Part shown: piece by piece, positions 1-57,773 of the stretch | How the letters are laid out: every line of letters starts with the position of its first letter | Position numbering within the stretch: position 1 is the first letter of the stretch | Source of the DNA: Bacteroidales bacterium | GTDB lineage: Bacteria > Bacteroidota > Bacteroidia > Bacteroidales > VadinHA17 | Assembly (NCBI GenBank): GCA_030596125.1 | Contig: JAUVKT010000005.1 | Span: 1-57,773, forward strand | Reading direction: 5' to 3' | Length of the DNA: 57,773 nt | The notes under the pieces: generated by a model | The model's database searches: none | Told to the model about the DNA's origin: nothing | What the model saw: the letters and a program-made list of their open reading frames with translations, nothing else | Position numbers and translations under genes: made by a program

Positions 1-1
1 C

Positions 2-205
2 CTCGCAAGCAATGATGATTTACCAATTCCTCATAAGATGGAAAATTTCGATTCCCATGCAAGATATTCAATATTGAAATTCACAAAAAATTCTATTAAA
101 ATTGAACAAATAGCTATTTCTTATGATTATGAAAAAGCAGCAAGAATGGCAGAAAATAATAAGAGAAATGATTGGGCTAAATGGATAAGAACCGGAAGGG
201 TATAA
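2..205 (+). CDS. C-terminal end of a metallophosphoesterase-like protein (partial)
   Basis: An open frame enters from the left edge and stops with TAA three bases before the next gene's ATG. Its last residues include a short strand segment (DSHARYSILKF), YDYEKAA and a tail WAKWIRTGRV. This pattern resembles the C-terminal end of small YfcE-type metallophosphoesterases, where the last beta strands are followed by a charged helix. No catalytic motif lies inside the window, so the family is inferred from the tail alone. The two-base spacing to the EFR1 gene suggests one transcript. The frame is open from the first full codon, so the true start is outside the window. Confidence 0.5.
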   Translation, partial: LASNDDLPIPHKMENFDSHARYSILKFTKNSIKIEQIAISYDYEKAARMAENNKRNDWAKWIRTGRV

Positions 206-207
206 AA

Positions 208-1263
208 ATGAAATTTCAAAAAGTCATAATTTATTATTTTTCAGTAACTGGAAATGCAAAAAATGCTGCATTATGGATAGCTGATGAAGTAAAAAGAAAG
301 GGAATGGATTTTGAAATTATTAATATCGCTAAAATTAATAATCAAGAAATTCCAAAACCAGCAGCTTATACATTAATTGGATTTTGTTCTCCTACTCACG
401 GATTTCATTTTCCGGAGATAATGCGAAAATTTATTTATAGTTTTCCTAAAACAAATAATTGTAGTGCTTTTATTGCAAATACCCGTGCCGGTTTAAGAAT
501 TGGTAAAATGTTTTTACCAGGACTGAGTGGGGTTTTGCATTATTGGTCTTCTTTGATACTCATTAAAAAAGGGTTTAAAATAGCTGGATTACGACCAGTT
601 GATTTACCTTCAAATTGGTTGTTATTGCATCCTGCACTCAGGAAAACAGGTATTGACCTAATATTCAGACATACTGAGCCAAAGGTAAGGCAGTTTGCAA
701 AAAACATCCTAGATGGGAAAAAGGATTACAGGGCATTATACGATATTATACAAGACACCTTGATTTCACCAATAGCAATTGGATATATGTATGTAGGAAG
801 ATATTTGTTTGCTAAGTCATTTATTTCCTCTTCGGATTGTGACAACTGTGGTATATGCAAGAAAACTTGTCCGGTAAACGCTATAAAACAAGTTAATGGT
901 CGCATGTTTTGGACTTATAAGTGCGAAAGTTGTATGCGATGTATGAATAACTGCCCGCAAAAAGCAATTGAAACTGCACATGGATTTATCCTTGTATTTG
1001 TATTTTTACTGGTAGCCTTACTTAGATATGGTTTAAAACAATTGCTAGCTATTGAGCCTTTTAAAGATTTGTATTGGCTTCAAACTGGAGCAATAGAATT
1101 TTTAATTTCTTCAATAATATTTATTCCTTTTTTGATTTTGGCTTATCGAATTATGCATTGGCTCTTGCGGTTTAGAATATTTGAAAGGTTTATTGTATAT
1201 ACATCTCTCTCAAAATATAAATTTTGGGGCAGATATAAGGCACCTAAAAATAAATTGACTTAA
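208..1263 (+). CDS. EFR1 family flavodoxin/ferredoxin, membrane-anchored
   Basis: The protein has 351 residues if started at the ATG at 208. The ORF track's earlier ATG at 181 lies inside the preceding gene, and GGAAGGG upstream of 208 gives a possible ribosome site. Residues 1 to about 150 are a flavodoxin-like fold beginning IIYYFSVTGNAKNAA. Two 4Fe-4S motifs follow at about 211-260 (CDNCGICKKTCP and CESCMRCMNNCP). Two hydrophobic helices occupy about 265-335, so the protein is probably held in the inner membrane with its redox centres in the cytoplasm. EFR1 proteins are presumed electron carriers; the partner is unknown. The gene is very AT-rich, like the patatin gene after it. Confidence 0.88.
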   Translation: MKFQKVIIYYFSVTGNAKNAALWIADEVKRKGMDFEIINIAKINNQEIPKPAAYTLIGFCSPTHGFHFPEIMRKFIYSFPKTNNCSAFIANTRAGLRIGKMFLPGLSGVLHYWSSLILIKKGFKIAGLRPVDLPSNWLLLHPALRKTGIDLIFRHTEPKVRQFAKNILDGKKDYRALYDIIQDTLISPIAIGYMYVGRYLFAKSFISSSDCDNCGICKKTCPVNAIKQVNGRMFWTYKCESCMRCMNNCPQKAIETAHGFILVFVFLLVALLRYGLKQLLAIEPFKDLYWLQTGAIEFLISSIIFIPFLILAYRIMHWLLRFRIFERFIVYTSLSKYKFWGRYKAPKNKLT

Positions 1264-1291
1264 TCATGCACGCTGGTTTTTGTTACTCGAA

Positions 1292-3481
1292 ATGAGATTT
1301 AATTATTTAAATATTATAATTCTGGTATTGTTCCTGTATACAATTTCATTCACAAATCTCTATTCACAGGAACCGGATAGTAATTCAAGACCAAAAGTAG
1401 GACTTGTACTCTCAGGAGGCGGTGCAAAAGGAATGGCCCATGTCGGTGTTTTGAAAGTGCTGGAGGAAGTGGGGATGCCTATTGATTATATCGGAGGCAC
1501 AAGCATGGGAAGTATTGTTGGTGGATTATATGCTGCTGGTTATACAGCCAGGGACCTGGACAGTATTGTTCATTCTATAGATTGGAACTTCATATTATCT
1601 GATGAAATTCCAAGGCAATACTTATCAATTACCGAAAAGCAAGATAATGACAGGTTCCTGTTATCTTTTCCTATTAATAAAAAGGGAGTTGAATTACCTG
1701 AAGGAATCATAAGAGGACAACACATTGAAAATGAATTTGCTAAATTATGTACTCCGGTTTATGGCATTAGAGACTTCAGCAAATTACCTATCCCTTTTAT
1801 TTGTGTTGCTGTTGATATAGAAACCGGTGAAAAGGTTGTTTTCAGAAAAGGGAACCTGTCCGATGCTATCCGAGCCAGTATGTCCATTCCATCTGTTTTT
1901 TTTCCGATGGAAATTGACGGGCGAAAATATGTGGATGGAGGTATAATAGATAATTTCCCGGTTGCTGACGTAATTGAAATGGGTGCAGATATTATTATTG
2001 GAGTAGATGTGGGTTTTGGTTCTCAAGCTAAGAAAGAGTTCAATTTCTTGACTGTAATGGAAGATGTCATATTTATCTACTCAAGTAAAATAATGAAAGA
2101 GAGTAAAAAGTCCGTTGACATTTTTATCCAACCTGATTTAAAAGGCTACGGTACATCAAGTTTCACGGCCGGAGATTCCCTGATGAGGTATGGGGAAGAA
2201 GCAGCAAGAAAATTATACCCTCAATTAAAATCACTGGCAGATTCTCTGAATGGATTAAGCAGAGTTAAGTTCACCAGGAAACCTCAGCCAATAGTTGATT
2301 CTGTTTTCATAAAGTCTATTCAAATTGAGGGACTTGCTCACCACTCAGAAAGATTTGCAACAGTTAACATACCATTTTCTGTTCTTGAGTGGGTTACTCC
2401 CGAAAAAATTCAGGAAGCGGTTGAATACATGTACGCATCCGCCTATTTCGATAAAGTCACCTCTGAACTTATTGAAGAGGAGGATGGAAGCAGGTTGATC
2501 ATACACTTCAAGGAAAAAGTGTGTGGACTATTGCGTTTAGGATTATATTATGACTTTGATTACAAGGCTGCTTTATTTCTTAATTCAACATTTTATAACT
2601 GGCTGATTAATGATACAAAGTTGTCTCTTACATTAGGCCTGGGAAGAAGTCCAACTTTTGATATTCTCTATTTCATCGATAAGGGACCGATACCGGCGCC
2701 CGGTATTGAATTTTCCAGCAACTGGGAAAGCGTACCCCTCATTTCAGATTCATCCAGAAAAGAAATTGCCACTTTTAATTGCTCTGTTACAAATGCGAAG
2801 CTGTTTCTGCAGTCAAATTTTTCAAATACCCTTGCATTTCGGGTTGGAGGGGAATGGACCCACGCTGCTATTAAGCCAGATGTTTCATTGATTGAATTTG
2901 GGAATCTTTCTGATAATTTTTGGGGGGTGTTTTCATCTCTTTATGCTGACACTTATGATCATCCAAATTTTCCCAAAAAAGGCCAACAAGCTCTGGTTGA
3001 AGCTAAGTTTATAGCAAACATTAACCTTAAACCTATATCATATTTTAGATTAGAATATCGGTTTGCTCAAAAGTTGTCAAAAAAAATCACTCTTATTCCT
3101 TCAGTTTATGGAGGCATTACGGCAGGTGATTCAATACCTATTCAATATAGTTTTCCTTTGGGTGGCCTTACCGAAATAGATAGATTTGGACATATGCCAT
3201 TTATAGGGTATAAGTATTTTGAGACGGGAAATAATAATGTCATTTTTGGCAGGCTTGATTTGCAATTTCAAATTCGAAAAAACATGTATCTTATTTTGAT
3301 GGGCAATGTAGGTTACCAGGATGAAAATTTGAAAAGCCTTCTTACTCCCGCCGGACTTATATCCGGGTTTGGTTTAACCTATGGACTCGATACCCCTGTT
3401 GGACCGCTAAAAGTTTCTGTAATGAGATCGGGTGAGTATAAAGATCTCCTGGGCTATATCCAGTTGGGATACTGGTTTTGA
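1292..3481 (+). CDS. Patatin-like phospholipase fused to POTRA and Omp85-type beta-barrel
   Basis: The ATG at 1292 (MRFNYLNIII) is preferred over the track's TTG at 1280 because it begins a clean signal peptide ending near NLYSQ. The patatin domain spans roughly residues 35-300, with the glycine-rich oxyanion loop SGGGAKG (about 41), the nucleophile motif GTSMG (about 70) and the catalytic Asp in DGG (about 214). A POTRA-like segment around 340-415 precedes about 300 residues of beta-rich sequence ending in an aromatic residue (GYWF), as in Omp85 barrels. This order resembles type Vd autotransporters such as PlpD. The enzyme probably hydrolyses lipid acyl esters at the outer membrane. Whether the patatin part is exposed or periplasmic cannot be read from the sequence. 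Confidence 0.9.
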   Translation: MRFNYLNIIILVLFLYTISFTNLYSQEPDSNSRPKVGLVLSGGGAKGMAHVGVLKVLEEVGMPIDYIGGTSMGSIVGGLYAAGYTARDLDSIVHSIDWNFILSDEIPRQYLSITEKQDNDRFLLSFPINKKGVELPEGIIRGQHIENEFAKLCTPVYGIRDFSKLPIPFICVAVDIETGEKVVFRKGNLSDAIRASMSIPSVFFPMEIDGRKYVDGGIIDNFPVADVIEMGADIIIGVDVGFGSQAKKEFNFLTVMEDVIFIYSSKIMKESKKSVDIFIQPDLKGYGTSSFTAGDSLMRYGEEAARKLYPQLKSLADSLNGLSRVKFTRKPQPIVDSVFIKSIQIEGLAHHSERFATVNIPFSVLEWVTPEKIQEAVEYMYASAYFDKVTSELIEEEDGSRLIIHFKEKVCGLLRLGLYYDFDYKAALFLNSTFYNWLINDTKLSLTLGLGRSPTFDILYFIDKGPIPAPGIEFSSNWESVPLISDSSRKEIATFNCSVTNAKLFLQSNFSNTLAFRVGGEWTHAAIKPDVSLIEFGNLSDNFWGVFSSLYADTYDHPNFPKKGQQALVEAKFIANINLKPISYFRLEYRFAQKLSKKITLIPSVYGGITAGDSIPIQYSFPLGGLTEIDRFGHMPFIGYKYFETGNNNVIFGRLDLQFQIRKNMYLILMGNVGYQDENLKSLLTPAGLISGFGLTYGLDTPVGPLKVSVMRSGEYKDLLGYIQLGYWF

Positions 3482-3624
3482 TTAGAAGAAACATCAGCAT
3501 TGACGAATACAAAGAGATTCTGAAATCCGCTGATCTGCTTCCGAGCAGAATGATTTTGAAAGACAATGGAAACATTTGTTATATTAAAAGAGTTAGTGCA
3601 AGATCCGGATTATACAGATCGTAG
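3478..3624 (+). pseudogene. Truncated DUF4332-like fragment
   Basis: A 48-codon frame starts at a TTG that overlaps the patatin stop (TTGA). It reads ISIDEYKEILKSADLLPSRM, which resembles the N-terminus of DUF4332-type helix-hairpin-helix proteins from memory. It then loses recognisable similarity and stops at TAG. Intact relatives are far longer. I read it as a decayed gene remnant, though a genuine short coupled ORF cannot be excluded. No search was possible. Confidence 0.3.
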
Positions 3625-3805
3625 AAAAAAGTATCTGAATAGCCTTGATCTTAGTGTTATAGATAAGCCAATCCGAAAGATAATTGAGTGTTTTGGTAAG
3701 CGAGAGATATGTTTTTTGAGGAAATTGAATCTTTGGTCTGCATTAACATGCAAGGAATTCGCTAACAACAACCCGGAAATAATATTCTACATAACTTCAT
3801 CTTGA
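3566..3805 (+). CDS. Small hypothetical protein, possibly a gene remnant
   Basis: This 79-codon ATG frame overlaps the end of the preceding fragment in another frame. The first about 55 residues look protein-like (DPDYTDRRKKYL, then IDKPIRKIIECFGKREICF), while the end is nondescript. The product is not recognised. The 'DKPIR..IE.F.K' stretch has the feel of a conserved alpha-helical protein cut short, perhaps by a frameshift near 3720. It lies between the patatin gene and the GC-rich MATE gene, at what may be the edge of a transferred segment. No other gene is seen between 3482 and 3863. Confidence 0.3.
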   Translation: METFVILKELVQDPDYTDRRKKYLNSLDLSVIDKPIRKIIECFGKREICFLRKLNLWSALTCKEFANNNPEIIFYITSS

Positions 3806-3863
3806 TGTTTATATTATGAGTAGTGGAGAAAATTAAGAAAACACTAGAAAAGGATACCAGACT

Positions 3864-5264
3864 GTGAGAGATTTAACACAGGGAAGCGAAGGCCGGAATA
3901 TTCTGAGGTTTGCCATTCCGATGTTGGTGGGACACATGTTCCAGCAGCTCTACACTTTTGTGGACCAGATTATCGTGGGCAGGTTCCTGGGCAAAGAGGC
4001 CCTGGCTTCGGTGGGGGCTTCCTTTCCCGTTATCTTCACGCTAATTGCACTGATCATGGGGATCGCCACAGGCGGAACCATTGTGATCTCCCAGTTTTTC
4101 GGTGCCAAGAATTTCACCAAGGTGAAACGTGCCATCGATACCATGTTTATCATTATGGGTATCTCTGCAGTGATCATGACCGTGGTGGGGATTACCTTTT
4201 CGGAACAGATCTTCCAGCTGATGAAGCTTCCCGAGGAACTGATGCCCACTGCCAATGCCTATTTTTCCATCTATGTATCCGGACTGGTGGTCTTTTTCGG
4301 GTACAATGGTGTGGCTGCCATCCTGCGTGGTTTGGGCGATTCCATCACCCCTCTCTATTTCATGGTTCTGGCTACTGTTCTGAATATTGGACTGGACCTA
4401 CTGTTTATTGTGAAGCTGGGCTGGGGGATCGAAGGAGCCGCACTGGCCACCATCATTGCACAGGGAACAGCCTTTATCGCAGCAATTTTCTACCTTAATA
4501 AAACTCACGAACTGATCAAATTCAACATCAGGGAGTTCTCTTTTGATTGGGAAATATGCAAACAGAGTCTGCGCATTGGTCTGCCAACAGGATTACAGCA
4601 TACTTTTGTGGCACTGGGTATGATGGCACTCATGGGAATTGTGAATGGATTTGGCACCGATGTGGTGGCCGCATATACGGCGGCCGGAAGACTCGACAGT
4701 CTGGCCATTATTCCCTCCATGGTATTCTCCACTGCCCTGTCAACCTTCGTGGGACAAAATATCGGGGCAGGCAAGATTGAGAGGGTGAAGCGTGGGCTGT
4801 CACGGACCATGCTAATGGCTTCCGCAACTGCCATTGGGATCACCCTTCTGATCATTCTCTTCAAATTACCCCTGATGAGTCTCTTTACGGTGGACCAGGC
4901 CGTGATCAATATTGGGGGTAATTATCTCACCATCGTCACATCGTTCTACCTTCTGTTCACAGGAATGTTTGTGTACAACGGGGTGATGAGGGGTGCCGGG
5001 GATACCATTGTACCCATGTTCCTTACACTCATTTCACTCTGGATCATCCGCATCCCGGCAGCCATACTCCTCAGCCAGGAGACCATTATGATCTTTGGGC
5101 TTTCACTCAGGGGTGCCGGGTTAGGTGAAGCGGGGATCTGGTGGTCCATCCCAAGCGGTTGGGGAGTCGGTTTGCTGCTCTCCTACATCTACTACAAAAC
5201 CGGCAGGTGGAAAACCAAAACTGTGGTAAAAGCCAAAGTGGAACCGACAACGGTCACCCGGTAA
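3864..5264 (+). CDS. MATE family efflux transporter
   Basis: The protein has 466 residues, a normal MATE length, starting at GTG with AAGGAT about ten bases upstream. The N-terminus RDLTQGSEGRNILRFAIPML and LYTFVDQIIVGRFLG are typical of the DinF/NorM-like bacterial MATE group. About twelve hydrophobic helices form two related halves; the second begins near SLRIGLPTGLQHTFVALG. It should export cationic or other small molecules using an ion gradient across the inner membrane, and the substrate is not predictable. The base composition is clearly richer in G and C than the flanking genes. It converges with the DUF1846 gene, with only 15 bases between stop codons. Confidence 0.93.
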   Translation: MRDLTQGSEGRNILRFAIPMLVGHMFQQLYTFVDQIIVGRFLGKEALASVGASFPVIFTLIALIMGIATGGTIVISQFFGAKNFTKVKRAIDTMFIIMGISAVIMTVVGITFSEQIFQLMKLPEELMPTANAYFSIYVSGLVVFFGYNGVAAILRGLGDSITPLYFMVLATVLNIGLDLLFIVKLGWGIEGAALATIIAQGTAFIAAIFYLNKTHELIKFNIREFSFDWEICKQSLRIGLPTGLQHTFVALGMMALMGIVNGFGTDVVAAYTAAGRLDSLAIIPSMVFSTALSTFVGQNIGAGKIERVKRGLSRTMLMASATAIGITLLIILFKLPLMSLFTVDQAVINIGGNYLTIVTSFYLLFTGMFVYNGVMRGAGDTIVPMFLTLISLWIIRIPAAILLSQETIMIFGLSLRGAGLGEAGIWWSIPSGWGVGLLLSYIYYKTGRWKTKTVVKAKVEPTTVTR

Positions 5265-5279
5265 AACATTAAAGCTTTG

Positions 5280-6818
5280 TTATTCCCTTAAAAACAGACT
5301 CTTTGTAGAAAAAGCCGGGTCGCAGGTCAGGTTCATATGCAGTTTCCGCAGGCCTGCTTCATCTCCCGGGGTGGGAATATGGGTCAGGTGAACCTCGCAG
5401 TTCCGAAGTTCCTTCAATTTCTGGACAGCCATCTGAGCAGCGGGATTCGAAATAGCAGATATCCCCAGTGCGATCATGGTCTCTTCCAGGTCAAGACTGA
5501 CCATCCTGCCCTTCAGGATCTCCTTTTTAAGAAAAGCAATTGAATCGATGATACTTTTTGGCAAAAGGTCTAAGTTATCCGGAAGTTCGGCCAGGTGTTT
5601 GGTCGCATTCAGGATGAGGCTGGACGCAGCATGCAACAGAGGTGAATTCTTGCCTGTGATGATGGTACCATCCTTCAGTTCAATGGCCGCCCCGCTAAAG
5701 ATGTCTTCATTTCCCTTTCCCTGTTTTTCTGCTTCTTTTGCTGCCTGGATGGCTGGCTCCACAACCTTCCTGTCATCCACCCTTGCATTCACCTTTTCCA
5801 TGATCATCTCAGCCCGATCGAGTGTATTCCTGTCCACCAATCCCATGGCATACTCCACCGCACACCTGTAATATCTCCTGATGATCTCCTGGTGACTGGC
5901 TTCCTGGATCACCTCATCATCCACAATTCCGGCACTAGCCCTGTTGACACCCATGTCAGTGGGTGATTTGTACATTGATTCTTCACCCGTAATCTTTTCA
6001 ATGATTTTTTTCAGCAACGGAATGGCTTCATTATCACGATTATAATTAACTGCTTTGACATTATAAGCTTCCAGGTGATGGTGATCAATCTGTACCAGGT
6101 CATTCAGATCCACGGTGGCTGCTTCATAAGCGATATTGACCTTGTGAGAGAGGGCCAGGTTCCAGATCGGGAAAGTTTCGAACTTGGCATAACCGGCCTT
6201 TATACCCTTTTTGTAATCATGGTAGAGGTTGCTGAGGCAGGTAGCCAGTTTGCCGCTTCCTGGCCCCGGAGCAGTTACTACTACAATGGGCTTGCTGGTT
6301 TCAATGTATTCATTAGACCCGTAGCCATAGTCGCTAACGATCTGATCAACAGTCGATGGGTAGCCCTTGGTAAACTTGTGTGTATACACCCGTATCCCAT
6401 TACGTTCCAGCTTGTTTTTAAAAGATCTGGCAGCCGGCTGGTTCTCGTAGCGGGTAATGACAACAGCAAAAACATCAATACCCCATTCCTTAAAATCATC
6501 AATGGCCTTTAGGGCATCGGAATCATAGGTAATCCCAAAATCAGCCCTTATTTTCTTTCTCTCAATATCACCTGCATAAATGCAAAGGATGATAACGATT
6601 TTGTCTTTCAATTTTTGCAACAGACGCATTTTAACATTTGGATCAAAACCGGGAAGCACCCTTGCAGCATGGTAATCAAACATGATCTTACCACCAAATT
6701 CAAGGTACAGCTTATCCTGAAAACGGTCAACCCGCTCAAGGATGGCTATCGTCTGTTCTTTTAAATACGCTTCGTTATCGAAACCGATTTTTCCGGAAGA
6801 ATTAGGTTTTTGAGGCAT
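5280..6818 (-). CDS. DUF1846 domain-containing protein
   Basis: A full-length DUF1846 protein of 512 residues if started at the ATG at 6818 (MPQKPNSSGKIGFDNEAYL); the track's TTG at 6848 adds ten residues of doubtful value. Recognisable family blocks are ILERVDRFQDKLYLEFGGK, DFHAARVLPG-like DYHAARVLPGFDPN, VVTAPGPGSGKLATC, GYAKFETFPIWNL and SPTDMGVNRAS. A structure is known for a streptococcal homologue, but the reaction is not established. The phosphate-loop-like GPGSGK suggests nucleotide binding. The gene shares the higher GC of the MATE gene beside it, so the two may have arrived together. Confidence 0.92.
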   Translation of the reverse strand: MPQKPNSSGKIGFDNEAYLKEQTIAILERVDRFQDKLYLEFGGKIMFDYHAARVLPGFDPNVKMRLLQKLKDKIVIILCIYAGDIERKKIRADFGITYDSDALKAIDDFKEWGIDVFAVVITRYENQPAARSFKNKLERNGIRVYTHKFTKGYPSTVDQIVSDYGYGSNEYIETSKPIVVVTAPGPGSGKLATCLSNLYHDYKKGIKAGYAKFETFPIWNLALSHKVNIAYEAATVDLNDLVQIDHHHLEAYNVKAVNYNRDNEAIPLLKKIIEKITGEESMYKSPTDMGVNRASAGIVDDEVIQEASHQEIIRRYYRCAVEYAMGLVDRNTLDRAEMIMEKVNARVDDRKVVEPAIQAAKEAEKQGKGNEDIFSGAAIELKDGTIITGKNSPLLHAASSLILNATKHLAELPDNLDLLPKSIIDSIAFLKKEILKGRMVSLDLEETMIALGISAISNPAAQMAVQKLKELRNCEVHLTHIPTPGDEAGLRKLHMNLTCDPAFSTKSLFLRE

Positions 6819-7240
6819 TAGTAATGAGAATTTGAATAATGATTTCAAGATAGAAAAAAAATCATTTTGTTTTATATCAGTTTAAGACTTTTTATATCCG
6901 TTTTAGAGTTTATGTGATGTGCGGATCCCCTCTCTTTTGTATTGTTGAGCAACAACCTGTAATGATAAAACAATTATAGTGTTTGGGTCAGAAAAAATAT
7001 TTTTTCTACTCTAATTGTTGCCTGAGTAACATAATCAGTTTTTGCCAATCCAACAATTATTTTATCAGGGTTAACTTCTGGCTGTTTTTTTTATTTTTTT
7101 AGGTTGTGCCTGAACGCTGCGCTAAACGAAGGTTTATTGTTGTTGGTCGTATAATTCTTTGTACTAATATTATAGTCGATTCTTAAAATAAATAAACTAA
7201 TAAAATGGAATAATTCAGATTATAATTTGTGCCATTATTA
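6819..7240. other. Gene-poor AT-rich intergenic stretch
   Basis: No plausible protein or structural RNA was found. It holds a perfect 16-bp palindrome GAAAAAATATTTTTTC (6991-7006), a small TGTTG/CAACA inverted repeat near 6945, and a short GC-richer patch (GAACGCTGCGCTAAACGAAG) near 7112. It contains the upstream region of the DUF1846 gene and the 3' flank of the isomerase-like gene. I could not assign a promoter. Confidence 0.4.
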
Positions 7241-8275
7241 CTATAGTTCTTTAAATACTTTCTCGAGTAATGCTTTTGTTGCTTTAATTCCTTCGTCCTC
7301 GGAAAGCTGGCTGCCTTCGTATTCGATTCCAACATAACCTCTGAACCCTGACTCTTTTACGATTTTCATAATTCTAAGAAAATCAGAGTTGACTTCATTT
7401 CCATTTTCATCAAATTCATGTGATTTGGCGCTGACTCCTTTTGCGTAAGGCATTAATTCAGCGATACCTTGATATCGGTCATACTCATTGACACAACCCT
7501 CAGGACCCATTTCTATGCAGAAATTTCCGAAATCCGGAAGCGTCCCTACATTGTCCTTTCCCACTTTCGCCATCACTCCAGCAAGCCATTTTCCATCCGA
7601 AGAGTAACCACCGTGATTCTCCACGATGATGTTGATACCTTTTGAAGCACCATATTCTCCCAATTTGGAAAGTCCATCGACAGCATTTGTGGCCACCTCT
7701 TCAGGAGTTCCTTGCCCCGCTGCATTGACACGTATTGAATGGGCCCCGAGGAATTTGGCCACATCTACCCATTGATGATGGTTTTCAACAGCAGCCATAC
7801 GTGCCTCGGGATCAGAATCTCCAAGATTACCCAATGCATCGCACATAATTAATCCAACAGTTACTCCAGCTTCCTCACATTTCTGCTTGAATCCGTTCCA
7901 GTAGGCTTGATCATAAGCCTTACTAAAATAGAAAGTATTCACCAATTCTATTGAGTGAATCCCGTATCCAGCAGCAATTGCAGGAAAATCCACGGGATCC
8001 AATTCACCCTTTAATAAATCGTCGGGCGATTCCATGAGCATTCTGCCAAATTCCTGCCAATCCTGAATAGCTCCGCCGAAAAATGATCGGTACAAGGACC
8101 ATTGAGCCAGTGAGATTTGAAAATCAGGGGTGGTTTCTACATTTGATTCAGTTTGGTCTTCTTTAGATGCTGATGTCTCTGAAGATTTAGATCCTGTATT
8201 ACAGGACAAAAGGAAAACAGTTGCTGTAGCCATCAATAAGATTTTTGGCAGCAGAATTTGATTTTTCTTTTTCAT
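7241..8275 (-). CDS. Exported TIM-barrel sugar phosphate isomerase/epimerase-like lipoprotein
   Basis: 344 residues. The N-terminus is a lipoprotein signal (KILLMATATVFLLSC, Cys25) followed by a Ser/Thr/Glu-rich linker to about residue 50. The rest is an AP-endonuclease-2 / xylose-isomerase-like TIM barrel. Visible pieces are ISLAQWSLYR, GIHSIELVNTFYF, NIIVENHGGYSSDG (a likely metal-binding Glu/His strand), LPDFGNFCIE and YVGIEYEGSQ near the C-terminus. Cytoplasmic relatives isomerise or epimerise sugars. Exported, lipid-anchored versions are common in Bacteroidota, where they are thought to act on carbohydrates outside the cytoplasm. No SusC/D partner lies nearby, so the substrate is open. 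Confidence 0.85.
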   Translation of the reverse strand: MKKKNQILLPKILLMATATVFLLSCNTGSKSSETSASKEDQTESNVETTPDFQISLAQWSLYRSFFGGAIQDWQEFGRMLMESPDDLLKGELDPVDFPAIAAGYGIHSIELVNTFYFSKAYDQAYWNGFKQKCEEAGVTVGLIMCDALGNLGDSDPEARMAAVENHHQWVDVAKFLGAHSIRVNAAGQGTPEEVATNAVDGLSKLGEYGASKGINIIVENHGGYSSDGKWLAGVMAKVGKDNVGTLPDFGNFCIEMGPEGCVNEYDRYQGIAELMPYAKGVSAKSHEFDENGNEVNSDFLRIMKIVKESGFRGYVGIEYEGSQLSEDEGIKATKALLEKVFKEL

Positions 8276-8425
8276 CGATTTATAGTTTTTAGTTTAATAA
8301 ATAAAGCGTTTCGAACGAAGATGTACTAGCAAAGTTATAAAATTCTTATACTTGACAGTGTAGCAATATTTACACATCCTACAAGAATAATCCGACCATG
8401 TCCTAATGGCTTTAGCTGAACCGAA

Positions 8426-8481
8426 GGCCAACTTGTTGGCCGAGCTCGGCGACTTCGTCGGACGTAGCCAATAATATTGGC
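8426..8481. repeat. Chain of contiguous perfect palindromes
   Basis: Four palindromes follow each other with almost no spacing: GGCCAAC-TT-GTTGGCC (8426-8441), CCGAGCTCGG (8440-8449), CGAC-TTC-GTCG (8450-8460) and GCCAATA-A-TATTGGC (8467-8481). The patch is much more GC-rich than its surroundings and sits in the 319-bp gap between the isomerase-like gene and the small lysine-rich gene. Very short loops argue against ordinary terminators. No coding signal was seen in the gap. Confidence 0.6.
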
Positions 8482-8594
8482 GAAGCCTGAAGCCAATGTG
8501 CATGAACGGTCCGAGTATGGTTTCGTAGCTCCCCCGCAGGGTAGTTATGAACTATACACATATTGTGCTTAGTTTTATCAGAATACCGTAAATC

Positions 8595-8693
8595 TTATTT
8601 AGATTTCTTTAGCCTCTTTTCTGCTTTTTTTTCTTTTGGAGTTTTAGAGGGTTCCTTTTTAACGTTCTTCTTTGCGTCTTTACCTTTTCCCAT
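8595..8693 (-). CDS. 32-residue lysine-rich microprotein
   Basis: Too short for the ORF track. The frame starts with ATG at 8693 and ends with TAA at 8595. The product begins MGKGKDAKKNVKKEPSKTPK and about half of its residues are lysine, giving a strongly basic, disordered protein. Similar tiny MGKG... basic proteins are widespread in Bacteroidota as I recall them, but no function is known to me. Upstream, AAAAGAAAATATC is the usual weak leader of the phylum. Binding to nucleic acid or ribosomes is only a guess from charge. It lies downstream of the L,D-transpeptidase gene on the same strand. Confidence 0.6.
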   Translation of the reverse strand: MGKGKDAKKNVKKEPSKTPKEKKAEKRLKKSK

Positions 8694-8804
8694 GATATTT
8701 TCTTTTAAATGTTTGTTTTTAGTTATTCTAATGCAGATGCATGTCCTTTAGTCCTGATAAGAAATTCTATTCTTAAAAATCTGTATGTAAATTAAGCACA
8801 ACGT

Positions 8805-8835
8805 GAAGAAGAACACCTATGGTTCTTATTTCTTC
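8805..8835. other. Hairpin with GAACACC arm
   Basis: GAAGAAGAAC pairs with GTTCTTATTTCTTC around a short loop that contains ACCTATG. Its GAACACCTATG segment can alternatively pair with the left arm of the neighbouring hairpin at 8851. No gene overlaps it. Confidence 0.45.
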
Positions 8836-8850
8836 AATACTTTTTGTTTT

Positions 8851-8894
8851 AGGTGTTCATATACCAGTAAAATACAGGGCTATGAACACCTTTT
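8851..8894. terminator. Strong hairpin downstream of the L,D-transpeptidase gene
   Basis: AGGTGTTCATA (8851-8861) and TATGAACACCT (8881-8891) form a perfect 11-bp stem with a 19-nt loop, ten bases beyond the stop of the minus-strand L,D-transpeptidase gene. The run of T follows it on the plus strand (TTTT), not on the minus strand. It is therefore either a factor-dependent or 3'-stabilising structure for the minus transcript, or a terminator for plus-strand transcription. Confidence 0.5.
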
Positions 8895-8903
8895 ATAATT
8901 ATC

Positions 8904-9656
8904 TTAATTCCCTTTATTTACATTATGCCTTCCGTTATCTAAAAAACTGATATCCGGCAAAGTTTTTGTCTCAGTAAAATAATCATATCCTGATTTTAAA
9001 TCAGTCCATAATCCAAGCTTGTCAGTATCTGTTTTGTATTTTGTCTTCAGGTTGTTGTATTTTCTGTCAGTCAATTTTGCAGGAAAAATAGTAATAGGAA
9101 TAGATGTTTGCCCACTGTCTTTTGCCTCTACACAGAATATGTAAAGCTCTTTTATTTTATCATCAGTTATTGGTAAACAACCAATTGTAACACATGCTCC
9201 ATGAATAAAAATATATCCGCCTAAATTTCCCTTTTCTCCTAAAATCTTGTCGGATATATTCGGGTAATTTATTCCAAGGGACAAGTAAAAGTTACTATGT
9301 GGGTTAAATCTGTCAACGTGGTAAAATCCTTCCGGTATTTGAAAATCACCTTGTTCCCTTTTTGGTCCGATCTCTCCCGAAGTCTGACAAATTTCATACT
9401 CTTTGATTAGTTTGTATGAAATATCAGACTTATTCTTTGCCCATAATTCTATTTTCTTTTCAACTTTAAAAACTCTTAAATATATCCTTAAATTCTTTAA
9501 ATCAATTGAGTCTTTAATCAACAGATCTTTTACAATCGACTCTTTATCAGCATATGCTTGTCTCACCCGGGGATATTTTTTCTGATCATCCCTGAACGAC
9601 CCAATTGAGAATGAAGTCAAAGTCAATATCAGTATCAATGCACCAAAAGCTTTCAT
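8904..9656 (-). CDS. YafK-type L,D-transpeptidase family protein
   Basis: 250 residues with an N-terminal signal segment (AFGALILILTLTSFSIG). The YkuD catalytic domain lies in the middle. The motif IHGACVTIGCLPITDD supplies the conserved His and the nucleophile Cys, matching the YafK subgroup. Upstream, GDFQIPEGFYHVDRFNPHS is the usual substrate-groove region ('TPEG.Y'). The enzyme would act in the periplasm, forming or cutting L,D-crosslinks in peptidoglycan or attaching proteins to it. It ends in a charged tail with no transmembrane anchor. The ybjQ gene lies 13 bases upstream on the same strand, so the two are probably cotranscribed. Confidence 0.88.
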   Translation of the reverse strand: MKAFGALILILTLTSFSIGSFRDDQKKYPRVRQAYADKESIVKDLLIKDSIDLKNLRIYLRVFKVEKKIELWAKNKSDISYKLIKEYEICQTSGEIGPKREQGDFQIPEGFYHVDRFNPHSNFYLSLGINYPNISDKILGEKGNLGGYIFIHGACVTIGCLPITDDKIKELYIFCVEAKDSGQTSIPITIFPAKLTDRKYNNLKTKYKTDTDKLGLWTDLKSGYDYFTETKTLPDISFLDNGRHNVNKGN

Positions 9657-9669
9657 AACGATGTTGGTA

Positions 9670-9984
9670 TTATTTCAGCTTAACTGCTGTTCCGTAAACA
9701 AGAATTTCAGAAGCTCCCTGCATGATCATAGATGTATGCATTCTTATATTAATTACTGCATCAGCACCTACTCTTTCTCCATCGCGAATCAAACGCTGAA
9801 GTGCCTGTTCTCTTGCCTGGGCCTGCAATTCGGTATATTCATGAATTTCTCCCCCAACAATGTTTTTCAGTCCGGCAAAGATGTCTCTTCCCAGATGCCT
9901 GGCTCTTACGGTACTGCCTCTTGATACTCCCAGTATTTCGGAAATCTCCCTGCCCGGGATTGTCTCTGTTGTTGTTATTATCAT
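9670..9984 (-). CDS. YbjQ/UPF0145 family protein
   Basis: 104 residues, the normal length of the YbjQ family. It begins MIITTTETIPGREISEILGV and continues VRARHLGRDIFAGLKNIVGGE, with the second half REQALQRLIRDGERVGADAVINIR, which are all family blocks. Homologues form a small pentameric fold and are annotated as putative heavy-metal-binding proteins, but a clear role is not established. It lies just upstream of the L,D-transpeptidase gene. Its 5' side faces the heptamer satellite that begins about 49 bases away, so the satellite may hold or border its promoter. Confidence 0.92.
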   Translation of the reverse strand: MIITTTETIPGREISEILGVSRGSTVRARHLGRDIFAGLKNIVGGEIHEYTELQAQAREQALQRLIRDGERVGADAVINIRMHTSMIMQGASEILVYGTAVKLK

Positions 9985-10032
9985 GATTTTAAGATTAAGT
10001 TTGGATCATAAATTTAGTAAATATACAGGCAG

Positions 10033-10207
10033 ATGTCAAATGTCAAATGTCAGATGTCAGATGTCAAATGTCAAATGTTAGATGTCAAATGTCAAATGTC
10101 AAATGTCAGATGTCAAATGTCAAATGTCAAATGTTAGATGTCAAATGTCAAATGTCAAATGTCAGATGTCAGATGTCAAATGTCAGATGTCAAATGTCAA
10201 ATGTCAA
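10033..10207. repeat. Tandem heptamer satellite, 25 units of ATGTCA(A/G)
   Basis: Counting base by base gives 25 head-to-tail 7-mers, mostly ATGTCAA with ATGTCAG variants and two ATGTTAG units. The ATGTTAG units are the 7th and 15th, eight units apart, which suggests block duplication of about 56 bp. Because 21 bp is seven codons, the array creates false ORFs of repeated MSNVKCQ. It joins directly onto composite repeat copy 1. Confidence 0.95.
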
Positions 10208-10210
10208 ATG

Positions 10211-10300
10211 AAGATTGAGGATTGCCGACTGAAGACTGCCGACTGCTTTGCCCTTCCGAAGCTTGAAACGAAGTGGAGAGCGAAGGAGGGCCGACTGCTA
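10211..10300 (+). repeat. Composite intergenic repeat, copy 1
   Basis: Degenerate heptamers (GAAGATT, GAGGATT, GCCGACT, GAAGACT, GCCGACT) lead into the conserved core TTTGCCCTTCCGAAGC...GCGAAGGAGGGCC and end with GACTGC. The same core is found at 19314-19372 in this orientation, and at 35887-35945 and 57007-57065 inverted. The outer edge of the core touches the 3' end of the GNAT gene; the satellite side faces away. The core termini GCCCT and AGGGC are complementary. Confidence 0.9.
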
Positions 10301-10828
10301 TTAGTGCGGACTATCTGAAATAAGCTGAAAAAGCAATTCGTCCTTAAACGAGTTATCAGATCGTATCCACTCTTTTTTTACACCAGTCTGTTTAAACCCC
10401 AGCCTGGTAAACAATTTGATACTGTCACTATTATCACTTAAAATGTTACAGTATATCTGGTGTAACTTAAGTCTGTTGAAGCAATAATCAATCATAAACT
10501 CAACAGCCATAGAAGCGTAACCCTTCTTTCTTGAACCGGGTTCTGCAATTAAAATACCTATACCTGCGCGCAGGTTTAAAGGGTCGAAATCGAACAGATC
10601 TACAGTGCCTATTGTAATGCCGGATGAAATTCCCCCAATCATTAATCTGAGTTGTCCCGATTCAAATATGCTCTGTTTTGAATTTTCAATATATTTTCTG
10701 AGAGCAAATTTTGAAAATGGGGTAAGAGTATTGCTTAGTTGCCAGATGGATGTATCATTTTCCCATTTGTATAATAGCTCAAGATCTTCAGGCTCAGGGG
10801 CACGTAATATCAGGTCTTTATAGCGCAT
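10301..10828 (-). CDS. GNAT family N-acetyltransferase (RimJ/RimL-like)
   Basis: 175 residues. The pattern LRAPEPEDLELLYKWENDTSIWQ, then IGTVDLFDFDPLNLRAGIGI, and the acetyl-CoA-binding stretch GSRKKGYASMAVEFMIDYCF (R/Q-x-x-G-x-A type loop) are typical of the Acetyltransf_3 group. NSDSIKLFTRLGF is the usual C-terminal half. Substrates in this group include ribosomal protein termini, polyamines and antibiotics, and none can be chosen here. The final codons and the stop (SDSPH, TAA) run into sequence resembling the adjacent repeat's heptamers, so the C-terminus may have been reshaped by the repeat. Confidence 0.88.
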   Translation of the reverse strand: MRYKDLILRAPEPEDLELLYKWENDTSIWQLSNTLTPFSKFALRKYIENSKQSIFESGQLRLMIGGISSGITIGTVDLFDFDPLNLRAGIGILIAEPGSRKKGYASMAVEFMIDYCFNRLKLHQIYCNILSDNSDSIKLFTRLGFKQTGVKKEWIRSDNSFKDELLFQLISDSPH

Positions 10829-10841
10829 CAGTTTACCAGTT

Positions 10842-13349
10842 TTATTCGATCAGGCTAAATTCCTTAATAAATGCTCGTTTATATCCCAGGGCGTGGATCT
10901 TTTTTAATGCTTCTTTGGCTCTGGTGTAATCGTAGAATTCTCCGGTAATATATCTGTAAAGTCCATCACTTCCTTTTATCATTCTAACATCATTCAATCC
11001 TGGAAATCCGCTGGTTACCACTTTCCTCAATGCATGGATCTGGATAGTATAAGACAGGGGTTTCATTTTGATATCAGGCCCACCTTCCTGGCCTGGAATT
11101 TCATATTCCGATATAACATACGAATCTGTTACTCCATATTTTTTAATATCGGCCATATAGTAAAGAGCATCATTTTTTGTAAAGAACTCACCCATCAGAT
11201 ATATATATCCTTTTTCCGACTTAAACTCTTTTATCAGAACAAACTCAGCCCTGCCATATCTTGTAAAATATCCTGGTATGAGTTGTCTTTCCGATTCATT
11301 AATAACAACAAAATAAGCAGGTTTGATGTGGTTCTTAAGATGTGGAGGAATAGATGTATGTGATTCAATTGTAATATTGATATCGTTACATATAATGCCC
11401 AGGCTAACCCTCCTGTTATATTTTCTTCCAACAGGGTTGTCGCTGCCATCACGATTTATATTCTCTGCAACAAAATCTGATTCACCATATCCATACGAAG
11501 TCATATTTTCCGGATTGACCCCTTTAGATAGAAGATAATCATAAACAACTCTGGCGCGTCTCTCCGAAAGAATCAGATTATACTTTTCGGTACCCTTGCT
11601 ATCGGTATAGCCATTTATTTTAATATTGAATTCGTTGTTATCGAGAAGCACCAGGATAATTTTCTCAAGTTCAGAAATAGCTTTTTCAGTTAAATGAAAA
11701 CTGTTGTAATTGAATAATACTGATTTTATCCTGAGAAATTCACCACTAAAAACCAAGTCTGGGATAAGAATTGAACTAAGGTTTATTTTTTCTCCTACAA
11801 ATGAGTCAGAGATATTAACAGGAAGAATATCAGTAACGTAACCGGGATATTTAACTTCAATTCTGTAGTCTCCGGCACTCAAATCTGTTTTATATGACCC
11901 ATTTGAAAATGGTTTCAGCAGAGACAATACAGAGTCTTCAGCAATTTTTAACAGCGAAATATTTAATAATGAAGGGTCGGTTTCCAGGCCGTCATCCAGA
12001 AATATTATTCCCTCAACGGAAATTGTTGATTGATGAGGGATTTCATCCAGAGATGCTACCACAACAGTTCTGCCTTCAGAAGATTCGGTGACAGGTATAT
12101 TTAAAAGCCCTGTACTCTGATCAACAGGGATATAATGAAGATCGTCAGAGGTTGTGTTAACAGGGTAGGGCAGATGAACGGGTTTTGACCACGCCCTGGC
12201 AAAAGATGAATAAAACACATCATAACCTCCATACCCTTTATGTCCGGTAGAACTATAATATATTCTTTTTGATTTATTATCATAAAATGGGGTATTCTCA
12301 TCAAAACGGGAATTGATTGCCGGGCCTGCATTTTTTGCTTCGCTGAAGGCGCCGTTACTTCTCCTTTCGGAAATATAGATATCCAGTCCGCCATACCCTT
12401 TGGGCCGGTTGCTGGGAAAGCAAAGAACAGATCCGTCATCTGAAATAGACGCATGGGACTCCCAGTATTTTGAGTTAATCTCTTTTCCAAATTTATTGAT
12501 CTTACTCCAATGGTTGTTTGTGTATGCCGACAAATATATGTCACCTCTTATACCATCATCTCTTGAGATAATAAGAGTGTTACCATCACCGGTAATAGAA
12601 TTTGAGTACATATCCCTTTGTTTACCGAGATCATCTGTAATATCAACGGGTCTTATCCATTCTCCTTTACGAAATTGTGACTGAAAGATCTTGTTACCTT
12701 CATTATGTTCAACTGTGAATATGAATACTGAATCGTTGGATGAGATTACAGGGTTAACAATATCAACGTAATCACTAAGCCATGGAATAAAGTGTTCAGG
12801 TTCTATGGCTCCTGCCGCGGAGACAATCTCACGTGCTCTCTCACAACTGCTGATTTGCAGGTTAATATATTCAATAAGGGAAGGATCGGCAGACCCGATC
12901 AGGGATTTATATAATCTGTAATTAGTTATAGCATCATCAAGTTTCATGTTTACCTGGCAGGCATAAGCCAGGTAGTAAATTGCATCAGTCGGGCTTGCAT
13001 TACTTTCCCGGTGGTATTCAATATCATCAACGTAATTGTCTGATGCATATTTCAATAGTGACAGCGCATTCCGTTTTCTGCCGTACATATTCAAATAGCA
13101 TACCCCTAATTTATAATTTAGATTATGATTCTCAGGAGTTATTTTATAAAGCTTTTCATAAATGACTGCGGCTTTTTTATATGCTTCATCATACATATAA
13201 TAACCGTCAGCATCCGAAAGCAGATGTTTGAACTCCCTGTCATCAATTTTCTCCTCCTGTCCCATGACAGGTCGAAATATAGACGGAAGAAGAAACAGGA
13301 TAATTATTATGCGTAAAAGAGTACTTTTGATATAGATTTTACAAATCAT
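10842..13349 (-). CDS. PorE-like TPR / PD40 propeller / OmpA protein with SPOR-like tail (quartet gene 4)
   Basis: 835 residues with a signal peptide. Order: TPR-like helices (about 35-170), PD40 propeller strands (about 190-420, e.g. WESHASISDDGSVLCFPSNR), a carboxypeptidase-regulatory-like beta domain (about 440-530), and an OmpA peptidoglycan-binding domain (about 550-660). The OmpA domain shows GYTDSKGTEKYNLILSERRA, carrying the Asp and Arg used to hold diaminopimelate. Two SPOR-like repeats follow, the last ending RYITGEFYDYTRAKEALKKI. This matches the described domain order of the T9SS protein PorE plus an extra tail. It should sit in the periplasm on peptidoglycan. Its ATG overlaps the stop of gene 3 (ATGA), implying coupled translation. 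Confidence 0.85.
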   Translation of the reverse strand: MICKIYIKSTLLRIIIILFLLPSIFRPVMGQEEKIDDREFKHLLSDADGYYMYDEAYKKAAVIYEKLYKITPENHNLNYKLGVCYLNMYGRKRNALSLLKYASDNYVDDIEYHRESNASPTDAIYYLAYACQVNMKLDDAITNYRLYKSLIGSADPSLIEYINLQISSCERAREIVSAAGAIEPEHFIPWLSDYVDIVNPVISSNDSVFIFTVEHNEGNKIFQSQFRKGEWIRPVDITDDLGKQRDMYSNSITGDGNTLIISRDDGIRGDIYLSAYTNNHWSKINKFGKEINSKYWESHASISDDGSVLCFPSNRPKGYGGLDIYISERRSNGAFSEAKNAGPAINSRFDENTPFYDNKSKRIYYSSTGHKGYGGYDVFYSSFARAWSKPVHLPYPVNTTSDDLHYIPVDQSTGLLNIPVTESSEGRTVVVASLDEIPHQSTISVEGIIFLDDGLETDPSLLNISLLKIAEDSVLSLLKPFSNGSYKTDLSAGDYRIEVKYPGYVTDILPVNISDSFVGEKINLSSILIPDLVFSGEFLRIKSVLFNYNSFHLTEKAISELEKIILVLLDNNEFNIKINGYTDSKGTEKYNLILSERRARVVYDYLLSKGVNPENMTSYGYGESDFVAENINRDGSDNPVGRKYNRRVSLGIICNDINITIESHTSIPPHLKNHIKPAYFVVINESERQLIPGYFTRYGRAEFVLIKEFKSEKGYIYLMGEFFTKNDALYYMADIKKYGVTDSYVISEYEIPGQEGGPDIKMKPLSYTIQIHALRKVVTSGFPGLNDVRMIKGSDGLYRYITGEFYDYTRAKEALKKIHALGYKRAFIKEFSLIE

Positions 13350-15274
13350 TCCTTTCTTCCCCTGAAGACCATTTTAATAAATATCTCTTCCGGATAGCCA
13401 ATGCTTATCAGTTTATCTTTTCTCCTGTAGGCTTCATCTTTAGTTTCAAACTTTCCGGTTGTATATCTGTAGAACCTGTCATCGTCATTATAAACAACTG
13501 TAACTTTAGTATTTTTGAAGAAGGTTACGTCGACAGGGTTATGCAGTGCCATCAGTTGAACAGTATAATAGAGAATATCAATATTTGCAGAGTCTGAGTC
13601 ACTTATGTTTCCAACTATAACATCTGTAACCAGAATTGAAGAGTCAATTGCTTCTATAACCTGAACCTGTGAGAAGTCAAGTTTCTCAACAATTTCAGGT
13701 ACAGGAAAATAATTTTCGTCCGGCTCAAGTATTACATTAATAATTTCTGCATCTGTGGGATGGTCTTCGTACAGTGCTACCTCTTTTGTTGAAGGGAGAT
13801 AACCTAAACCTGTGTAGGTAATAGTGTATTCATCACCTTTGATCAGAAAACTATAGAATCCTGTTGACTGGTTCGGGTAGCTGATATCCAGTGTGTCTTC
13901 ACGGGTTTTGCTATACAATATAACCTTAAAATCATCATTAAACCCGATTACAGTATCGCTGAGGGACATAATTCCCTTTATTTCAAACATTCGTTCTACG
14001 GCTTCCTTGTCACCGGGAGTAATATAATGGATATGCCTCTCTTTATAACCTGTCACAAGGGAATAATATGCATTCCTGCCATTATTAAAAGGCTGGTAGA
14101 AGAGATCATTGTCGGCAGTATTAAGCGGGTACCCAATGTTCCCCGGGCTCTTCCATATTCCACCTAATAGTTTTGATTCAAAAATATCGTATCCACCAAT
14201 ACTGGAGTGGCCTTCGGAGCTGAAATAGAGAATTGAGTCATTGGTTGTAATAAATGGAGTATCTTCATTGTATGGAGTATTAATAGCTGATCCGAGGTTT
14301 TCGGGTATACCCCATTCCCCATCTTCATCTTTTGCCGAGACATAGATATCGAGAGCTCCTTCTCCTCCATCACGATTACTTGTAAAATATAGTTTTGTAC
14401 CATCCCCGGAGACCGATGCATGAGATTCGTAGAACTTTGTGTTGATATTACGTCCCAGTTTCTTGATCTTCGACCATGATCCGTTTTCGTATATGGAGGT
14501 ATAAATATTACCAATGTAATTATCGTTTTTGTACAGGAACAGTTCTGTGCCATCAAAGTTAAGTGAGCTGCTTGTACAATCCCTGGCATCTCCAAGCTGG
14601 GCTGTAATATCAATTGGTTCATTCCAGCTTCCTCTCTCTCTCCTTACATAGAATATTGTGTTTTCCAGCCCACGTTGCTCAGTAAAAATAAGTGTATTTC
14701 CATCTCCGCTAACAACCGGGTGAGAATTTATTGACCCCAGGTTAATAAGCGGGCCGAGATTTTCTTTTTTAAACTCAATTGGGTTTTCCACCGCTTTTAT
14801 TGCATTTCTGCATGCATTAATCTGCTGGTTAATGTAGTCTGAATTTTCAAGTTTCCCTTTCTCAGACATAAGTTCATTTAATCTGGCGTAGGATCTAAGT
14901 GCTTTGTCAAATTCATTATTTATCTGGTAGGCAGTTGCCAGAGAGAAGAACACATCAAGTGGTGCTCTTTTTTCCTTGAATGATTCTTCTTTTGCTTCGT
15001 AACTTGAATTTTTTACGGCCTCTTCAAGAAAAGGAATAGCTTTTGTTTTTTCATCATCTATATTGAGATAACAGTTTCCGATCTTATATTTAATATTGGC
15101 ATTGTCAGGGATGAAGTCATTTAACATGAGGTAGAGAGGATTGGCAAGTTCATATTCCTCGAAGAGGTAATGAGATTCAGCTTTGGTAAATATTTCCCTA
15201 AGTTCATCACTTGTCTGACCAGATATCTGAGCAGAGATTATTACTGTTATGAATATGAACAAATATTTTAGCAT
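13346..15274 (-). CDS. TPR / PD40 propeller protein with SPOR-like C-terminus (quartet gene 3)
   Basis: 642 residues from the ATG at 15274 (MLKYLFIFITVIISAQISGQ), which starts a clear signal peptide. The track's start at 15553 would run through the end of gene 2 and is rejected. TPR-like helices cover about 25-150. PD40 strands cover about 165-400 (HPVVSGDGNTLIFTEQRG, ESHASVSGDGTKLYFTSNRD). A beta domain lies about 420-510. A SPOR-like segment closes the protein (YTVQLMALHNPVDV, then YRYTTGKFETKDEAYRRK). It lacks the OmpA module of gene 4. The SPOR-like fold suggests contact with glycan strands. It begins seven bases after gene 2 and overlaps gene 4 by four bases. Confidence 0.82.
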   Translation of the reverse strand: MLKYLFIFITVIISAQISGQTSDELREIFTKAESHYLFEEYELANPLYLMLNDFIPDNANIKYKIGNCYLNIDDEKTKAIPFLEEAVKNSSYEAKEESFKEKRAPLDVFFSLATAYQINNEFDKALRSYARLNELMSEKGKLENSDYINQQINACRNAIKAVENPIEFKKENLGPLINLGSINSHPVVSGDGNTLIFTEQRGLENTIFYVRRERGSWNEPIDITAQLGDARDCTSSSLNFDGTELFLYKNDNYIGNIYTSIYENGSWSKIKKLGRNINTKFYESHASVSGDGTKLYFTSNRDGGEGALDIYVSAKDEDGEWGIPENLGSAINTPYNEDTPFITTNDSILYFSSEGHSSIGGYDIFESKLLGGIWKSPGNIGYPLNTADNDLFYQPFNNGRNAYYSLVTGYKERHIHYITPGDKEAVERMFEIKGIMSLSDTVIGFNDDFKVILYSKTREDTLDISYPNQSTGFYSFLIKGDEYTITYTGLGYLPSTKEVALYEDHPTDAEIINVILEPDENYFPVPEIVEKLDFSQVQVIEAIDSSILVTDVIVGNISDSDSANIDILYYTVQLMALHNPVDVTFFKNTKVTVVYNDDDRFYRYTTGKFETKDEAYRRKDKLISIGYPEEIFIKMVFRGRKE

Positions 15275-15281
15275 AAAATCT

Positions 15282-16559
15282 TTACTTAAAGGTAATAAAA
15301 TATATATCCTCCCTTCCAAAACCGGAACCTTCCCTGTAAACCGGAATATAACCACTTCTGCCATCTTTTGATGGCATAAAATAGATGTTGTCGTCAGGCG
15401 TATTGACCGGGTACCCCAGGTTGGCCGGTTTAGACCATTGACCATTTTGCAGTTTCTCTGACTTAAAAAGATCAAACCCCCCCATATTGTGATGCCCCTG
15501 AGAAGCAAAAAACAGTCTGTTCCCGTTGTCAATAAGGAATGCTCTGTCTTCATTGAAAGGTGTATTTATCTCAGGGCCCATATTTACAGGGTCTCCCCAG
15601 GTACCGTCATTCTTTTTTACGGAGATATAAAGGTCGAGTCCCCCATAACCGCCTGGACGATTCGAAGCAAGGACCATAGTGCTCCCGTTATCTGTTACAA
15701 AAGCATGAGTTTCCCAGTGCTTTGTGTTTATTGTTTTTCCAAGTTTTTCAGCAACAGACCATTTAGCCCCATCAAATTTACTGATATAAATATCACTGTT
15801 ATTATTATCATCTTTCGCCAGGTAGAGGGAATTTCCATCATTAGCCAGGCAGGATATATAGAGGTCCCCATCACTCTGGATGTCAGGTGTAATATTTACG
15901 GGAGGGCTCCATCCGTTTTTTATTTTCTTTGTAAAGAATACTGCATCGTAAAATTTGAGTGACGACATATAGGCAAAACTCTGTTCGTCAGATGAGATCA
16001 CGGGGTTAAAGTTTGAACATGAGTCGTTAAAAGGTTCACCCATATTTTCTTCGGAGAACTCAATCGGGTTTTCGATCAATATTTTGGCATTGTTACAAAC
16101 GTCAATCTGGTGCTGAACAAACAAAATATTCTCAGTATCATCAGGAAGCAGGGTTTTACTGTATTTGATAAATGCTTCCCTTGCCTGATCGAACTTAAAA
16201 TGGATTCTGTAAGCATTAGCAAGATGGAACCATGCTTCATAAGGTGCAGTTTTCTGTTTCAGTGAACCCTCCATGAATATGGCAGCTGAATTCTTTGCTG
16301 CTGACTCAAGGTAGTTAACAGCCATATTTTTCTTTCCGATAATATTCAGGTAACAGAGACCTATTCTGTAGGCCAGGTTATAATTATCGGGGTATTCCTC
16401 AAATAGCTGAAGATAAGATGGCAGGGCATCTGAAAAATCTTCAAACATCAGGAAATATTCAGCATCAAGAAAAGCTTCCTGGTTTTTCCTGTAATTTTGT
16501 GCAGATAAGTTACCGGCAGTTAAGGCTGCCAATAGCAGAAATATCAGTGCTCGGGTCAT
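15282..16559 (-). CDS. TPR / PD40 propeller protein without C-terminal anchor (quartet gene 2)
   Basis: 425 residues: signal peptide (ALIFLLLAALTAGNLSAQ), TPR-like region (about 22-150, with FDQAREAFIKYSKTL), then PD40 strands (about 175-425) containing VISSDEQSFAYMSSL, WETHAFVTDNGSTMVLASNR and INTPFNEDRAFLIDNG. It stops after the propeller at GREDIYFITF, so it is the shortest member, with neither OmpA, SPOR-like nor membrane module. The repeated pattern 'WETHA...G...L.SNR.GGYGGLDLYIS' ties it to its three neighbours as paralogues. It is probably a soluble periplasmic propeller that works through the others. Confidence 0.82.
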   Translation of the reverse strand: MTRALIFLLLAALTAGNLSAQNYRKNQEAFLDAEYFLMFEDFSDALPSYLQLFEEYPDNYNLAYRIGLCYLNIIGKKNMAVNYLESAAKNSAAIFMEGSLKQKTAPYEAWFHLANAYRIHFKFDQAREAFIKYSKTLLPDDTENILFVQHQIDVCNNAKILIENPIEFSEENMGEPFNDSCSNFNPVISSDEQSFAYMSSLKFYDAVFFTKKIKNGWSPPVNITPDIQSDGDLYISCLANDGNSLYLAKDDNNNSDIYISKFDGAKWSVAEKLGKTINTKHWETHAFVTDNGSTMVLASNRPGGYGGLDLYISVKKNDGTWGDPVNMGPEINTPFNEDRAFLIDNGNRLFFASQGHHNMGGFDLFKSEKLQNGQWSKPANLGYPVNTPDDNIYFMPSKDGRSGYIPVYREGSGFGREDIYFITFK

Positions 16560-16595
16560 AATTCTTTATCTGTTTTTTAGTGTTTAAAAATTATT

Positions 16596-19112
16596 TCATT
16601 GACTTTTATTCTCTTTTTTCTTTTTTCTTGACCAAAGAATGATGAGTATGGTTGCTCCTCCACCGAGTAGCAGCCAGATAATCCATAATTTACCTCTCTC
16701 TTGGGTTTTAATATAATCAACAATCTCTTCAGCTGATTTCTTGTCATGTGATATAAGTTTGGCAAAAGCCTCGAATACTTTCTGCCGGGGATATCCTTGT
16801 TTTACGCTGTTACTAAGGAGGTAATTAATAATATCTTCAGGATTTTTTGCATTTATTTTTTCATAATCAATAGATTCTATGGCTCTGAGAAGATTATCCT
16901 CTGTATATTCAGAAAGTCTTGAAAGGTATTCAGCAGGAGATTCATTTTTATTAGCAGACATTGCAGCAATAAGCCTTGTGAGAATCTCTTTTTCTGCTCC
17001 GTCATCAAGCGCTACTGAATATAACGATTCGAGCCATTCACCGGCATTCTTAATATTTTTCTCTTTTGTTTTTTCTATTGCTTCCCTGATTTTTTCATGC
17101 TCCTTTGTCTCGTCGGTAACCTCTGAAATAATCTGGTCCATCTGATCAATAGTAGGATCCTTGACCTCAACCAATTGCTCCTGGGCTGCCAACTCCAAAG
17201 AATCCTGTAACCGGGCTTCTGCAAGCAGGATGGCAGGATCAATTACGTCAACCGGCTTAACAACCGGCTTAACATCAGTAACAAAAAATTCACGTGTTGT
17301 GATATTGTTAAACCGGTCTTTGATTGTAAATACGATCTTATTGTCGCCGGTAACAGGTAACATATTGTAATCGAATTGACTATCGTTTACTATAAATTCT
17401 TCGGTAAGGATCAGGGAGTCACCCTGCCAGTGTTCTACGATCAGTATTGAATGAGGTTCAATCGCCAGGGGTATTATGGCTGTGTCGCCAGCATTATAAA
17501 CAGGCAGTGAGTCAATTGCAATAATATTGAATTCTGCAAACATGTCTGTTTTTAACAGCTCTTCGTCTTGTAATTCAATATTGTCTCCTTCCCTGGTAAG
17601 GCTTAAATCCAGATCTGCTACCCTTTTTTCTGATCCCTCAGATTCGTACACAATCTGGAATTTTCCATGGGGTATTTCAAATTCATATTCTCCTGTTTCA
17701 GGATCCGAATAAACAATTAATAAAGTATCCAGGTTTTCCTTGTTCAGGGCACTTACCTTTACGCTGTCGGAGAACTGTTCTAACAGGTCCCTTAGCCTGA
17801 CCATTCCTCTTACAAAGAATTTTCTTGGATGATCATCTGAGAATACTTCTATCCTGTGTATATCCTGTTTGCCGTAACCTTCGGGATCAAACCTTGATAC
17901 ATATGCGATGTGTCCAACACCAACGGGGGAGTAGAAAATATCATCGTCAGTACTGTTTACCGGGTAACCCATATTTAAAGGCGCTGACCATTCACCATCA
18001 TCAAGAAGTGTTGAATAAAAGATATCATGTCCTCCCATATTAAAATGGCCTCTTGAACTGAAGTACAATACCTTATTTGTTTGGTCAAGGAAGGGAGTCT
18101 CTTCGTTGAAGGGTGTATTTAGAGTTGGACCAAGATTAACTGCAGGTCCCCATGAACCGAGACTGTCGCGTTGTGATACATAAATATCCAGTCCGCCATA
18201 ACCTCCGGGACGGTTACTGGTGAAAAATAGTTTCTGTCCGTCACTGGAGGGACTGGCGTGTGATTCCCAGTATTTTGTATTAATATTTTCGTTTAATTTT
18301 TCTGCTGGCATCCATCGTCCGTCTATATACCGGCTTGAGTAAATATTTCCAACATATTGGTCATTTTTGTAAAGGAAAAGTTCATTTCCATCACCCGTCA
18401 GGGCTGTTGAGTATCCCTCGTCCACCAACAGTTGGTCCATGATGACGATACCTGGAGTCCATTCTCCATTCACCTTTCTGGAGAAGAGGATCATATCCTG
18501 TAACTGTGCCTCACGGGTATAAACTAAAGTGGTTTCATCAGCAGATACAACTGGATTAACTTCTGAAAATCTTTCGTTTACTATCTCTCCCTGGTTTACT
18601 GATTTGAGGTAAAGAGGCACTTTCATAAGTTGTATTGCATTGTAACAAGCCTTGATCTGGTTTTCAACAATTACAGGATTATACTTCTTTTGATCCATTT
18701 CTTCAAAAAACATGTTAAATGTTGCAATAGCCTTATCGATCTGGTTTGTTACGAGGTAGGCATTCCCAAGGTAGTAAAGAGCATCATATGGAGCAGCCGT
18801 CTCTTTAAACCGTCCTTCCCGGTATTTTGGATTTATGTTTTGAACTGCAGCTTGCAGGTATCCCAGAGACTTCTCTTTTTCACCTGACATGTTAAGGTAA
18901 CACATACCAAGTCTGTATTTATAATTATCGTTGTCAGGGAAGAGGTTTAATAATGATTCGTAAAAGGGGATTGCTTCATTATACTCTTCAAAAAGGATAA
19001 AAGCTTCCGCTTCGTAAAACATCACCTTGATCTCTTTTTTAGTCTGGCCACTAATAGGAGAAATATAGAGTATAAAGACAATTGAAATCAGGATTATTGC
19101 CGGTCTGTACAT
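16596..19112 (-). CDS. TPR / PD40 propeller protein with C-terminal membrane helix (quartet gene 1)
   Basis: 838 residues, first gene of the minus-strand series. Signal peptide (IILISIVFILYISPISGQ), TPR-like helices (about 25-160), PD40 strands (about 175-410; WESHASPSSDGQKLFFTSNR), a beta domain (about 430-500) and a further beta region to about 620. A long charged alpha-helical region follows (about 630-790), then one transmembrane helix LWIIWLLLGGGATILIILW with a Lys-rich end KKKKENKSQ. The positive tail suggests a cytoplasmic C-terminus, with the propeller held in the periplasm by an inner-membrane anchor. A good Bacteroidota promoter lies 22 bases upstream of the ATG. Confidence 0.83.
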   Translation of the reverse strand: MYRPAIILISIVFILYISPISGQTKKEIKVMFYEAEAFILFEEYNEAIPFYESLLNLFPDNDNYKYRLGMCYLNMSGEKEKSLGYLQAAVQNINPKYREGRFKETAAPYDALYYLGNAYLVTNQIDKAIATFNMFFEEMDQKKYNPVIVENQIKACYNAIQLMKVPLYLKSVNQGEIVNERFSEVNPVVSADETTLVYTREAQLQDMILFSRKVNGEWTPGIVIMDQLLVDEGYSTALTGDGNELFLYKNDQYVGNIYSSRYIDGRWMPAEKLNENINTKYWESHASPSSDGQKLFFTSNRPGGYGGLDIYVSQRDSLGSWGPAVNLGPTLNTPFNEETPFLDQTNKVLYFSSRGHFNMGGHDIFYSTLLDDGEWSAPLNMGYPVNSTDDDIFYSPVGVGHIAYVSRFDPEGYGKQDIHRIEVFSDDHPRKFFVRGMVRLRDLLEQFSDSVKVSALNKENLDTLLIVYSDPETGEYEFEIPHGKFQIVYESEGSEKRVADLDLSLTREGDNIELQDEELLKTDMFAEFNIIAIDSLPVYNAGDTAIIPLAIEPHSILIVEHWQGDSLILTEEFIVNDSQFDYNMLPVTGDNKIVFTIKDRFNNITTREFFVTDVKPVVKPVDVIDPAILLAEARLQDSLELAAQEQLVEVKDPTIDQMDQIISEVTDETKEHEKIREAIEKTKEKNIKNAGEWLESLYSVALDDGAEKEILTRLIAAMSANKNESPAEYLSRLSEYTEDNLLRAIESIDYEKINAKNPEDIINYLLSNSVKQGYPRQKVFEAFAKLISHDKKSAEEIVDYIKTQERGKLWIIWLLLGGGATILIILWSRKKKKENKSQ

Positions 19113-19133
19113 CTGTTAGAGGTTTCTTTTTTC

Positions 19134-19165
19134 CAAATCTAATAATATTAAGCTAAATATTAAAA
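19134..19165 (-). promoter_or_regulatory. Promoter of the TPR-propeller operon
   Basis: On the minus strand TAGATTTG (19134-19141) matches the Bacteroidota -7 box TAnnTTTG. It is preceded at exactly 20 bases by TTTT in place of the -33 box TTTG, and the ATG of gene 1 lies 22 bases downstream. Repeat copy 2 begins shortly upstream. Confidence 0.65.
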
Positions 19166-19188
19166 AAAAATGGTCATAATATGAGAAG

Positions 19189-19372
19189 AAGTGCCTAAAG
19201 TGCCTAAAGTGAAAAGTGACTAAAGTTTGAAGACTGAAGACTGCCTGCCCTGTGAAATACGACGGAGGAGTTATTTCTACAGGGAAGACTACCAATTGCC
19301 AACTGCCAATTGCCGACTGCTTTGCCCTTCCGAAGCATGAAACGAAGTGGAGAGCGAAGAAGGGCCAACTGT
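19189..19372 (+). repeat. Composite intergenic repeat, copy 2, with nested hairpin
   Basis: From left to right: an AAGTGCCTA/AGTGACTAAAG satellite (19189-19225); GAAGACT heptamers; a nested inverted repeat, CCCTGTGAAATA (19248-19259) against TATTTCTACAGGG (19272-19284); more heptamers (GAAGACT, ACCAATT, GCCAACT, GCCAATT, GCCGACT); then the conserved core (about 19314-19372). Order and polarity match copy 1. The core edge is 12 bases from the end of the glycosyltransferase gene (19385). Confidence 0.88.
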
Positions 19373-19384
19373 TAACGGATTCGA

Positions 19385-20995
19385 TTATATTTTTTTCTCA
19401 GGGATATTTATTGTATAAATCTCGCCCATACGTGATTTTGAATTGCTTCCGATTACAAGGTCTGAGCCTGTAATGGCAATTTTTTTATCAATGGTGAAAT
19501 CAGAAAGCTTTTCCATAGCAATTATTATACGGGCTGTATTCAGGTCTGTTGAACTAAAAATTATTTCATCGGGTGTGTTTATTCTTATGATCTCTGTAAG
19601 TTGCTCAAATTCACCAAGAGCACTGTGATTATCAGAATTATTATCCACAGCTATTCTGCCGATTACATTTATCCTTGAATAGTTATTTCTGACTATTTCA
19701 AGAATCTGTTCATACTCTTCCGGACTACTTGCAATAACAATTTTTTTAACCCTTGATCTGATGCCTGACACCTTAATAATTTCGGGTTTTGACAAAATAT
19801 ATCTTATCCCGGGTATTACAACGAGGGTAAAAAGGCTTACGAACACTATTATGGTCCTGGAAAATCTGAGATCGACAGGAAGAAAGGCATATGATATCAT
19901 TATTAGTAATATCCCGGTAAGAGTGCCCAGGAACAGTGATCTCATTCTCACGGGTGTCTTATAGCCTCCCCATATGCCAATAGTTGCAATAATCAACACA
20001 GTATAGACAGGAATGATAATATTTGTAAGTACTTCAGGGTATTGATATCCGTCACCGAATTTAATATTGCCCCATAGATTCGCAAAAGAATTGAAAACCA
20101 GTAACATGATTAGTGAATCAACTACCGGGAGAGCAAGTTTACTGGTAACACGTTTTGCCATAGACAAAGAGCCCCTGATGAAAATGGCAAGGTTAATAAG
20201 CCAGATTAGAAATCTTATTCTGCGATAGCTGAAATGTTTTTTCACAAAGATTATCATTGACCTGTAGAAATTAATCACATAATTAATTTCTGATTTTCTT
20301 GTGCTTTCACCTTTGAAATGGATAATGGAGGGATGGGGGAGGTAATATATATTGAAACCGGATTCAAGAATTCTGTAACTAAGGTCGATATCTTCTCCAT
20401 ACATAAAGAATGATTCATCAAAGAGGCCTGCAGCCTCAATAGCCTCTTTCCTAATAAACATAAAGGCCCCTGTAAGCACTTCAATTTTTTGTATCTTATC
20501 ATTGTCGAGATGACCAAGATAATATCTGTTAAAGCGTTTTGAACCGGGGAAAAGTGATGAAAGCCCGGACATTTTATAAAATGCAGTGGCCGGTGTTGGC
20601 AAAGCCCTTTTCGATTCAGGGAGGTATTTTCCTTTACCGTCAATCATTTTCACCCCCACTGCACCTGCATCGGGGTGCTCTTCCATAAATTCAAAACATT
20701 TACTAAAGGTCTTTTCACTTACTACGGTGTCGGGGTTCAGGATCAGTATATATTTTCCGTTAGCTATTTTGATACCCTGGTTATTGGCAATCGAAAAACC
20801 CGGATTGTGCCTGTTTCTAATTAGCTTTACATCCCTGAATTTCTCAATTATCATCGAGTTGGATCCGTCAGCAGAGTTATTATCAACTACAATTACCTCA
20901 CTATTTATCCCTTTTATTGCCCTGAACACCGAGGTCAGACACTGCTCAAGAAAATATTTTACATTGTAGTTTACTATAATTACAGAGAGATCCAT
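19385..20995 (-). CDS. GT2 glycosyltransferase fused to a membrane region and WbaP-type N-terminal domain
   Basis: 536 residues. Residues 1 to about 260 are a rhamnosyltransferase-like GT2 domain: IIVNYNVKYFLEQCL, then VIVVDNNSADGS, ILILNPDTVV (the DxD-equivalent position) and MYGEDIDLSYRI. About five hydrophobic helices follow (about 260-400). The C-terminal about 130 residues form a Rossmann-like domain (VKKIVIASSPEEYEQIL, INTPDEIIFSSTDL). This resembles the CoA-binding-like half found before the catalytic domain in polyprenyl-phosphate sugar transferases, but the sugar-phosphate transferase domain is absent. It probably builds surface polysaccharide at the inner membrane. The fusion is unusual; the third domain's identity is inferred from pattern. 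Confidence 0.8.
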   Translation of the reverse strand: MDLSVIIVNYNVKYFLEQCLTSVFRAIKGINSEVIVVDNNSADGSNSMIIEKFRDVKLIRNRHNPGFSIANNQGIKIANGKYILILNPDTVVSEKTFSKCFEFMEEHPDAGAVGVKMIDGKGKYLPESKRALPTPATAFYKMSGLSSLFPGSKRFNRYYLGHLDNDKIQKIEVLTGAFMFIRKEAIEAAGLFDESFFMYGEDIDLSYRILESGFNIYYLPHPSIIHFKGESTRKSEINYVINFYRSMIIFVKKHFSYRRIRFLIWLINLAIFIRGSLSMAKRVTSKLALPVVDSLIMLLVFNSFANLWGNIKFGDGYQYPEVLTNIIIPVYTVLIIATIGIWGGYKTPVRMRSLFLGTLTGILLIMISYAFLPVDLRFSRTIIVFVSLFTLVVIPGIRYILSKPEIIKVSGIRSRVKKIVIASSPEEYEQILEIVRNNYSRINVIGRIAVDNNSDNHSALGEFEQLTEIIRINTPDEIIFSSTDLNTARIIIAMEKLSDFTIDKKIAITGSDLVIGSNSKSRMGEIYTINIPEKKI

Positions 20996-21003
20996 CTTCT
21001 CAG

Positions 21004-22218
21004 TTATTGTTTATCAATACAAGTTCTTATAACTCCGGAAAGTCTTTTTACACCCTCTTTTATATCGTTCATGTCTGAGTATGAGAAGTTTATTCTTATT
21101 GTATTTTTTCCTGAATCATCACAATGGAATACCGATCCTTTTACAAAGGCAACATTGTTTTCAACAGCCTTATTAAATATCATGTCTACATCAATATCTT
21201 CAGGTATTGTAATGAATAGAAAAAGGCCTCCCTCCGGCCTGGTCCATTTTACATTTTCAGGCATATATTTTCCGAAACATTCAAGCATGTAGTCTCTTTT
21301 ATTCCTGTAAAGCTCTATTGTATTAACAAGGTTTTTATCGAGTGATCCTCTTTTGATATATTCAGCAGCAATCTTCTGTAAAAGTACTGGAGAGCAGACG
21401 TCAGCCGATTGTTTCGCCATTATGAATTTGTCTATAATTACAGGATTCCCAATAAGCCAGGCAACTCTGAATCCGGGGGCAAATATTTTAGAGAAGGTAA
21501 ACAGAGTAATAACCCTGCCTGAATTGTCAAGCTCATAGATCATTTTCTGAGGTTCTCCTTCGAACCTGATCTCTCTGTAAGGACTATCTTCCAGAATAAG
21601 CAAATTATATTTTTCAGCTATCGCTAAAATCTCACTGCGACGTGATTCAGGCATTGTTATACCGGCCGGATTTTGAAAATCGGGTATCACATATATAAAT
21701 TTAATTTTCTTACCTGAGTTAGTCAGTTCTTTTACAGCTTGTTCGAGCTTATCCATTCTCATACCCTGTTCGTCTAAGGGTATTCCTTTTAGTCTTGCTC
21801 CGTATACATTAAATGCACTTAAACCACCCAGGTAGGAGGGGAGTCCGCATATAATATAGTCGTTCGGGTCGATAAGTATTTTAGCCAGGATATCAAGAGC
21901 CTGTTGCGATCCGGTGCTTATTGCAAGATTTTCGGGCCCGATCTTTAATCCCTGTTCATTATGGCGTTGTAGCAACATTTCCCTGAGTAGAGCATCACCT
22001 TCTGTTGTCCCATATTGAAGGGCTTGTTCTCCCTCTTTATCAAGTATATAGTTGGCAATTTCTTTTACCTCCTCAACCGGGAATGTTTGAGGAGATGGTA
22101 GCCCGCCGGCAAAGGATATCATGTCAGGGTTACTTAAAAGTTTAAGAATTTCCCTGATCGCTGATCGTTTCATCGATTTTGCTGATCGTGAAAACTTATC
22201 TTCGGTATTAATTATCAT
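21004..22218 (-). CDS. PLP-dependent aminotransferase (2-aminoadipate/LysN-like, fold type I)
   Basis: 404 residues with the pattern of the aromatic/2-aminoadipate aminotransferase group: MISFAGGLPSPQTFP near the N-terminus, ISTGSQQALDILAKI, the Asp-bearing YVIPDFQNPAG, and the PLP-lysine motif TLFTFSKIFAPGFRVAW. The C-terminal IRINFSYSD carries the substrate-carboxylate Arg. It should transfer amino groups between a 2-oxo acid and glutamate in the cytoplasm; the exact substrate is not clear. There is no MocR-type DNA-binding domain. Eight bases separate it from the downstream glycosyltransferase gene, and a palindrome lies just upstream. Confidence 0.9.
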   Translation of the reverse strand: MIINTEDKFSRSAKSMKRSAIREILKLLSNPDMISFAGGLPSPQTFPVEEVKEIANYILDKEGEQALQYGTTEGDALLREMLLQRHNEQGLKIGPENLAISTGSQQALDILAKILIDPNDYIICGLPSYLGGLSAFNVYGARLKGIPLDEQGMRMDKLEQAVKELTNSGKKIKFIYVIPDFQNPAGITMPESRRSEILAIAEKYNLLILEDSPYREIRFEGEPQKMIYELDNSGRVITLFTFSKIFAPGFRVAWLIGNPVIIDKFIMAKQSADVCSPVLLQKIAAEYIKRGSLDKNLVNTIELYRNKRDYMLECFGKYMPENVKWTRPEGGLFLFITIPEDIDVDMIFNKAVENNVAFVKGSVFHCDDSGKNTIRINFSYSDMNDIKEGVKRLSGVIRTCIDKQ

Positions 22219-22236
22219 TTTTTTGTGTGTGAGTTA

Positions 22237-22251
22237 ACCTGTTAAACAGGT
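22237..22251. other. 15-bp palindrome between recR and the aminotransferase gene
   Basis: ACCTGTT-A-AACAGGT is a perfect inverted repeat with a single central base, 19 bases upstream of the aminotransferase ATG. Its form fits a dimer-binding operator better than a terminator, since no T run follows on the minus strand. Confidence 0.35.
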
Positions 22252-22274
22252 AAAAAAATAGTTTTAGTCTGTAA

Positions 22275-22898
22275 TTATATATCGGGGGTATCGAAAAGAG
22301 TCCTGTTTAAAATTGATCTGCCGAGTGTTATTTCATCTGTATATTCCAGTTCGTCTCCGATGGCAACGCCACGCGACAATGTAGTGATCTTAATTTCAAA
22401 AGGGATAAGTTTCCGGTAAATATAGAAGTTTGTAGTATCTCCTTCCATTGTTGTGCTTAGTGCCAGAATAACTTCATTGACAGTTCCTTCTGAAACCTTT
22501 TTCTCCAGTGAGGCGATCTTCAGATCAGAAGGGCCGATCCCATCCATTGGTGAAATGATGCCTCCGAGAACATGGTAAATGCCCCTGTACTGACTGGTGT
22601 TTTCAACGGCAATAACATCCCTGATATTTTCAACAACACATACTGCTTGGTGGTCTCTGGACTTATCGCTGCATATTTCACAAACTTCTTTATCTGATAC
22701 ATTGTGGCAAATTATGCAGTAATGAATCTCTTTTTTTAACCTTATGATGCTTTCACCAAATCTTTCAACCTCTGAAGTATCTTTTCTTAACAGGTGCATA
22801 ACAAGACGAAGGGCTGTCTTTTTTCCAATGCCGGGCAGGGAAGAAAATTCATTAACTGCTTCTTCAAGGAGCCTGGAGGAAAAACCGGTTATTGACAT
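22275..22898 (-). CDS. recR: Recombination mediator protein RecR
   Basis: 207 residues from the ATG at 22898 ([18 protein letters not shown]). The track's longer start at 22967 adds 23 residues, and a TAAATTTG promoter box lies inside that extension, so it is rejected. The helix-hairpin-helix [16 protein letters not shown], the four-Cys zinc site [16 protein letters not shown], and the Toprim region [16 protein letters not shown]...[12 protein letters not shown] are all present. RecR works with RecF/RecO to load RecA on gapped single-stranded DNA. The typical length is about 200, so the protein is complete. Confidence 0.96.
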
Positions 22899-22921
22899 AT
22901 TTTTTATTATTAGTCTCAATA

Positions 22922-22929
22922 CAAATTTA
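22922..22929 (-). promoter_or_regulatory. Candidate -7 box for recR
   Basis: On the minus strand TAAATTTG matches the Bacteroidota -7 consensus exactly, 23 bases upstream of the preferred recR ATG. The -33 box is not obvious. Confidence 0.5.
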
Positions 22930-22999
22930 CGGAGTTTGAATTTAAGCATTTTAATTTTTTCTCTCACCTCTTTTCATTATCCTTACCAAAATTTTTTTA

Positions 23000-24475
23000 A
23001 TGGCACCCGGCACCATACTGTTTGTTATAATTATATATTTTCTATTACTGTTGGGAGTGGCCTGGTTAACAGGACGTAAAGCTGACAGTGAAAGTTTTTT
23101 CATTGGCAACAGACGTTCTCCCTGGATTGTTGTGTCAATAGGGATGATCGGAGCATCCCTGTCGGGGGTTACTTTTGTTTCTGTCCCCGGCTGGGTAGTC
23201 GACAGTCAGTTCAGTTACCTGCAAATGGTCCTCGGTTATCTTGTTGGATATGCTGTTATTGCAGAGATACTTTTGCCACTCTATTACAAACTCAGGTTAA
23301 CTTCAATTTACACATATCTGAAGCAACGATTTGGTAACAGATCTTATAAGACCGGCGCATCGTTTTTTATGCTCTCCCGTACCGTTGGTGCATCTTTCAG
23401 GTTGTATCTTGTGGCCAGCGTGTTGCAACTGACAATATTTGAAGCATGGAATGTTCCTTTTATTATAACAGTCGTAATCACACTTGCACTTATATGGCTA
23501 TATACGTTTAAGGGGGGAATTAAGACTATAATCTGGACTGATATGTTACAGACAGTTTTTATGTTGTCGGCTGTAATACTTACGCTTGTTTTTATCAGTC
23601 GTTCTATGGATCTTAACTTCAAAGGAATGGTGAGTCTTGTTAAGGAACATGATCTGTCAAGGATTTTCTTCTTTGATGATTTTAACGACAAGAGACATTT
23701 CCTGAAACAGTTTTTCGGTGGCATGTTCATAACAATTGTAATGACAGGCCTTGATCAGGATATGATGCAGAAGAACCTTAGCTGTCGTAACCTTAAAGAT
23801 GCCAGGAAGAATATGTACAGTTACAGTATAGCATTTGTGCCGGTTAATATGATATTTTTGGTTTTGGGGATTCTCCTTTTTGTATATGCAGGAAAACAGG
23901 GAATCGCTATCCCTGACCAGACAGATAATCTCTTTCCGCTTGTCGCAACACAGGGAGGTTTAGGTTTAGCTGTTAGCCTGTTGTTCATACTTGGGCTCAT
24001 AGCAGCGGCTTATTCAAGTGCAGATTCGGCCTTAACCGCACTGACTACCTCTTTTACGGTTGATATTCTTGGACAGGAGGGCAGGGAAGAGAGTTCATTA
24101 CGAAAAGTGCGAACCAGGGTGCATATCTTTTTTTCGTTTCTGTTAATGATCATTATTATGGTCTTCAGGGCATTGAATGATCAAAGCGTAATAAGTGCAT
24201 TATTTACTATTGCCGGATATACCTATGGTCCGCTCCTGGGAATGTTCACATTCGGACTTTTTACCAGGTGGAGGGTAAAAGATCGTGTAATGCCATATAT
24301 TGCAATCGTTTCACCTATAATTTGTTTCTTTCTGAACACCTATTCCGAAGAGCTTCTTGGAGGGTACAAATTTGGGTTTGAGCTGCTGATAGTAAATGGA
24401 ATTATAACCTTTGCCGGAATGTTGATCTTCAAAGAGAAAGCGATTGATTTACGAACACCGATCAACGATTTTTGA
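23000..24475 (+). CDS. Sodium:solute symporter family protein
   Basis: 491 residues with about thirteen hydrophobic helices, the usual SSS/LeuT-like number. Family marks include DSESFFIGNRRSPWIVVSIG, the glycine-rich GASLSGVTFVSVPGWV, RLTSIYTYLKQRFG and IAAAYSSADSALTALTTSF, whose serine/threonine residues correspond to the sodium-site helix. It imports a small organic solute with sodium across the inner membrane. Sialic-acid, proline and sugar carriers share this pattern, so no substrate is assigned. It is divergent from recR with about 100 bases between them and converges on the DUF6048 gene. Confidence 0.93.
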   Translation: MAPGTILFVIIIYFLLLLGVAWLTGRKADSESFFIGNRRSPWIVVSIGMIGASLSGVTFVSVPGWVVDSQFSYLQMVLGYLVGYAVIAEILLPLYYKLRLTSIYTYLKQRFGNRSYKTGASFFMLSRTVGASFRLYLVASVLQLTIFEAWNVPFIITVVITLALIWLYTFKGGIKTIIWTDMLQTVFMLSAVILTLVFISRSMDLNFKGMVSLVKEHDLSRIFFFDDFNDKRHFLKQFFGGMFITIVMTGLDQDMMQKNLSCRNLKDARKNMYSYSIAFVPVNMIFLVLGILLFVYAGKQGIAIPDQTDNLFPLVATQGGLGLAVSLLFILGLIAAAYSSADSALTALTTSFTVDILGQEGREESSLRKVRTRVHIFFSFLLMIIIMVFRALNDQSVISALFTIAGYTYGPLLGMFTFGLFTRWRVKDRVMPYIAIVSPIICFFLNTYSEELLGGYKFGFELLIVNGIITFAGMLIFKEKAIDLRTPINDF

Positions 24476-24524
24476 TTTAAGATTGTTAATTTCTTTATCC
24501 TTCAAAAATCAACATTCGTTGATC
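24460..24524. terminator. Inverted repeat between convergent genes
   Basis: GATCAACG plus TTTTTGA (24460-24475) pair with TCAAAAA and CGTTGATC (24502-24524), with small internal mismatches. The left arm overlaps the last codons of the symporter gene. Its position between convergent genes suggests a bidirectional 3'-end structure. Confidence 0.4.
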
Positions 24525-24554
24525 GATATTGGATATTCAAAACAGATCTGGTTT

Positions 24555-25220
24555 TTATTTAGATCTGGAGTTAAAGGGTATCTGCCATGCAATATAATAT
24601 GAAATACCCGGATTAATACCCCCGTCAGTTTCTGACATTCCAGGAATATTTACAGGACGATTATCATCTCCAAATGAGCTTGAGAGCAACAGTTTCAGTC
24701 TTAAAGACCATCCTATAAGGACATTCCTGAAAAGTTCGGCCTTAACGCCGCCGACAAATTCTAAAAAATGTGCCGATCCTTTGCTGTCAGGTATTGTCCC
24801 GTAATATTCTCCCCAGTAATTTTCATATGTAAGTGATGAAGTCTCCTGGTTAAAGATCGATAATCCGTACCTCAACCCTACACCGACATAATTATTGCCA
24901 GGGTCTTTTTCGGGTTTAAGCATATTCAGATCAATGCCGATACGGGCAAAATACCCGTTATTGGAATAGGTATAGTTATACTGACTGTAATCATAACTTC
25001 CATATCCTGCTTCAACTACACCATAATATTTATGATTCATCCGGTATGATATACATCCTTCATAACAGGTTATGTCATTATTAAGGGCATTAATTGCAAG
25101 TCCGGCAATGTCAAATCCAAAAATCAGTGCTTTTTCTGTTTTGGTTGTGTCAGACTGAAAAGTACCTGCCCAGCTTATAACAGAAGTCAGGCTAAAAAAA
25201 AGTGCGCAAATTTTCTTCAT
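24555..25220 (-). CDS. DUF6048 family protein, probable outer membrane barrel
   Basis: 221 residues with signal peptide (ICALFFSLTSVISWAG). The body is short amphipathic beta strands rich in Gly, Tyr and aromatic residues: VVEAGYGSYDYSQYNY, GYFARIGIDLNML, VGVGLRYGLSIF, ending ISYYIAWQIPF. This suggests a small outer-membrane beta-barrel. It overlaps the upstream DUF6452 lipoprotein gene by 29 bases. I recall the DUF6452-DUF6048 pair as a frequent neighbour set in Bacteroidota. No function is known to me. Confidence 0.8.
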   Translation of the reverse strand: MKKICALFFSLTSVISWAGTFQSDTTKTEKALIFGFDIAGLAINALNNDITCYEGCISYRMNHKYYGVVEAGYGSYDYSQYNYTYSNNGYFARIGIDLNMLKPEKDPGNNYVGVGLRYGLSIFNQETSSLTYENYWGEYYGTIPDSKGSAHFLEFVGGVKAELFRNVLIGWSLRLKLLLSSSFGDDNRPVNIPGMSETDGGINPGISYYIAWQIPFNSRSK

Positions 25221-25650
25221 CCGACGGGTTAACTGAATTATTTATTATAAGAATGGTATCTATCCTGTTCTTTGTATAGCTGACATTTCCGATGGTGTAG
25301 AGAAAACTATATCCACAAGCTTTTGAAATAAAATGATGAGTTGCCGTATAAGTAATCTTAAGTGTGTCATGAATCAGCCCGTTTACAATAACATAATCTG
25401 CACAGTCGGATGCAGGGTTAAGAGGAAGCTCTATCTTCCCGGTTTTGGAGTTATCGTATATCAGAAGATCATCCATTCCAACTCCATATATGGTAAGGCT
25501 GTCGATAACAGTTGTTTCATTATTGTCAGTCTCATAAAGAGTAATAACTGCCATCGATTCTCCCGGATGGTCGCAACTCTCAGTTATGCAGCCTGAACAG
25601 ACCGCAATCAATACTATAATCAACCCTGCTGATAATCTGATACCTCTCAT
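25192..25650 (-). CDS. DUF6452 family lipoprotein
   Basis: 152 residues beginning with a lipoprotein-type signal (LIIVLIAVCSGC, Cys18 or Cys21). After ESCDHPGESMAVITLYE the sequence is mainly beta strands (VIDSLTIYGVGMDDLLIYD, KIELPLNPASDCADYVI). It is probably anchored at the periplasmic face of a membrane. The end of the gene overlaps the start of the DUF6048 gene by 29 bases, so the two are translated from one message and likely act together. Function unknown. Confidence 0.8.
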   Translation of the reverse strand: MRGIRLSAGLIIVLIAVCSGCITESCDHPGESMAVITLYETDNNETTVIDSLTIYGVGMDDLLIYDNSKTGKIELPLNPASDCADYVIVNGLIHDTLKITYTATHHFISKACGYSFLYTIGNVSYTKNRIDTILIINNSVNPSDEENLRTFF

Positions 25651-25810
25651 TAAAACGGGTAAAAGTGATTGATCAAAAGTAGTAAAAATTGTCGGTAGTG
25701 GAAAGAAAAACCGGCAACTGTAAAAAAGCTGCCGGCATATAATTTAATTTAGGTTTTGTGATTGAGAATTCTCCATATCAGGTTAATCTCACTGTAATAA
25801 TACACTCTTT

Positions 25811-27577
25811 TTATTTAACGTAATAAACTTCTTCAATGATTTTTATATACTTTTTCTTCAATACATTTCTTTTTAATTTAAGTGTAGGCGACATTTCACC
25901 TGACTCAGGCCCCCATGTGTCGGGAATTAGCCTGAACCTTTTTATCTGCTCATGATCACCAAGAGATTTATTCATCTCGTTTACCTCTTTTGAGAATCTT
26001 GCAATTACATCTTTATTCTGAACCAGATCAACGTTATTTTCATACTGTATCTTGTGTAATGAACACCAGTCATGCACAAATGTGAAATTGGGCATAATGA
26101 TGGCTGATGCAAATTTTTCATTTTCTCCGATGACCATTGCCTGCTCAACAAACAGAGACTCTTTGATCTTGTTTTCTAACATTTGGGGTGCAATATATTT
26201 ACCCGATGAAAGTTTAAATATTTCCTTTTTCCTGTCTGTTATTTTAAGAAACCTGCCTTCCAAAATTGTACCGATATCTCCTGTATGTATCCATCCGTCT
26301 TTCAGTATTTCATCGGTCAGATCAGGTGCTTTATAATAGCCTATCATTGTGTGTGGACCTTTTGTGAGAATCTCACCATCGTTGGCAATTTTAATCTCAA
26401 CACCAGGAATAGCCGGCCCTACAGTTCCAAACCTTACATCCTTAGCTTTGAAAGGGTTAACAGAAATAACCGGAGATGTTTCTGTTAAACCGTAACCTTC
26501 AATAATTGGAAGTCCGGCTGCCCAGAAAATTCGTGCAAGCCTGATTTGAAGGGCAGCACTACCTGAAACCATAAGTTTAACACCACCAAGGGCTGCCTGC
26601 CATTTGCTGAAGATTAATTTTCTGGCTATTTTAAGCTTAAACATGTAAAAAGCACTTTTGCCGGTTAACTCATATCTATTACCAAGGTTAACTGCCCAGA
26701 AGAAAAGTTGCTTTTTTATACCTGTCAGGTTTTTACCTTTGTTTATGATACTGTCATATATTTTTTCCAGAAGCCGGGGTACTGCAGTCATTATTTCCGG
26801 GTTTACCTCTTTTATCAGTTCGGTTATCATACCCATATTTTCGACGTATGAAATACTGATTCCCTTGTAATAGAAATGGTAGTTTACCATTCTTTCATAT
26901 ACATGGCAAAGAGGAAGAAAACTCATTGCTTTGTCACCATACCCAAAAGGATGTATATCATTAATGGATTTAAAGTTGCTAACAAGATTATTGTGTGATA
27001 ACATAACGCCCTTTGGCTGGCCTGTTGTTCCTGATGTATAAATAATAGTAAGCAGGTCTTCGGGTTTAATAGAATCCCCGATCTTCATTACCTCCTCTTT
27101 GAATTTATCTTCGCTTTTCTTTCCCTCTTCAATAAGTTCATCGAATTTTTTCAACCCTTCAACTTCATCAAAGGAATATACATTTTTAATCTCCTTAATA
27201 TTGGCAATAGCATCATTTACCCTCTTGTAAATAGAGCTGTTTGAAACGATAACAACCTGAACTTCGGCATGTCTGAGAATATAATCATACTCCTCAGCTC
27301 CGATAGTCGGGTAGATAGGAACATGTATCATTCCCGCTTTTGCCAGTCCCATATCGACAAAATTCCATTCCGGGCGGTTTCCTGTTATTGTTGCGACTTT
27401 ATCGCCTTTTTTTAATCCAAGCGACATCAAACCGTAACTAACCCAGTTTGAGTAGTCCCTTACATCTTCTGTTGAATAGTCAATCCACTCTTTACCGATC
27501 TTTCCGGAAAGGGCAGCTTTCCTGGGATATTTCTCAATATTCCAGTCAATAATGTCGAATGTTCTTGTTACTTCCAT
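25811..27577 (-). CDS. Long-chain acyl-CoA synthetase (AMP-binding)
   Basis: 588 residues, the usual length of the FadD15-like long-chain group. It carries the P-loop-like IIYTSGTTGQPKGVMLSHNN, the YGLTETSPVIS acyl-adenylate motif, GWIHTGDIGTI and the hinge/catalytic region ITDRKKEIFKLSSGKYIAPQ. It activates fatty acids to acyl-CoA through an acyl-AMP intermediate, on the cytoplasmic side. The N-terminus (RTFDIIDWNIEKYPRKAA) is complete. It stands alone between DUF6452 and alaS on the minus strand, with about 170 bases on either side, so it probably has its own promoter. Confidence 0.94.
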   Translation of the reverse strand: MEVTRTFDIIDWNIEKYPRKAALSGKIGKEWIDYSTEDVRDYSNWVSYGLMSLGLKKGDKVATITGNRPEWNFVDMGLAKAGMIHVPIYPTIGAEEYDYILRHAEVQVVIVSNSSIYKRVNDAIANIKEIKNVYSFDEVEGLKKFDELIEEGKKSEDKFKEEVMKIGDSIKPEDLLTIIYTSGTTGQPKGVMLSHNNLVSNFKSINDIHPFGYGDKAMSFLPLCHVYERMVNYHFYYKGISISYVENMGMITELIKEVNPEIMTAVPRLLEKIYDSIINKGKNLTGIKKQLFFWAVNLGNRYELTGKSAFYMFKLKIARKLIFSKWQAALGGVKLMVSGSAALQIRLARIFWAAGLPIIEGYGLTETSPVISVNPFKAKDVRFGTVGPAIPGVEIKIANDGEILTKGPHTMIGYYKAPDLTDEILKDGWIHTGDIGTILEGRFLKITDRKKEIFKLSSGKYIAPQMLENKIKESLFVEQAMVIGENEKFASAIIMPNFTFVHDWCSLHKIQYENNVDLVQNKDVIARFSKEVNEMNKSLGDHEQIKRFRLIPDTWGPESGEMSPTLKLKRNVLKKKYIKIIEEVYYVK

Positions 27578-27749
27578 TAGTTCAAATATTTATTTGGGCA
27601 ATTGTACTAATTTTTTTCGAACAAATAAAATTAATTATTCTTCAGAGAATGATTTATGGACTAAGTGATTGTATTACAGTGTGTAATACTGACAGATATA
27701 CAGTAGTGTTTTCGACCGTTTTTAAAAACAGGTCTATGAAACCGTATTC

Positions 27750-30380
27750 TTAAAGGTTATTAACGATTTCTTTTATTTTTTTGAGGGCTGCACCGATACC
27801 TTCCGGATTATTGCCTCCTGCTGTTGCAAGAAATGGTTGTCCACCACCACCACCGTTTATCTCCCTGGCTGCCTCCCTGATTATTGTACCTGCATTCAGC
27901 TTTCTATCCCTTATCAGATCGTCACTGACCATAACTACCAGATTGGCTTTCCCATTCTGTTCAGTTCCTGCTGCAAAAAGTACACTTTCACCTGTTTCGC
28001 GTACTCTGGATGCGATTGATTTCAGCATATCAACAGAGGTAGCTTTAATATGGCCGGTTACTACGGTGATACCATTAATTACCTCACTTCGTTCCATCAG
28101 TTGAGTTTTAAAGATCAAAGCCGCTTCGGCTTCCAACTGTTCTACTGTTTTTTTTAAAGTTGAATTCTCAGAAATAAGTCTGCTTACAGCATCAGGAAGG
28201 TTTCCTGCCGGTCCTACTAATTCTTTTATCTTTTCAAGTGTATCGAGTTTATTACCAAGGTATTCAAATGCCGTTGCAGATGTAATAGCTTCAATTCTTC
28301 TTACTCCGGCAGCAACACCACTTTCTGAAATAATTTTAAAAAGACCGATATTCCCGGTTGATTTGACATGTGTTCCTCCGCACAGTTCAACAGATTTCCC
28401 AAATGTGATAACTCTGACCCTGTTGTCATATTTTTCCCCAAACAGCGCTATGGCACCTTTATCAAGAGCCTCTTCCATAGATATATTATTAAGTATATCG
28501 GCAGATAAATCTTCCCTGATCATACTGTTTACCAGTTTTTCTATGTTTTTCAGCTCCCCGGGGGTTAATTTTTGAAAGTGGCTGAAGTCAAATCTTAATT
28601 TCTCATGGTTAACAAGCGAACCTTTCTGTTCGACATGGGTGCCCAGAACTTCACGGAGTGCATAATGGAGCAGATGTGTTGCACTGTGGTTATATGCAGT
28701 ATAGTGCCTTTTCTGCCTGTCTGCAATTGCAGTAAACCCGGCTTTCGGCTCAACCGGAATTTTGTGTGTAATATGTAAGTTGAGGTTATTCTCTTTAATA
28801 GTATCGGTAACCGGTATCTTTTCAGAATCATTGAATATATATCCTGTATCACCTGCCTGTCCACCCGACTCTGCATAGAAAGGGCTGCTGTTAAAAACTA
28901 ACTGGTAAATATCTTTTCCTTTTGTTCTGACTTTCCTGTATTTGGTTATCTCTATGTTACCTGTAGTATCTTCGTAACCGGTAAATACAAATGAAGTATC
29001 ATCTTTTAGTATGATCCATTCTTCTGTCTCCTTAATAGCATCAGCTCTGGATCTGTCTCTCTGTTTTTTCATTTCCTGCTCAAATGCTGCAATATCTACC
29101 TCTATCTTATTTTCTTTCAGAATAAGCTGAGTAAGATCGAGGGGAAACCCGTATGTGTCGTAGAGTGTAAATGCATCAGATCCGTTAAAAATTCGATTTT
29201 TACTTTTTTTAAGTTCAGTGAGTTTCTTCTCAATCAGTTTTATCCCTTTCCCAAGAGTGTTAAGAAATGTTTTTTCTTCCTGAAGTATTACCTGGGTTAT
29301 ATGTTTTTCCTGGTGGCTTAATTCGCTGAATGTATCTCCCATAATGTTAATCAATACAGGAACAAGTTTGTAGATAAAAGGATCATTGCAGGACAGGTAG
29401 GTGTAGCCATATCTGATTGCCCGCCTGAGGATTCTACGGATCACATAGCCAGCTTTATTATTTGACGGCATTTGCCCGTCTGCAATAGAAAACGAAACAG
29501 CCCTGAGATGATCGGCCACAACCCTCATAGCTATATCACTGTCATTCTTTTTTCCATAGGTTAATCCGGTTATAGCCGCAATCTCTTTAATGATGGTTTG
29601 AAAAACATCAGTGTCATAACTTGAAGTTTTACCCTGCGTAACCATACATAGTCTTTCGAAGCCCATCCCTGTGTCAACATGCTTCTGTGGCAGAAGTTCC
29701 AGGGCTCCATCCTGTTTCCTGTTGTACTGAATAAAAACCAGGTTCCATATCTCAATAACCAGAGGATGATCTTTGTTAACGAGTTGATGACCCGGGGTAG
29801 CGGCCCTTTCGTTATCGCTTCGCATGTCAATATGTATCTCAGAACATGGTCCGCACGGACCGGTATCTCCCATTTCCCAGAAGTTATCTTTTTTTGATCC
29901 GTTTATTATCCTGTTTTCGGGATCATTAAAACACTTTCCCCAGTATCCTGCAGATTCGTCATCCCTTTCAATATCTTCATCTTTGTTCCCTTCAAAAACC
30001 GTTACATAAATTCTATCGGCTGGAATATTCAATGCTGAGGTCAGAAATTCCCAACCCCATTCAATAGCCTCTTTTTTAAAGTAATCTCCGAAAGACCAGT
30101 TTCCCAACATTTCAAACATGGTATGATGGTATGTATCGTGTCCGACTTCTTCAAGATCATTATGTTTGCCAGACACCCTTAAACATTTCTGAGTATTTGC
30201 AACACGTTTATATTCAGCGGCTTGGTGTCCAAGGAAAATGTCTTTAAACTGGTTCATACCTGCATTTGTGAACATCAGGGTTGGATCATTCTTTATGATC
30301 ATAGGCGCTGATGATACAATCTGGTGATGTTTTGATTTAAAGAAATTAAAAAAAGCCTCTCTTAGTTCTTTTGAGTTCAT
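27750..30380 (-). CDS. alaS: Alanine--tRNA ligase
   Basis: 876 residues, full length. The class II catalytic core begins MNSKELREAFFNFFKSKHHQIV and carries TLMFTNAGMNQFKDIFLGH. The editing domain has HSATHLLHYALREVLGTHV and the zinc site CGGTHVKSTG. The C-terminal C-Ala domain ends with GGGGGQPFLATAGG, typical of the end of the protein. It charges tRNA-Ala in the cytoplasm and hydrolyses mischarged Ser/Gly-tRNA. It is divergent from the M23 peptidase operon, with the shared promoter region at about 30381-30482. This neighbour arrangement is common in Bacteroidota. Confidence 0.98.
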   Translation of the reverse strand: MNSKELREAFFNFFKSKHHQIVSSAPMIIKNDPTLMFTNAGMNQFKDIFLGHQAAEYKRVANTQKCLRVSGKHNDLEEVGHDTYHHTMFEMLGNWSFGDYFKKEAIEWGWEFLTSALNIPADRIYVTVFEGNKDEDIERDDESAGYWGKCFNDPENRIINGSKKDNFWEMGDTGPCGPCSEIHIDMRSDNERAATPGHQLVNKDHPLVIEIWNLVFIQYNRKQDGALELLPQKHVDTGMGFERLCMVTQGKTSSYDTDVFQTIIKEIAAITGLTYGKKNDSDIAMRVVADHLRAVSFSIADGQMPSNNKAGYVIRRILRRAIRYGYTYLSCNDPFIYKLVPVLINIMGDTFSELSHQEKHITQVILQEEKTFLNTLGKGIKLIEKKLTELKKSKNRIFNGSDAFTLYDTYGFPLDLTQLILKENKIEVDIAAFEQEMKKQRDRSRADAIKETEEWIILKDDTSFVFTGYEDTTGNIEITKYRKVRTKGKDIYQLVFNSSPFYAESGGQAGDTGYIFNDSEKIPVTDTIKENNLNLHITHKIPVEPKAGFTAIADRQKRHYTAYNHSATHLLHYALREVLGTHVEQKGSLVNHEKLRFDFSHFQKLTPGELKNIEKLVNSMIREDLSADILNNISMEEALDKGAIALFGEKYDNRVRVITFGKSVELCGGTHVKSTGNIGLFKIISESGVAAGVRRIEAITSATAFEYLGNKLDTLEKIKELVGPAGNLPDAVSRLISENSTLKKTVEQLEAEAALIFKTQLMERSEVINGITVVTGHIKATSVDMLKSIASRVRETGESVLFAAGTEQNGKANLVVMVSDDLIRDRKLNAGTIIREAAREINGGGGGQPFLATAGGNNPEGIGAALKKIKEIVNNL

Positions 30381-30417
30381 AGTAATCGTACTTCTGTGAT
30401 AATGATCTGTTAAGTGG

Positions 30418-30449
30418 TTTGTAAAATTAGTTTATTTAATTTAAATTTG
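30418..30449 (+). promoter_or_regulatory. Near-perfect Bacteroidota promoter for the M23 operon
   Basis: TTTG (30418-30421), a 20-base spacer and TAAATTTG (30442-30449) match the -33/-7 consensus exactly. Transcription would begin near 30456. It therefore lies downstream of the GTG at 30414 used by the ORF track and shows that this start cannot be right. Confidence 0.75.
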
Positions 30450-30482
30450 CTTCCCAAGTCGTTAAAAAACCAGATTAAAACC

Positions 30483-31445
30483 TTGATATTAAGGAAGAAA
30501 TATTTACTAGATAAGGAAAAATTACTTTACAGGCAGGTAAGACTAAGCTTCAGGGAAAAATTGGTAAGAATATTTTTCGGATTAGTCTTGTCCCTTGTAT
30601 TGGCAACCTTTTATGGCATAGGTTTTAAGAATCTGTTTGGATCACCCAAAGAGAAAATGCTGGAGGCTCAGGTAGAAGAGTTGAGATACAAGTACTCTCT
30701 GCTTGTGGAAGATTTTAATATCATTGATAAGAGTCTTGTTGGGATTGTCGGTGCTGAGGATAATATTTTCAGGCCGGTACTGGATATGGAGACACTTACT
30801 GAGTCATTCAGGCAGACCGGAGCAGGGGGGTCAAAAAAATATGAGGAGCTTGAGGGATATGAGAATTCAGCAATTATGATTTCTGCTACCCGCTATCTGG
30901 ATGAACTGATAAGACGAACCTATGTGCAATCAAAATCGTTCGAGGAGATCATTCCGGTAGCTGAAGACTGGAAGAACAGGATTGAGCATATCCCCTATAT
31001 TCGGCCTGTTAATGTAACAATACCCCTTGGAGATGGAATTAAGTTCAGGAATCATCCTGTACTTGGAATTTCCAGATGGCATTATGGTCAGGATTTTTCA
31101 GCCCCGCCGGGGACAAAGGTATATGCCACAGGATCGGGTCTGATTACTAAAGCAGCGTGGACACCTTATGGGTTTGGTAATCGTGTTGAAATTAACCATG
31201 GGTATGGGTTTAAGACAATTTATGGACATTTAAGCGGGTTTAATGTTGAGACCGGACAGGAGGTTCAAAGAGGTGATCTGATCGGCCTGTCAGGAAGTAC
31301 CGGCGTCTCTTCCGGTCCGCATTTGCATTACGAGATACATTATAATGGAAAAGTTCAGAATCCGCTTTATTTCTTTGACGACAACATTACCATGACAGAG
31401 TATAACAGTATGATAAATGCTCTTATCTGTGATACCCTTCGTTAA
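30483..31445 (+). CDS. M23 family metallopeptidase, membrane-anchored
   Basis: I choose the TTG at 30483 (ILRKKYLLDKEKLLYRQVRL). The promoter at 30418-30449 excludes the track's GTG, and this start aligns with the N-terminus of the paralogue that follows. 320 residues: an N-terminal membrane helix (FFGLVLSLVLATFYGIGF), a coiled region with YEELEGYENS and a C-terminal LytM/M23 domain. The domain has intact zinc ligands in RWHYGQDFSAPPGT and GPHLHYEIHY. It should cut peptide crosslinks in peptidoglycan from the periplasmic side of the inner membrane. It is the first gene of a six-gene plus-strand run. Confidence 0.88.
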   Translation: MILRKKYLLDKEKLLYRQVRLSFREKLVRIFFGLVLSLVLATFYGIGFKNLFGSPKEKMLEAQVEELRYKYSLLVEDFNIIDKSLVGIVGAEDNIFRPVLDMETLTESFRQTGAGGSKKYEELEGYENSAIMISATRYLDELIRRTYVQSKSFEEIIPVAEDWKNRIEHIPYIRPVNVTIPLGDGIKFRNHPVLGISRWHYGQDFSAPPGTKVYATGSGLITKAAWTPYGFGNRVEINHGYGFKTIYGHLSGFNVETGQEVQRGDLIGLSGSTGVSSGPHLHYEIHYNGKVQNPLYFFDDNITMTEYNSMINALICDTLR

Positions 31446-31518
31446 ACATTCGTTAATTTATTATGTTAATTTGTTGATAAGTGTGTAATTATCAGATATG
31501 TTATTTATAAATTAGTAC

Positions 31519-31526
31519 TATATTTG
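31519..31526 (+). promoter_or_regulatory. Candidate -7 box for the second M23 gene
   Basis: TATATTTG matches TAnnTTTG and lies 20 bases before the ATG at 31547. The -33 region is weak. It would provide a second entry to the operon. Confidence 0.45.
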
Positions 31527-31546
31527 CCTCGATTGCAGATAATATT

Positions 31547-32518
31547 ATGGCAAAAACAAAATATAAGTATAACCCTGATTCACTAAGTTTTGACAGGATA
31601 CGACTTAGCTATCGTGAGCGGTTTTTACGTTTCCTTGCCTATTTTGTCGGATCGCTGCTCCTTGCAGGTCTCTATGGAGGTATCTTTACCTACCTGATTG
31701 ACTCTCCAAAGGAGAAAGCCCTGAAACGTGAAATCTCGCAACTGGATTTACAGTATGAACTTATGAATCGTGAGATGAACAAGGTTGAAAAAGTATTATT
31801 GCATCTCCAGGAGACAGATGATAATCTTTATCGTACGATTTTTGAGGCAGAGCCAATCTCTACATCACTCAGAGAGGGAGGTATTGGGGGTGTTAACAGG
31901 TATAAAGAGCTGGAGGGGTATAAAAATTCCACTGTTGTGATTGAAACAGCTTCGAGGCTGGATAAAATATTGAAAAAAGTTTATGTTCAGTCAAAATCAT
32001 TTGACGACCTGATTATACTTGCAAGCGAAAAAGAGGATATGCTGAGAAGAATACCTGCTATTATGCCTATCAGCAACAAAGATCTTAAAAGGACTGCTTC
32101 GGGATGGGGGTACAGAATTCATCCAATATATAAAATAAGGAAGTTTCATTATGGTATGGATTTTACCGCTCCTACTGGCACGGATATTTATGCTACCGGT
32201 GACGGGAAAATATACCGTGTAATATCATCGCAGAGAGGACTTGGAAAACATATTATTATTGATCATGGATATGGCTATTCGACTGTTTATGCCCATATGA
32301 ACGGTTTTAATGTCCGAAAAGGTCAGAAAGTTAAAAGGGGAGATGTAATAGGCTTTGTAGGAAGTACAGGTTTGTCTACAGCACCCCACCTGCATTATGA
32401 GGTAAAACTTAATGGCAAACACATCGATCCGGCTAACTATTTTTTCAATGATCTTACTCCCGACGAGTATGACAGGATGATTATTTTAGCAATGAAGAGC
32501 GGACAATCATTTGATTAA
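31547..32518 (+). CDS. M23 family metallopeptidase (paralogue of the preceding gene)
   Basis: 323 residues starting MAKTKYKYNPDSLSFDRIRL, then a membrane helix (LAYFVGSLLLAGLYGGIF), a helical linker with YKELEGYKNS and VYVQSKSFDDL shared with its neighbour, and an M23 domain. Both ligand motifs are intact: FHYGMDFTAPTGTDIYATGDG and APHLHYEV. It is likely a periplasmic peptidoglycan endopeptidase tethered to the inner membrane. The tandem pair probably arose by duplication. It is followed 14 bases later by the capA-like gene. Confidence 0.93.
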   Translation: MAKTKYKYNPDSLSFDRIRLSYRERFLRFLAYFVGSLLLAGLYGGIFTYLIDSPKEKALKREISQLDLQYELMNREMNKVEKVLLHLQETDDNLYRTIFEAEPISTSLREGGIGGVNRYKELEGYKNSTVVIETASRLDKILKKVYVQSKSFDDLIILASEKEDMLRRIPAIMPISNKDLKRTASGWGYRIHPIYKIRKFHYGMDFTAPTGTDIYATGDGKIYRVISSQRGLGKHIIIDHGYGYSTVYAHMNGFNVRKGQKVKRGDVIGFVGSTGLSTAPHLHYEVKLNGKHIDPANYFFNDLTPDEYDRMIILAMKSGQSFD

Positions 32519-32532
32519 AATAATATCTCTTA

Positions 32533-33615
32533 ATGCATCACCTCCTGCTTGCCAGATCAATTATTATTATTCTATTATTATCAGTTCTTCTGCCATTTTC
32601 TTTTGGGCAGGGAAGTGATATTGATACGCTGAATAGTGAGAAAGAGATTGTGATTACCGCTGTCGGGGATATAATGTTAGGCACTGCTTTTCCGTCTGGT
32701 GAATATCTTCCGCCTTATGATAACCCTTATCCCCTTATGGAGTCAGTATTCCCGCTTCTGGATGGTTCGGATATTCTGTTTGGCAACCTGGAGGGACCCT
32801 TTTCAGGAGACGAGAAACTGGTGAAAAGATGCAGGGATACTACCAAATGCTATGCATTCAGGATGCCTGAACATTATGCTGCAGTACTTGATTCTGCAGG
32901 TTTCAATATATTAAGCCTTGCCAATAATCATATAATGGATTTTGGATCAGAAGGGCTGAATAATACGGCAAGGATACTCGACTCCCTTGATATTAAATTT
33001 GCCGGTCCGGATAAATATCCGTTTTCAATATTTACAATTGATTCGGTGAAATATGGATTTTGTGCTTTCTCCCCCAACAAAGGGACACTTAACATTACCG
33101 ATACCATTTTGGCCAAAAAGGTTGTAAGAATGCTTGATGACACATGTGATATTGTAATAGTTTCATTTCATGGTGGAGCAGAAGGGGCAGAGCATCAGTA
33201 TGTCACACGTAAGGAGGAGTTATTCTACGGAGAGAATCGCGGTAATGTTTACAGGTTTGCCCATATGGTTATCGATAATGGTGCAGATGTTGTATTAGGC
33301 CATGGTCCGCATGTGACCCGGGCAATTGAAGTATACCGCGACAGATTTATCGCTTACAGCCTTGGTAATTTCTGTACTTACAGGAGATTCAATATTTCAG
33401 GGCCAAACGGGTATGCCCCGGTGATTAAGGTAAATACCAATATATTTGGTAAATTTATAAAAGCATTAGTATTGCCTGTTTATCATAATAGTTACGGGCA
33501 TGTTAAATCCGATCCGAACAGAAGAGCAATAATCAGGTTACAGCAACTTGTTATATCGGATTTCCCTGAGTCGGTAGTGTTAATTACAGATGACGGATTG
33601 ATTAAATTAAAATGA
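32533..33615 (+). CDS. CapA family protein (PGA_cap metallophosphoesterase fold)
   Basis: 360 residues with signal peptide (SIIIILLLSVLLPFSFGQ). The PGA_cap domain shows ITAVGDIMLGTAFPSG, DILFGNLEGPFSGD, SLANNHIMDFG, VSFHGGAEGAEHQY and VVLGHGPHVTRAIEVY, which carry the expected metal-binding Asp, Asn and His residues. CapA was named from poly-gamma-glutamate capsule formation in bacilli. In Bacteroidota, stand-alone exported forms exist whose substrate is unknown, and no other capsule-polymer gene is present here. Its stop overlaps the start of the MerR gene (ATGA). Confidence 0.9.
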   Translation: MHHLLLARSIIIILLLSVLLPFSFGQGSDIDTLNSEKEIVITAVGDIMLGTAFPSGEYLPPYDNPYPLMESVFPLLDGSDILFGNLEGPFSGDEKLVKRCRDTTKCYAFRMPEHYAAVLDSAGFNILSLANNHIMDFGSEGLNNTARILDSLDIKFAGPDKYPFSIFTIDSVKYGFCAFSPNKGTLNITDTILAKKVVRMLDDTCDIVIVSFHGGAEGAEHQYVTRKEELFYGENRGNVYRFAHMVIDNGADVVLGHGPHVTRAIEVYRDRFIAYSLGNFCTYRRFNISGPNGYAPVIKVNTNIFGKFIKALVLPVYHNSYGHVKSDPNRRAIIRLQQLVISDFPESVVLITDDGLIKLK

Positions 33616-33956
33616 TAATTATGAGCGGACATGAAGAGAAAAGAGAAAAACTTTTTTATTCTATCGGTGAAGTAGCTGACATGCTGGGAGAACAAACCTC
33701 TGCTGTAAGATACTGGGAGAAGGAGTTTGATATTATCAAACCTCGAAAAAATAAGAAAGGTAACAGACTTTTTACTCCGTCAGATGTAGATAATCTTAAG
33801 ATAATACATTACCTGTTAAAGAAAAGGGGCATGACAATTGCCGGTGTGAAAAAGAAAATGTCAGATAATCCTCAGGATGTCAGAAATAATCATAAAGTGA
33901 TTGAATCATTGCAACGTATAAAGGATACACTGATAGATATCAGGGATAACAGGTAA
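33612..33956 (+). CDS. MerR family transcriptional regulator
   Basis: 114 residues. The winged-helix DNA-binding domain is near the N-terminus (YSIGEVADMLGEQTSAVRYWEKEF, then NRLFTPSDVDNLKIIHYLL) and is followed by a short helical tail. There is no effector-binding domain and no metal-binding cysteine cluster, as in the short HTH-only MerR proteins seen in Bacteroidota near M23 peptidases. It is translationally coupled to the capA-like gene. Targets are unknown; the operon's own promoter is one candidate. Confidence 0.88.
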   Translation: MIIMSGHEEKREKLFYSIGEVADMLGEQTSAVRYWEKEFDIIKPRKNKKGNRLFTPSDVDNLKIIHYLLKKRGMTIAGVKKKMSDNPQDVRNNHKVIESLQRIKDTLIDIRDNR

Positions 33957-33966
33957 AAAACAGATT

Positions 33967-35061
33967 ATGACAGTAGAAGAAATTTCAGGACATCTTTCGT
34001 CGGTAATCCCTGTTTCATACAAGGAGCCATATGATAATACAGGTCTTATTGTTGGAGATCCCGGGTGTGAGATCGATAATCTTATCCTTTCCGTTGATGT
34101 GACCGATGAGGTAATGGATGAGGCTATTAAATCGGGTGCAGGCATGATCGTCTCACACCATCCTCTGATTTTCGGCGGACTTAAGAAGCTGACAGGGTCG
34201 TCATTTGTCGAAAGAATTGTAACAAAGGCTATTAAGAATGATATAGCATTGTATGCTGCACACACTAATCTTGATGTAATACCCGGAGGAGTTAGTTACA
34301 GGATGGCAAAAAAGTTAAACCTTAAGAATGTTACTCCCCTGGTGCCTATGGAAGGGAATCTTGTTAAGATAATAGTTTTTGTTCCTGAATCAGATGCAGA
34401 GAAAGTAAGAAATGCCATGTTTAATGCCGGTGGCGGTACAATTGGTAATTATGATCACTGTAGTTTCAACTCTGATGGTTATGGCACATTCAGGGCAGGA
34501 GAGGGGACAAACCCATATACGGGAATCATTGGCCTGGATCACCAGGAGAAAGAGGTGCGTATCGAAATGATAGTTCCTGATCACCATAAATCCGGAGTCC
34601 TGCAGGCAATGACAGGCGCTCACCCCTACGAAGAGGTCGCATATGATATTTACCGCCTCGAAAATCTGATGCCCGGGGCCGGCATGGGTGTTATTGGTGA
34701 TTTAAATGAACCTATGGATGAAAAACCCTTTATTGAATCCCTGGTATCTGTATTTGATTCAGCAGGATTGAAGCATAGTAATTTTACCGGTGAAAAAATT
34801 TCCAGAGTGGCACTTTGTGGTGGTTCGGGAGCCTCCCTGATAAAGGATGCTCTACGATCTGACGCAAATATATTTGTAACAGCCGATGTTAAATACCACT
34901 CCTTTTTTGATGCAGATGGTAGAATGGTTATAGCAGATATCGGACACTATGAAAGTGAGAAATTTGCACTTGAAATTTTATATGAAATAATTACAAAAAA
35001 ATTCCCTAAATTTGCAATCCGATTTTCTAAAGTAAATACAAATCCGGTAAACTATTTTTAA
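33967..35061 (+). CDS. Nif3-like dinuclear metal centre hexameric protein, long form
   Basis: 364 residues. The N-terminal metal-site motifs are NTGLIVGDPGCEID, SHHPLIFGG and AAHTNLDVIPGGVSYRM. The second part of the site is at the C-terminus (VTADVKYHSFFDADGRMVIADIGHYESE). In between, at about residues 130-230, lies the CutA-like inserted domain of the YqfO long form (KIIVFVPESDAEKVRNAMFNAGGG ... HPYEEVAYDIY). Family members form toroidal hexamers. Some are annotated as GTP cyclohydrolase I type 2, but a general activity is unproven. It lies three bases before the zinc-ribbon gene, a common neighbour. Confidence 0.93.
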   Translation: MTVEEISGHLSSVIPVSYKEPYDNTGLIVGDPGCEIDNLILSVDVTDEVMDEAIKSGAGMIVSHHPLIFGGLKKLTGSSFVERIVTKAIKNDIALYAAHTNLDVIPGGVSYRMAKKLNLKNVTPLVPMEGNLVKIIVFVPESDAEKVRNAMFNAGGGTIGNYDHCSFNSDGYGTFRAGEGTNPYTGIIGLDHQEKEVRIEMIVPDHHKSGVLQAMTGAHPYEEVAYDIYRLENLMPGAGMGVIGDLNEPMDEKPFIESLVSVFDSAGLKHSNFTGEKISRVALCGGSGASLIKDALRSDANIFVTADVKYHSFFDADGRMVIADIGHYESEKFALEILYEIITKKFPKFAIRFSKVNTNPVNYF

Positions 35062-35063
35062 GC

Positions 35064-35828
35064 ATGGCAAAAGTAAAAGCAAAGGTGAGCGAAAAAGAGA
35101 TGACCGTTGAGGAGAAGCTTCAAACTTTATTTAAACTTCAACTAGTAGATTCAGAGATAGATAAGATAAGAGTATTAAGAGGAGAACTGCCTCTTGAAGT
35201 CCAGGACCTGGAGGATGAAGTTGCAGGGTTAGAAACCCGAATTAATAAGTTGCAGGAGGAGACTAATGATATTGAGGGTGCTATATCAAAAAAGAATAAC
35301 GAAATAGTTGATTCGCTGGAGTCGATCAAAAAGTATGAGGATCAACAGAATAATGTCAGGAATAACCGGGAATATGACTCTCTTTCTAAGGAGATAGAAT
35401 ACCAGACCCTTGAGATTGAACTTTGTAATAAGAGGATAAAAGAGTTTACAGCCCGTAAAGAGGAGAAAGACAAAATCTTTAATGAGTCCAAAGGATCATT
35501 CGATGAGATGAAGGATGACCTTGGTACTAAAAAATCTGAACTTGATTCTATAGTTGCAGATACAAAAAAAGAGGAAGAGGTACTTATAAAGAAATCTGAA
35601 GGGATTGAGAGAATAATCGAGGAGCGACTTGTAACAGCATATAAAAAAATCAGGCAAAATGCCCGAAACGGACTCGCAATAGTTCCTGTCCAGAGAGATG
35701 CCTGTGGGGGTTGTTTTAACCAGATCCCACCACAGCGTCAACTGGATATTAAATCTAGAAAAAAGATCATTGTTTGTGAATATTGCGGTAGAATACTTGT
35801 TGACGATGAAATTATTGGCGAAGAATAA
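35064..35828 (+). CDS. Coiled-coil zinc-ribbon (C4-type) protein
   Basis: 254 residues. About residues 20-190 are a long antiparallel coiled coil (EVQDLEDEVAGLETRINKLQ and onward). The C-terminus is a C4 zinc ribbon CGGCFNQIPPQRQLDI ... IIVCEYCGRILV, as in the zf-RING_7 / CT398-like family. Family members have been linked to secretion and flagellar partners in chlamydiae, but the general role is unknown. It follows the Nif3-like gene by two bases and ends the operon; a strong terminator stands 22 bases after the stop. Confidence 0.9.
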   Translation: MAKVKAKVSEKEMTVEEKLQTLFKLQLVDSEIDKIRVLRGELPLEVQDLEDEVAGLETRINKLQEETNDIEGAISKKNNEIVDSLESIKKYEDQQNNVRNNREYDSLSKEIEYQTLEIELCNKRIKEFTARKEEKDKIFNESKGSFDEMKDDLGTKKSELDSIVADTKKEEEVLIKKSEGIERIIEERLVTAYKKIRQNARNGLAIVPVQRDACGGCFNQIPPQRQLDIKSRKKIIVCEYCGRILVDDEIIGEE

Positions 35829-35849
35829 ACTTATATAGTATTACTCCAC

Positions 35850-35880
35850 AAAGGGCTGCCATCTGTTGGGGCCCTTTTTT
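35850..35880 (+). terminator. Rho-independent terminator of the M23-to-zinc-ribbon operon
   Basis: AAAGGGC (35850-35856) pairs with GCCCTTT (35871-35877) and is followed by a T run. It lies directly before repeat copy 3. Confidence 0.8.
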
Positions 35881-35886
35881 ATTAGA

Positions 35887-36057
35887 AGGCAGTCGGCCCT
35901 CCTTCGCTCTCCACTTCGTTTCAAGCTTCGGAAGGGCAAAGCAGTCAGCAGTCTTCAATCTTAAAACTTTAGTCACTTTTAACTTTAGTCACTTTAGTTC
36001 ACTTTAGTCACTTCTTCATTTAGTCACTTCTAACTTTAGCTCACTTATAACTTCTTT
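35887..36057 (-). repeat. Composite intergenic repeat, copy 3 (inverted)
   Basis: Read on the plus strand: GGCAGTCGGCCCTCCTTCGC starts the core, which runs to GGAAGGGCAAAGC. GCAGTCAGCAGTCTTCAATC heptamers follow. A degenerate ACTTTAGTC/ACTTTTA satellite extends to about 36057. The satellite is the reverse complement of the AGTGACTAAAG satellite of copy 2, so order and polarity are conserved. The core edge faces the terminator and 3' end of the zinc-ribbon gene. The satellite ends just before the hutU promoter box. Confidence 0.88.
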
Positions 36058-36062
36058 TCAAC

Positions 36063-36070
36063 TATATTTG
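36063..36070 (+). promoter_or_regulatory. Candidate -7 box for hutU
   Basis: TATATTTG fits TAnnTTTG, 25 bases upstream of the ATG. The -33 region would fall within or at the edge of the repeat satellite and has no clear TTTG. Confidence 0.5.
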
Positions 36071-36095
36071 TATCATAGAAAAAACAATCTTTATA

Positions 36096-38102
36096 ATGAT
36101 ATCTTCCGAATTTAAGAGAGCTATTCTTGAGGGTATACCTGGGGTTCTTCCGTCTGTAAGGAGTTGGGATGATACAGTCAGCCACCCTCCAAAGCGTAAG
36201 GATATTCTTAACTTGAGTGAGAAGAAACTTGCTCTCAAAAATGCATTAAGATATTTTCCTGAGAAATTTCATAGTAAACTGGCTCCCGAGTTTGCACAGG
36301 AACTCAAAGAGTACGGAAGAATTTATATGTATCGTTTTCGTCCGGATTACGAGATAAAAGCACGTCATATTGATGATTATCCGCATAAATCAAAACAGGC
36401 GGCAGCTATTATGCTGATGATCTCCAATAACCTTGACAGGGTTGTTGCCCAACATCCTCATGAATTAATAACTTATGGAGGTAACGGGGCAGTTTTTCAA
36501 AACTGGGCGCAGTACAGGCTTACCATGAAATACCTTGCTGAGATGACTGATGAGCAGACGCTTGTTATGTACTCAGGTCATCCGATGGGCCTGTTCCCAT
36601 CTCACAGAGATGCTCCAAGGGCTGTTGTTACAAATGGAATGGTTATTCCGAATTACTCATCGCCGGATCACTGGGAGAAGTTTAATGCACTGGGCGTTTC
36701 ACAATATGGTCAGATGACGGCCGGTTCTTATATGTATATCGGTCCGCAGGGTATTGTACATGGAACAACAATTACTCTCCTTAATGCCTGCCGTAAGATC
36801 GGATTTGAAGGAGAAGAGATGAAAGGACATCTTTTTGTCTCATCAGGTATGGGTGGGATGTCGGGTGCTCAGCCAAAAGCGGCTAATATTGCAGGTGTGA
36901 TTTCCGTTATTGCTGAGGTTAATGAGAAGGCTATTGCAACCCGTCATAGCCAGGGATGGGTAGATGTGATTATCAGTTCACCTGATGAACTTGTTGGAAG
37001 AGTAAAGAAAGCTCTTAAAAGCAAAGAAACGGTTTCGATTGCTTATCATGGGAATATTGTTAATGTATGGGAGTTGTTCTATGAAAATGATATTAAGGTT
37101 GATCTTGGATCTGACCAGACCTCCCTTCATAATCCGTGGGCAGGAGGTTACTACCCGGCAGGCCTTACCTTTAATGAATCAAACAGGATGATTCGTGAGG
37201 AACCGGAGAAGTTTAAGGAACAGGTACAGGAATCATTAAGGAGGCAAGTCAGGGCAATACAGAAACATACTGAAAAGGGAACATATTTCTTTGATTATGG
37301 AAATGCTTTTTTGCTGGAGGCATCAAGGGCGGGAGCCGATATTGTGAATAATGACGGGACCTTTATTTACCCTTCTTATGTTCAGGATATAATGGGACCA
37401 CTCTGTTTCGATTATGGTTTTGGACCATTCAGATGGGTTTGCTGTTCAAACGATCCGGCAGATCTGCAAAAAAGTGATAAAATCGCAACAGATACATTGA
37501 GGTCAATAATGAAAGAGTCACCCGTTGAGATAAGTCAGCAAATGGCAGATAACATTCATTGGGTTGAAGAGGCAGGAGAAAACAGACTGGTTGTGGGCTC
37601 ACAGGCTCGCATATTATATGCCGATGCTGAAGGGAGAGCAGAGATAGCTTCGGCGTTTAACAAGGCTATTGCCGATGGAGAAATATCTGCTCCTATTGTC
37701 CTGGGGCGTGACCATCATGATGTTTCAGGAACTGACTCACCATACAGGGAGACATCCAATATTTATGATGGCTCGGGTTATACTGCCGATATGGCAATTC
37801 AGAATGTTATTGGCGACTCGTTCAGGGGTGCTACATGGGTATCCATACATAACGGTGGCGGAGTAGGATGGGGTGAGGTTATTAATGGTGGATTTGGAAT
37901 GTTGCTCGATGGCACTGATGAAGCTGAGAGAAGGCTCCGGTTGATGCTTCACTGGGATGTGAATAACGGAATTGCCAGAAGAGGATGGGCACGCAATGAG
38001 GGTGCGCTTTTTGCTGCAAAAAGAGAGATGGAACGGACACCCGGACTACAGATCACTTTACCAAATATTGCTGATGATGAATTAGTGGATGGAGTAATTT
38101 AA
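36096..38102 (+). CDS. hutU: Urocanate hydratase
   Basis: 668 residues, the long type of urocanase seen in Bacteroidota. Conserved blocks: TYGGNGAVFQNWAQYRLTMK, VMYSGHPMGLFPSHRDAPR, SSGMGGMSGAQPKAANIAG (the NAD-binding region), DQTSLHNPWAGGYYPAG and the C-terminal HNGGGVGWGEVINGGFGMLL. It hydrates urocanate to imidazolone propionate in histidine breakdown, using NAD+ as electrophile in the cytoplasm. The other hut genes are not in the window, so the gene stands alone here. It converges with the CoA-binding gene and the stops overlap. Confidence 0.95.
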   Translation: MISSEFKRAILEGIPGVLPSVRSWDDTVSHPPKRKDILNLSEKKLALKNALRYFPEKFHSKLAPEFAQELKEYGRIYMYRFRPDYEIKARHIDDYPHKSKQAAAIMLMISNNLDRVVAQHPHELITYGGNGAVFQNWAQYRLTMKYLAEMTDEQTLVMYSGHPMGLFPSHRDAPRAVVTNGMVIPNYSSPDHWEKFNALGVSQYGQMTAGSYMYIGPQGIVHGTTITLLNACRKIGFEGEEMKGHLFVSSGMGGMSGAQPKAANIAGVISVIAEVNEKAIATRHSQGWVDVIISSPDELVGRVKKALKSKETVSIAYHGNIVNVWELFYENDIKVDLGSDQTSLHNPWAGGYYPAGLTFNESNRMIREEPEKFKEQVQESLRRQVRAIQKHTEKGTYFFDYGNAFLLEASRAGADIVNNDGTFIYPSYVQDIMGPLCFDYGFGPFRWVCCSNDPADLQKSDKIATDTLRSIMKESPVEISQQMADNIHWVEEAGENRLVVGSQARILYADAEGRAEIASAFNKAIADGEISAPIVLGRDHHDVSGTDSPYRETSNIYDGSGYTADMAIQNVIGDSFRGATWVSIHNGGGVGWGEVINGGFGMLLDGTDEAERRLRLMLHWDVNNGIARRGWARNEGALFAAKREMERTPGLQITLPNIADDELVDGVI

Positions 38103-38464
38103 TATTTCCCATTTGCAAGCATTACCAGCATGCAGTCTTCCACAACCTTAATTCCGTTTTTTTTAGCCAGCTCTGCCAGCTCAGGATTAATGGTGCCGGG
38201 ATTGAATATTAATCTTTCTGGTTTCAGGGCGATAATATAGTCATAGTACTCTTTCTGATGATGCGGGTTGAGGTAAAGTGTGATTGTATGTATCTGGTCT
38301 ATATCCAATGGCTTGCCGGTCCTGATTTTAAGTCCCTCAAGGTCAACATCTTTTCTTCCGATTGCAACAATAGGAATCTCCCTGCGTTGCAGGCTCCTAA
38401 CTGCTTTGTATGCAAACCGGCTGGGCTTGGGGCTGGCACCCAGAACAAGAGTACATTTTTCCAT
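38099..38464 (-). CDS. CoA-binding (YccU-like) protein
   Basis: 121 residues, matching the small CoA_binding_2 family. TLVLGASPKPSRFAYKAVRSL is the Rossmann nucleotide loop, and ALKPERLIFNPGTINPELAEL and IKVVEDCMLVML are family blocks. It should bind coenzyme A or a related nucleotide; the role is undefined. It follows ispF by 16 bases on the same strand, forming the end of a porU-porV-ispF unit. Its stop codon overlaps the hutU stop on the opposite strand. Confidence 0.88.
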   Translation of the reverse strand: MEKCTLVLGASPKPSRFAYKAVRSLQRREIPIVAIGRKDVDLEGLKIRTGKPLDIDQIHTITLYLNPHHQKEYYDYIIALKPERLIFNPGTINPELAELAKKNGIKVVEDCMLVMLANGKY

Positions 38465-38480
38465 AGAATAGTAGTTTGTA

Positions 38481-38960
38481 TCAGACTAATTGTATCAAAA
38501 CAGAAGCAATTGCGACAACTCCCTCTTCCCGTCCGGGGAATCCCATTCTTTCAGTAGTTGTAGCCTTTACACCGATTCGTGTGGATTCAATTCCGATAAT
38601 CTCCGATAATCTCTTTTTTATTGAATCAATGTGTGGTGATAATCTGGGATTTTCAAGACAAACAGTTGAGTCTATGTTGACAGTTATGAAACCATTTAAT
38701 CTTATTAACTCAATAGTTTTTTCAAGTAATATTTTACTGTCAATATCCTTGAACCGTTCGTCGGTATCCGGGAAATGATACCCAATATCCCTTAAGCCGG
38801 CGGCACCCAGAAGTGCATCACAAATAGCATGTATAAGCACATCACCGTCGGAATGGGCCACTGCCCCTTTATCTGATGGAATTAAAACACCTCCGATCCA
38901 GAGAATCAGGCCCTTTTCAAGCCTGTGAAAATCAATTCCCTGACCGATCCTGACATCCAT
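38481..38960 (-). CDS. ispF: 2-C-methyl-D-erythritol 2,4-cyclodiphosphate synthase
   Basis: 159 residues from the ATG at 38960 (the track's TTG adds one residue). GQGIDFHRL gives the zinc-binding Asp/His pair. SDGDVLIHAICDALLGAAGLRDIGYHFPDTD holds the third ligand and the signature. The C-terminus GVKATTTERMGFPGREEGVVAIASVLI is complete. It makes the cyclic diphosphate in the MEP isoprenoid pathway. The start ATG shares one base with the porV stop (TGATG), so translation is coupled. The porU-porV-ispF order is, as I recall, also found in Porphyromonas gingivalis. Confidence 0.96.
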   Translation of the reverse strand: MDVRIGQGIDFHRLEKGLILWIGGVLIPSDKGAVAHSDGDVLIHAICDALLGAAGLRDIGYHFPDTDERFKDIDSKILLEKTIELIRLNGFITVNIDSTVCLENPRLSPHIDSIKKRLSEIIGIESTRIGVKATTTERMGFPGREEGVVAIASVLIQLV

Positions 38961-40123
38961 CAACTTGCTGACTTAATATTCCTTAAGGCATTGAATTCGA
39001 AGGAGAGAGAGAACCTGAGAGTTCGGGCCAGAGGATGGTTGTGGATAAGTGGCATAAGGTATGAAACATCGAGTGAAAACACATTCATCATAAGACCGGC
39101 ACCGGCTGTAAAATATTTCCGGTTTCCTTTGCTCGCGTGTTCATGGAAATATCCACCGCGGATTGCAAACTGGTTATTGTAGATATATTCTGCCCCGAAT
39201 GAATAGGTTATCTCATGAAGCTCTTCTGTTAAACCTCCGGGTGCATCCGCGAAAGACTGGAATATTGCAATTGGCACTCCAACATTCGGATCCTTACCCT
39301 TTATTATTTCCCCGGTATTAATATCTCTGATGGGAGGTGTGGGAACCAGAAGCTTGTTAAGATCAATAAATAAGGCGATCTTATTATACTCGTCAAGATA
39401 AAATGCTGTACCCGTTCCAATTCTCAGGTTCATAGGAATAAAATCGGGATCACGTGAATCTGTATAGCTCATCTTTGAGCCAATATTGGATATATTAGTT
39501 CCGAAAGAGAGTTCAGAATCCTTACCTGAAATTGAGATCTCCTTTATGTAGAAAAATGATATATCTGATGCAAATGAGATGCCGGGTTTAGTTTCTGTTA
39601 TGCCATCGTAATATCCTCCTGTCAGATTTGAATATATGAACCGGAAAGCTATAGATCCTGATAATACATCTGTTAGCTTGCGCGAGTAACCTGCATCAAT
39701 ACTAAACTCATTTGCCCTGAAGATGAGTTGTTCATTCCCAAAATTGTCTGTAAAGGGTATATCCCCGAGGCTTGAATAGAGTAGGCTTGTACTTAACACC
39801 TGTTTATCATCGATCCTGTAATAACCTCCGAGGTATGCAATATTTATATCCGGAACCAGTGTCCTGAGCCATGGAGAATATGCTATACCGATGCCGCCTT
39901 CTCCGTCAATAAATGCATATTTTGCCGGGTTCCAGTGCATACTGTAAATGTCGGGTGATGTAGCAACTCCAACATCACCCATTCCGCCTGCCCTGCTGTC
40001 GGGAGCTATTGTCAGGAATGGGACAACAGTCTGAATTGCATTCAGATCATCCTGCCCGATTGCTGTACTTACCGGCAATATAAGACAGATAATAATAAAA
40101 TAAATAGGTGCCTTTTTTCTCAT
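38960..40123 (-). CDS. porV: Type IX secretion outer membrane protein PorV (LptO)
   Basis: 387 residues with signal peptide (FIIICLILPVSTAIGQ). The mature N-terminus NAIQTVVPFLTIAPDSRAGGMGDVGVATSPD is the PorV hallmark, followed by YSMHWNPAKYA. The remainder is FadL-like beta-barrel strands up to FSLSFEFNA. PorV shuttles T9SS cargo from the SprA translocon and works with the PorU sortase at the cell surface. It lies 61 bases after porU on the same strand and is coupled to ispF. Confidence 0.95.
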   Translation of the reverse strand: MRKKAPIYFIIICLILPVSTAIGQDDLNAIQTVVPFLTIAPDSRAGGMGDVGVATSPDIYSMHWNPAKYAFIDGEGGIGIAYSPWLRTLVPDINIAYLGGYYRIDDKQVLSTSLLYSSLGDIPFTDNFGNEQLIFRANEFSIDAGYSRKLTDVLSGSIAFRFIYSNLTGGYYDGITETKPGISFASDISFFYIKEISISGKDSELSFGTNISNIGSKMSYTDSRDPDFIPMNLRIGTGTAFYLDEYNKIALFIDLNKLLVPTPPIRDINTGEIIKGKDPNVGVPIAIFQSFADAPGGLTEELHEITYSFGAEYIYNNQFAIRGGYFHEHASKGNRKYFTAGAGLMMNVFSLDVSYLMPLIHNHPLARTLRFSLSFEFNALRNIKSAS

Positions 40124-40184
40124 TAGATTTCAGTTTTCAATAGCAAATATAAAACAATTTTAATCTCTTTTTATTGTATAGCAG

Positions 40185-43100
40185 CTATAAAATAACCATT
40201 CTCCCTGATATTCGGGACTTTTCGCCATTGCTCGTAGTAATAATCACCGAATAGATATATATCCCTCTCCCTACCCGGTTTCCTCCTTCGTCGTAACCGT
40301 CCCACATAATGGGATTCAGTTTATATCCCGATGGTGTTTGTGTAGTCACAATTCTTTTTACCAGTGTTCCGCCTGTGTTGAAGATCATGATCTCAATCTC
40401 CATTTCTGTGTCGGGCCGGTTATGTTCGAGGTTGATATTCGTATTGTAAATCACAGGGTTAGGATAGTTTAATAACTTGTTGAGTATAAATTCCTCTCCT
40501 GTATCAACAAAAAAGATCAGTGTCTCGGTTGATGAGTTGTTGTAGTTATCCCAGGCCTTCAGATTAATGGTATGGTCTCCTGATTCGAGGTTGCTGAGTT
40601 GATATCTGATGCTCCCTGATATATAGGTGTTAAGATCATTCTCATAATAGTTATTTAATACAACTGAGCCTGCCCTGTTATCATCAAGGTAGGTAACAAT
40701 ATCATGTCCGATACCGGTACCTGCCGTATTTATTCCTCCGGGGTCATTTATGAGAGCAAGCAGAACGGGGTCACTGTCAGTTAAACCACCGGTTTTGAAT
40801 AGTGTGTCATTCATAAACAGGTGAATTACCGGTCCGGAAGTGTCAGCGGTAACAAAATTATTAAAGCCTCCTATCAGAAGCGAGGTATCTGCACCCGTAA
40901 AATCATTATTCTCTGAATTTGCATAATAACTGATCTTTCCATAACCGGTTGTGTAATTGATATCTCTGGGTATAAACATATTTACCTGAAAGTTCCCGTC
41001 GATTATTTCTGCTTTCCCTTTAAAGAGAATCTTGTCCTGATTGTTAAAATCATAACTATTCCCTCCATCATTGGCAAGTGTGGAAACTTTGTATGCCTTA
41101 TCGAAAGCCGATGTATATATAAAACCGTTAAAACCTGATAGTCTGTTTCCTGACCAGTCTTCTAAATGACCTTTAAGACGAACCTCAGAAAGAGCTTTAA
41201 TAGTGTCGGTGAACATGGCAACAGCCACCTCATTTACAGAATCTGTTACAATAGTTCCATGCCAGGGGTATGCCAGTCTGATAGCAGGATCGCCAAGCAG
41301 AGTAAAATTTCGTTTATTATCCCCTGAGCCGGCATTGTTTTTTGCTTTTCTCATAATATCTCCGAGAGCAAGTCCTTTTCCGTTTTCATCAAGTTCAAAC
41401 GCGTTTTCATATATCCGGCTGTTGAGAATATAGTTGGGAGCTGAATATACAATCCTTGTGGTTGTAAGCAGGGCAATACCGCCACCATCCGGATTAAGCA
41501 GCACCATCTCTCCGGCAGAAGGCTTTGTAGATATTGCACCTGTTCCCATATCAAGTTCAATATCATCAAACCTGCTGAACTCACATGTAGCAGTAATAAA
41601 TACAGCCAGTTTTGACTTGTTATTCCATGAATTAATGTCTTCCACCTTAATAACCCGTTCATGGGCAAGACCTATTTCACTGCCATGACCAAGATAGTTT
41701 AAGATAAGACATCCTGCTTCAATCCTTTCATTTATTGATTTGGTAGCTGCCGGATAAGCATCTCCGCTTATTGATGTCTCCTGGTTATATGAATCAAGGT
41801 ATATCTTATCAAAATTAAAAAATGGGGCTACAGATGAAATTGTTTTAGAAAGACTTTCAGCATCATTAATATGCGTGTTGTTGTCTTCATCGTCTGCAAC
41901 CATGCAAATAATATTTCTCCAGGGGCCCATTGATTCCGGACTGATATAGTTTTCAATCTTTTTCAGAATCAGAGAAGCCTGAGTTGTATCATAAACCGGC
42001 AATCTTCCTATGCCAATATCAATGTAACCAGTTGATTCGCCTTCTCCCGGATCAAGGAGCCCATAATAATCATCAGATGTAAATGATAGAATAGCGATAT
42101 TTGAGTTAAGTGTCTGGTATGTTGGAATATAATTAGGATTATCAGGTGGCTGTATCTTGTTCTCGTACGATCCGTCACCAAACAGAAGAAGGTATTTCAA
42201 TGGTCTTTCTCCCTCTTTATTCCTGTTATATACCATCCTTATATAATTTCTTATTGCCGAGATGTCGTTTATTCCACCGCTAAATTCGTTATAGATCTCT
42301 TCAGGTGTAATTACCAGACTGATAAGTTGATCATTCTCAAAGTGAATTTGTGCAAGCTCTTCAGCATAATCTCTGAAAATTTCGTGAGTAACGATAATCA
42401 TATCGCATTCGGCCGGATAATGGAGATTCTGGTTAACAATTTTTTCACTTATCTCTGAAGGTTTAATGGCATCTGTTACCCTGAAGGCAAAAAACTCCCG
42501 TAATGAATCGGTCCTGGTAATAAATGAGATTCCTCCTGTAATATTTTCTGATGGAATAGAAAATGGTGAAATACTGTTGGTTACATCCCATATTATAAGA
42601 TCATCATTTCCTGAAGTCAGATTAAAGCGTGTAATATTACCAGCAGCAACTCCCTTTTGATCGATCACTGAAAATGGGTATCCCTGGTATTCAAGTTTTT
42701 TTCTGTAGTGCAGGGTGAGATAGTCAAGCCATCCATTTGCACTGCTATTCCCATTATTATAAAATTTGAGTTCCAGGCTGGGGCCAACATCCATCGGGTT
42801 AAATTCGCCTGAAATATCAATACTTCTGGCAAATATGCCGGCAGTATTAAAAACATTTATTTCCGGTACCATAATTGATGAAATAGTAGTGCTGTTGCTC
42901 TCAAGTCTGAATGAGGTCATCACAGAAGAGCGGGCCAGAACCTTTATACTGTATTTTACCTGTTCTCCGGGTTCAAGGCTGGAGTTTTGCAAGATAGAAT
43001 TGAGATATACAGGAACATTAGCAGATACGGGTTCATACCATTCTCGCCCGGACTTTAAAATATTATCAGTCTCATTTTCATGGATCTCAAGCCAGTCACC

Positions 43101-43598
43101 ATAATCAGTAACATAGTTCTCGGTATAAACACCGTTTTCTTCTTCAATTATTAAAGGTTCTCTGCCGGCAGTAATAAAAAAACAGGTTGTGTCGGAATAG
43201 TAATGGCGCTGATGCAGGAAGCCATCTTCAGCACTGAATTTCCATCTGTGGGGAGAGTCGGCATAAAACAGGATATAGTCACCTGCGTTAAATATTCCGT
43301 CGCTGCCTGTTTCAACCCTGCAGGGAATCTTTACAAGATCATCAGGTGACGGTTCATCATTGTAATATGACAATAATCCCCAATTGTTACCGTACAAAGC
43401 AGGAATGATGCCTGCCGTAAGATCCATAAAATCAAGGTCTGAATAATCCAGTCTGATAACGCCTTTACCAAATACTTTTATTTTATACCAGTTGCCTTCA
43501 GACAATACCGATGAGGTAGAATAACTTTGACCATAAACCCGGACCAAAGAAATACCAGTAAATAAAATCAATATCAGTACTATCCTAAAATACCTCAT
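40185..43598 (-). CDS. porU: Type IX secretion sortase PorU (C25 gingipain family)
   Basis: 1137 residues from the ATG at 43598 (MRYFRIVLILILFTGISLV, a signal peptide); the track's start adds 12 residues. The N-terminal beta region begins GNWYKIKVFGKGVIRLDYSD. The C25 peptidase domain (about 390-760) has the catalytic His in LNYLGHGSEIGLAHER (about 640) and Cys in FITATCEFSRFDD (about 670). The last about 80 residues resemble a type A T9SS C-terminal domain (NYPNPVIYNTNINLEHNR ... GIYIYSVII). PorU removes the CTD signal of T9SS cargo and attaches it to surface lipopolysaccharide. Divergent from the porP-like gene. Confidence 0.95.
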   Translation of the reverse strand: MRYFRIVLILILFTGISLVRVYGQSYSTSSVLSEGNWYKIKVFGKGVIRLDYSDLDFMDLTAGIIPALYGNNWGLLSYYNDEPSPDDLVKIPCRVETGSDGIFNAGDYILFYADSPHRWKFSAEDGFLHQRHYYSDTTCFFITAGREPLIIEEENGVYTENYVTDYGDWLEIHENETDNILKSGREWYEPVSANVPVYLNSILQNSSLEPGEQVKYSIKVLARSSVMTSFRLESNSTTISSIMVPEINVFNTAGIFARSIDISGEFNPMDVGPSLELKFYNNGNSSANGWLDYLTLHYRKKLEYQGYPFSVIDQKGVAAGNITRFNLTSGNDDLIIWDVTNSISPFSIPSENITGGISFITRTDSLREFFAFRVTDAIKPSEISEKIVNQNLHYPAECDMIIVTHEIFRDYAEELAQIHFENDQLISLVITPEEIYNEFSGGINDISAIRNYIRMVYNRNKEGERPLKYLLLFGDGSYENKIQPPDNPNYIPTYQTLNSNIAILSFTSDDYYGLLDPGEGESTGYIDIGIGRLPVYDTTQASLILKKIENYISPESMGPWRNIICMVADDEDNNTHINDAESLSKTISSVAPFFNFDKIYLDSYNQETSISGDAYPAATKSINERIEAGCLILNYLGHGSEIGLAHERVIKVEDINSWNNKSKLAVFITATCEFSRFDDIELDMGTGAISTKPSAGEMVLLNPDGGGIALLTTTRIVYSAPNYILNSRIYENAFELDENGKGLALGDIMRKAKNNAGSGDNKRNFTLLGDPAIRLAYPWHGTIVTDSVNEVAVAMFTDTIKALSEVRLKGHLEDWSGNRLSGFNGFIYTSAFDKAYKVSTLANDGGNSYDFNNQDKILFKGKAEIIDGNFQVNMFIPRDINYTTGYGKISYYANSENNDFTGADTSLLIGGFNNFVTADTSGPVIHLFMNDTLFKTGGLTDSDPVLLALINDPGGINTAGTGIGHDIVTYLDDNRAGSVVLNNYYENDLNTYISGSIRYQLSNLESGDHTINLKAWDNYNNSSTETLIFFVDTGEEFILNKLLNYPNPVIYNTNINLEHNRPDTEMEIEIMIFNTGGTLVKRIVTTQTPSGYKLNPIMWDGYDEGGNRVGRGIYIYSVIITTSNGEKSRISGRMVIL

Positions 43599-43703
43599 AA
43601 GACCAATAATAGGTAAAGATAAATTATTTGGCAAATATCTTTCTGATCACAATAATTAACGTGATTTTTTAGTTCATATTGCAGGATATATAGAAGATAA
43701 TCT

Positions 43704-43734
43704 ATTGAATCGTGGGTGTTGAGTGCTATATTTG
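43704..43734 (+). promoter_or_regulatory. Promoter of the porP-like gene
   Basis: ATTG (43704-43707), 19 bases, then TATATTTG (43727-43734) fits the Bacteroidota -33/-7 pattern with one mismatch. It lies downstream of the GTG at 43712 used by the ORF track and so excludes that start. Confidence 0.65.
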
Positions 43735-43753
43735 TAATTATAAACAGAATAAA

Positions 43754-44722
43754 TTGAAAATAGCGGGTGTCGTACTCTTTTTGATGATTATTTCATGCAG
43801 ATTTTCTGCAACCGGACAGGATGTGGAGGGAAGCATGATTTACATTTCACGTATTATATCCAATCCGGCCTTTACGGGAGCATCACCCACTGGTGATATA
43901 AGATTGATATACAGGGATTTTTACCCTGGTAATGATTTTAATATAGGGTCGCTCTATTTCTCTTACGACTCATTTATCAAGAGGATCCATGGAGGGGCCG
44001 GGCTCTATGTTCAGGAGAACCGGATGGGTAATATTCTGAATGATTTAAGGGCGGGAGTGACATACTCATACCATTTGAGGGCAGGGAGGGATCTTTACGT
44101 AAATGCCGGGTTTATGGCATCTGTAATTCACAGGAATATAGATGTATCACAAATCGTATTTTCAGACCAGATAGATCCGTTTTTGGGGGTTGTATTACCA
44201 ACAAATGAAGTGATTGATTTTAGTTCGAGGAGTCTGTTTGATGCCGGGATTGGGTTTCTGGTTATTTATAAGGATTATCACGCCGGGCTTTCGGTTAACC
44301 ATCTGGCAAAACCTGATCTGACAGGCTCCGGCACATCCGGTTCAAAGCTGCAAAGAAGATTTACCTTTCATGCCTCCGGAATTTTTAAAATTGACGGATC
44401 GGACCTGTCATTAACCCCTCTGGCAGATATTAATTTGCAAAACCGATTCTTATGGGGCTCGGCAGGGATTGTTACAGGATATAAATTATTCAATATATCT
44501 GCCATAATGCACTATTCTGAGGCAGAAGGTATAAATTCATTACAAGCCGGGTTATTTGTTGAGTCGGGAAGAATAGGAGTGGGGTATAACTATTATTTTA
44601 ACCCTTTTGTTTTTTCAAAACAGGTGCCGTTACAACAATCCAATACCGTAACCATTATTATTGGTTTAAATTTTGTTGAAAAAAGAGGGGATACAAAAGC
44701 AATAAATTATCCCAAATTGTAG
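43754..44722 (+). CDS. PorP/SprF family type IX secretion membrane protein
   Basis: 322 residues from the TTG at 43754, which opens a signal peptide (KIAGVVLFLMIISCRFSATG); an upstream promoter rules out the GTG at 43712. The mature part shows the PorP/SprF pattern: early NPAFTGASPTGDIRLIYRDFYPG, then repeated beta strands (GGAGLYVQENRMGNILND, DLYVNAGFMASV, GIGFLVIYKDYHAGLSVNHL) and the GVGYNYYFNPF ending. PorP/SprF proteins are outer-membrane partners of T9SS and of surface adhesins. It sits between porU and gldJ. No gldK/L/M/N follow it, so it may be an accessory copy rather than the core PorP. Confidence 0.85.
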   Translation: MKIAGVVLFLMIISCRFSATGQDVEGSMIYISRIISNPAFTGASPTGDIRLIYRDFYPGNDFNIGSLYFSYDSFIKRIHGGAGLYVQENRMGNILNDLRAGVTYSYHLRAGRDLYVNAGFMASVIHRNIDVSQIVFSDQIDPFLGVVLPTNEVIDFSSRSLFDAGIGFLVIYKDYHAGLSVNHLAKPDLTGSGTSGSKLQRRFTFHASGIFKIDGSDLSLTPLADINLQNRFLWGSAGIVTGYKLFNISAIMHYSEAEGINSLQAGLFVESGRIGVGYNYYFNPFVFSKQVPLQQSNTVTIIIGLNFVEKRGDTKAINYPKL

Positions 44723-44761
44723 TTATATTTAAGAATTAATAATAGTTTTATCAAAATTTAT

Positions 44762-44769
44762 TATATTTG
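44762..44769 (+). promoter_or_regulatory. Candidate -7 box for gldJ
   Basis: TATATTTG fits the consensus, 33 bases upstream of the gldJ ATG. No clear -33 box. Confidence 0.45.
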
Positions 44770-44802
44770 AATCATTGAAATAATACCAAAATCTAAAGTA
44801 TT

Positions 44803-46281
44803 ATGTATAAAAGCGCATCCTCGTTTCTGATTATTGTGGCTATTGTTTTTTTAGCTTCATGTGGAAGAGGCGATAATCCAAATGTCTCACCTACAACAGG
44901 TTGGGCGTATAACGATCCTGATAATGGTGGGTTTGAAGTAGTCCTCGGCGCTGAGCAGCAGACAGGACCTGGGTTGGTTCTTATTGAGGGAGGAACATTT
45001 ACTACAGGCAAAGTCACGGAAGATGTTTTTTATGATTGGAATAATGCTGTCAGAAGGGTCACTGTATCATCCTTTTATATGGATGAGACAGAAGTTAGAA
45101 ATATTGATTACCGGATGTACCTTTGGTGGCTTCAAAGAGTATATGTTGATTACCCGGAGGTAAGGATGAGGGCTCTCCCCGATACACTGGTATGGCGTAG
45201 TCCGCTTGGGTTTAATGATCCTTATGTTCAATATTATTTTCGTCACCCTTCCTATAATAACTACCCCGTAGTAGGAGTGACATGGGTACAGGCTAGTGAT
45301 TATTGCCAATGGCGTACTGACAGGGTGAATGAGCAAATTATGATAGATGAAGGAATACTGAATTATGATCCAAACCAGATAAATGAGAATAACTATAATA
45401 CTGATGCATATCTTGCCGGTCAGTATGAAGGAGTTGTAAACCAGAACCTTCCGAGTCTGGATCCTAACCAGCAGGAGAGAAGGGTAATGCTTGAGGATGG
45501 AATATTGTTACCACGATATCGCCTACCGACTGAGGCTGAGTGGGAATTTGCAGCGTATTCTCTAAAGGGTAATACATTCGAGGAGAGAATTTTTGAAAGA
45601 AGAACCTATCCATGGGACGGACATAATGTCAGGAATTCAGGTAAAAAGAATATGGGTGAATTTATGGCTAACTTCGTCCGTGGCCGTGGTGACCTTATGG
45701 GTGTAGCCGGTAGCCTTAACGATAATGGTAGTATCACCGTGGAGGTTAAGTCATACTGGCCTAATGATTACGGGCTATATTGCATGGCAGGTAATGTGAA
45801 TGAGTGGGTAGCTGATGTTTACAGGCCGTTAAGCGCCGAAGATATTGATGGTTTTAACCCTTTCAGGGGTAATGTTTATACAGATCTTAGCAGGGATGCA
45901 AATGGTAACCTTCTTACCAAAGACCAATATGGAAGAATGCAGATTGATACTGTTCAGGATGCCGATGTGGCTAACAGGTATAACTACCAGAAAGGTGATT
46001 ACAGGAACTACAGGGATGGTGACAGGAACTCAGCAATTAGTCAGACAGGATGGGCAGAAGCTGATGACTCACCGGGCTCTTCAAGGATGTATATTAGAAC
46101 TGAAACAGAGCATTTTTCTCTTATAGATGATCAGGCAAGGGTTATAAAAGGTGGCTCCTGGAAAGACAGGGCTTACTGGCTTAATCCTTCTACACGCAGA
46201 TATCTGGATCAGGAAGCATCACGTGATGACCTGGGTTTCAGATGTGCTATGATCCGGGTAGGTAGTCCTTCAGGATTTTAA
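44803..46281 (+). CDS. gldJ: Gliding motility / T9SS lipoprotein GldJ
   Basis: 492 residues. Lipoprotein signal SFLIIVAIVFLASC (Cys20). The body is a formylglycine-generating-enzyme-like (SUMF1) fold: PGLVLIEGGTFTTGKVTEDV, MDETEVRNIDYRMYL, FRHPSYNNYPVVGVTWVQASDYCQW, YRLPTEAEWEFAAYS, CMAGNVNEWVADVYRP and GGSWKDRAYWLNPSTRRYL. These blocks agree with Flavobacterium GldJ rather than GldK. GldJ is needed for stable gliding and T9SS components and is anchored in the outer membrane. The porV-porU...gldJ neighbourhood supports the call. A strong terminator follows the stop codon. Confidence 0.92.
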   Translation: MYKSASSFLIIVAIVFLASCGRGDNPNVSPTTGWAYNDPDNGGFEVVLGAEQQTGPGLVLIEGGTFTTGKVTEDVFYDWNNAVRRVTVSSFYMDETEVRNIDYRMYLWWLQRVYVDYPEVRMRALPDTLVWRSPLGFNDPYVQYYFRHPSYNNYPVVGVTWVQASDYCQWRTDRVNEQIMIDEGILNYDPNQINENNYNTDAYLAGQYEGVVNQNLPSLDPNQQERRVMLEDGILLPRYRLPTEAEWEFAAYSLKGNTFEERIFERRTYPWDGHNVRNSGKKNMGEFMANFVRGRGDLMGVAGSLNDNGSITVEVKSYWPNDYGLYCMAGNVNEWVADVYRPLSAEDIDGFNPFRGNVYTDLSRDANGNLLTKDQYGRMQIDTVQDADVANRYNYQKGDYRNYRDGDRNSAISQTGWAEADDSPGSSRMYIRTETEHFSLIDDQARVIKGGSWKDRAYWLNPSTRRYLDQEASRDDLGFRCAMIRVGSPSGF

Positions 46282-46303
46282 ATTATTTTGAAAATATATA
46301 AGG

Positions 46304-46337
46304 CCTCATTACGGGAGACTGTAATGAGGTTTTTTTT
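46304..46337 (+). terminator. Rho-independent terminator directly before murF
   Basis: CCTCATTAC (46304-46312) and GTAATGAGG (46321-46329) form a perfect 9-bp stem with an 8-nt loop, followed by eight T. The T run ends three bases before the murF ATG. Confidence 0.88.
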
Positions 46338-46340
46338 GAA

Positions 46341-47636
46341 ATGAACAACAGTAAATTATTTGAATTAATCAGGGAACAGGGCTTACGGATTGCTACCGAT
46401 TCCCGTACGGTTGAAAATGGAGATATCTTTTTTGCTCTTAGGGGAGATAACTTCAATGGTAATGTTTTTGCAAATGAAGCGATTGAAAAAGGGGCTGCTT
46501 TTGCTGTAATTGATGAACCGACCTGTTTAAACGATAAATGTATTTTGGTTGAAGATGTTCTCAGAACTCTTCAGGATATTGCAACACTTCATCGTGATTT
46601 GATTAACTGCCCGGTACTTGCTGTAACAGGAACCAATGGAAAGACCACCACTAAAGAGGTTCTGTCAGTCATAATGGGCCGGAAATTCAATGTGCACTCT
46701 ACTACAGGTAACCTTAATAATCATATAGGTGTGCCACTTACAATTCTTGCAACCCCGGCGAATACAGATTTTATGATAATTGAAATGGGGGCAAACCATA
46801 TTAATGAGATAGATAAGCTGTGCCGGATTGCCAAACCTGATTATGGTTTGATAACCAATATTGGAAAGGCACACCTCGAAGGTTTTGGCTCAGATGAAGG
46901 TGTTATCACTGCTAAAAGTGAGCTATATAATTTTATTGCATTAAACAGGGGTCTTGTTTTTTATAATGAAGAAAATGTATTGCTTGATAACCTTATGAAT
47001 AAATTCGGGATTAAGGGAATTAAGTATATAGGGAGCGTTGATAGTCAAATAAAGATTGAAAAGGTTAACCTTAACCCATGGCTTTGTTTTGAGTTAGAAT
47101 ATAGACATGAAAAATTCAGAGTAGAGACCAAACTGTTTGGATTGTACAACCTTGAGAATATTAAGGCAGCTTTCACAGTTGGATTACATTTCGGAGTAAG
47201 AGTCAGTGTAATGGTTGAGGCTGTTAACTCATATTCTCCTGATAATAACCGGTCGCAGGTGGTTAAAACTTTCGGAAATATGGTTGTGCGTGACGCCTAC
47301 AACGCAAACCCCGTAAGTATGATGGAAGCACTAACTTCATTTATTTTATCAGGTCAGGCACCAAAATCAGTTATTCTTGGGGATATGCTGGAATTGGGAG
47401 CCTATTCAGCAGAGGAACACCGGAAAATTGTTGAAGTGCTTCTGACGACGAAAAATATCTCTGCCTATCTTGTTGGTAACTGTTTTGCTGAAGCTGCCAC
47501 AGGAACAGATATAAAGATTTTTAATACCACTGCTGATATGATCCCGTTTTTGGAAGCTAACCCTATATCAGGGAATTTTATTCTTGTTAAAGGATCAAGG
47601 GGGATTGGCCTTGAGAGTTTATATGACTTGCTGTAA
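46341..47636 (+). CDS. murF: UDP-N-acetylmuramoyl-tripeptide--D-alanyl-D-alanine ligase
   Basis: 431 residues. N-terminal substrate domain with IATDSRTVENGDIFFALRG, central ATPase with the P-loop VLAVTGTNGKTTTKEVLS and MIIEMGANHINEIDKLC, and the C-terminal domain containing RDAYNANPVSMMEALTSF and ILGDMLELGAYSAEEH. It adds D-Ala-D-Ala to the UDP-MurNAc-tripeptide in the cytoplasm, the last soluble step of the peptidoglycan precursor. Its ATG is only three bases after the T run of the gldJ terminator, so it has no room for a normal ribosome site or separate promoter downstream of that hairpin. Confidence 0.96.
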   Translation: MNNSKLFELIREQGLRIATDSRTVENGDIFFALRGDNFNGNVFANEAIEKGAAFAVIDEPTCLNDKCILVEDVLRTLQDIATLHRDLINCPVLAVTGTNGKTTTKEVLSVIMGRKFNVHSTTGNLNNHIGVPLTILATPANTDFMIIEMGANHINEIDKLCRIAKPDYGLITNIGKAHLEGFGSDEGVITAKSELYNFIALNRGLVFYNEENVLLDNLMNKFGIKGIKYIGSVDSQIKIEKVNLNPWLCFELEYRHEKFRVETKLFGLYNLENIKAAFTVGLHFGVRVSVMVEAVNSYSPDNNRSQVVKTFGNMVVRDAYNANPVSMMEALTSFILSGQAPKSVILGDMLELGAYSAEEHRKIVEVLLTTKNISAYLVGNCFAEAATGTDIKIFNTTADMIPFLEANPISGNFILVKGSRGIGLESLYDLL

Positions 47637-47677
47637 TCGATAGTATTTCTGCAGAGGAGATAAAATATATGAAATCC

Positions 47678-48721
47678 CTATAGCGATAGCCCGGTTTTAC
47701 TTTCCGGCCAGATATCTGAAAATGTTTTTTTCCCTTTAAGATAATAGAGCCATACAATGCTTTTTCCCAGGATGAGTTTTCCGGGATTGCTTCTCCTGGA
47801 GCTAAGGATTTTCTCCCTTTTCATATCCAGGGCTTTTTGCTCCCTGTAATAATCTGTATGGGCCCGAACCACCTGTCTGAATGCCTTTATGTTTAGCATA
47901 AGGAGGAACCTTATGGCGGCAATTCCATCCAAAATCTTTCTGACGAATAATTTTTGTCTGAACCCTGCAACGGGCAGGTTCTTATGAAGAAGGTAAAGGT
48001 TATTCCGGAAATTGTAATATATCTTGGCCGGCGAATTGTAATTTAACGTTCCTCCGCCAATATGATAAATGACAGACTGAGGGATATAACAGACCCGATA
48101 TCCCAGTGAATGTATCCTCCAGCACAGATCAATTTCCTCCATATGTGCAAAAAAACTTGTATCAAACCCCAGGGTCTCTCTCCAGACAGAAGAACGGATA
48201 AAGAGTGAAGCTCCACTGGCCCAGAAGATATCAGTTATATCATTATACTGACCATTATCCTCCTCTAAACGATCTAATATGCGTCCCCTGCAGAAAGGGT
48301 AACCATATTTATCAATAAATCCTCCTGCAGCTCCGGCATGCTCGAAAAGAGTTTTGTTACTATGGCTCAGTATTTTTGGCTGGCATGCCGCAACATCCTG
48401 ATTTCGGTCCATAAAACTAATTACCGGTTCAAGCCAATTTTCGGTTACCTCTACATCTGAGTTAAGCAGTACAAAATATTCGGCCTCAATATGGTTCAGA
48501 GCCTCAACGTATCCTTCGGCAAACCCGAGATTCTTACCATTCTGTACTATTTTTACCCCGGGCACCTCTTTCTTAACCCAATTAACTGATTCATCTGTCG
48601 ACCCGTTATCTGCCAGGATTACAGTGCATTCATCGGAAACAGTTTTTTCAACAACTCCCTTAAGGAATAATTTCAGGTAATCAATACCGTTCCAGTTTAA
48701 TATTACTACAGCAGTCTTCAT
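47678..48721 (-). CDS. GT2 family glycosyltransferase
   Basis: 347 residues of the rhamnosyltransferase-like GT2 group: AVVILNWNGIDYLKLFLKG, TVILADNGSTDESVNWV, FVLLNSDVEVTENWLEPV, FFAHMEEIDLCWRIHSLGYR. The C-terminal about 80 residues are helical (SPAKIYYNFRNNLYLLHKNL onward) with many basic residues and no transmembrane segments. It transfers a sugar in lipopolysaccharide or surface glycan synthesis; donor and acceptor cannot be told. Its ATG overlaps the stop of the upstream acyltransferase gene (ATGA), which links it to lipid A-type envelope work. Confidence 0.9.
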   Translation of the reverse strand: MKTAVVILNWNGIDYLKLFLKGVVEKTVSDECTVILADNGSTDESVNWVKKEVPGVKIVQNGKNLGFAEGYVEALNHIEAEYFVLLNSDVEVTENWLEPVISFMDRNQDVAACQPKILSHSNKTLFEHAGAAGGFIDKYGYPFCRGRILDRLEEDNGQYNDITDIFWASGASLFIRSSVWRETLGFDTSFFAHMEEIDLCWRIHSLGYRVCYIPQSVIYHIGGGTLNYNSPAKIYYNFRNNLYLLHKNLPVAGFRQKLFVRKILDGIAAIRFLLMLNIKAFRQVVRAHTDYYREQKALDMKREKILSSRRSNPGKLILGKSIVWLYYLKGKKTFSDIWPESKTGLSL

Positions 48722-49599
48722 TCTTCAGGGTAACGTTTATGCTTCCATCTTCTATGTGTCCATAGCCAGAGTTCTGGTCTGGCGCGGATATGATCTTCGA
48801 GCTTTTTAACATGAAGGTTGGTTAACTCATTCTCTTTAAGATTGCGGGGATCTTCAGTAATTACATCTATATATAATTCGTAATGACCTCTCTTTATTTT
48901 ATCAATCCTGAAATAGACAACCGGCATATTGAATTTCCTGGCTAATTTTTCTACTCCCAGATATACAGGGGTCTCCTGGTTAAAAAAACTGGTCCAGTAT
49001 TGTATCTCTCCCCTGGGTGGAGTCTGGTCAGTTATAAGGGCTGTAAGTGTGTTTATCCCGTTTTTCATATTCGACAGAATTGCCCTGAGCGTATTGGCCA
49101 TTGGTACCAGTTCCATCTCATGTTTTTGTCTGGCCCTGTTGAAATACCTGTCGAAATATTTGTTGTGCAGAGGTTTGTAAACTCCTATAACCTTATGGTC
49201 AATTACCTTTGGTAGGTCAACTGACCATTCCCAGTTTCCATAATGTCCCAAACAGGCAATAACACTCTTTCCTTCCTGTTTCAGCCTGTTAAGAACTGAG
49301 CAGTCTTTATAAACAAATCTTCTTTCCATTTCCGCATTGCTCATATGTTGAAGTTTTAACGTTTCAATAAACAGATCGGAAAGATGCCTGTAGAATTTTT
49401 TGCTTATAGTTATTATTTCGTTATTGTTTTTTTCAGGAAAAGAGTTACGAAGGTTATTCAAAACTACATTTTTGCGGTAACCGGGGAAATAATATAATGC
49501 CAGGTACAGAATATCCGAAAACAGATAGAGAACCCTTAGGGGCAATAAGGTTATAACCCAATTGAAAATAAAAAAGATGTAGAAAAAGATCGCTTTCAT
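48718..49599 (-). CDS. Lysophospholipid/lipid A acyltransferase (LpxL/HtrB-like)
   Basis: 293 residues. One N-terminal hydrophobic stretch (FYIFFIFNWVITLLPLRVLYLF) anchors it to the inner membrane. The HX4E catalytic motif is in ACLGHYGNWEWSVDLPK, and ALITDQTPPRGEIQYWTSFF and the final RARPELWLWTHRRWKHKR are family signatures. It would add a secondary acyl chain to lipid A or a related glycolipid. It follows the inositol-monophosphatase-like gene by four bases and overlaps the GT2 gene by four. Confidence 0.9.
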   Translation of the reverse strand: MKAIFFYIFFIFNWVITLLPLRVLYLFSDILYLALYYFPGYRKNVVLNNLRNSFPEKNNNEIITISKKFYRHLSDLFIETLKLQHMSNAEMERRFVYKDCSVLNRLKQEGKSVIACLGHYGNWEWSVDLPKVIDHKVIGVYKPLHNKYFDRYFNRARQKHEMELVPMANTLRAILSNMKNGINTLTALITDQTPPRGEIQYWTSFFNQETPVYLGVEKLARKFNMPVVYFRIDKIKRGHYELYIDVITEDPRNLKENELTNLHVKKLEDHIRARPELWLWTHRRWKHKRYPEE

Positions 49600-49603
49600 T
49601 TCC

Positions 49604-50407
49604 TTATTTCTCAGTGTTCATGATTTTATGTACAATAGAAACGAAGTCGTCGTATACAATCGAATTGGCGGCGACGACTTCTGCTCCAGATAAACCTTTA
49701 CTTACACCCCCGAAATCGGTTACAATGCCACCTGCCTCCCGGATTAATAGTATTCCGGCTGTGATATCCCATGGATTGAGATTGTATTCGAAGAACCCGT
49801 CAAATCGTCCGCATGCAACATAGGCAAGGTCCACTGCAGCAGACCCCATTCTTCTTACGCCATGAGTATTACTGATAAAATATTTCAGGCACTCCAAATA
49901 ATTATTAAGGCGGTTGTAATCTTTATAAGGAAATCCGGTTGCTACCAGCATGTCTCCGATTTCAGATGCTTTTGACACAGATATTCTTTTGTTATTAAGC
50001 CAGGCTCCGCCATTTTTCCATCCATAGAACATCTCGTCCGATGATATTACATAAATAACCCCGGCCAGAATTTCGTCACCGCTTTGGAGACCAATACTTA
50101 TTGAATAGGGCGGAAGCCCGTGCATAAAATTAGTGGTTCCGTCGAGAGGGTCAATTACCCAGAGCATCTTTTCCCCTTCATCAAGTGCAGTTCCCTCTTC
50201 TGTAATAAAACCTGCTTCCGGCAGAATTTTAGCCAGATCTTCTACCAGCCTGTTTTCTGCCATAATATCTACATAAGATACAAAGTCGTGAAGACCTTTG
50301 ATCTTTGCATCGCCAATATTGAATTTACCCGATTCGCTCCTGATAAATTTTCCACACTCATATGCGAGTGCTTTAACCTTTTCGACAATTACCGGAAGTT
50401 GAGTCAT
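49604..50407 (-). CDS. Inositol monophosphatase family protein (SuhB-like)
   Basis: 267 residues with both metal-binding signatures: GFITEEGTALD, WVIDPLDGTTNFMHGLPPYS and, near the C-terminus, NPWDITAGILLIREAGGIV. The reaction is dephosphorylation of inositol phosphates or related sugar or nucleotide phosphates with magnesium in the cytoplasm. In bacteria, SuhB homologues also act on RNA polymerase complexes, but that cannot be inferred here. Its ATG overlaps the mtaB stop (ATGA). Confidence 0.93.
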   Translation of the reverse strand: MTQLPVIVEKVKALAYECGKFIRSESGKFNIGDAKIKGLHDFVSYVDIMAENRLVEDLAKILPEAGFITEEGTALDEGEKMLWVIDPLDGTTNFMHGLPPYSISIGLQSGDEILAGVIYVISSDEMFYGWKNGGAWLNNKRISVSKASEIGDMLVATGFPYKDYNRLNNYLECLKYFISNTHGVRRMGSAAVDLAYVACGRFDGFFEYNLNPWDITAGILLIREAGGIVTDFGGVSKGLSGAEVVAANSIVYDDFVSIVHKIMNTEK

Positions 50408-51711
50408 ATTTTATCCTGTTGAATTTCAAAATTACCATTTTCATTCATTTTGAGTAGTAATACTTCATTGATTTTCCCGGTCAAACTTTTTTTATAGGGT
50501 GTAACTACTCTAAGATAGTTTCCGGTAAACCCGGAGATATAACCCTCCGCTATACTGTTTTCCCACAATACTTCTGTTTTTAATCCAATACATTTTTTGC
50601 TGAAATCTATTCGTTTGGATTCAGATAACCTATGTAAAATTTTACTTCGGTTGTTAATTATCTCCTTTCGCACCTGGCCGGTCATTCCGGCAGCGAGTGT
50701 ATTTGTTCTTGGCGAGAATGAGAAAACATGAAGATATGAGAGATCCATCTCACTCAGGAAATTTAATGTGTCGTTAAATTCTTCATCACTCTCGCCCGGA
50801 AATCCTGTAATTACATCAGCTCCGATTCCTGCATAAGGGATTCTTTTACGGATATAATCAATCCTGTTTGCGAAGATGTCTCTTCGGTATCTTCTTTTCA
50901 TCCTGGCCAGAACCGGATCGGATCCACTCTGTAGTGGTATATGAAAATGTGGCAACAGTTTTTTTTCATTTAATACAAGATCAATAATTTCATCAGTTAA
51001 AAGGTTAGGTTCTATCGATGAGATCCTGTACCTCTCAATACCATCAACCTTCACCAGTTCTTTAAGAAGATCGAAAAAGCTTTCTCCGGTAGTTTGCCCA
51101 AAGTCACCGATATTTACACCTGTAATTACAATCTCTTTTATACCGTGTGACGATATCTCCTTTGCCTCGGATACACAGGCACTAACCTGTTGATTCCTGC
51201 TTTTCCCTCTTGCAAGAGGAATAGTACAATAGGAGCAGATATAATCACATCCGTCCTGAACCTTAAGGAATGATCTTGTCCGGTCACCAAAAGAGTAAGA
51301 TGGTGAAAAGTGTGTGCTATCGGGTTTTTCACATGAATACCCCTTCTCAATTGTATGATCCTCAATCCTCTCTATATAACTTTTCAGGTTAAATCTTTCA
51401 TCTGTTCCAAGTACCAGGTCTACACCGGATATCGATGTAATTTCAACAGGTTTTAGCTGGGCGTAGCACCCTACAACTATAATACAGGCATCGGGAGATT
51501 TCCTGGTTGCTTTTTTTATCGCCTGTCTGCTTTTCTTGTCTGCACTGTCAGTTACTGTACAGGTATTAATTACATATATATCTGCTTTTTCATTAAACGA
51601 CACCTTTTCAAAAGATTCGCTATCAAGTGATCTTGCAATAGCGGATGTTTCTGAAAAATTTAATTTACATCCCAGTGTATAAAAGGCAACTTTTTTTTTA
51701 TCGGCACTCAT
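50404..51711 (-). CDS. mtaB: tRNA (N6-threonylcarbamoyladenosine-37) methylthiotransferase
   Basis: 435 residues in the MtaB order. UPF0004 domain: FYTLGCKLNFSETSAIARSL, NTCTVTDSADKKSR and VVGCYAQLKP supply the three Cys of the auxiliary cluster. Radical SAM domain: VQDGCDYICSYCTIPLARGK (CxxxCxxC), then LPHFHIPLQSGSDPVLARMKR. The TRAM-like C-terminal tail ends the protein. It converts t6A37 to ms2t6A37 in tRNAs reading ANN codons. The next gene upstream is the SixA-like gene, 130 bases away. Confidence 0.93.
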   Translation of the reverse strand: MSADKKKVAFYTLGCKLNFSETSAIARSLDSESFEKVSFNEKADIYVINTCTVTDSADKKSRQAIKKATRKSPDACIIVVGCYAQLKPVEITSISGVDLVLGTDERFNLKSYIERIEDHTIEKGYSCEKPDSTHFSPSYSFGDRTRSFLKVQDGCDYICSYCTIPLARGKSRNQQVSACVSEAKEISSHGIKEIVITGVNIGDFGQTTGESFFDLLKELVKVDGIERYRISSIEPNLLTDEIIDLVLNEKKLLPHFHIPLQSGSDPVLARMKRRYRRDIFANRIDYIRKRIPYAGIGADVITGFPGESDEEFNDTLNFLSEMDLSYLHVFSFSPRTNTLAAGMTGQVRKEIINNRSKILHRLSESKRIDFSKKCIGLKTEVLWENSIAEGYISGFTGNYLRVVTPYKKSLTGKINEVLLLKMNENGNFEIQQDKI

Positions 51712-51789
51712 AAATGGTAATATCTGTCAGTAAGGTAAAATTGTCTTTGTTGATTCCTGCCTCGCCGGTCTTTGGCGGTACGCAGACAA

Positions 51790-51810
51790 GAAGTGGAGAT
51801 CACCCACTTC
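51790..51810. other. Hairpin in a GC-rich intergenic patch
   Basis: GAAGTGG and CCACTTC pair around a 7-nt loop inside the 130-bp gap between mtaB and the SixA-like gene. The surrounding patch (CCTCGCCGGTCTTTGGCGG) is GC-richer than its context, which hints at a small inserted element. No single copy elsewhere in the window was found by eye. Confidence 0.4.
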
Positions 51811-51841
51811 ATCGGTCGAAGTCCGAAGATAATTAATCAGG

Positions 51842-52342
51842 TTAAATTTCTTTAGGTTTAATAAAGTAATAATTATCTGGCTTTTTTCCTGAGATTTCCG
51901 GCCATGTATCGGTATCAAATTGTATAACTGCAACACCGGATGTAGGAAGGAAAGAGGTTCCTCCCTTTGTAAGTTCATATGCTAAATCAGTAATTCCCGG
52001 GTTATGTGCAACAATCAGAACCGAATTAATATTGTCGGGCAGGGAGTAAATGTTATTCAGAAAAGTCTCATCAGAGCAGTGAAAAAATTCTTTCTTAATT
52101 TTAACTATTTCAGTCCCGGTATTTAATGCCCTCGAAAATATCAGTGCGGTATGATTGGCCCTGGCAGCCGGACTGGTTAAAATAATATCAGGTTTAACTC
52201 CTTTATCAATAAGAATTCCGGCTACACGGTATCCGTCATTCACCCCTCTTTCCATTAAGACCCTGTCAATATCCTTTTGAAATGCATCGAGGCTGCATGC
52301 CTTACCGTGCCGTACGAGTATTATCTCTTTTTTCTTTTTCAT
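51842..52342 (-). CDS. SixA-like histidine phosphatase
   Basis: 166 residues. The phosphoglycerate-mutase-fold motif is at the start, ILVRHGKACSLDAF (RHG with the phosphorylated His), followed by DIILTSPAARANHTALIF and the second His in VLIVAHNPGITDLAYELT. Length and motifs fit the SixA group, which dephosphorylates phosphohistidine in signalling or phosphotransfer proteins; other small phosphate esters are possible. It lies 11 bases after the PhoH-like gene, so both are likely on one transcript. Confidence 0.88.
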   Translation of the reverse strand: MKKKKEIILVRHGKACSLDAFQKDIDRVLMERGVNDGYRVAGILIDKGVKPDIILTSPAARANHTALIFSRALNTGTEIVKIKKEFFHCSDETFLNNIYSLPDNINSVLIVAHNPGITDLAYELTKGGTSFLPTSGVAVIQFDTDTWPEISGKKPDNYYFIKPKEI

Positions 52343-52353
52343 TAAAATAATTA

Positions 52354-53688
52354 TTAAAGTATTCTACTGGCCAGTTCTGAGAGGAAACTCCTTTCTCCTT
52401 TTACCAGGTTAACATGTGCAAAAATATCCTGTCCTTTCATTTTATCTGTCAGGTACGATAATCCATTTGACCCTATATCGAGGTAGGGTGAATCGATTTG
52501 CTCAATATCGCCTGTGAATATCAGCTTTGTATCTTCCCCGGCGCGTGTGATTATAGTTTTTATTTCGTGAGGAGTAAGATTTTGTGCTTCATCTACAATA
52601 AAAAAGATGTTCGACAGGCTTCTTCCTCTTATAAAGGCCAGTGGAGTTAAAACAAGTTTCTCCTCTTTAATCATATCATTTATCCTTACAAATTCAGGAC
52701 TTTGATGGCTGAACTTGTGTTTTATCACAGTTAAATTATCAAAAAGTGGCTGCATATAGGGTTCTATTTTCTCCTTCACATCACCTGGCAGATAACCGAG
52801 GTCCCTGTTAGCCAGAGGGACAATAGGCCTTGCAAGAAATATCTGCTTGAACCGGCGGTGCTGCTGAAGAGCTGATGCCAGGGCCAGCAGGGTCTTACCT
52901 GTTCCTGCTTTACCGGTTAATGCAACAAGCTGGATGTCGGGATTTGTAAGGGCTTCAATTGCAAATGTTTGCTCAGCATTACGGGGATCAATTCCATAAG
53001 TGGTCTGTTTCATTATCCTGTTCACAATATTGCTAACCGGATTATAATGAGCGAGAGCACTCGACCCGTTGTTTTTAAGTATATAAAACTGGTGTCCTCC
53101 CCCTTTTGCGATATTTAATCCCATCTCTTCAAGAGGAATCCCTTCAGGCTCATCGTATAACCTGTCAATAGCCTTACTGTTGATATCTTCAATGGTTTCA
53201 ATCCCTTTGTAAAGATCATCAATGTTGGCCACTTTATCGTTTTCGTAGTCCTGAGACATTATCCCAAGCGATTTTGCTTTCATCCTCAGATTTATATCCT
53301 TGGTAATCAGGATAACACTCTCATCTTTCTTATTACTGCAAACATAATCTGCAATGGCGAGAATTCTGTGATCGGCAGTCTTTTCGGGAAAAGATTGATT
53401 AACACTCTCCGAAAACTCTTTCCCGGTTTCTATGAAAAGGGTTCCCAGATTTTTTCCGAGCGGGATACCTTCGCTTAATAAATCATCTCCGGATAATTTA
53501 TCCAGTTCCCGTGTAAATTCGCGTGCATGAAAATTAATCTGATCGTTGCCTTTTTTAAACCGGTCAAGCTCTTCAAGTACTACAATAGGAACTATTACAT
53601 CGTTTTCCTGAAATTTATAAATTGACTGGTAATCGTGGAGCAGAACATTTGTGTCAATAATAAATATCTTTTTTTTCTTTTTAGCCAT
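52354..53688 (-). CDS. PhoH family protein with N-terminal PIN domain (PhoH2-like)
   Basis: 444 residues. The N-terminal PIN nuclease domain carries FIIDTNVLLHDYQSIYKF and VVLEELDRFKKG, with more acidic residues around ILAIADYVC. The C-terminal PhoH ATPase has the Walker A LTGKAGTGKTLLALASAL, then IFLARPIVPL, the Walker B IFFIVDEAQNLTPHEIK and FTGDIEQIDSPYLD. PIN-PhoH proteins are RNA-unwinding ribonucleases in mycobacteria, and that role is plausible here. It is the first gene of the minus-strand series leading to mtaB and suhB. Confidence 0.94.
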   Translation of the reverse strand: MAKKKKKIFIIDTNVLLHDYQSIYKFQENDVIVPIVVLEELDRFKKGNDQINFHAREFTRELDKLSGDDLLSEGIPLGKNLGTLFIETGKEFSESVNQSFPEKTADHRILAIADYVCSNKKDESVILITKDINLRMKAKSLGIMSQDYENDKVANIDDLYKGIETIEDINSKAIDRLYDEPEGIPLEEMGLNIAKGGGHQFYILKNNGSSALAHYNPVSNIVNRIMKQTTYGIDPRNAEQTFAIEALTNPDIQLVALTGKAGTGKTLLALASALQQHRRFKQIFLARPIVPLANRDLGYLPGDVKEKIEPYMQPLFDNLTVIKHKFSHQSPEFVRINDMIKEEKLVLTPLAFIRGRSLSNIFFIVDEAQNLTPHEIKTIITRAGEDTKLIFTGDIEQIDSPYLDIGSNGLSYLTDKMKGQDIFAHVNLVKGERSFLSELASRIL

Positions 53689-53805
53689 AATCCTTCAGTC
53701 CGTTTTGTCACTTAAAAAATCTCATATAAGATAGCAAAAATATGAGTCTAACTTCTTATAACAAAAGTATATTTTACTTATTTTACAAAATTATTTAACA
53801 TTTAT

Positions 53806-55107
53806 ATGACTTACGAAGAAACAGTTCACTTCCTCTATAGTTCATTGCCTGTATTTCAGCGAGTTGGGAAAGCAGCATATAAGGCTGACCTAATAACTAC
53901 ACGGGCCCTTGATGAACATATGGGAAATCCTCATAACAGGTTTAAGTCAATACATATTGCAGGTACGAACGGAAAGGGCTCTGTTTCTCATATTATTGCG
54001 TCTGTATTAAAGGAGTCTGGTTATAAGACAGGTCTCTATACATCACCGCATCTCAGGGATTTCAGAGAGAGGATTAAGGTGAACGGACTGATGGTTGATA
54101 AAGCTTATGTTGTTGACTTTGTCAAAAACAACCACGATATTATTGACTCATTAAAGCCCTCTTTTTTTGAAATGACCGTGGCAATGGCATTTCGCTACTT
54201 TGCTGATGAGAACGTGGATGTTGCAGTTATCGAGACGGGGATGGGGGGCAGGCTTGACTCTACCAATATTATTACACCTGACCTGTCGGTAATTACAAAT
54301 ATAGGACTCGACCATACCCGGTTTCTGGGTACAACCATCGAACAGATCGCTATTGAAAAGGGTGGGATAATTAAACCTGATATTCCGGTAGTTATAGGAG
54401 AAACAAATCCTTTAACCAGGGATTTGTTTAAAGAAATTGCCGGACAAAACAGAGCCGGGATATGGTTTGCCGATGAAATATGGTCTGTAATTCAGACAGC
54501 TCCCGATCCGGGTTATGGTAAGATGAGGTTGAACCTTTTTAAGGATGATGAAGCAAGGTTCACCAGTATTGTACTCGGACTGGGAGGAAATTATCAGTTG
54601 CAAAATATTCTAACTGCTGTTATGTCGATAGATATTCTCCGGAATAATTTTATAATAAGTGATGATAATATAATTTCAGGACTGAGAGATGTTATTACAA
54701 ATACCGGGTTCGAAGGCCGCTGGCAGGTAATCTCCGAAAGTCCACTGACAATCTGTGATATCGCACATAACTTTGATGGTTTAAAAAACACTTTAGGCCA
54801 GATCTTTACCCTTGGAAAAAAGAGTGTTCACTATATTATTGGTATTGCCGATGACAAGGATGTAGATATGGTATTGTCACTGTTCCCGGAAACTGGTATA
54901 TACTATTTTACACGAGCTGATATTCCAAGAGCACTGGATCCTTATGTCCTGAAAGACCACGCTGCCAGGTATAATCTTAAAGGGAATATTTCCCCCTGTG
55001 TTAAGGATGCATTTGATAGTGCTACTGAGGCTGCAGGCGAAGACGACCTGATATATATTGGAGGAAGTACTTATATAGTTGCTGATTTTTTAAATACTAT
55101 TCAATAG
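53806..55107 (+). CDS. folC: Bifunctional folylpolyglutamate synthase / dihydrofolate synthase
   Basis: 433 residues. N-terminal YEETVHFLYSSLPVFQRVGKAAYK, then the ATP-binding IHIAGTNGKGSVSHIIASVL, the YTSPHLRDFRERIKVNG motif, VIETGMGGRLDSTNII and TNIGLDHTRFLG. The C-terminal domain includes ICDIAHNFDGLKNTL. It adds glutamate to dihydropteroate and to folates. It is divergent from the phoH-like gene with about 117 AT-rich bases between them and lies 79 bases before the nucleotidase gene. Confidence 0.95.
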   Translation: MTYEETVHFLYSSLPVFQRVGKAAYKADLITTRALDEHMGNPHNRFKSIHIAGTNGKGSVSHIIASVLKESGYKTGLYTSPHLRDFRERIKVNGLMVDKAYVVDFVKNNHDIIDSLKPSFFEMTVAMAFRYFADENVDVAVIETGMGGRLDSTNIITPDLSVITNIGLDHTRFLGTTIEQIAIEKGGIIKPDIPVVIGETNPLTRDLFKEIAGQNRAGIWFADEIWSVIQTAPDPGYGKMRLNLFKDDEARFTSIVLGLGGNYQLQNILTAVMSIDILRNNFIISDDNIISGLRDVITNTGFEGRWQVISESPLTICDIAHNFDGLKNTLGQIFTLGKKSVHYIIGIADDKDVDMVLSLFPETGIYYFTRADIPRALDPYVLKDHAARYNLKGNISPCVKDAFDSATEAAGEDDLIYIGGSTYIVADFLNTIQ

Positions 55108-55186
55108 TGTTTTATTTAGTATTCCTGTTCAGCTATTGTTAAATGTATTATATTGGTCTGGAAAACCTGATATTAAATTTTTTAAC

Positions 55187-57007
55187 ATGCTATCCAAACA
55201 CAACAAAACACTGTTATTGAGTCTATTCTTTATTGGAGTTACAATTTCGGGTAAAGCCGATACAGAAAAGAGAGTTGTTATTCTGCATACTAATGATATG
55301 CATTCCCGGCTGGATGGATTTGCCCCTTCAGGGGAGTATTCGCCTCTTACTGTAAATGACGATAATACGATCGGAGGTTTCAGCCGGATTGCCGCCATAT
55401 TGAATAATGAAAAAAGTAAAGACCCCTCCTCTACGCTTGTTGTTGATGCAGGTGATTTTCTGATGGGCACAATATATCACTATATGGAGGAATATAACGG
55501 TTTTCAGTTACCCCTGATGAAGGATATGGGGTATGAATTTGTTGCAATAGGAAATCATGAGTTTGATTACGGACCGGATAAATTGGCCCTTATTATTGAA
55601 AAATCTGTTTCCGGAGGCGAGATTCCGCATCTTCTGCTTACAAATGCCGTCTTCGATGATAAAAATGATGAAGACAACAGATTTGAAGCTCTGTTTGACA
55701 GAGGAATTATTACCCGTACCGGCATAATAGAGAAGTCAGGAGTAAAGATCGGTCTCTTTTCACTTATGGGTGTCGATGCTGATGATGTAGCACCATTTGC
55801 ACCTCCTGTAACATTTGCCCGGCAAAAGAGGAGTGCAAAAAAAGCTGTTAAGCAGTTAAAGAAGGAGGGATGCGATATCATTATATGTTTGTCGCACAGT
55901 GGTGTGGAAAAAAATAAGCATGGTGAATGGGATGGTGAAGATGTAAAACTGGCCAAAAAGGTAAAAGGTCTTGACCTGATAATAAGCGGACATACCCATA
56001 CTGTACTTACTGAACCGGTGTTTGTAAAAGGCACACCTATTGTGCAGACAGGCGCCAACGGTTGTAATGTCGGCAAACTCGAAATATTAGTTAATAGTGA
56101 TGGGGTAACGGTAGAAAACTACACTCTCATTCCGGTTAATGACAATGTGAAAGGTGACGAGGAGATTCAGGCAAGAATAGATGGTCAGAAGAGAAAAATA
56201 TCCTCAAGTTTGTTTGAACCCCTGGGTTATGATGTAGAATCAGATTTGATCAGATCAGGGTACGAACTTCTATGTGACGAGTATGGAGACCTGGAGAATA
56301 GTAATCTTGGTCCCCTTGTTGTAGATGCAATCCATTCCTATATTAATATAAATAGTGCTGCAGGTACTGATATCAGTATGGTTGCTGCCGGGGTTATCAG
56401 GGACAGGGTGCCAACGGGGATGCTTTCGGTGCAGGATATTTTCAGGGTTGTGTCTCTTGGCTCCGGTGAAGATAATATTCCGGGCTATCCTCTTGCAAGG
56501 GTTTATGTAACCGGGATAGAGTTGAAAAGAATAGTTGAAATATTACTTGTTGCCTACAAATCGAGTCCGTCAAACTACTGCTATTATTCAGGGCTTGAAG
56601 TAGATTATAACCCTGATAAAGGGCTATTACGCAAAGTGAAATCTATCAGTATTACGGATAGTGATGGAGTGTCAACACCTGTTGACCTTAATAAGAAAAA
56701 TGAGAAATTGTATTCTGTCAGTGCAAATGTCTATATGCTTGAGTTTATCGGGATAATTAAGAAGACCACATTCGGACTTGTTAATGTTACTCCAAAGCAT
56801 GCTAATGGTGAACCGGTAGCTGACATGAAAAAGTCTGTTATTGATTTTGACAGGGAGCAGTCTGGTGTTCAGGAAGGTAAAGAGTGGATTGCGTTTGTTG
56901 AGTATCTGAAAAAAATGACAGATGTTGATGGTGACGATGTAGCAGATATGGATAAGTTTTATCTTAATCCTCCGCTAAGGATCAAGCCTGTGGGTATTTC
57001 AGATTAG
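55187..57007 (+). CDS. Bifunctional UDP-sugar hydrolase / 5'-nucleotidase family protein
   Basis: 606 residues from the ATG at 55187 (MLSKHNKTLLLSLFFIGVTI), which opens a signal peptide; the track's TTG at 55136 is rejected. The metallophosphoesterase domain has ILHTNDMHSRLDG, VVDAGDFLMGT, AIGNHEFDYGPDKL, CLSHSGVEKNKHG and ISGHTHTVL, giving all expected metal ligands. The C-terminal 5'-nucleotidase domain (about 360-600) includes LGPLVVDAIHSYI and YYSGLEVDYNPDKG. It hydrolyses nucleotides or UDP-sugars in the periplasm. Its TAG stop is formed at the junction with repeat copy 4. Confidence 0.92.
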   Translation: MLSKHNKTLLLSLFFIGVTISGKADTEKRVVILHTNDMHSRLDGFAPSGEYSPLTVNDDNTIGGFSRIAAILNNEKSKDPSSTLVVDAGDFLMGTIYHYMEEYNGFQLPLMKDMGYEFVAIGNHEFDYGPDKLALIIEKSVSGGEIPHLLLTNAVFDDKNDEDNRFEALFDRGIITRTGIIEKSGVKIGLFSLMGVDADDVAPFAPPVTFARQKRSAKKAVKQLKKEGCDIIICLSHSGVEKNKHGEWDGEDVKLAKKVKGLDLIISGHTHTVLTEPVFVKGTPIVQTGANGCNVGKLEILVNSDGVTVENYTLIPVNDNVKGDEEIQARIDGQKRKISSSLFEPLGYDVESDLIRSGYELLCDEYGDLENSNLGPLVVDAIHSYININSAAGTDISMVAAGVIRDRVPTGMLSVQDIFRVVSLGSGEDNIPGYPLARVYVTGIELKRIVEILLVAYKSSPSNYCYYSGLEVDYNPDKGLLRKVKSISITDSDGVSTPVDLNKKNEKLYSVSANVYMLEFIGIIKKTTFGLVNVTPKHANGEPVADMKKSVIDFDREQSGVQEGKEWIAFVEYLKKMTDVDGDDVADMDKFYLNPPLRIKPVGISD

Positions 57008-57210
57008 CAGTCCTCCCTCCTTCGCTCTCCACTTCGTTTCAAGCTTCGGAAGGGCAAAGCAGTCGGTAGTCCACAGTCTTCAGTCGGCAATCCGCAGTCG
57101 GCAATCCGCAGTCCACAGTTCACCAATTCTTCCAGTACCTGGTACCCGGTACCCGACACCCGACACCTGACACCCGGTACCCGGCACCCGGCACCCAGTA
57201 TCCAGCACCT
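57007..57210 (-). repeat. Composite intergenic repeat, copy 4 (inverted), with two heptamer arrays
   Basis: Plus-strand order: core GCAGTCCTCCCTCCTTCGC to GGAAGGGCAAAG (57007-57060), about nine CAGTCGG/CAATCCG/CAGTCCA heptamers (57060-57122), then about eleven GGTACCC/GACACCC/GGCACCC heptamers (57134-57210). The core edge starts at the stop codon of the nucleotidase gene. Nothing else was recognised up to the promoter box at 57295. Confidence 0.9.
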
Positions 57211-57294
57211 CCATTCTTCCACTCTTTTAGTCGTAACCTCTGAATCTCAAACATGATCTTTGGTACACTATTACCAAAAATCATTATTATAAGG

Positions 57295-57302
57295 TAAATT
57301 TG
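57295..57302 (+). promoter_or_regulatory. Candidate -7 box for the acyltransferase gene
   Basis: TAAATTTG matches TAnnTTTG, 27 bases before the proposed TTG start at 57330. The -33 box is not evident. Confidence 0.45.
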
Positions 57303-57329
57303 TACCTGTAATGTTAAATTCTATTGAAA

Positions 57330-57773
57330 TTGAGGACTCAATATTTTAATAAAGATGAGTATCATACTCAGGAGACTGTCCAAAAAAAGGGAATCTTCAG
57401 GACACTGAAAAGTTCAAGATTCGTTTTCCTGGTCAGATTTTTAGGTGTTATATTAAGATCCAGGCGTATGGTTAAAAAGGGTAGTTATGGCCGGCACGAA
57501 TGGTCTGAAACTTCTATGGAAGTTTTCAGACTGGTGGAAGATAGCGGGGGAATATTTCATATAAGCGGTTTTGATAATATAAGAGACCTGAATGAGCCGG
57601 TTGTTTTTATCAGCAATCATATGAGTACGCTCGAGACAATGGTGTTTCCATCCTTAATAGCTCCTTTTATGGATGCAACATTCGTTGTAAAGGATAATCT
57701 TGTCGAAAACCGGGTTTTCGGTCCTATTATAGGATCAAGGAACCCAATTGTTGTATCCAGGGAAAACTCCAGG
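57330..57773 (+). CDS. PlsC-type 1-acyl-sn-glycerol-3-phosphate acyltransferase (partial, cut by window end)
   Basis: An open frame runs to the right edge. A stop at 57315 bounds it on the left, and the only plausible starts are TTG codons; I choose 57330 (RTQYFNKDEYHTQETVQKKG). After a basic N-terminal region come WSETSMEVFRLVEDSGG, HISGFDNI, then the acyltransferase motif I region VFISNHMSTLETMVFP, with Glu in place of the usual Asp of HX4D. FVVKDNLVENRVFGPII is the usual motif II/III spacing. It should acylate lysophosphatidic acid or a related lipid at the inner membrane. The C-terminus is outside the window. Confidence 0.82.
   Translation, partial: MRTQYFNKDEYHTQETVQKKGIFRTLKSSRFVFLVRFLGVILRSRRMVKKGSYGRHEWSETSMEVFRLVEDSGGIFHISGFDNIRDLNEPVVFISNHMSTLETMVFPSLIAPFMDATFVVKDNLVENRVFGPIIGSRNPIVVSRENSR

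Follow-up and report, generated by a model that had tools for sequence, protein, structure and literature searches.

A 44-bp sequence that recurs in the genome of this Bacteroidales bacterium is probably an SDR-type mobile cassette, very small and non-autonomous, which would have spread recently both by riding in minitransposons (MITEs) and by being copied between arrays of seven-base repeats. Few kinds of mobile DNA seem to be smaller. Its copy number, its obligate heptamer context, its fixed orientation, the empty sites and its carriage by MITEs can all be read off directly. The window, meaning the whole stretch of 57,773 nucleotides that we analysed, forms a single contig in a draft genome of 2.70 Mb (165 contigs, 96% complete); for the genome-wide analysis we used about 0.7 Mb of sequence around the core copies.

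A 44-bp core in a fixed heptamer slot

The core (TTTGCCCTTCCGAAGCNYGAAACGAAGTGGAGAGCGAAGGAGGG) had been noticed at four places in the window by a sequence-only reading, and a pattern search allowing mismatches found all four. Its 16-base head, TTTGCCCTTCCGAAGC, has four exact matches in the window plus one match with three mismatches elsewhere. Shuffled sequences are expected to give 0.23 matches at three or fewer mismatches, and none of 100 shuffles reached five; the four exact matches are far beyond chance. Copy 1, a T-type form (CTTGAAAC), occupies 44 bp at 10247..10290 on the plus strand. A single heptamer unit, CCGACTGC (10291..10298, plus strand), lies between it and a GNAT acetyltransferase gene on the minus strand (10301-10828), whose 3′ end points towards the core; this nearest heptamer is 2 bases from the stop at 10301. 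To the left of copy 1 are heptamer units TGCCGAC/TGAAGAC (10223..10246, plus strand), and outside these GACTG heptamers is a satellite of about 25 copies of AAATGTC (10033..10210, plus strand). Copy 2 (19321..19364, plus strand) has heptamer units on its left (19288..19320, plus strand), and the same array holds a second cassette, B (CCCTGTGAAATACGACGGAGGAGTTATTTCTACAGGG), a strong hairpin at 19248..19284 on the plus strand; a AAGTGCCTA/AAGTGACTA satellite (19189..19226, plus strand) belongs to this locus as well.

The other two copies are on the minus strand. Copy 3 (35897..35940) adjoins heptamer units at 35941..35961, and its locus includes a AAGTGACTAAAGTTA-type satellite at 35965..36053, both on the minus strand. 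Copy 4 (57015..57058) is adjoined by one heptamer unit, AGGACTGC (57007..57014, minus strand), and by a heptamer array (57059..57119, minus strand), with a GGTGTCGGGTACC-type heptamer satellite at 57137..57196 on the minus strand. The first plus-strand base of the AGGACTGC unit also completes the stop codon (57005-57007) of a 5′-nucleotidase-like gene (55136-57007, plus strand). The order described from the sequence alone, heptamers and then a variable satellite on one side of each core, is thus correct for the window, with the satellite beyond the GACTG-type heptamers being AAATGTC, AAGTGACTA, AAGTGACTAAAGTTA or GGTGTCGGGTACC according to locus. The satellites at 10033-10210, 35965-36053 and 57137-57196 are also present at many loci that have no core. 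A scan of the window against Rfam gave no match above the gathering score.

The genome as a whole contains 39 cores, and a reversed control pattern found none. The mean pairwise identity of the 39 copies is 97.5%, and 21 of them are identical. About 17 lie within an element of roughly 200-385 bp (three of these in one tandem array), and the remaining 22, the array-type copies, have no MITE end; both this split and the gene calls come from our own scripts, run on a draft genome. The three tandem cores follow one another with a 52-bp period in a single MITE (L086; G000:C125:2416-2560). Heptamer units flank the core on the left in 39/39 copies and on the right in 37/39. The core always interrupts the NNRAYTG heptamers in the same register, GACTGC|TTTGCCC…GGAGGG|NNGACT, its immediate left flank being a heptamer unit plus one base in every copy (RAYTGC, one base variation allowed), and its orientation relative to the heptamers is constant throughout. 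Array-type copies sit off-centre in the heptamer run, the median number of units being 3 to the left of the core and 1 to its right, and this is the asymmetry seen in the window. The idea of a dispersed modular repeat with a fixed order therefore stands, and so does that of directed insertion, but it is the heptamer satellite, not the gene end, that directs it.

The same slot holds other cassettes. Cassette B (CCCTGTGAAATACGACGGAG...CTACAGGG) also occurs at C93 and partly at C25 and C121, and cassette C (CCGCCCGGATGACTCCGGTCGGACGGG) is a further hairpin in this slot. A fourth, cassette E (CCGCCCGAACGTACCGTTCGGTACGGGCGGG), likewise a hairpin, belongs to the sister genus g14; it has 52 copies in genome G013 and 54 in G023, and is absent from the source genome. 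Among the loci sampled (L255-L278, L215, L217, L218, L228 and L230, from G013, G023, G062 and G002), most copies of E read GACTGC-E-CCGACT (a GACTGC/GCCGACT slot), a few lie outside heptamers, and one (L228) has another hairpin nested inside. Fold z-scores are about -2 to -4 for B, C and E and range from +0.4 to -2.5 for the core, depending on variant and strand; the predicted hairpin of the core is weak, unlike those of the other three.

Heptamer arrays of the (RACTGNN) type are present in 14/40 relatives, representing 11/31 genera. The core family is found in three genera of its own family (5/117 genomes) and in no other genome of a 396-genome sample of the phylum; its pattern had no match in viral contigs. 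A scan of public genomes for the core returned only contig CSMAG_1571, with the same flanks as G013, and one match in Neorhizobium galegae.

The IS66-type carrier and the empty sites

The elements that carry the core end in GTAACTATTCAGTG...GACTGATTAGTTAC, also given as GTAACTAWTCAGT. They have terminal inverted repeats, GTAACTAATCAGT, in common with a full IS66 element of 1654 bp (L073:1394-3047; G000:C65), which encodes the only IS66 transposase in the genome (PF03050, 482 aa) and is bordered by an exact 8-bp duplication, gttttatt. This element lies at the 3′ end of an ATPase-like gene. We compared the flanking 8-mers of the 18 elements that have both ends, a count that includes core-less MITEs and the full IS element, and found matches at 117/144 positions against 60 expected (0/20000 shuffles reached this value). 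Exact 8-bp duplications border 7/18 of them, the IS66 element included. IS66 elements have ends starting with GTAA and make 8-bp repeats (PMC11946415); the 8-bp repeats are also listed in PMC3281130. Since the ends match those of the C65 element, 8-bp duplications are present and both are features described for IS66 (PMC11946415), the carrier is an IS66-type MITE, and the C65 element is likely the parent of these MITEs. In its GTAA-type ends, its duplications and the presence of one full IS66 element, the carrier resembles IS66-family MITEs; the difference is that the core also stands at 22 sites without any MITE end. GTAA ends are absent from the core's own boundaries, where it runs TTTGCCC...GGAGGG. 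Two of the MITEs (L064:9781-10071 and L087:66-436) share their upstream flank and differ downstream, a pattern that suggests segmental duplication or recombination between MITEs.

Comparison with loci lacking the repeat, which the sequence-only reading had proposed, revealed empty sites both in a core-less MITE and in sister species. The core-less MITE (C7) differs from filled ones (C107, C150) by a single 52-bp gap and otherwise by a few substitutions; the 52 bp consist of the 44-bp core plus the 8-mer TGGACTGC, which the filled MITEs have twice. Relative to core-less MITEs, the element at C43 is longer by the core alone, and at C18 one heptamer has been lost on balance. At an intergenic site shared within genus g12, the sisters G061, G033 and G062 have intact heptamers, AACTGCTTTTTGCCTTTTGCCAAC, reading AACTGCTTTTTGCCTTT(T)GCCAACATATATTAG, and G021 reads AACTGC-core-CTGACTGCCAACTTAAATATTAG; set against the sisters' intact array, the core of G021 stands in place of two heptamers. 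All of these length changes equal 45+7k bp, with k = +1 (C107/C150), 0 (C43) or -1 (C18, G021). By the evidence of the empty sites, the core appears to have been mobile recently. Plain 8-bp target duplication was rejected as the sole rule of insertion, the left and right 8-mers of the 22 array-type copies matching at 137 positions against 133.7 when shuffled (p 0.14).

Possible routes of copying

The core interrupts a seven-base satellite with ...GACTGC ahead of it and NNGACT... behind it, never in the other orientation, and two routes could have brought it there. By the first, which is well supported, the core is carried by a MITE that the genome's only IS66-family transposase moves. We infer a second route, in which one heptamer array would receive a copy of the core from another. 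In its simplest form this would be recombination or template switching, with the heptamers on both sides acting as homology arms, a process expected to keep the 7-bp register and to change length by 45+7k bp. We favour this form because orientation and register stay the same from copy to copy, whereas the gain or loss of heptamers differs between sites. Some copies of the g14 cassette lie outside heptamers, so homology between heptamers cannot by itself account for the movement of all such cassettes. A broader reading, which we offer tentatively as possible rather than probable, is that heptamer satellites in Bacteroidota serve as landing platforms for mobile cassettes of less than 60 bp, each lineage amplifying its own by a dedicated process that keeps the register. 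The slot GACTGC^/^NNGACT would then be common to the core (cassette A) of this species, the hairpin CCGCCCGAACGTACC of g14 and cassettes B and C elsewhere.

Copying between arrays has to be weighed against true transposition, in which a transposase, perhaps the IS66 enzyme, would insert the 44-bp core into NNGACTGC and duplicate 8 bp, with heptamer slippage later blurring the flanks. The filled and core-less MITEs differ by exactly what this predicts, 44 bp and a perfect 8-bp repeat, and for the MITE case such an insertion fits equally well. The IS66 enzyme likewise makes 8-bp duplications, the period of the tandem cores (52 bp) fits, and there are matching flanks at C102 (AAGACTGC/AAGACTGC) and C112 (CCAACTGC/CCAACTGC). 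The array-type copies, however, have flanks that match no better than shuffled ones, the core has neither IS66 ends nor matching terminal repeats (TTTGCCC vs CCCTCC), and the G021 site has two heptamers missing, not one gained. We therefore regard true transposition as rather unlikely. It is still less likely, and in our view doubtful, that the core moves as single-stranded DNA through an HUH/Y1 enzyme in the REP/RAYT manner, with cutting beside GACTG and a hairpin needed. Such a mechanism would agree with the fixed orientation and with the strong hairpins of cassettes B, C and E, and it would need no duplication if the mobile unit were 52 bp long and ended in GACTG. The genome does have six Y1_Tnp matches, but the head of the core is absent within about 1.5 kb of all six, and the sole Y1 locus with a core nearby consists of a fragment next to a MITE. 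REP and REPIN sequences are defined by a GTAG or CGTC tag beside a palindrome (PMC3733652), and the 44-bp core has neither tag and only a weak hairpin. Identity with REP/REPIN was rejected on the missing tag and the lack of a Y1 gene flanked by the core. Copying through RNA and reverse transcription would suit very short units in many near-identical copies, but we found no RVT_1 reverse transcriptase in the 96%-complete genome and consider this route very improbable.

Related repeats and the position of the core at gene ends

The closest known counterpart of the core is in cyanobacteria. SDR families were reportedly described by Elhai et al. in 2008 (Genome Research) from Nostoc punctiforme and related heterocystous cyanobacteria, as units of 21-27 nt that often form hairpins, are sometimes nested and lie in heptameric tandem repeats and minitransposons. 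They are said to have been recently mobile and to be confined to a small clade, and copying through RNA and reverse transcription is said to have been suggested for them. The core matches this description in being dispersed, shorter than 60 bp and embedded in heptamers, in having about 17 copies within minitransposons (the IS66-type MITEs), in its recent mobility as judged from empty sites and in its restriction to a small clade; nesting is seen in one copy of cassette E. It differs in length (44 bp, or 52 with one heptamer, vs 21-27), in its host, a Bacteroidota, in the weak folding of its main form and in that no reverse transcriptase was found. We know of no sequence relation between the core and the cyanobacterial SDRs. 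Because the core is longer, comes from another phylum and folds weakly in its main form, we read it as SDR-like and not as an SDR. To our knowledge, only cyanobacteria otherwise combine heptamer satellites with minitransposons and dispersed cassettes of such small size. Here the combination occurs in a phylum unrelated to theirs, and the empty sites are clean. Several pairs found here make it possible to test competing mechanisms for the multiplication of such small units: the core-less and filled MITEs, the empty sites of sister species, and the two sister lineages whose cassettes differ but occupy one slot.

Two papers cite Elhai et al., one for SDRs as a class of short dispersed palindromic repeats (PMC3116915) and one for the precise insertion of SDR5 into HIP1 (PMC4390886). 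Direct repeats of another heptamer, TAACTGA, are described in part of a third paper from Beggiatoaceae, Cyanobacteria and Bacteroidetes (PMC4679880). They too form intergenic arrays, reach some Bacteroidetes and are lacking in neighbours; the heptamer is a different one, they mostly precede start codons in Beggiatoaceae, and that part of the paper describes no inserted cassette.

In the window, the outer edge of the core faces the 3′ end of a gene in 4/4 copies, as the sequence-only reading had pointed out. As a fixed polarity this does not extend to the genome, in which 22 copies have a 3′ end and 16 a 5′ end opposite their outer edge, and array-type copies in same-strand gaps split 7:3. A role in transcript 3′ ends had also been suggested, and selection might retain the core at gene ends as a terminator, an mRNA stabiliser or a processing site. 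In the window every copy does follow closely on the 3′ end of a gene, array-type copies beside a 3′ end lie close to it (median about 22 bp), and none of the 39 cores is inside a predicted gene of its own genome. Against this, the orientations are mixed, the core has no T tract and only a weak predicted fold, and it is missing from almost all relatives. At 35.9 kb, the upstream gene has its own hairpin resembling a terminator, T run included, between its stop codon and the core, so the core is dispensable as a terminator there. Cores also occur in coding sequence in a relative, as described below; these go against the proposal by the standard that the sequence-only reading had set itself, under which cores within coding regions would refute it. 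A 3′-end function is thus most unlikely, and we propose that closeness to gene ends reflects where satellites are tolerated.

In G013, two cores lie in frame in an NTPase-like gene (two paralogues), giving ...LSDFK-SAVHPPSLSTSFRASEGQSSPQSAI-KDLTPG..., and another NTPase-like paralogue in that genome is without the roughly 25 residues. Rickettsia palindromic elements (RPE) are short repeats inserted in frame in protein genes, and in this the G013 copies resemble them. They differ in that an in-frame core is the exception, nearly all cores being intergenic and tied to heptamers. The G023 orthologue of the NTPase-like gene has a different, unrelated insert at the same site, a C-rich/G-rich hairpin (L031, L034, L161).
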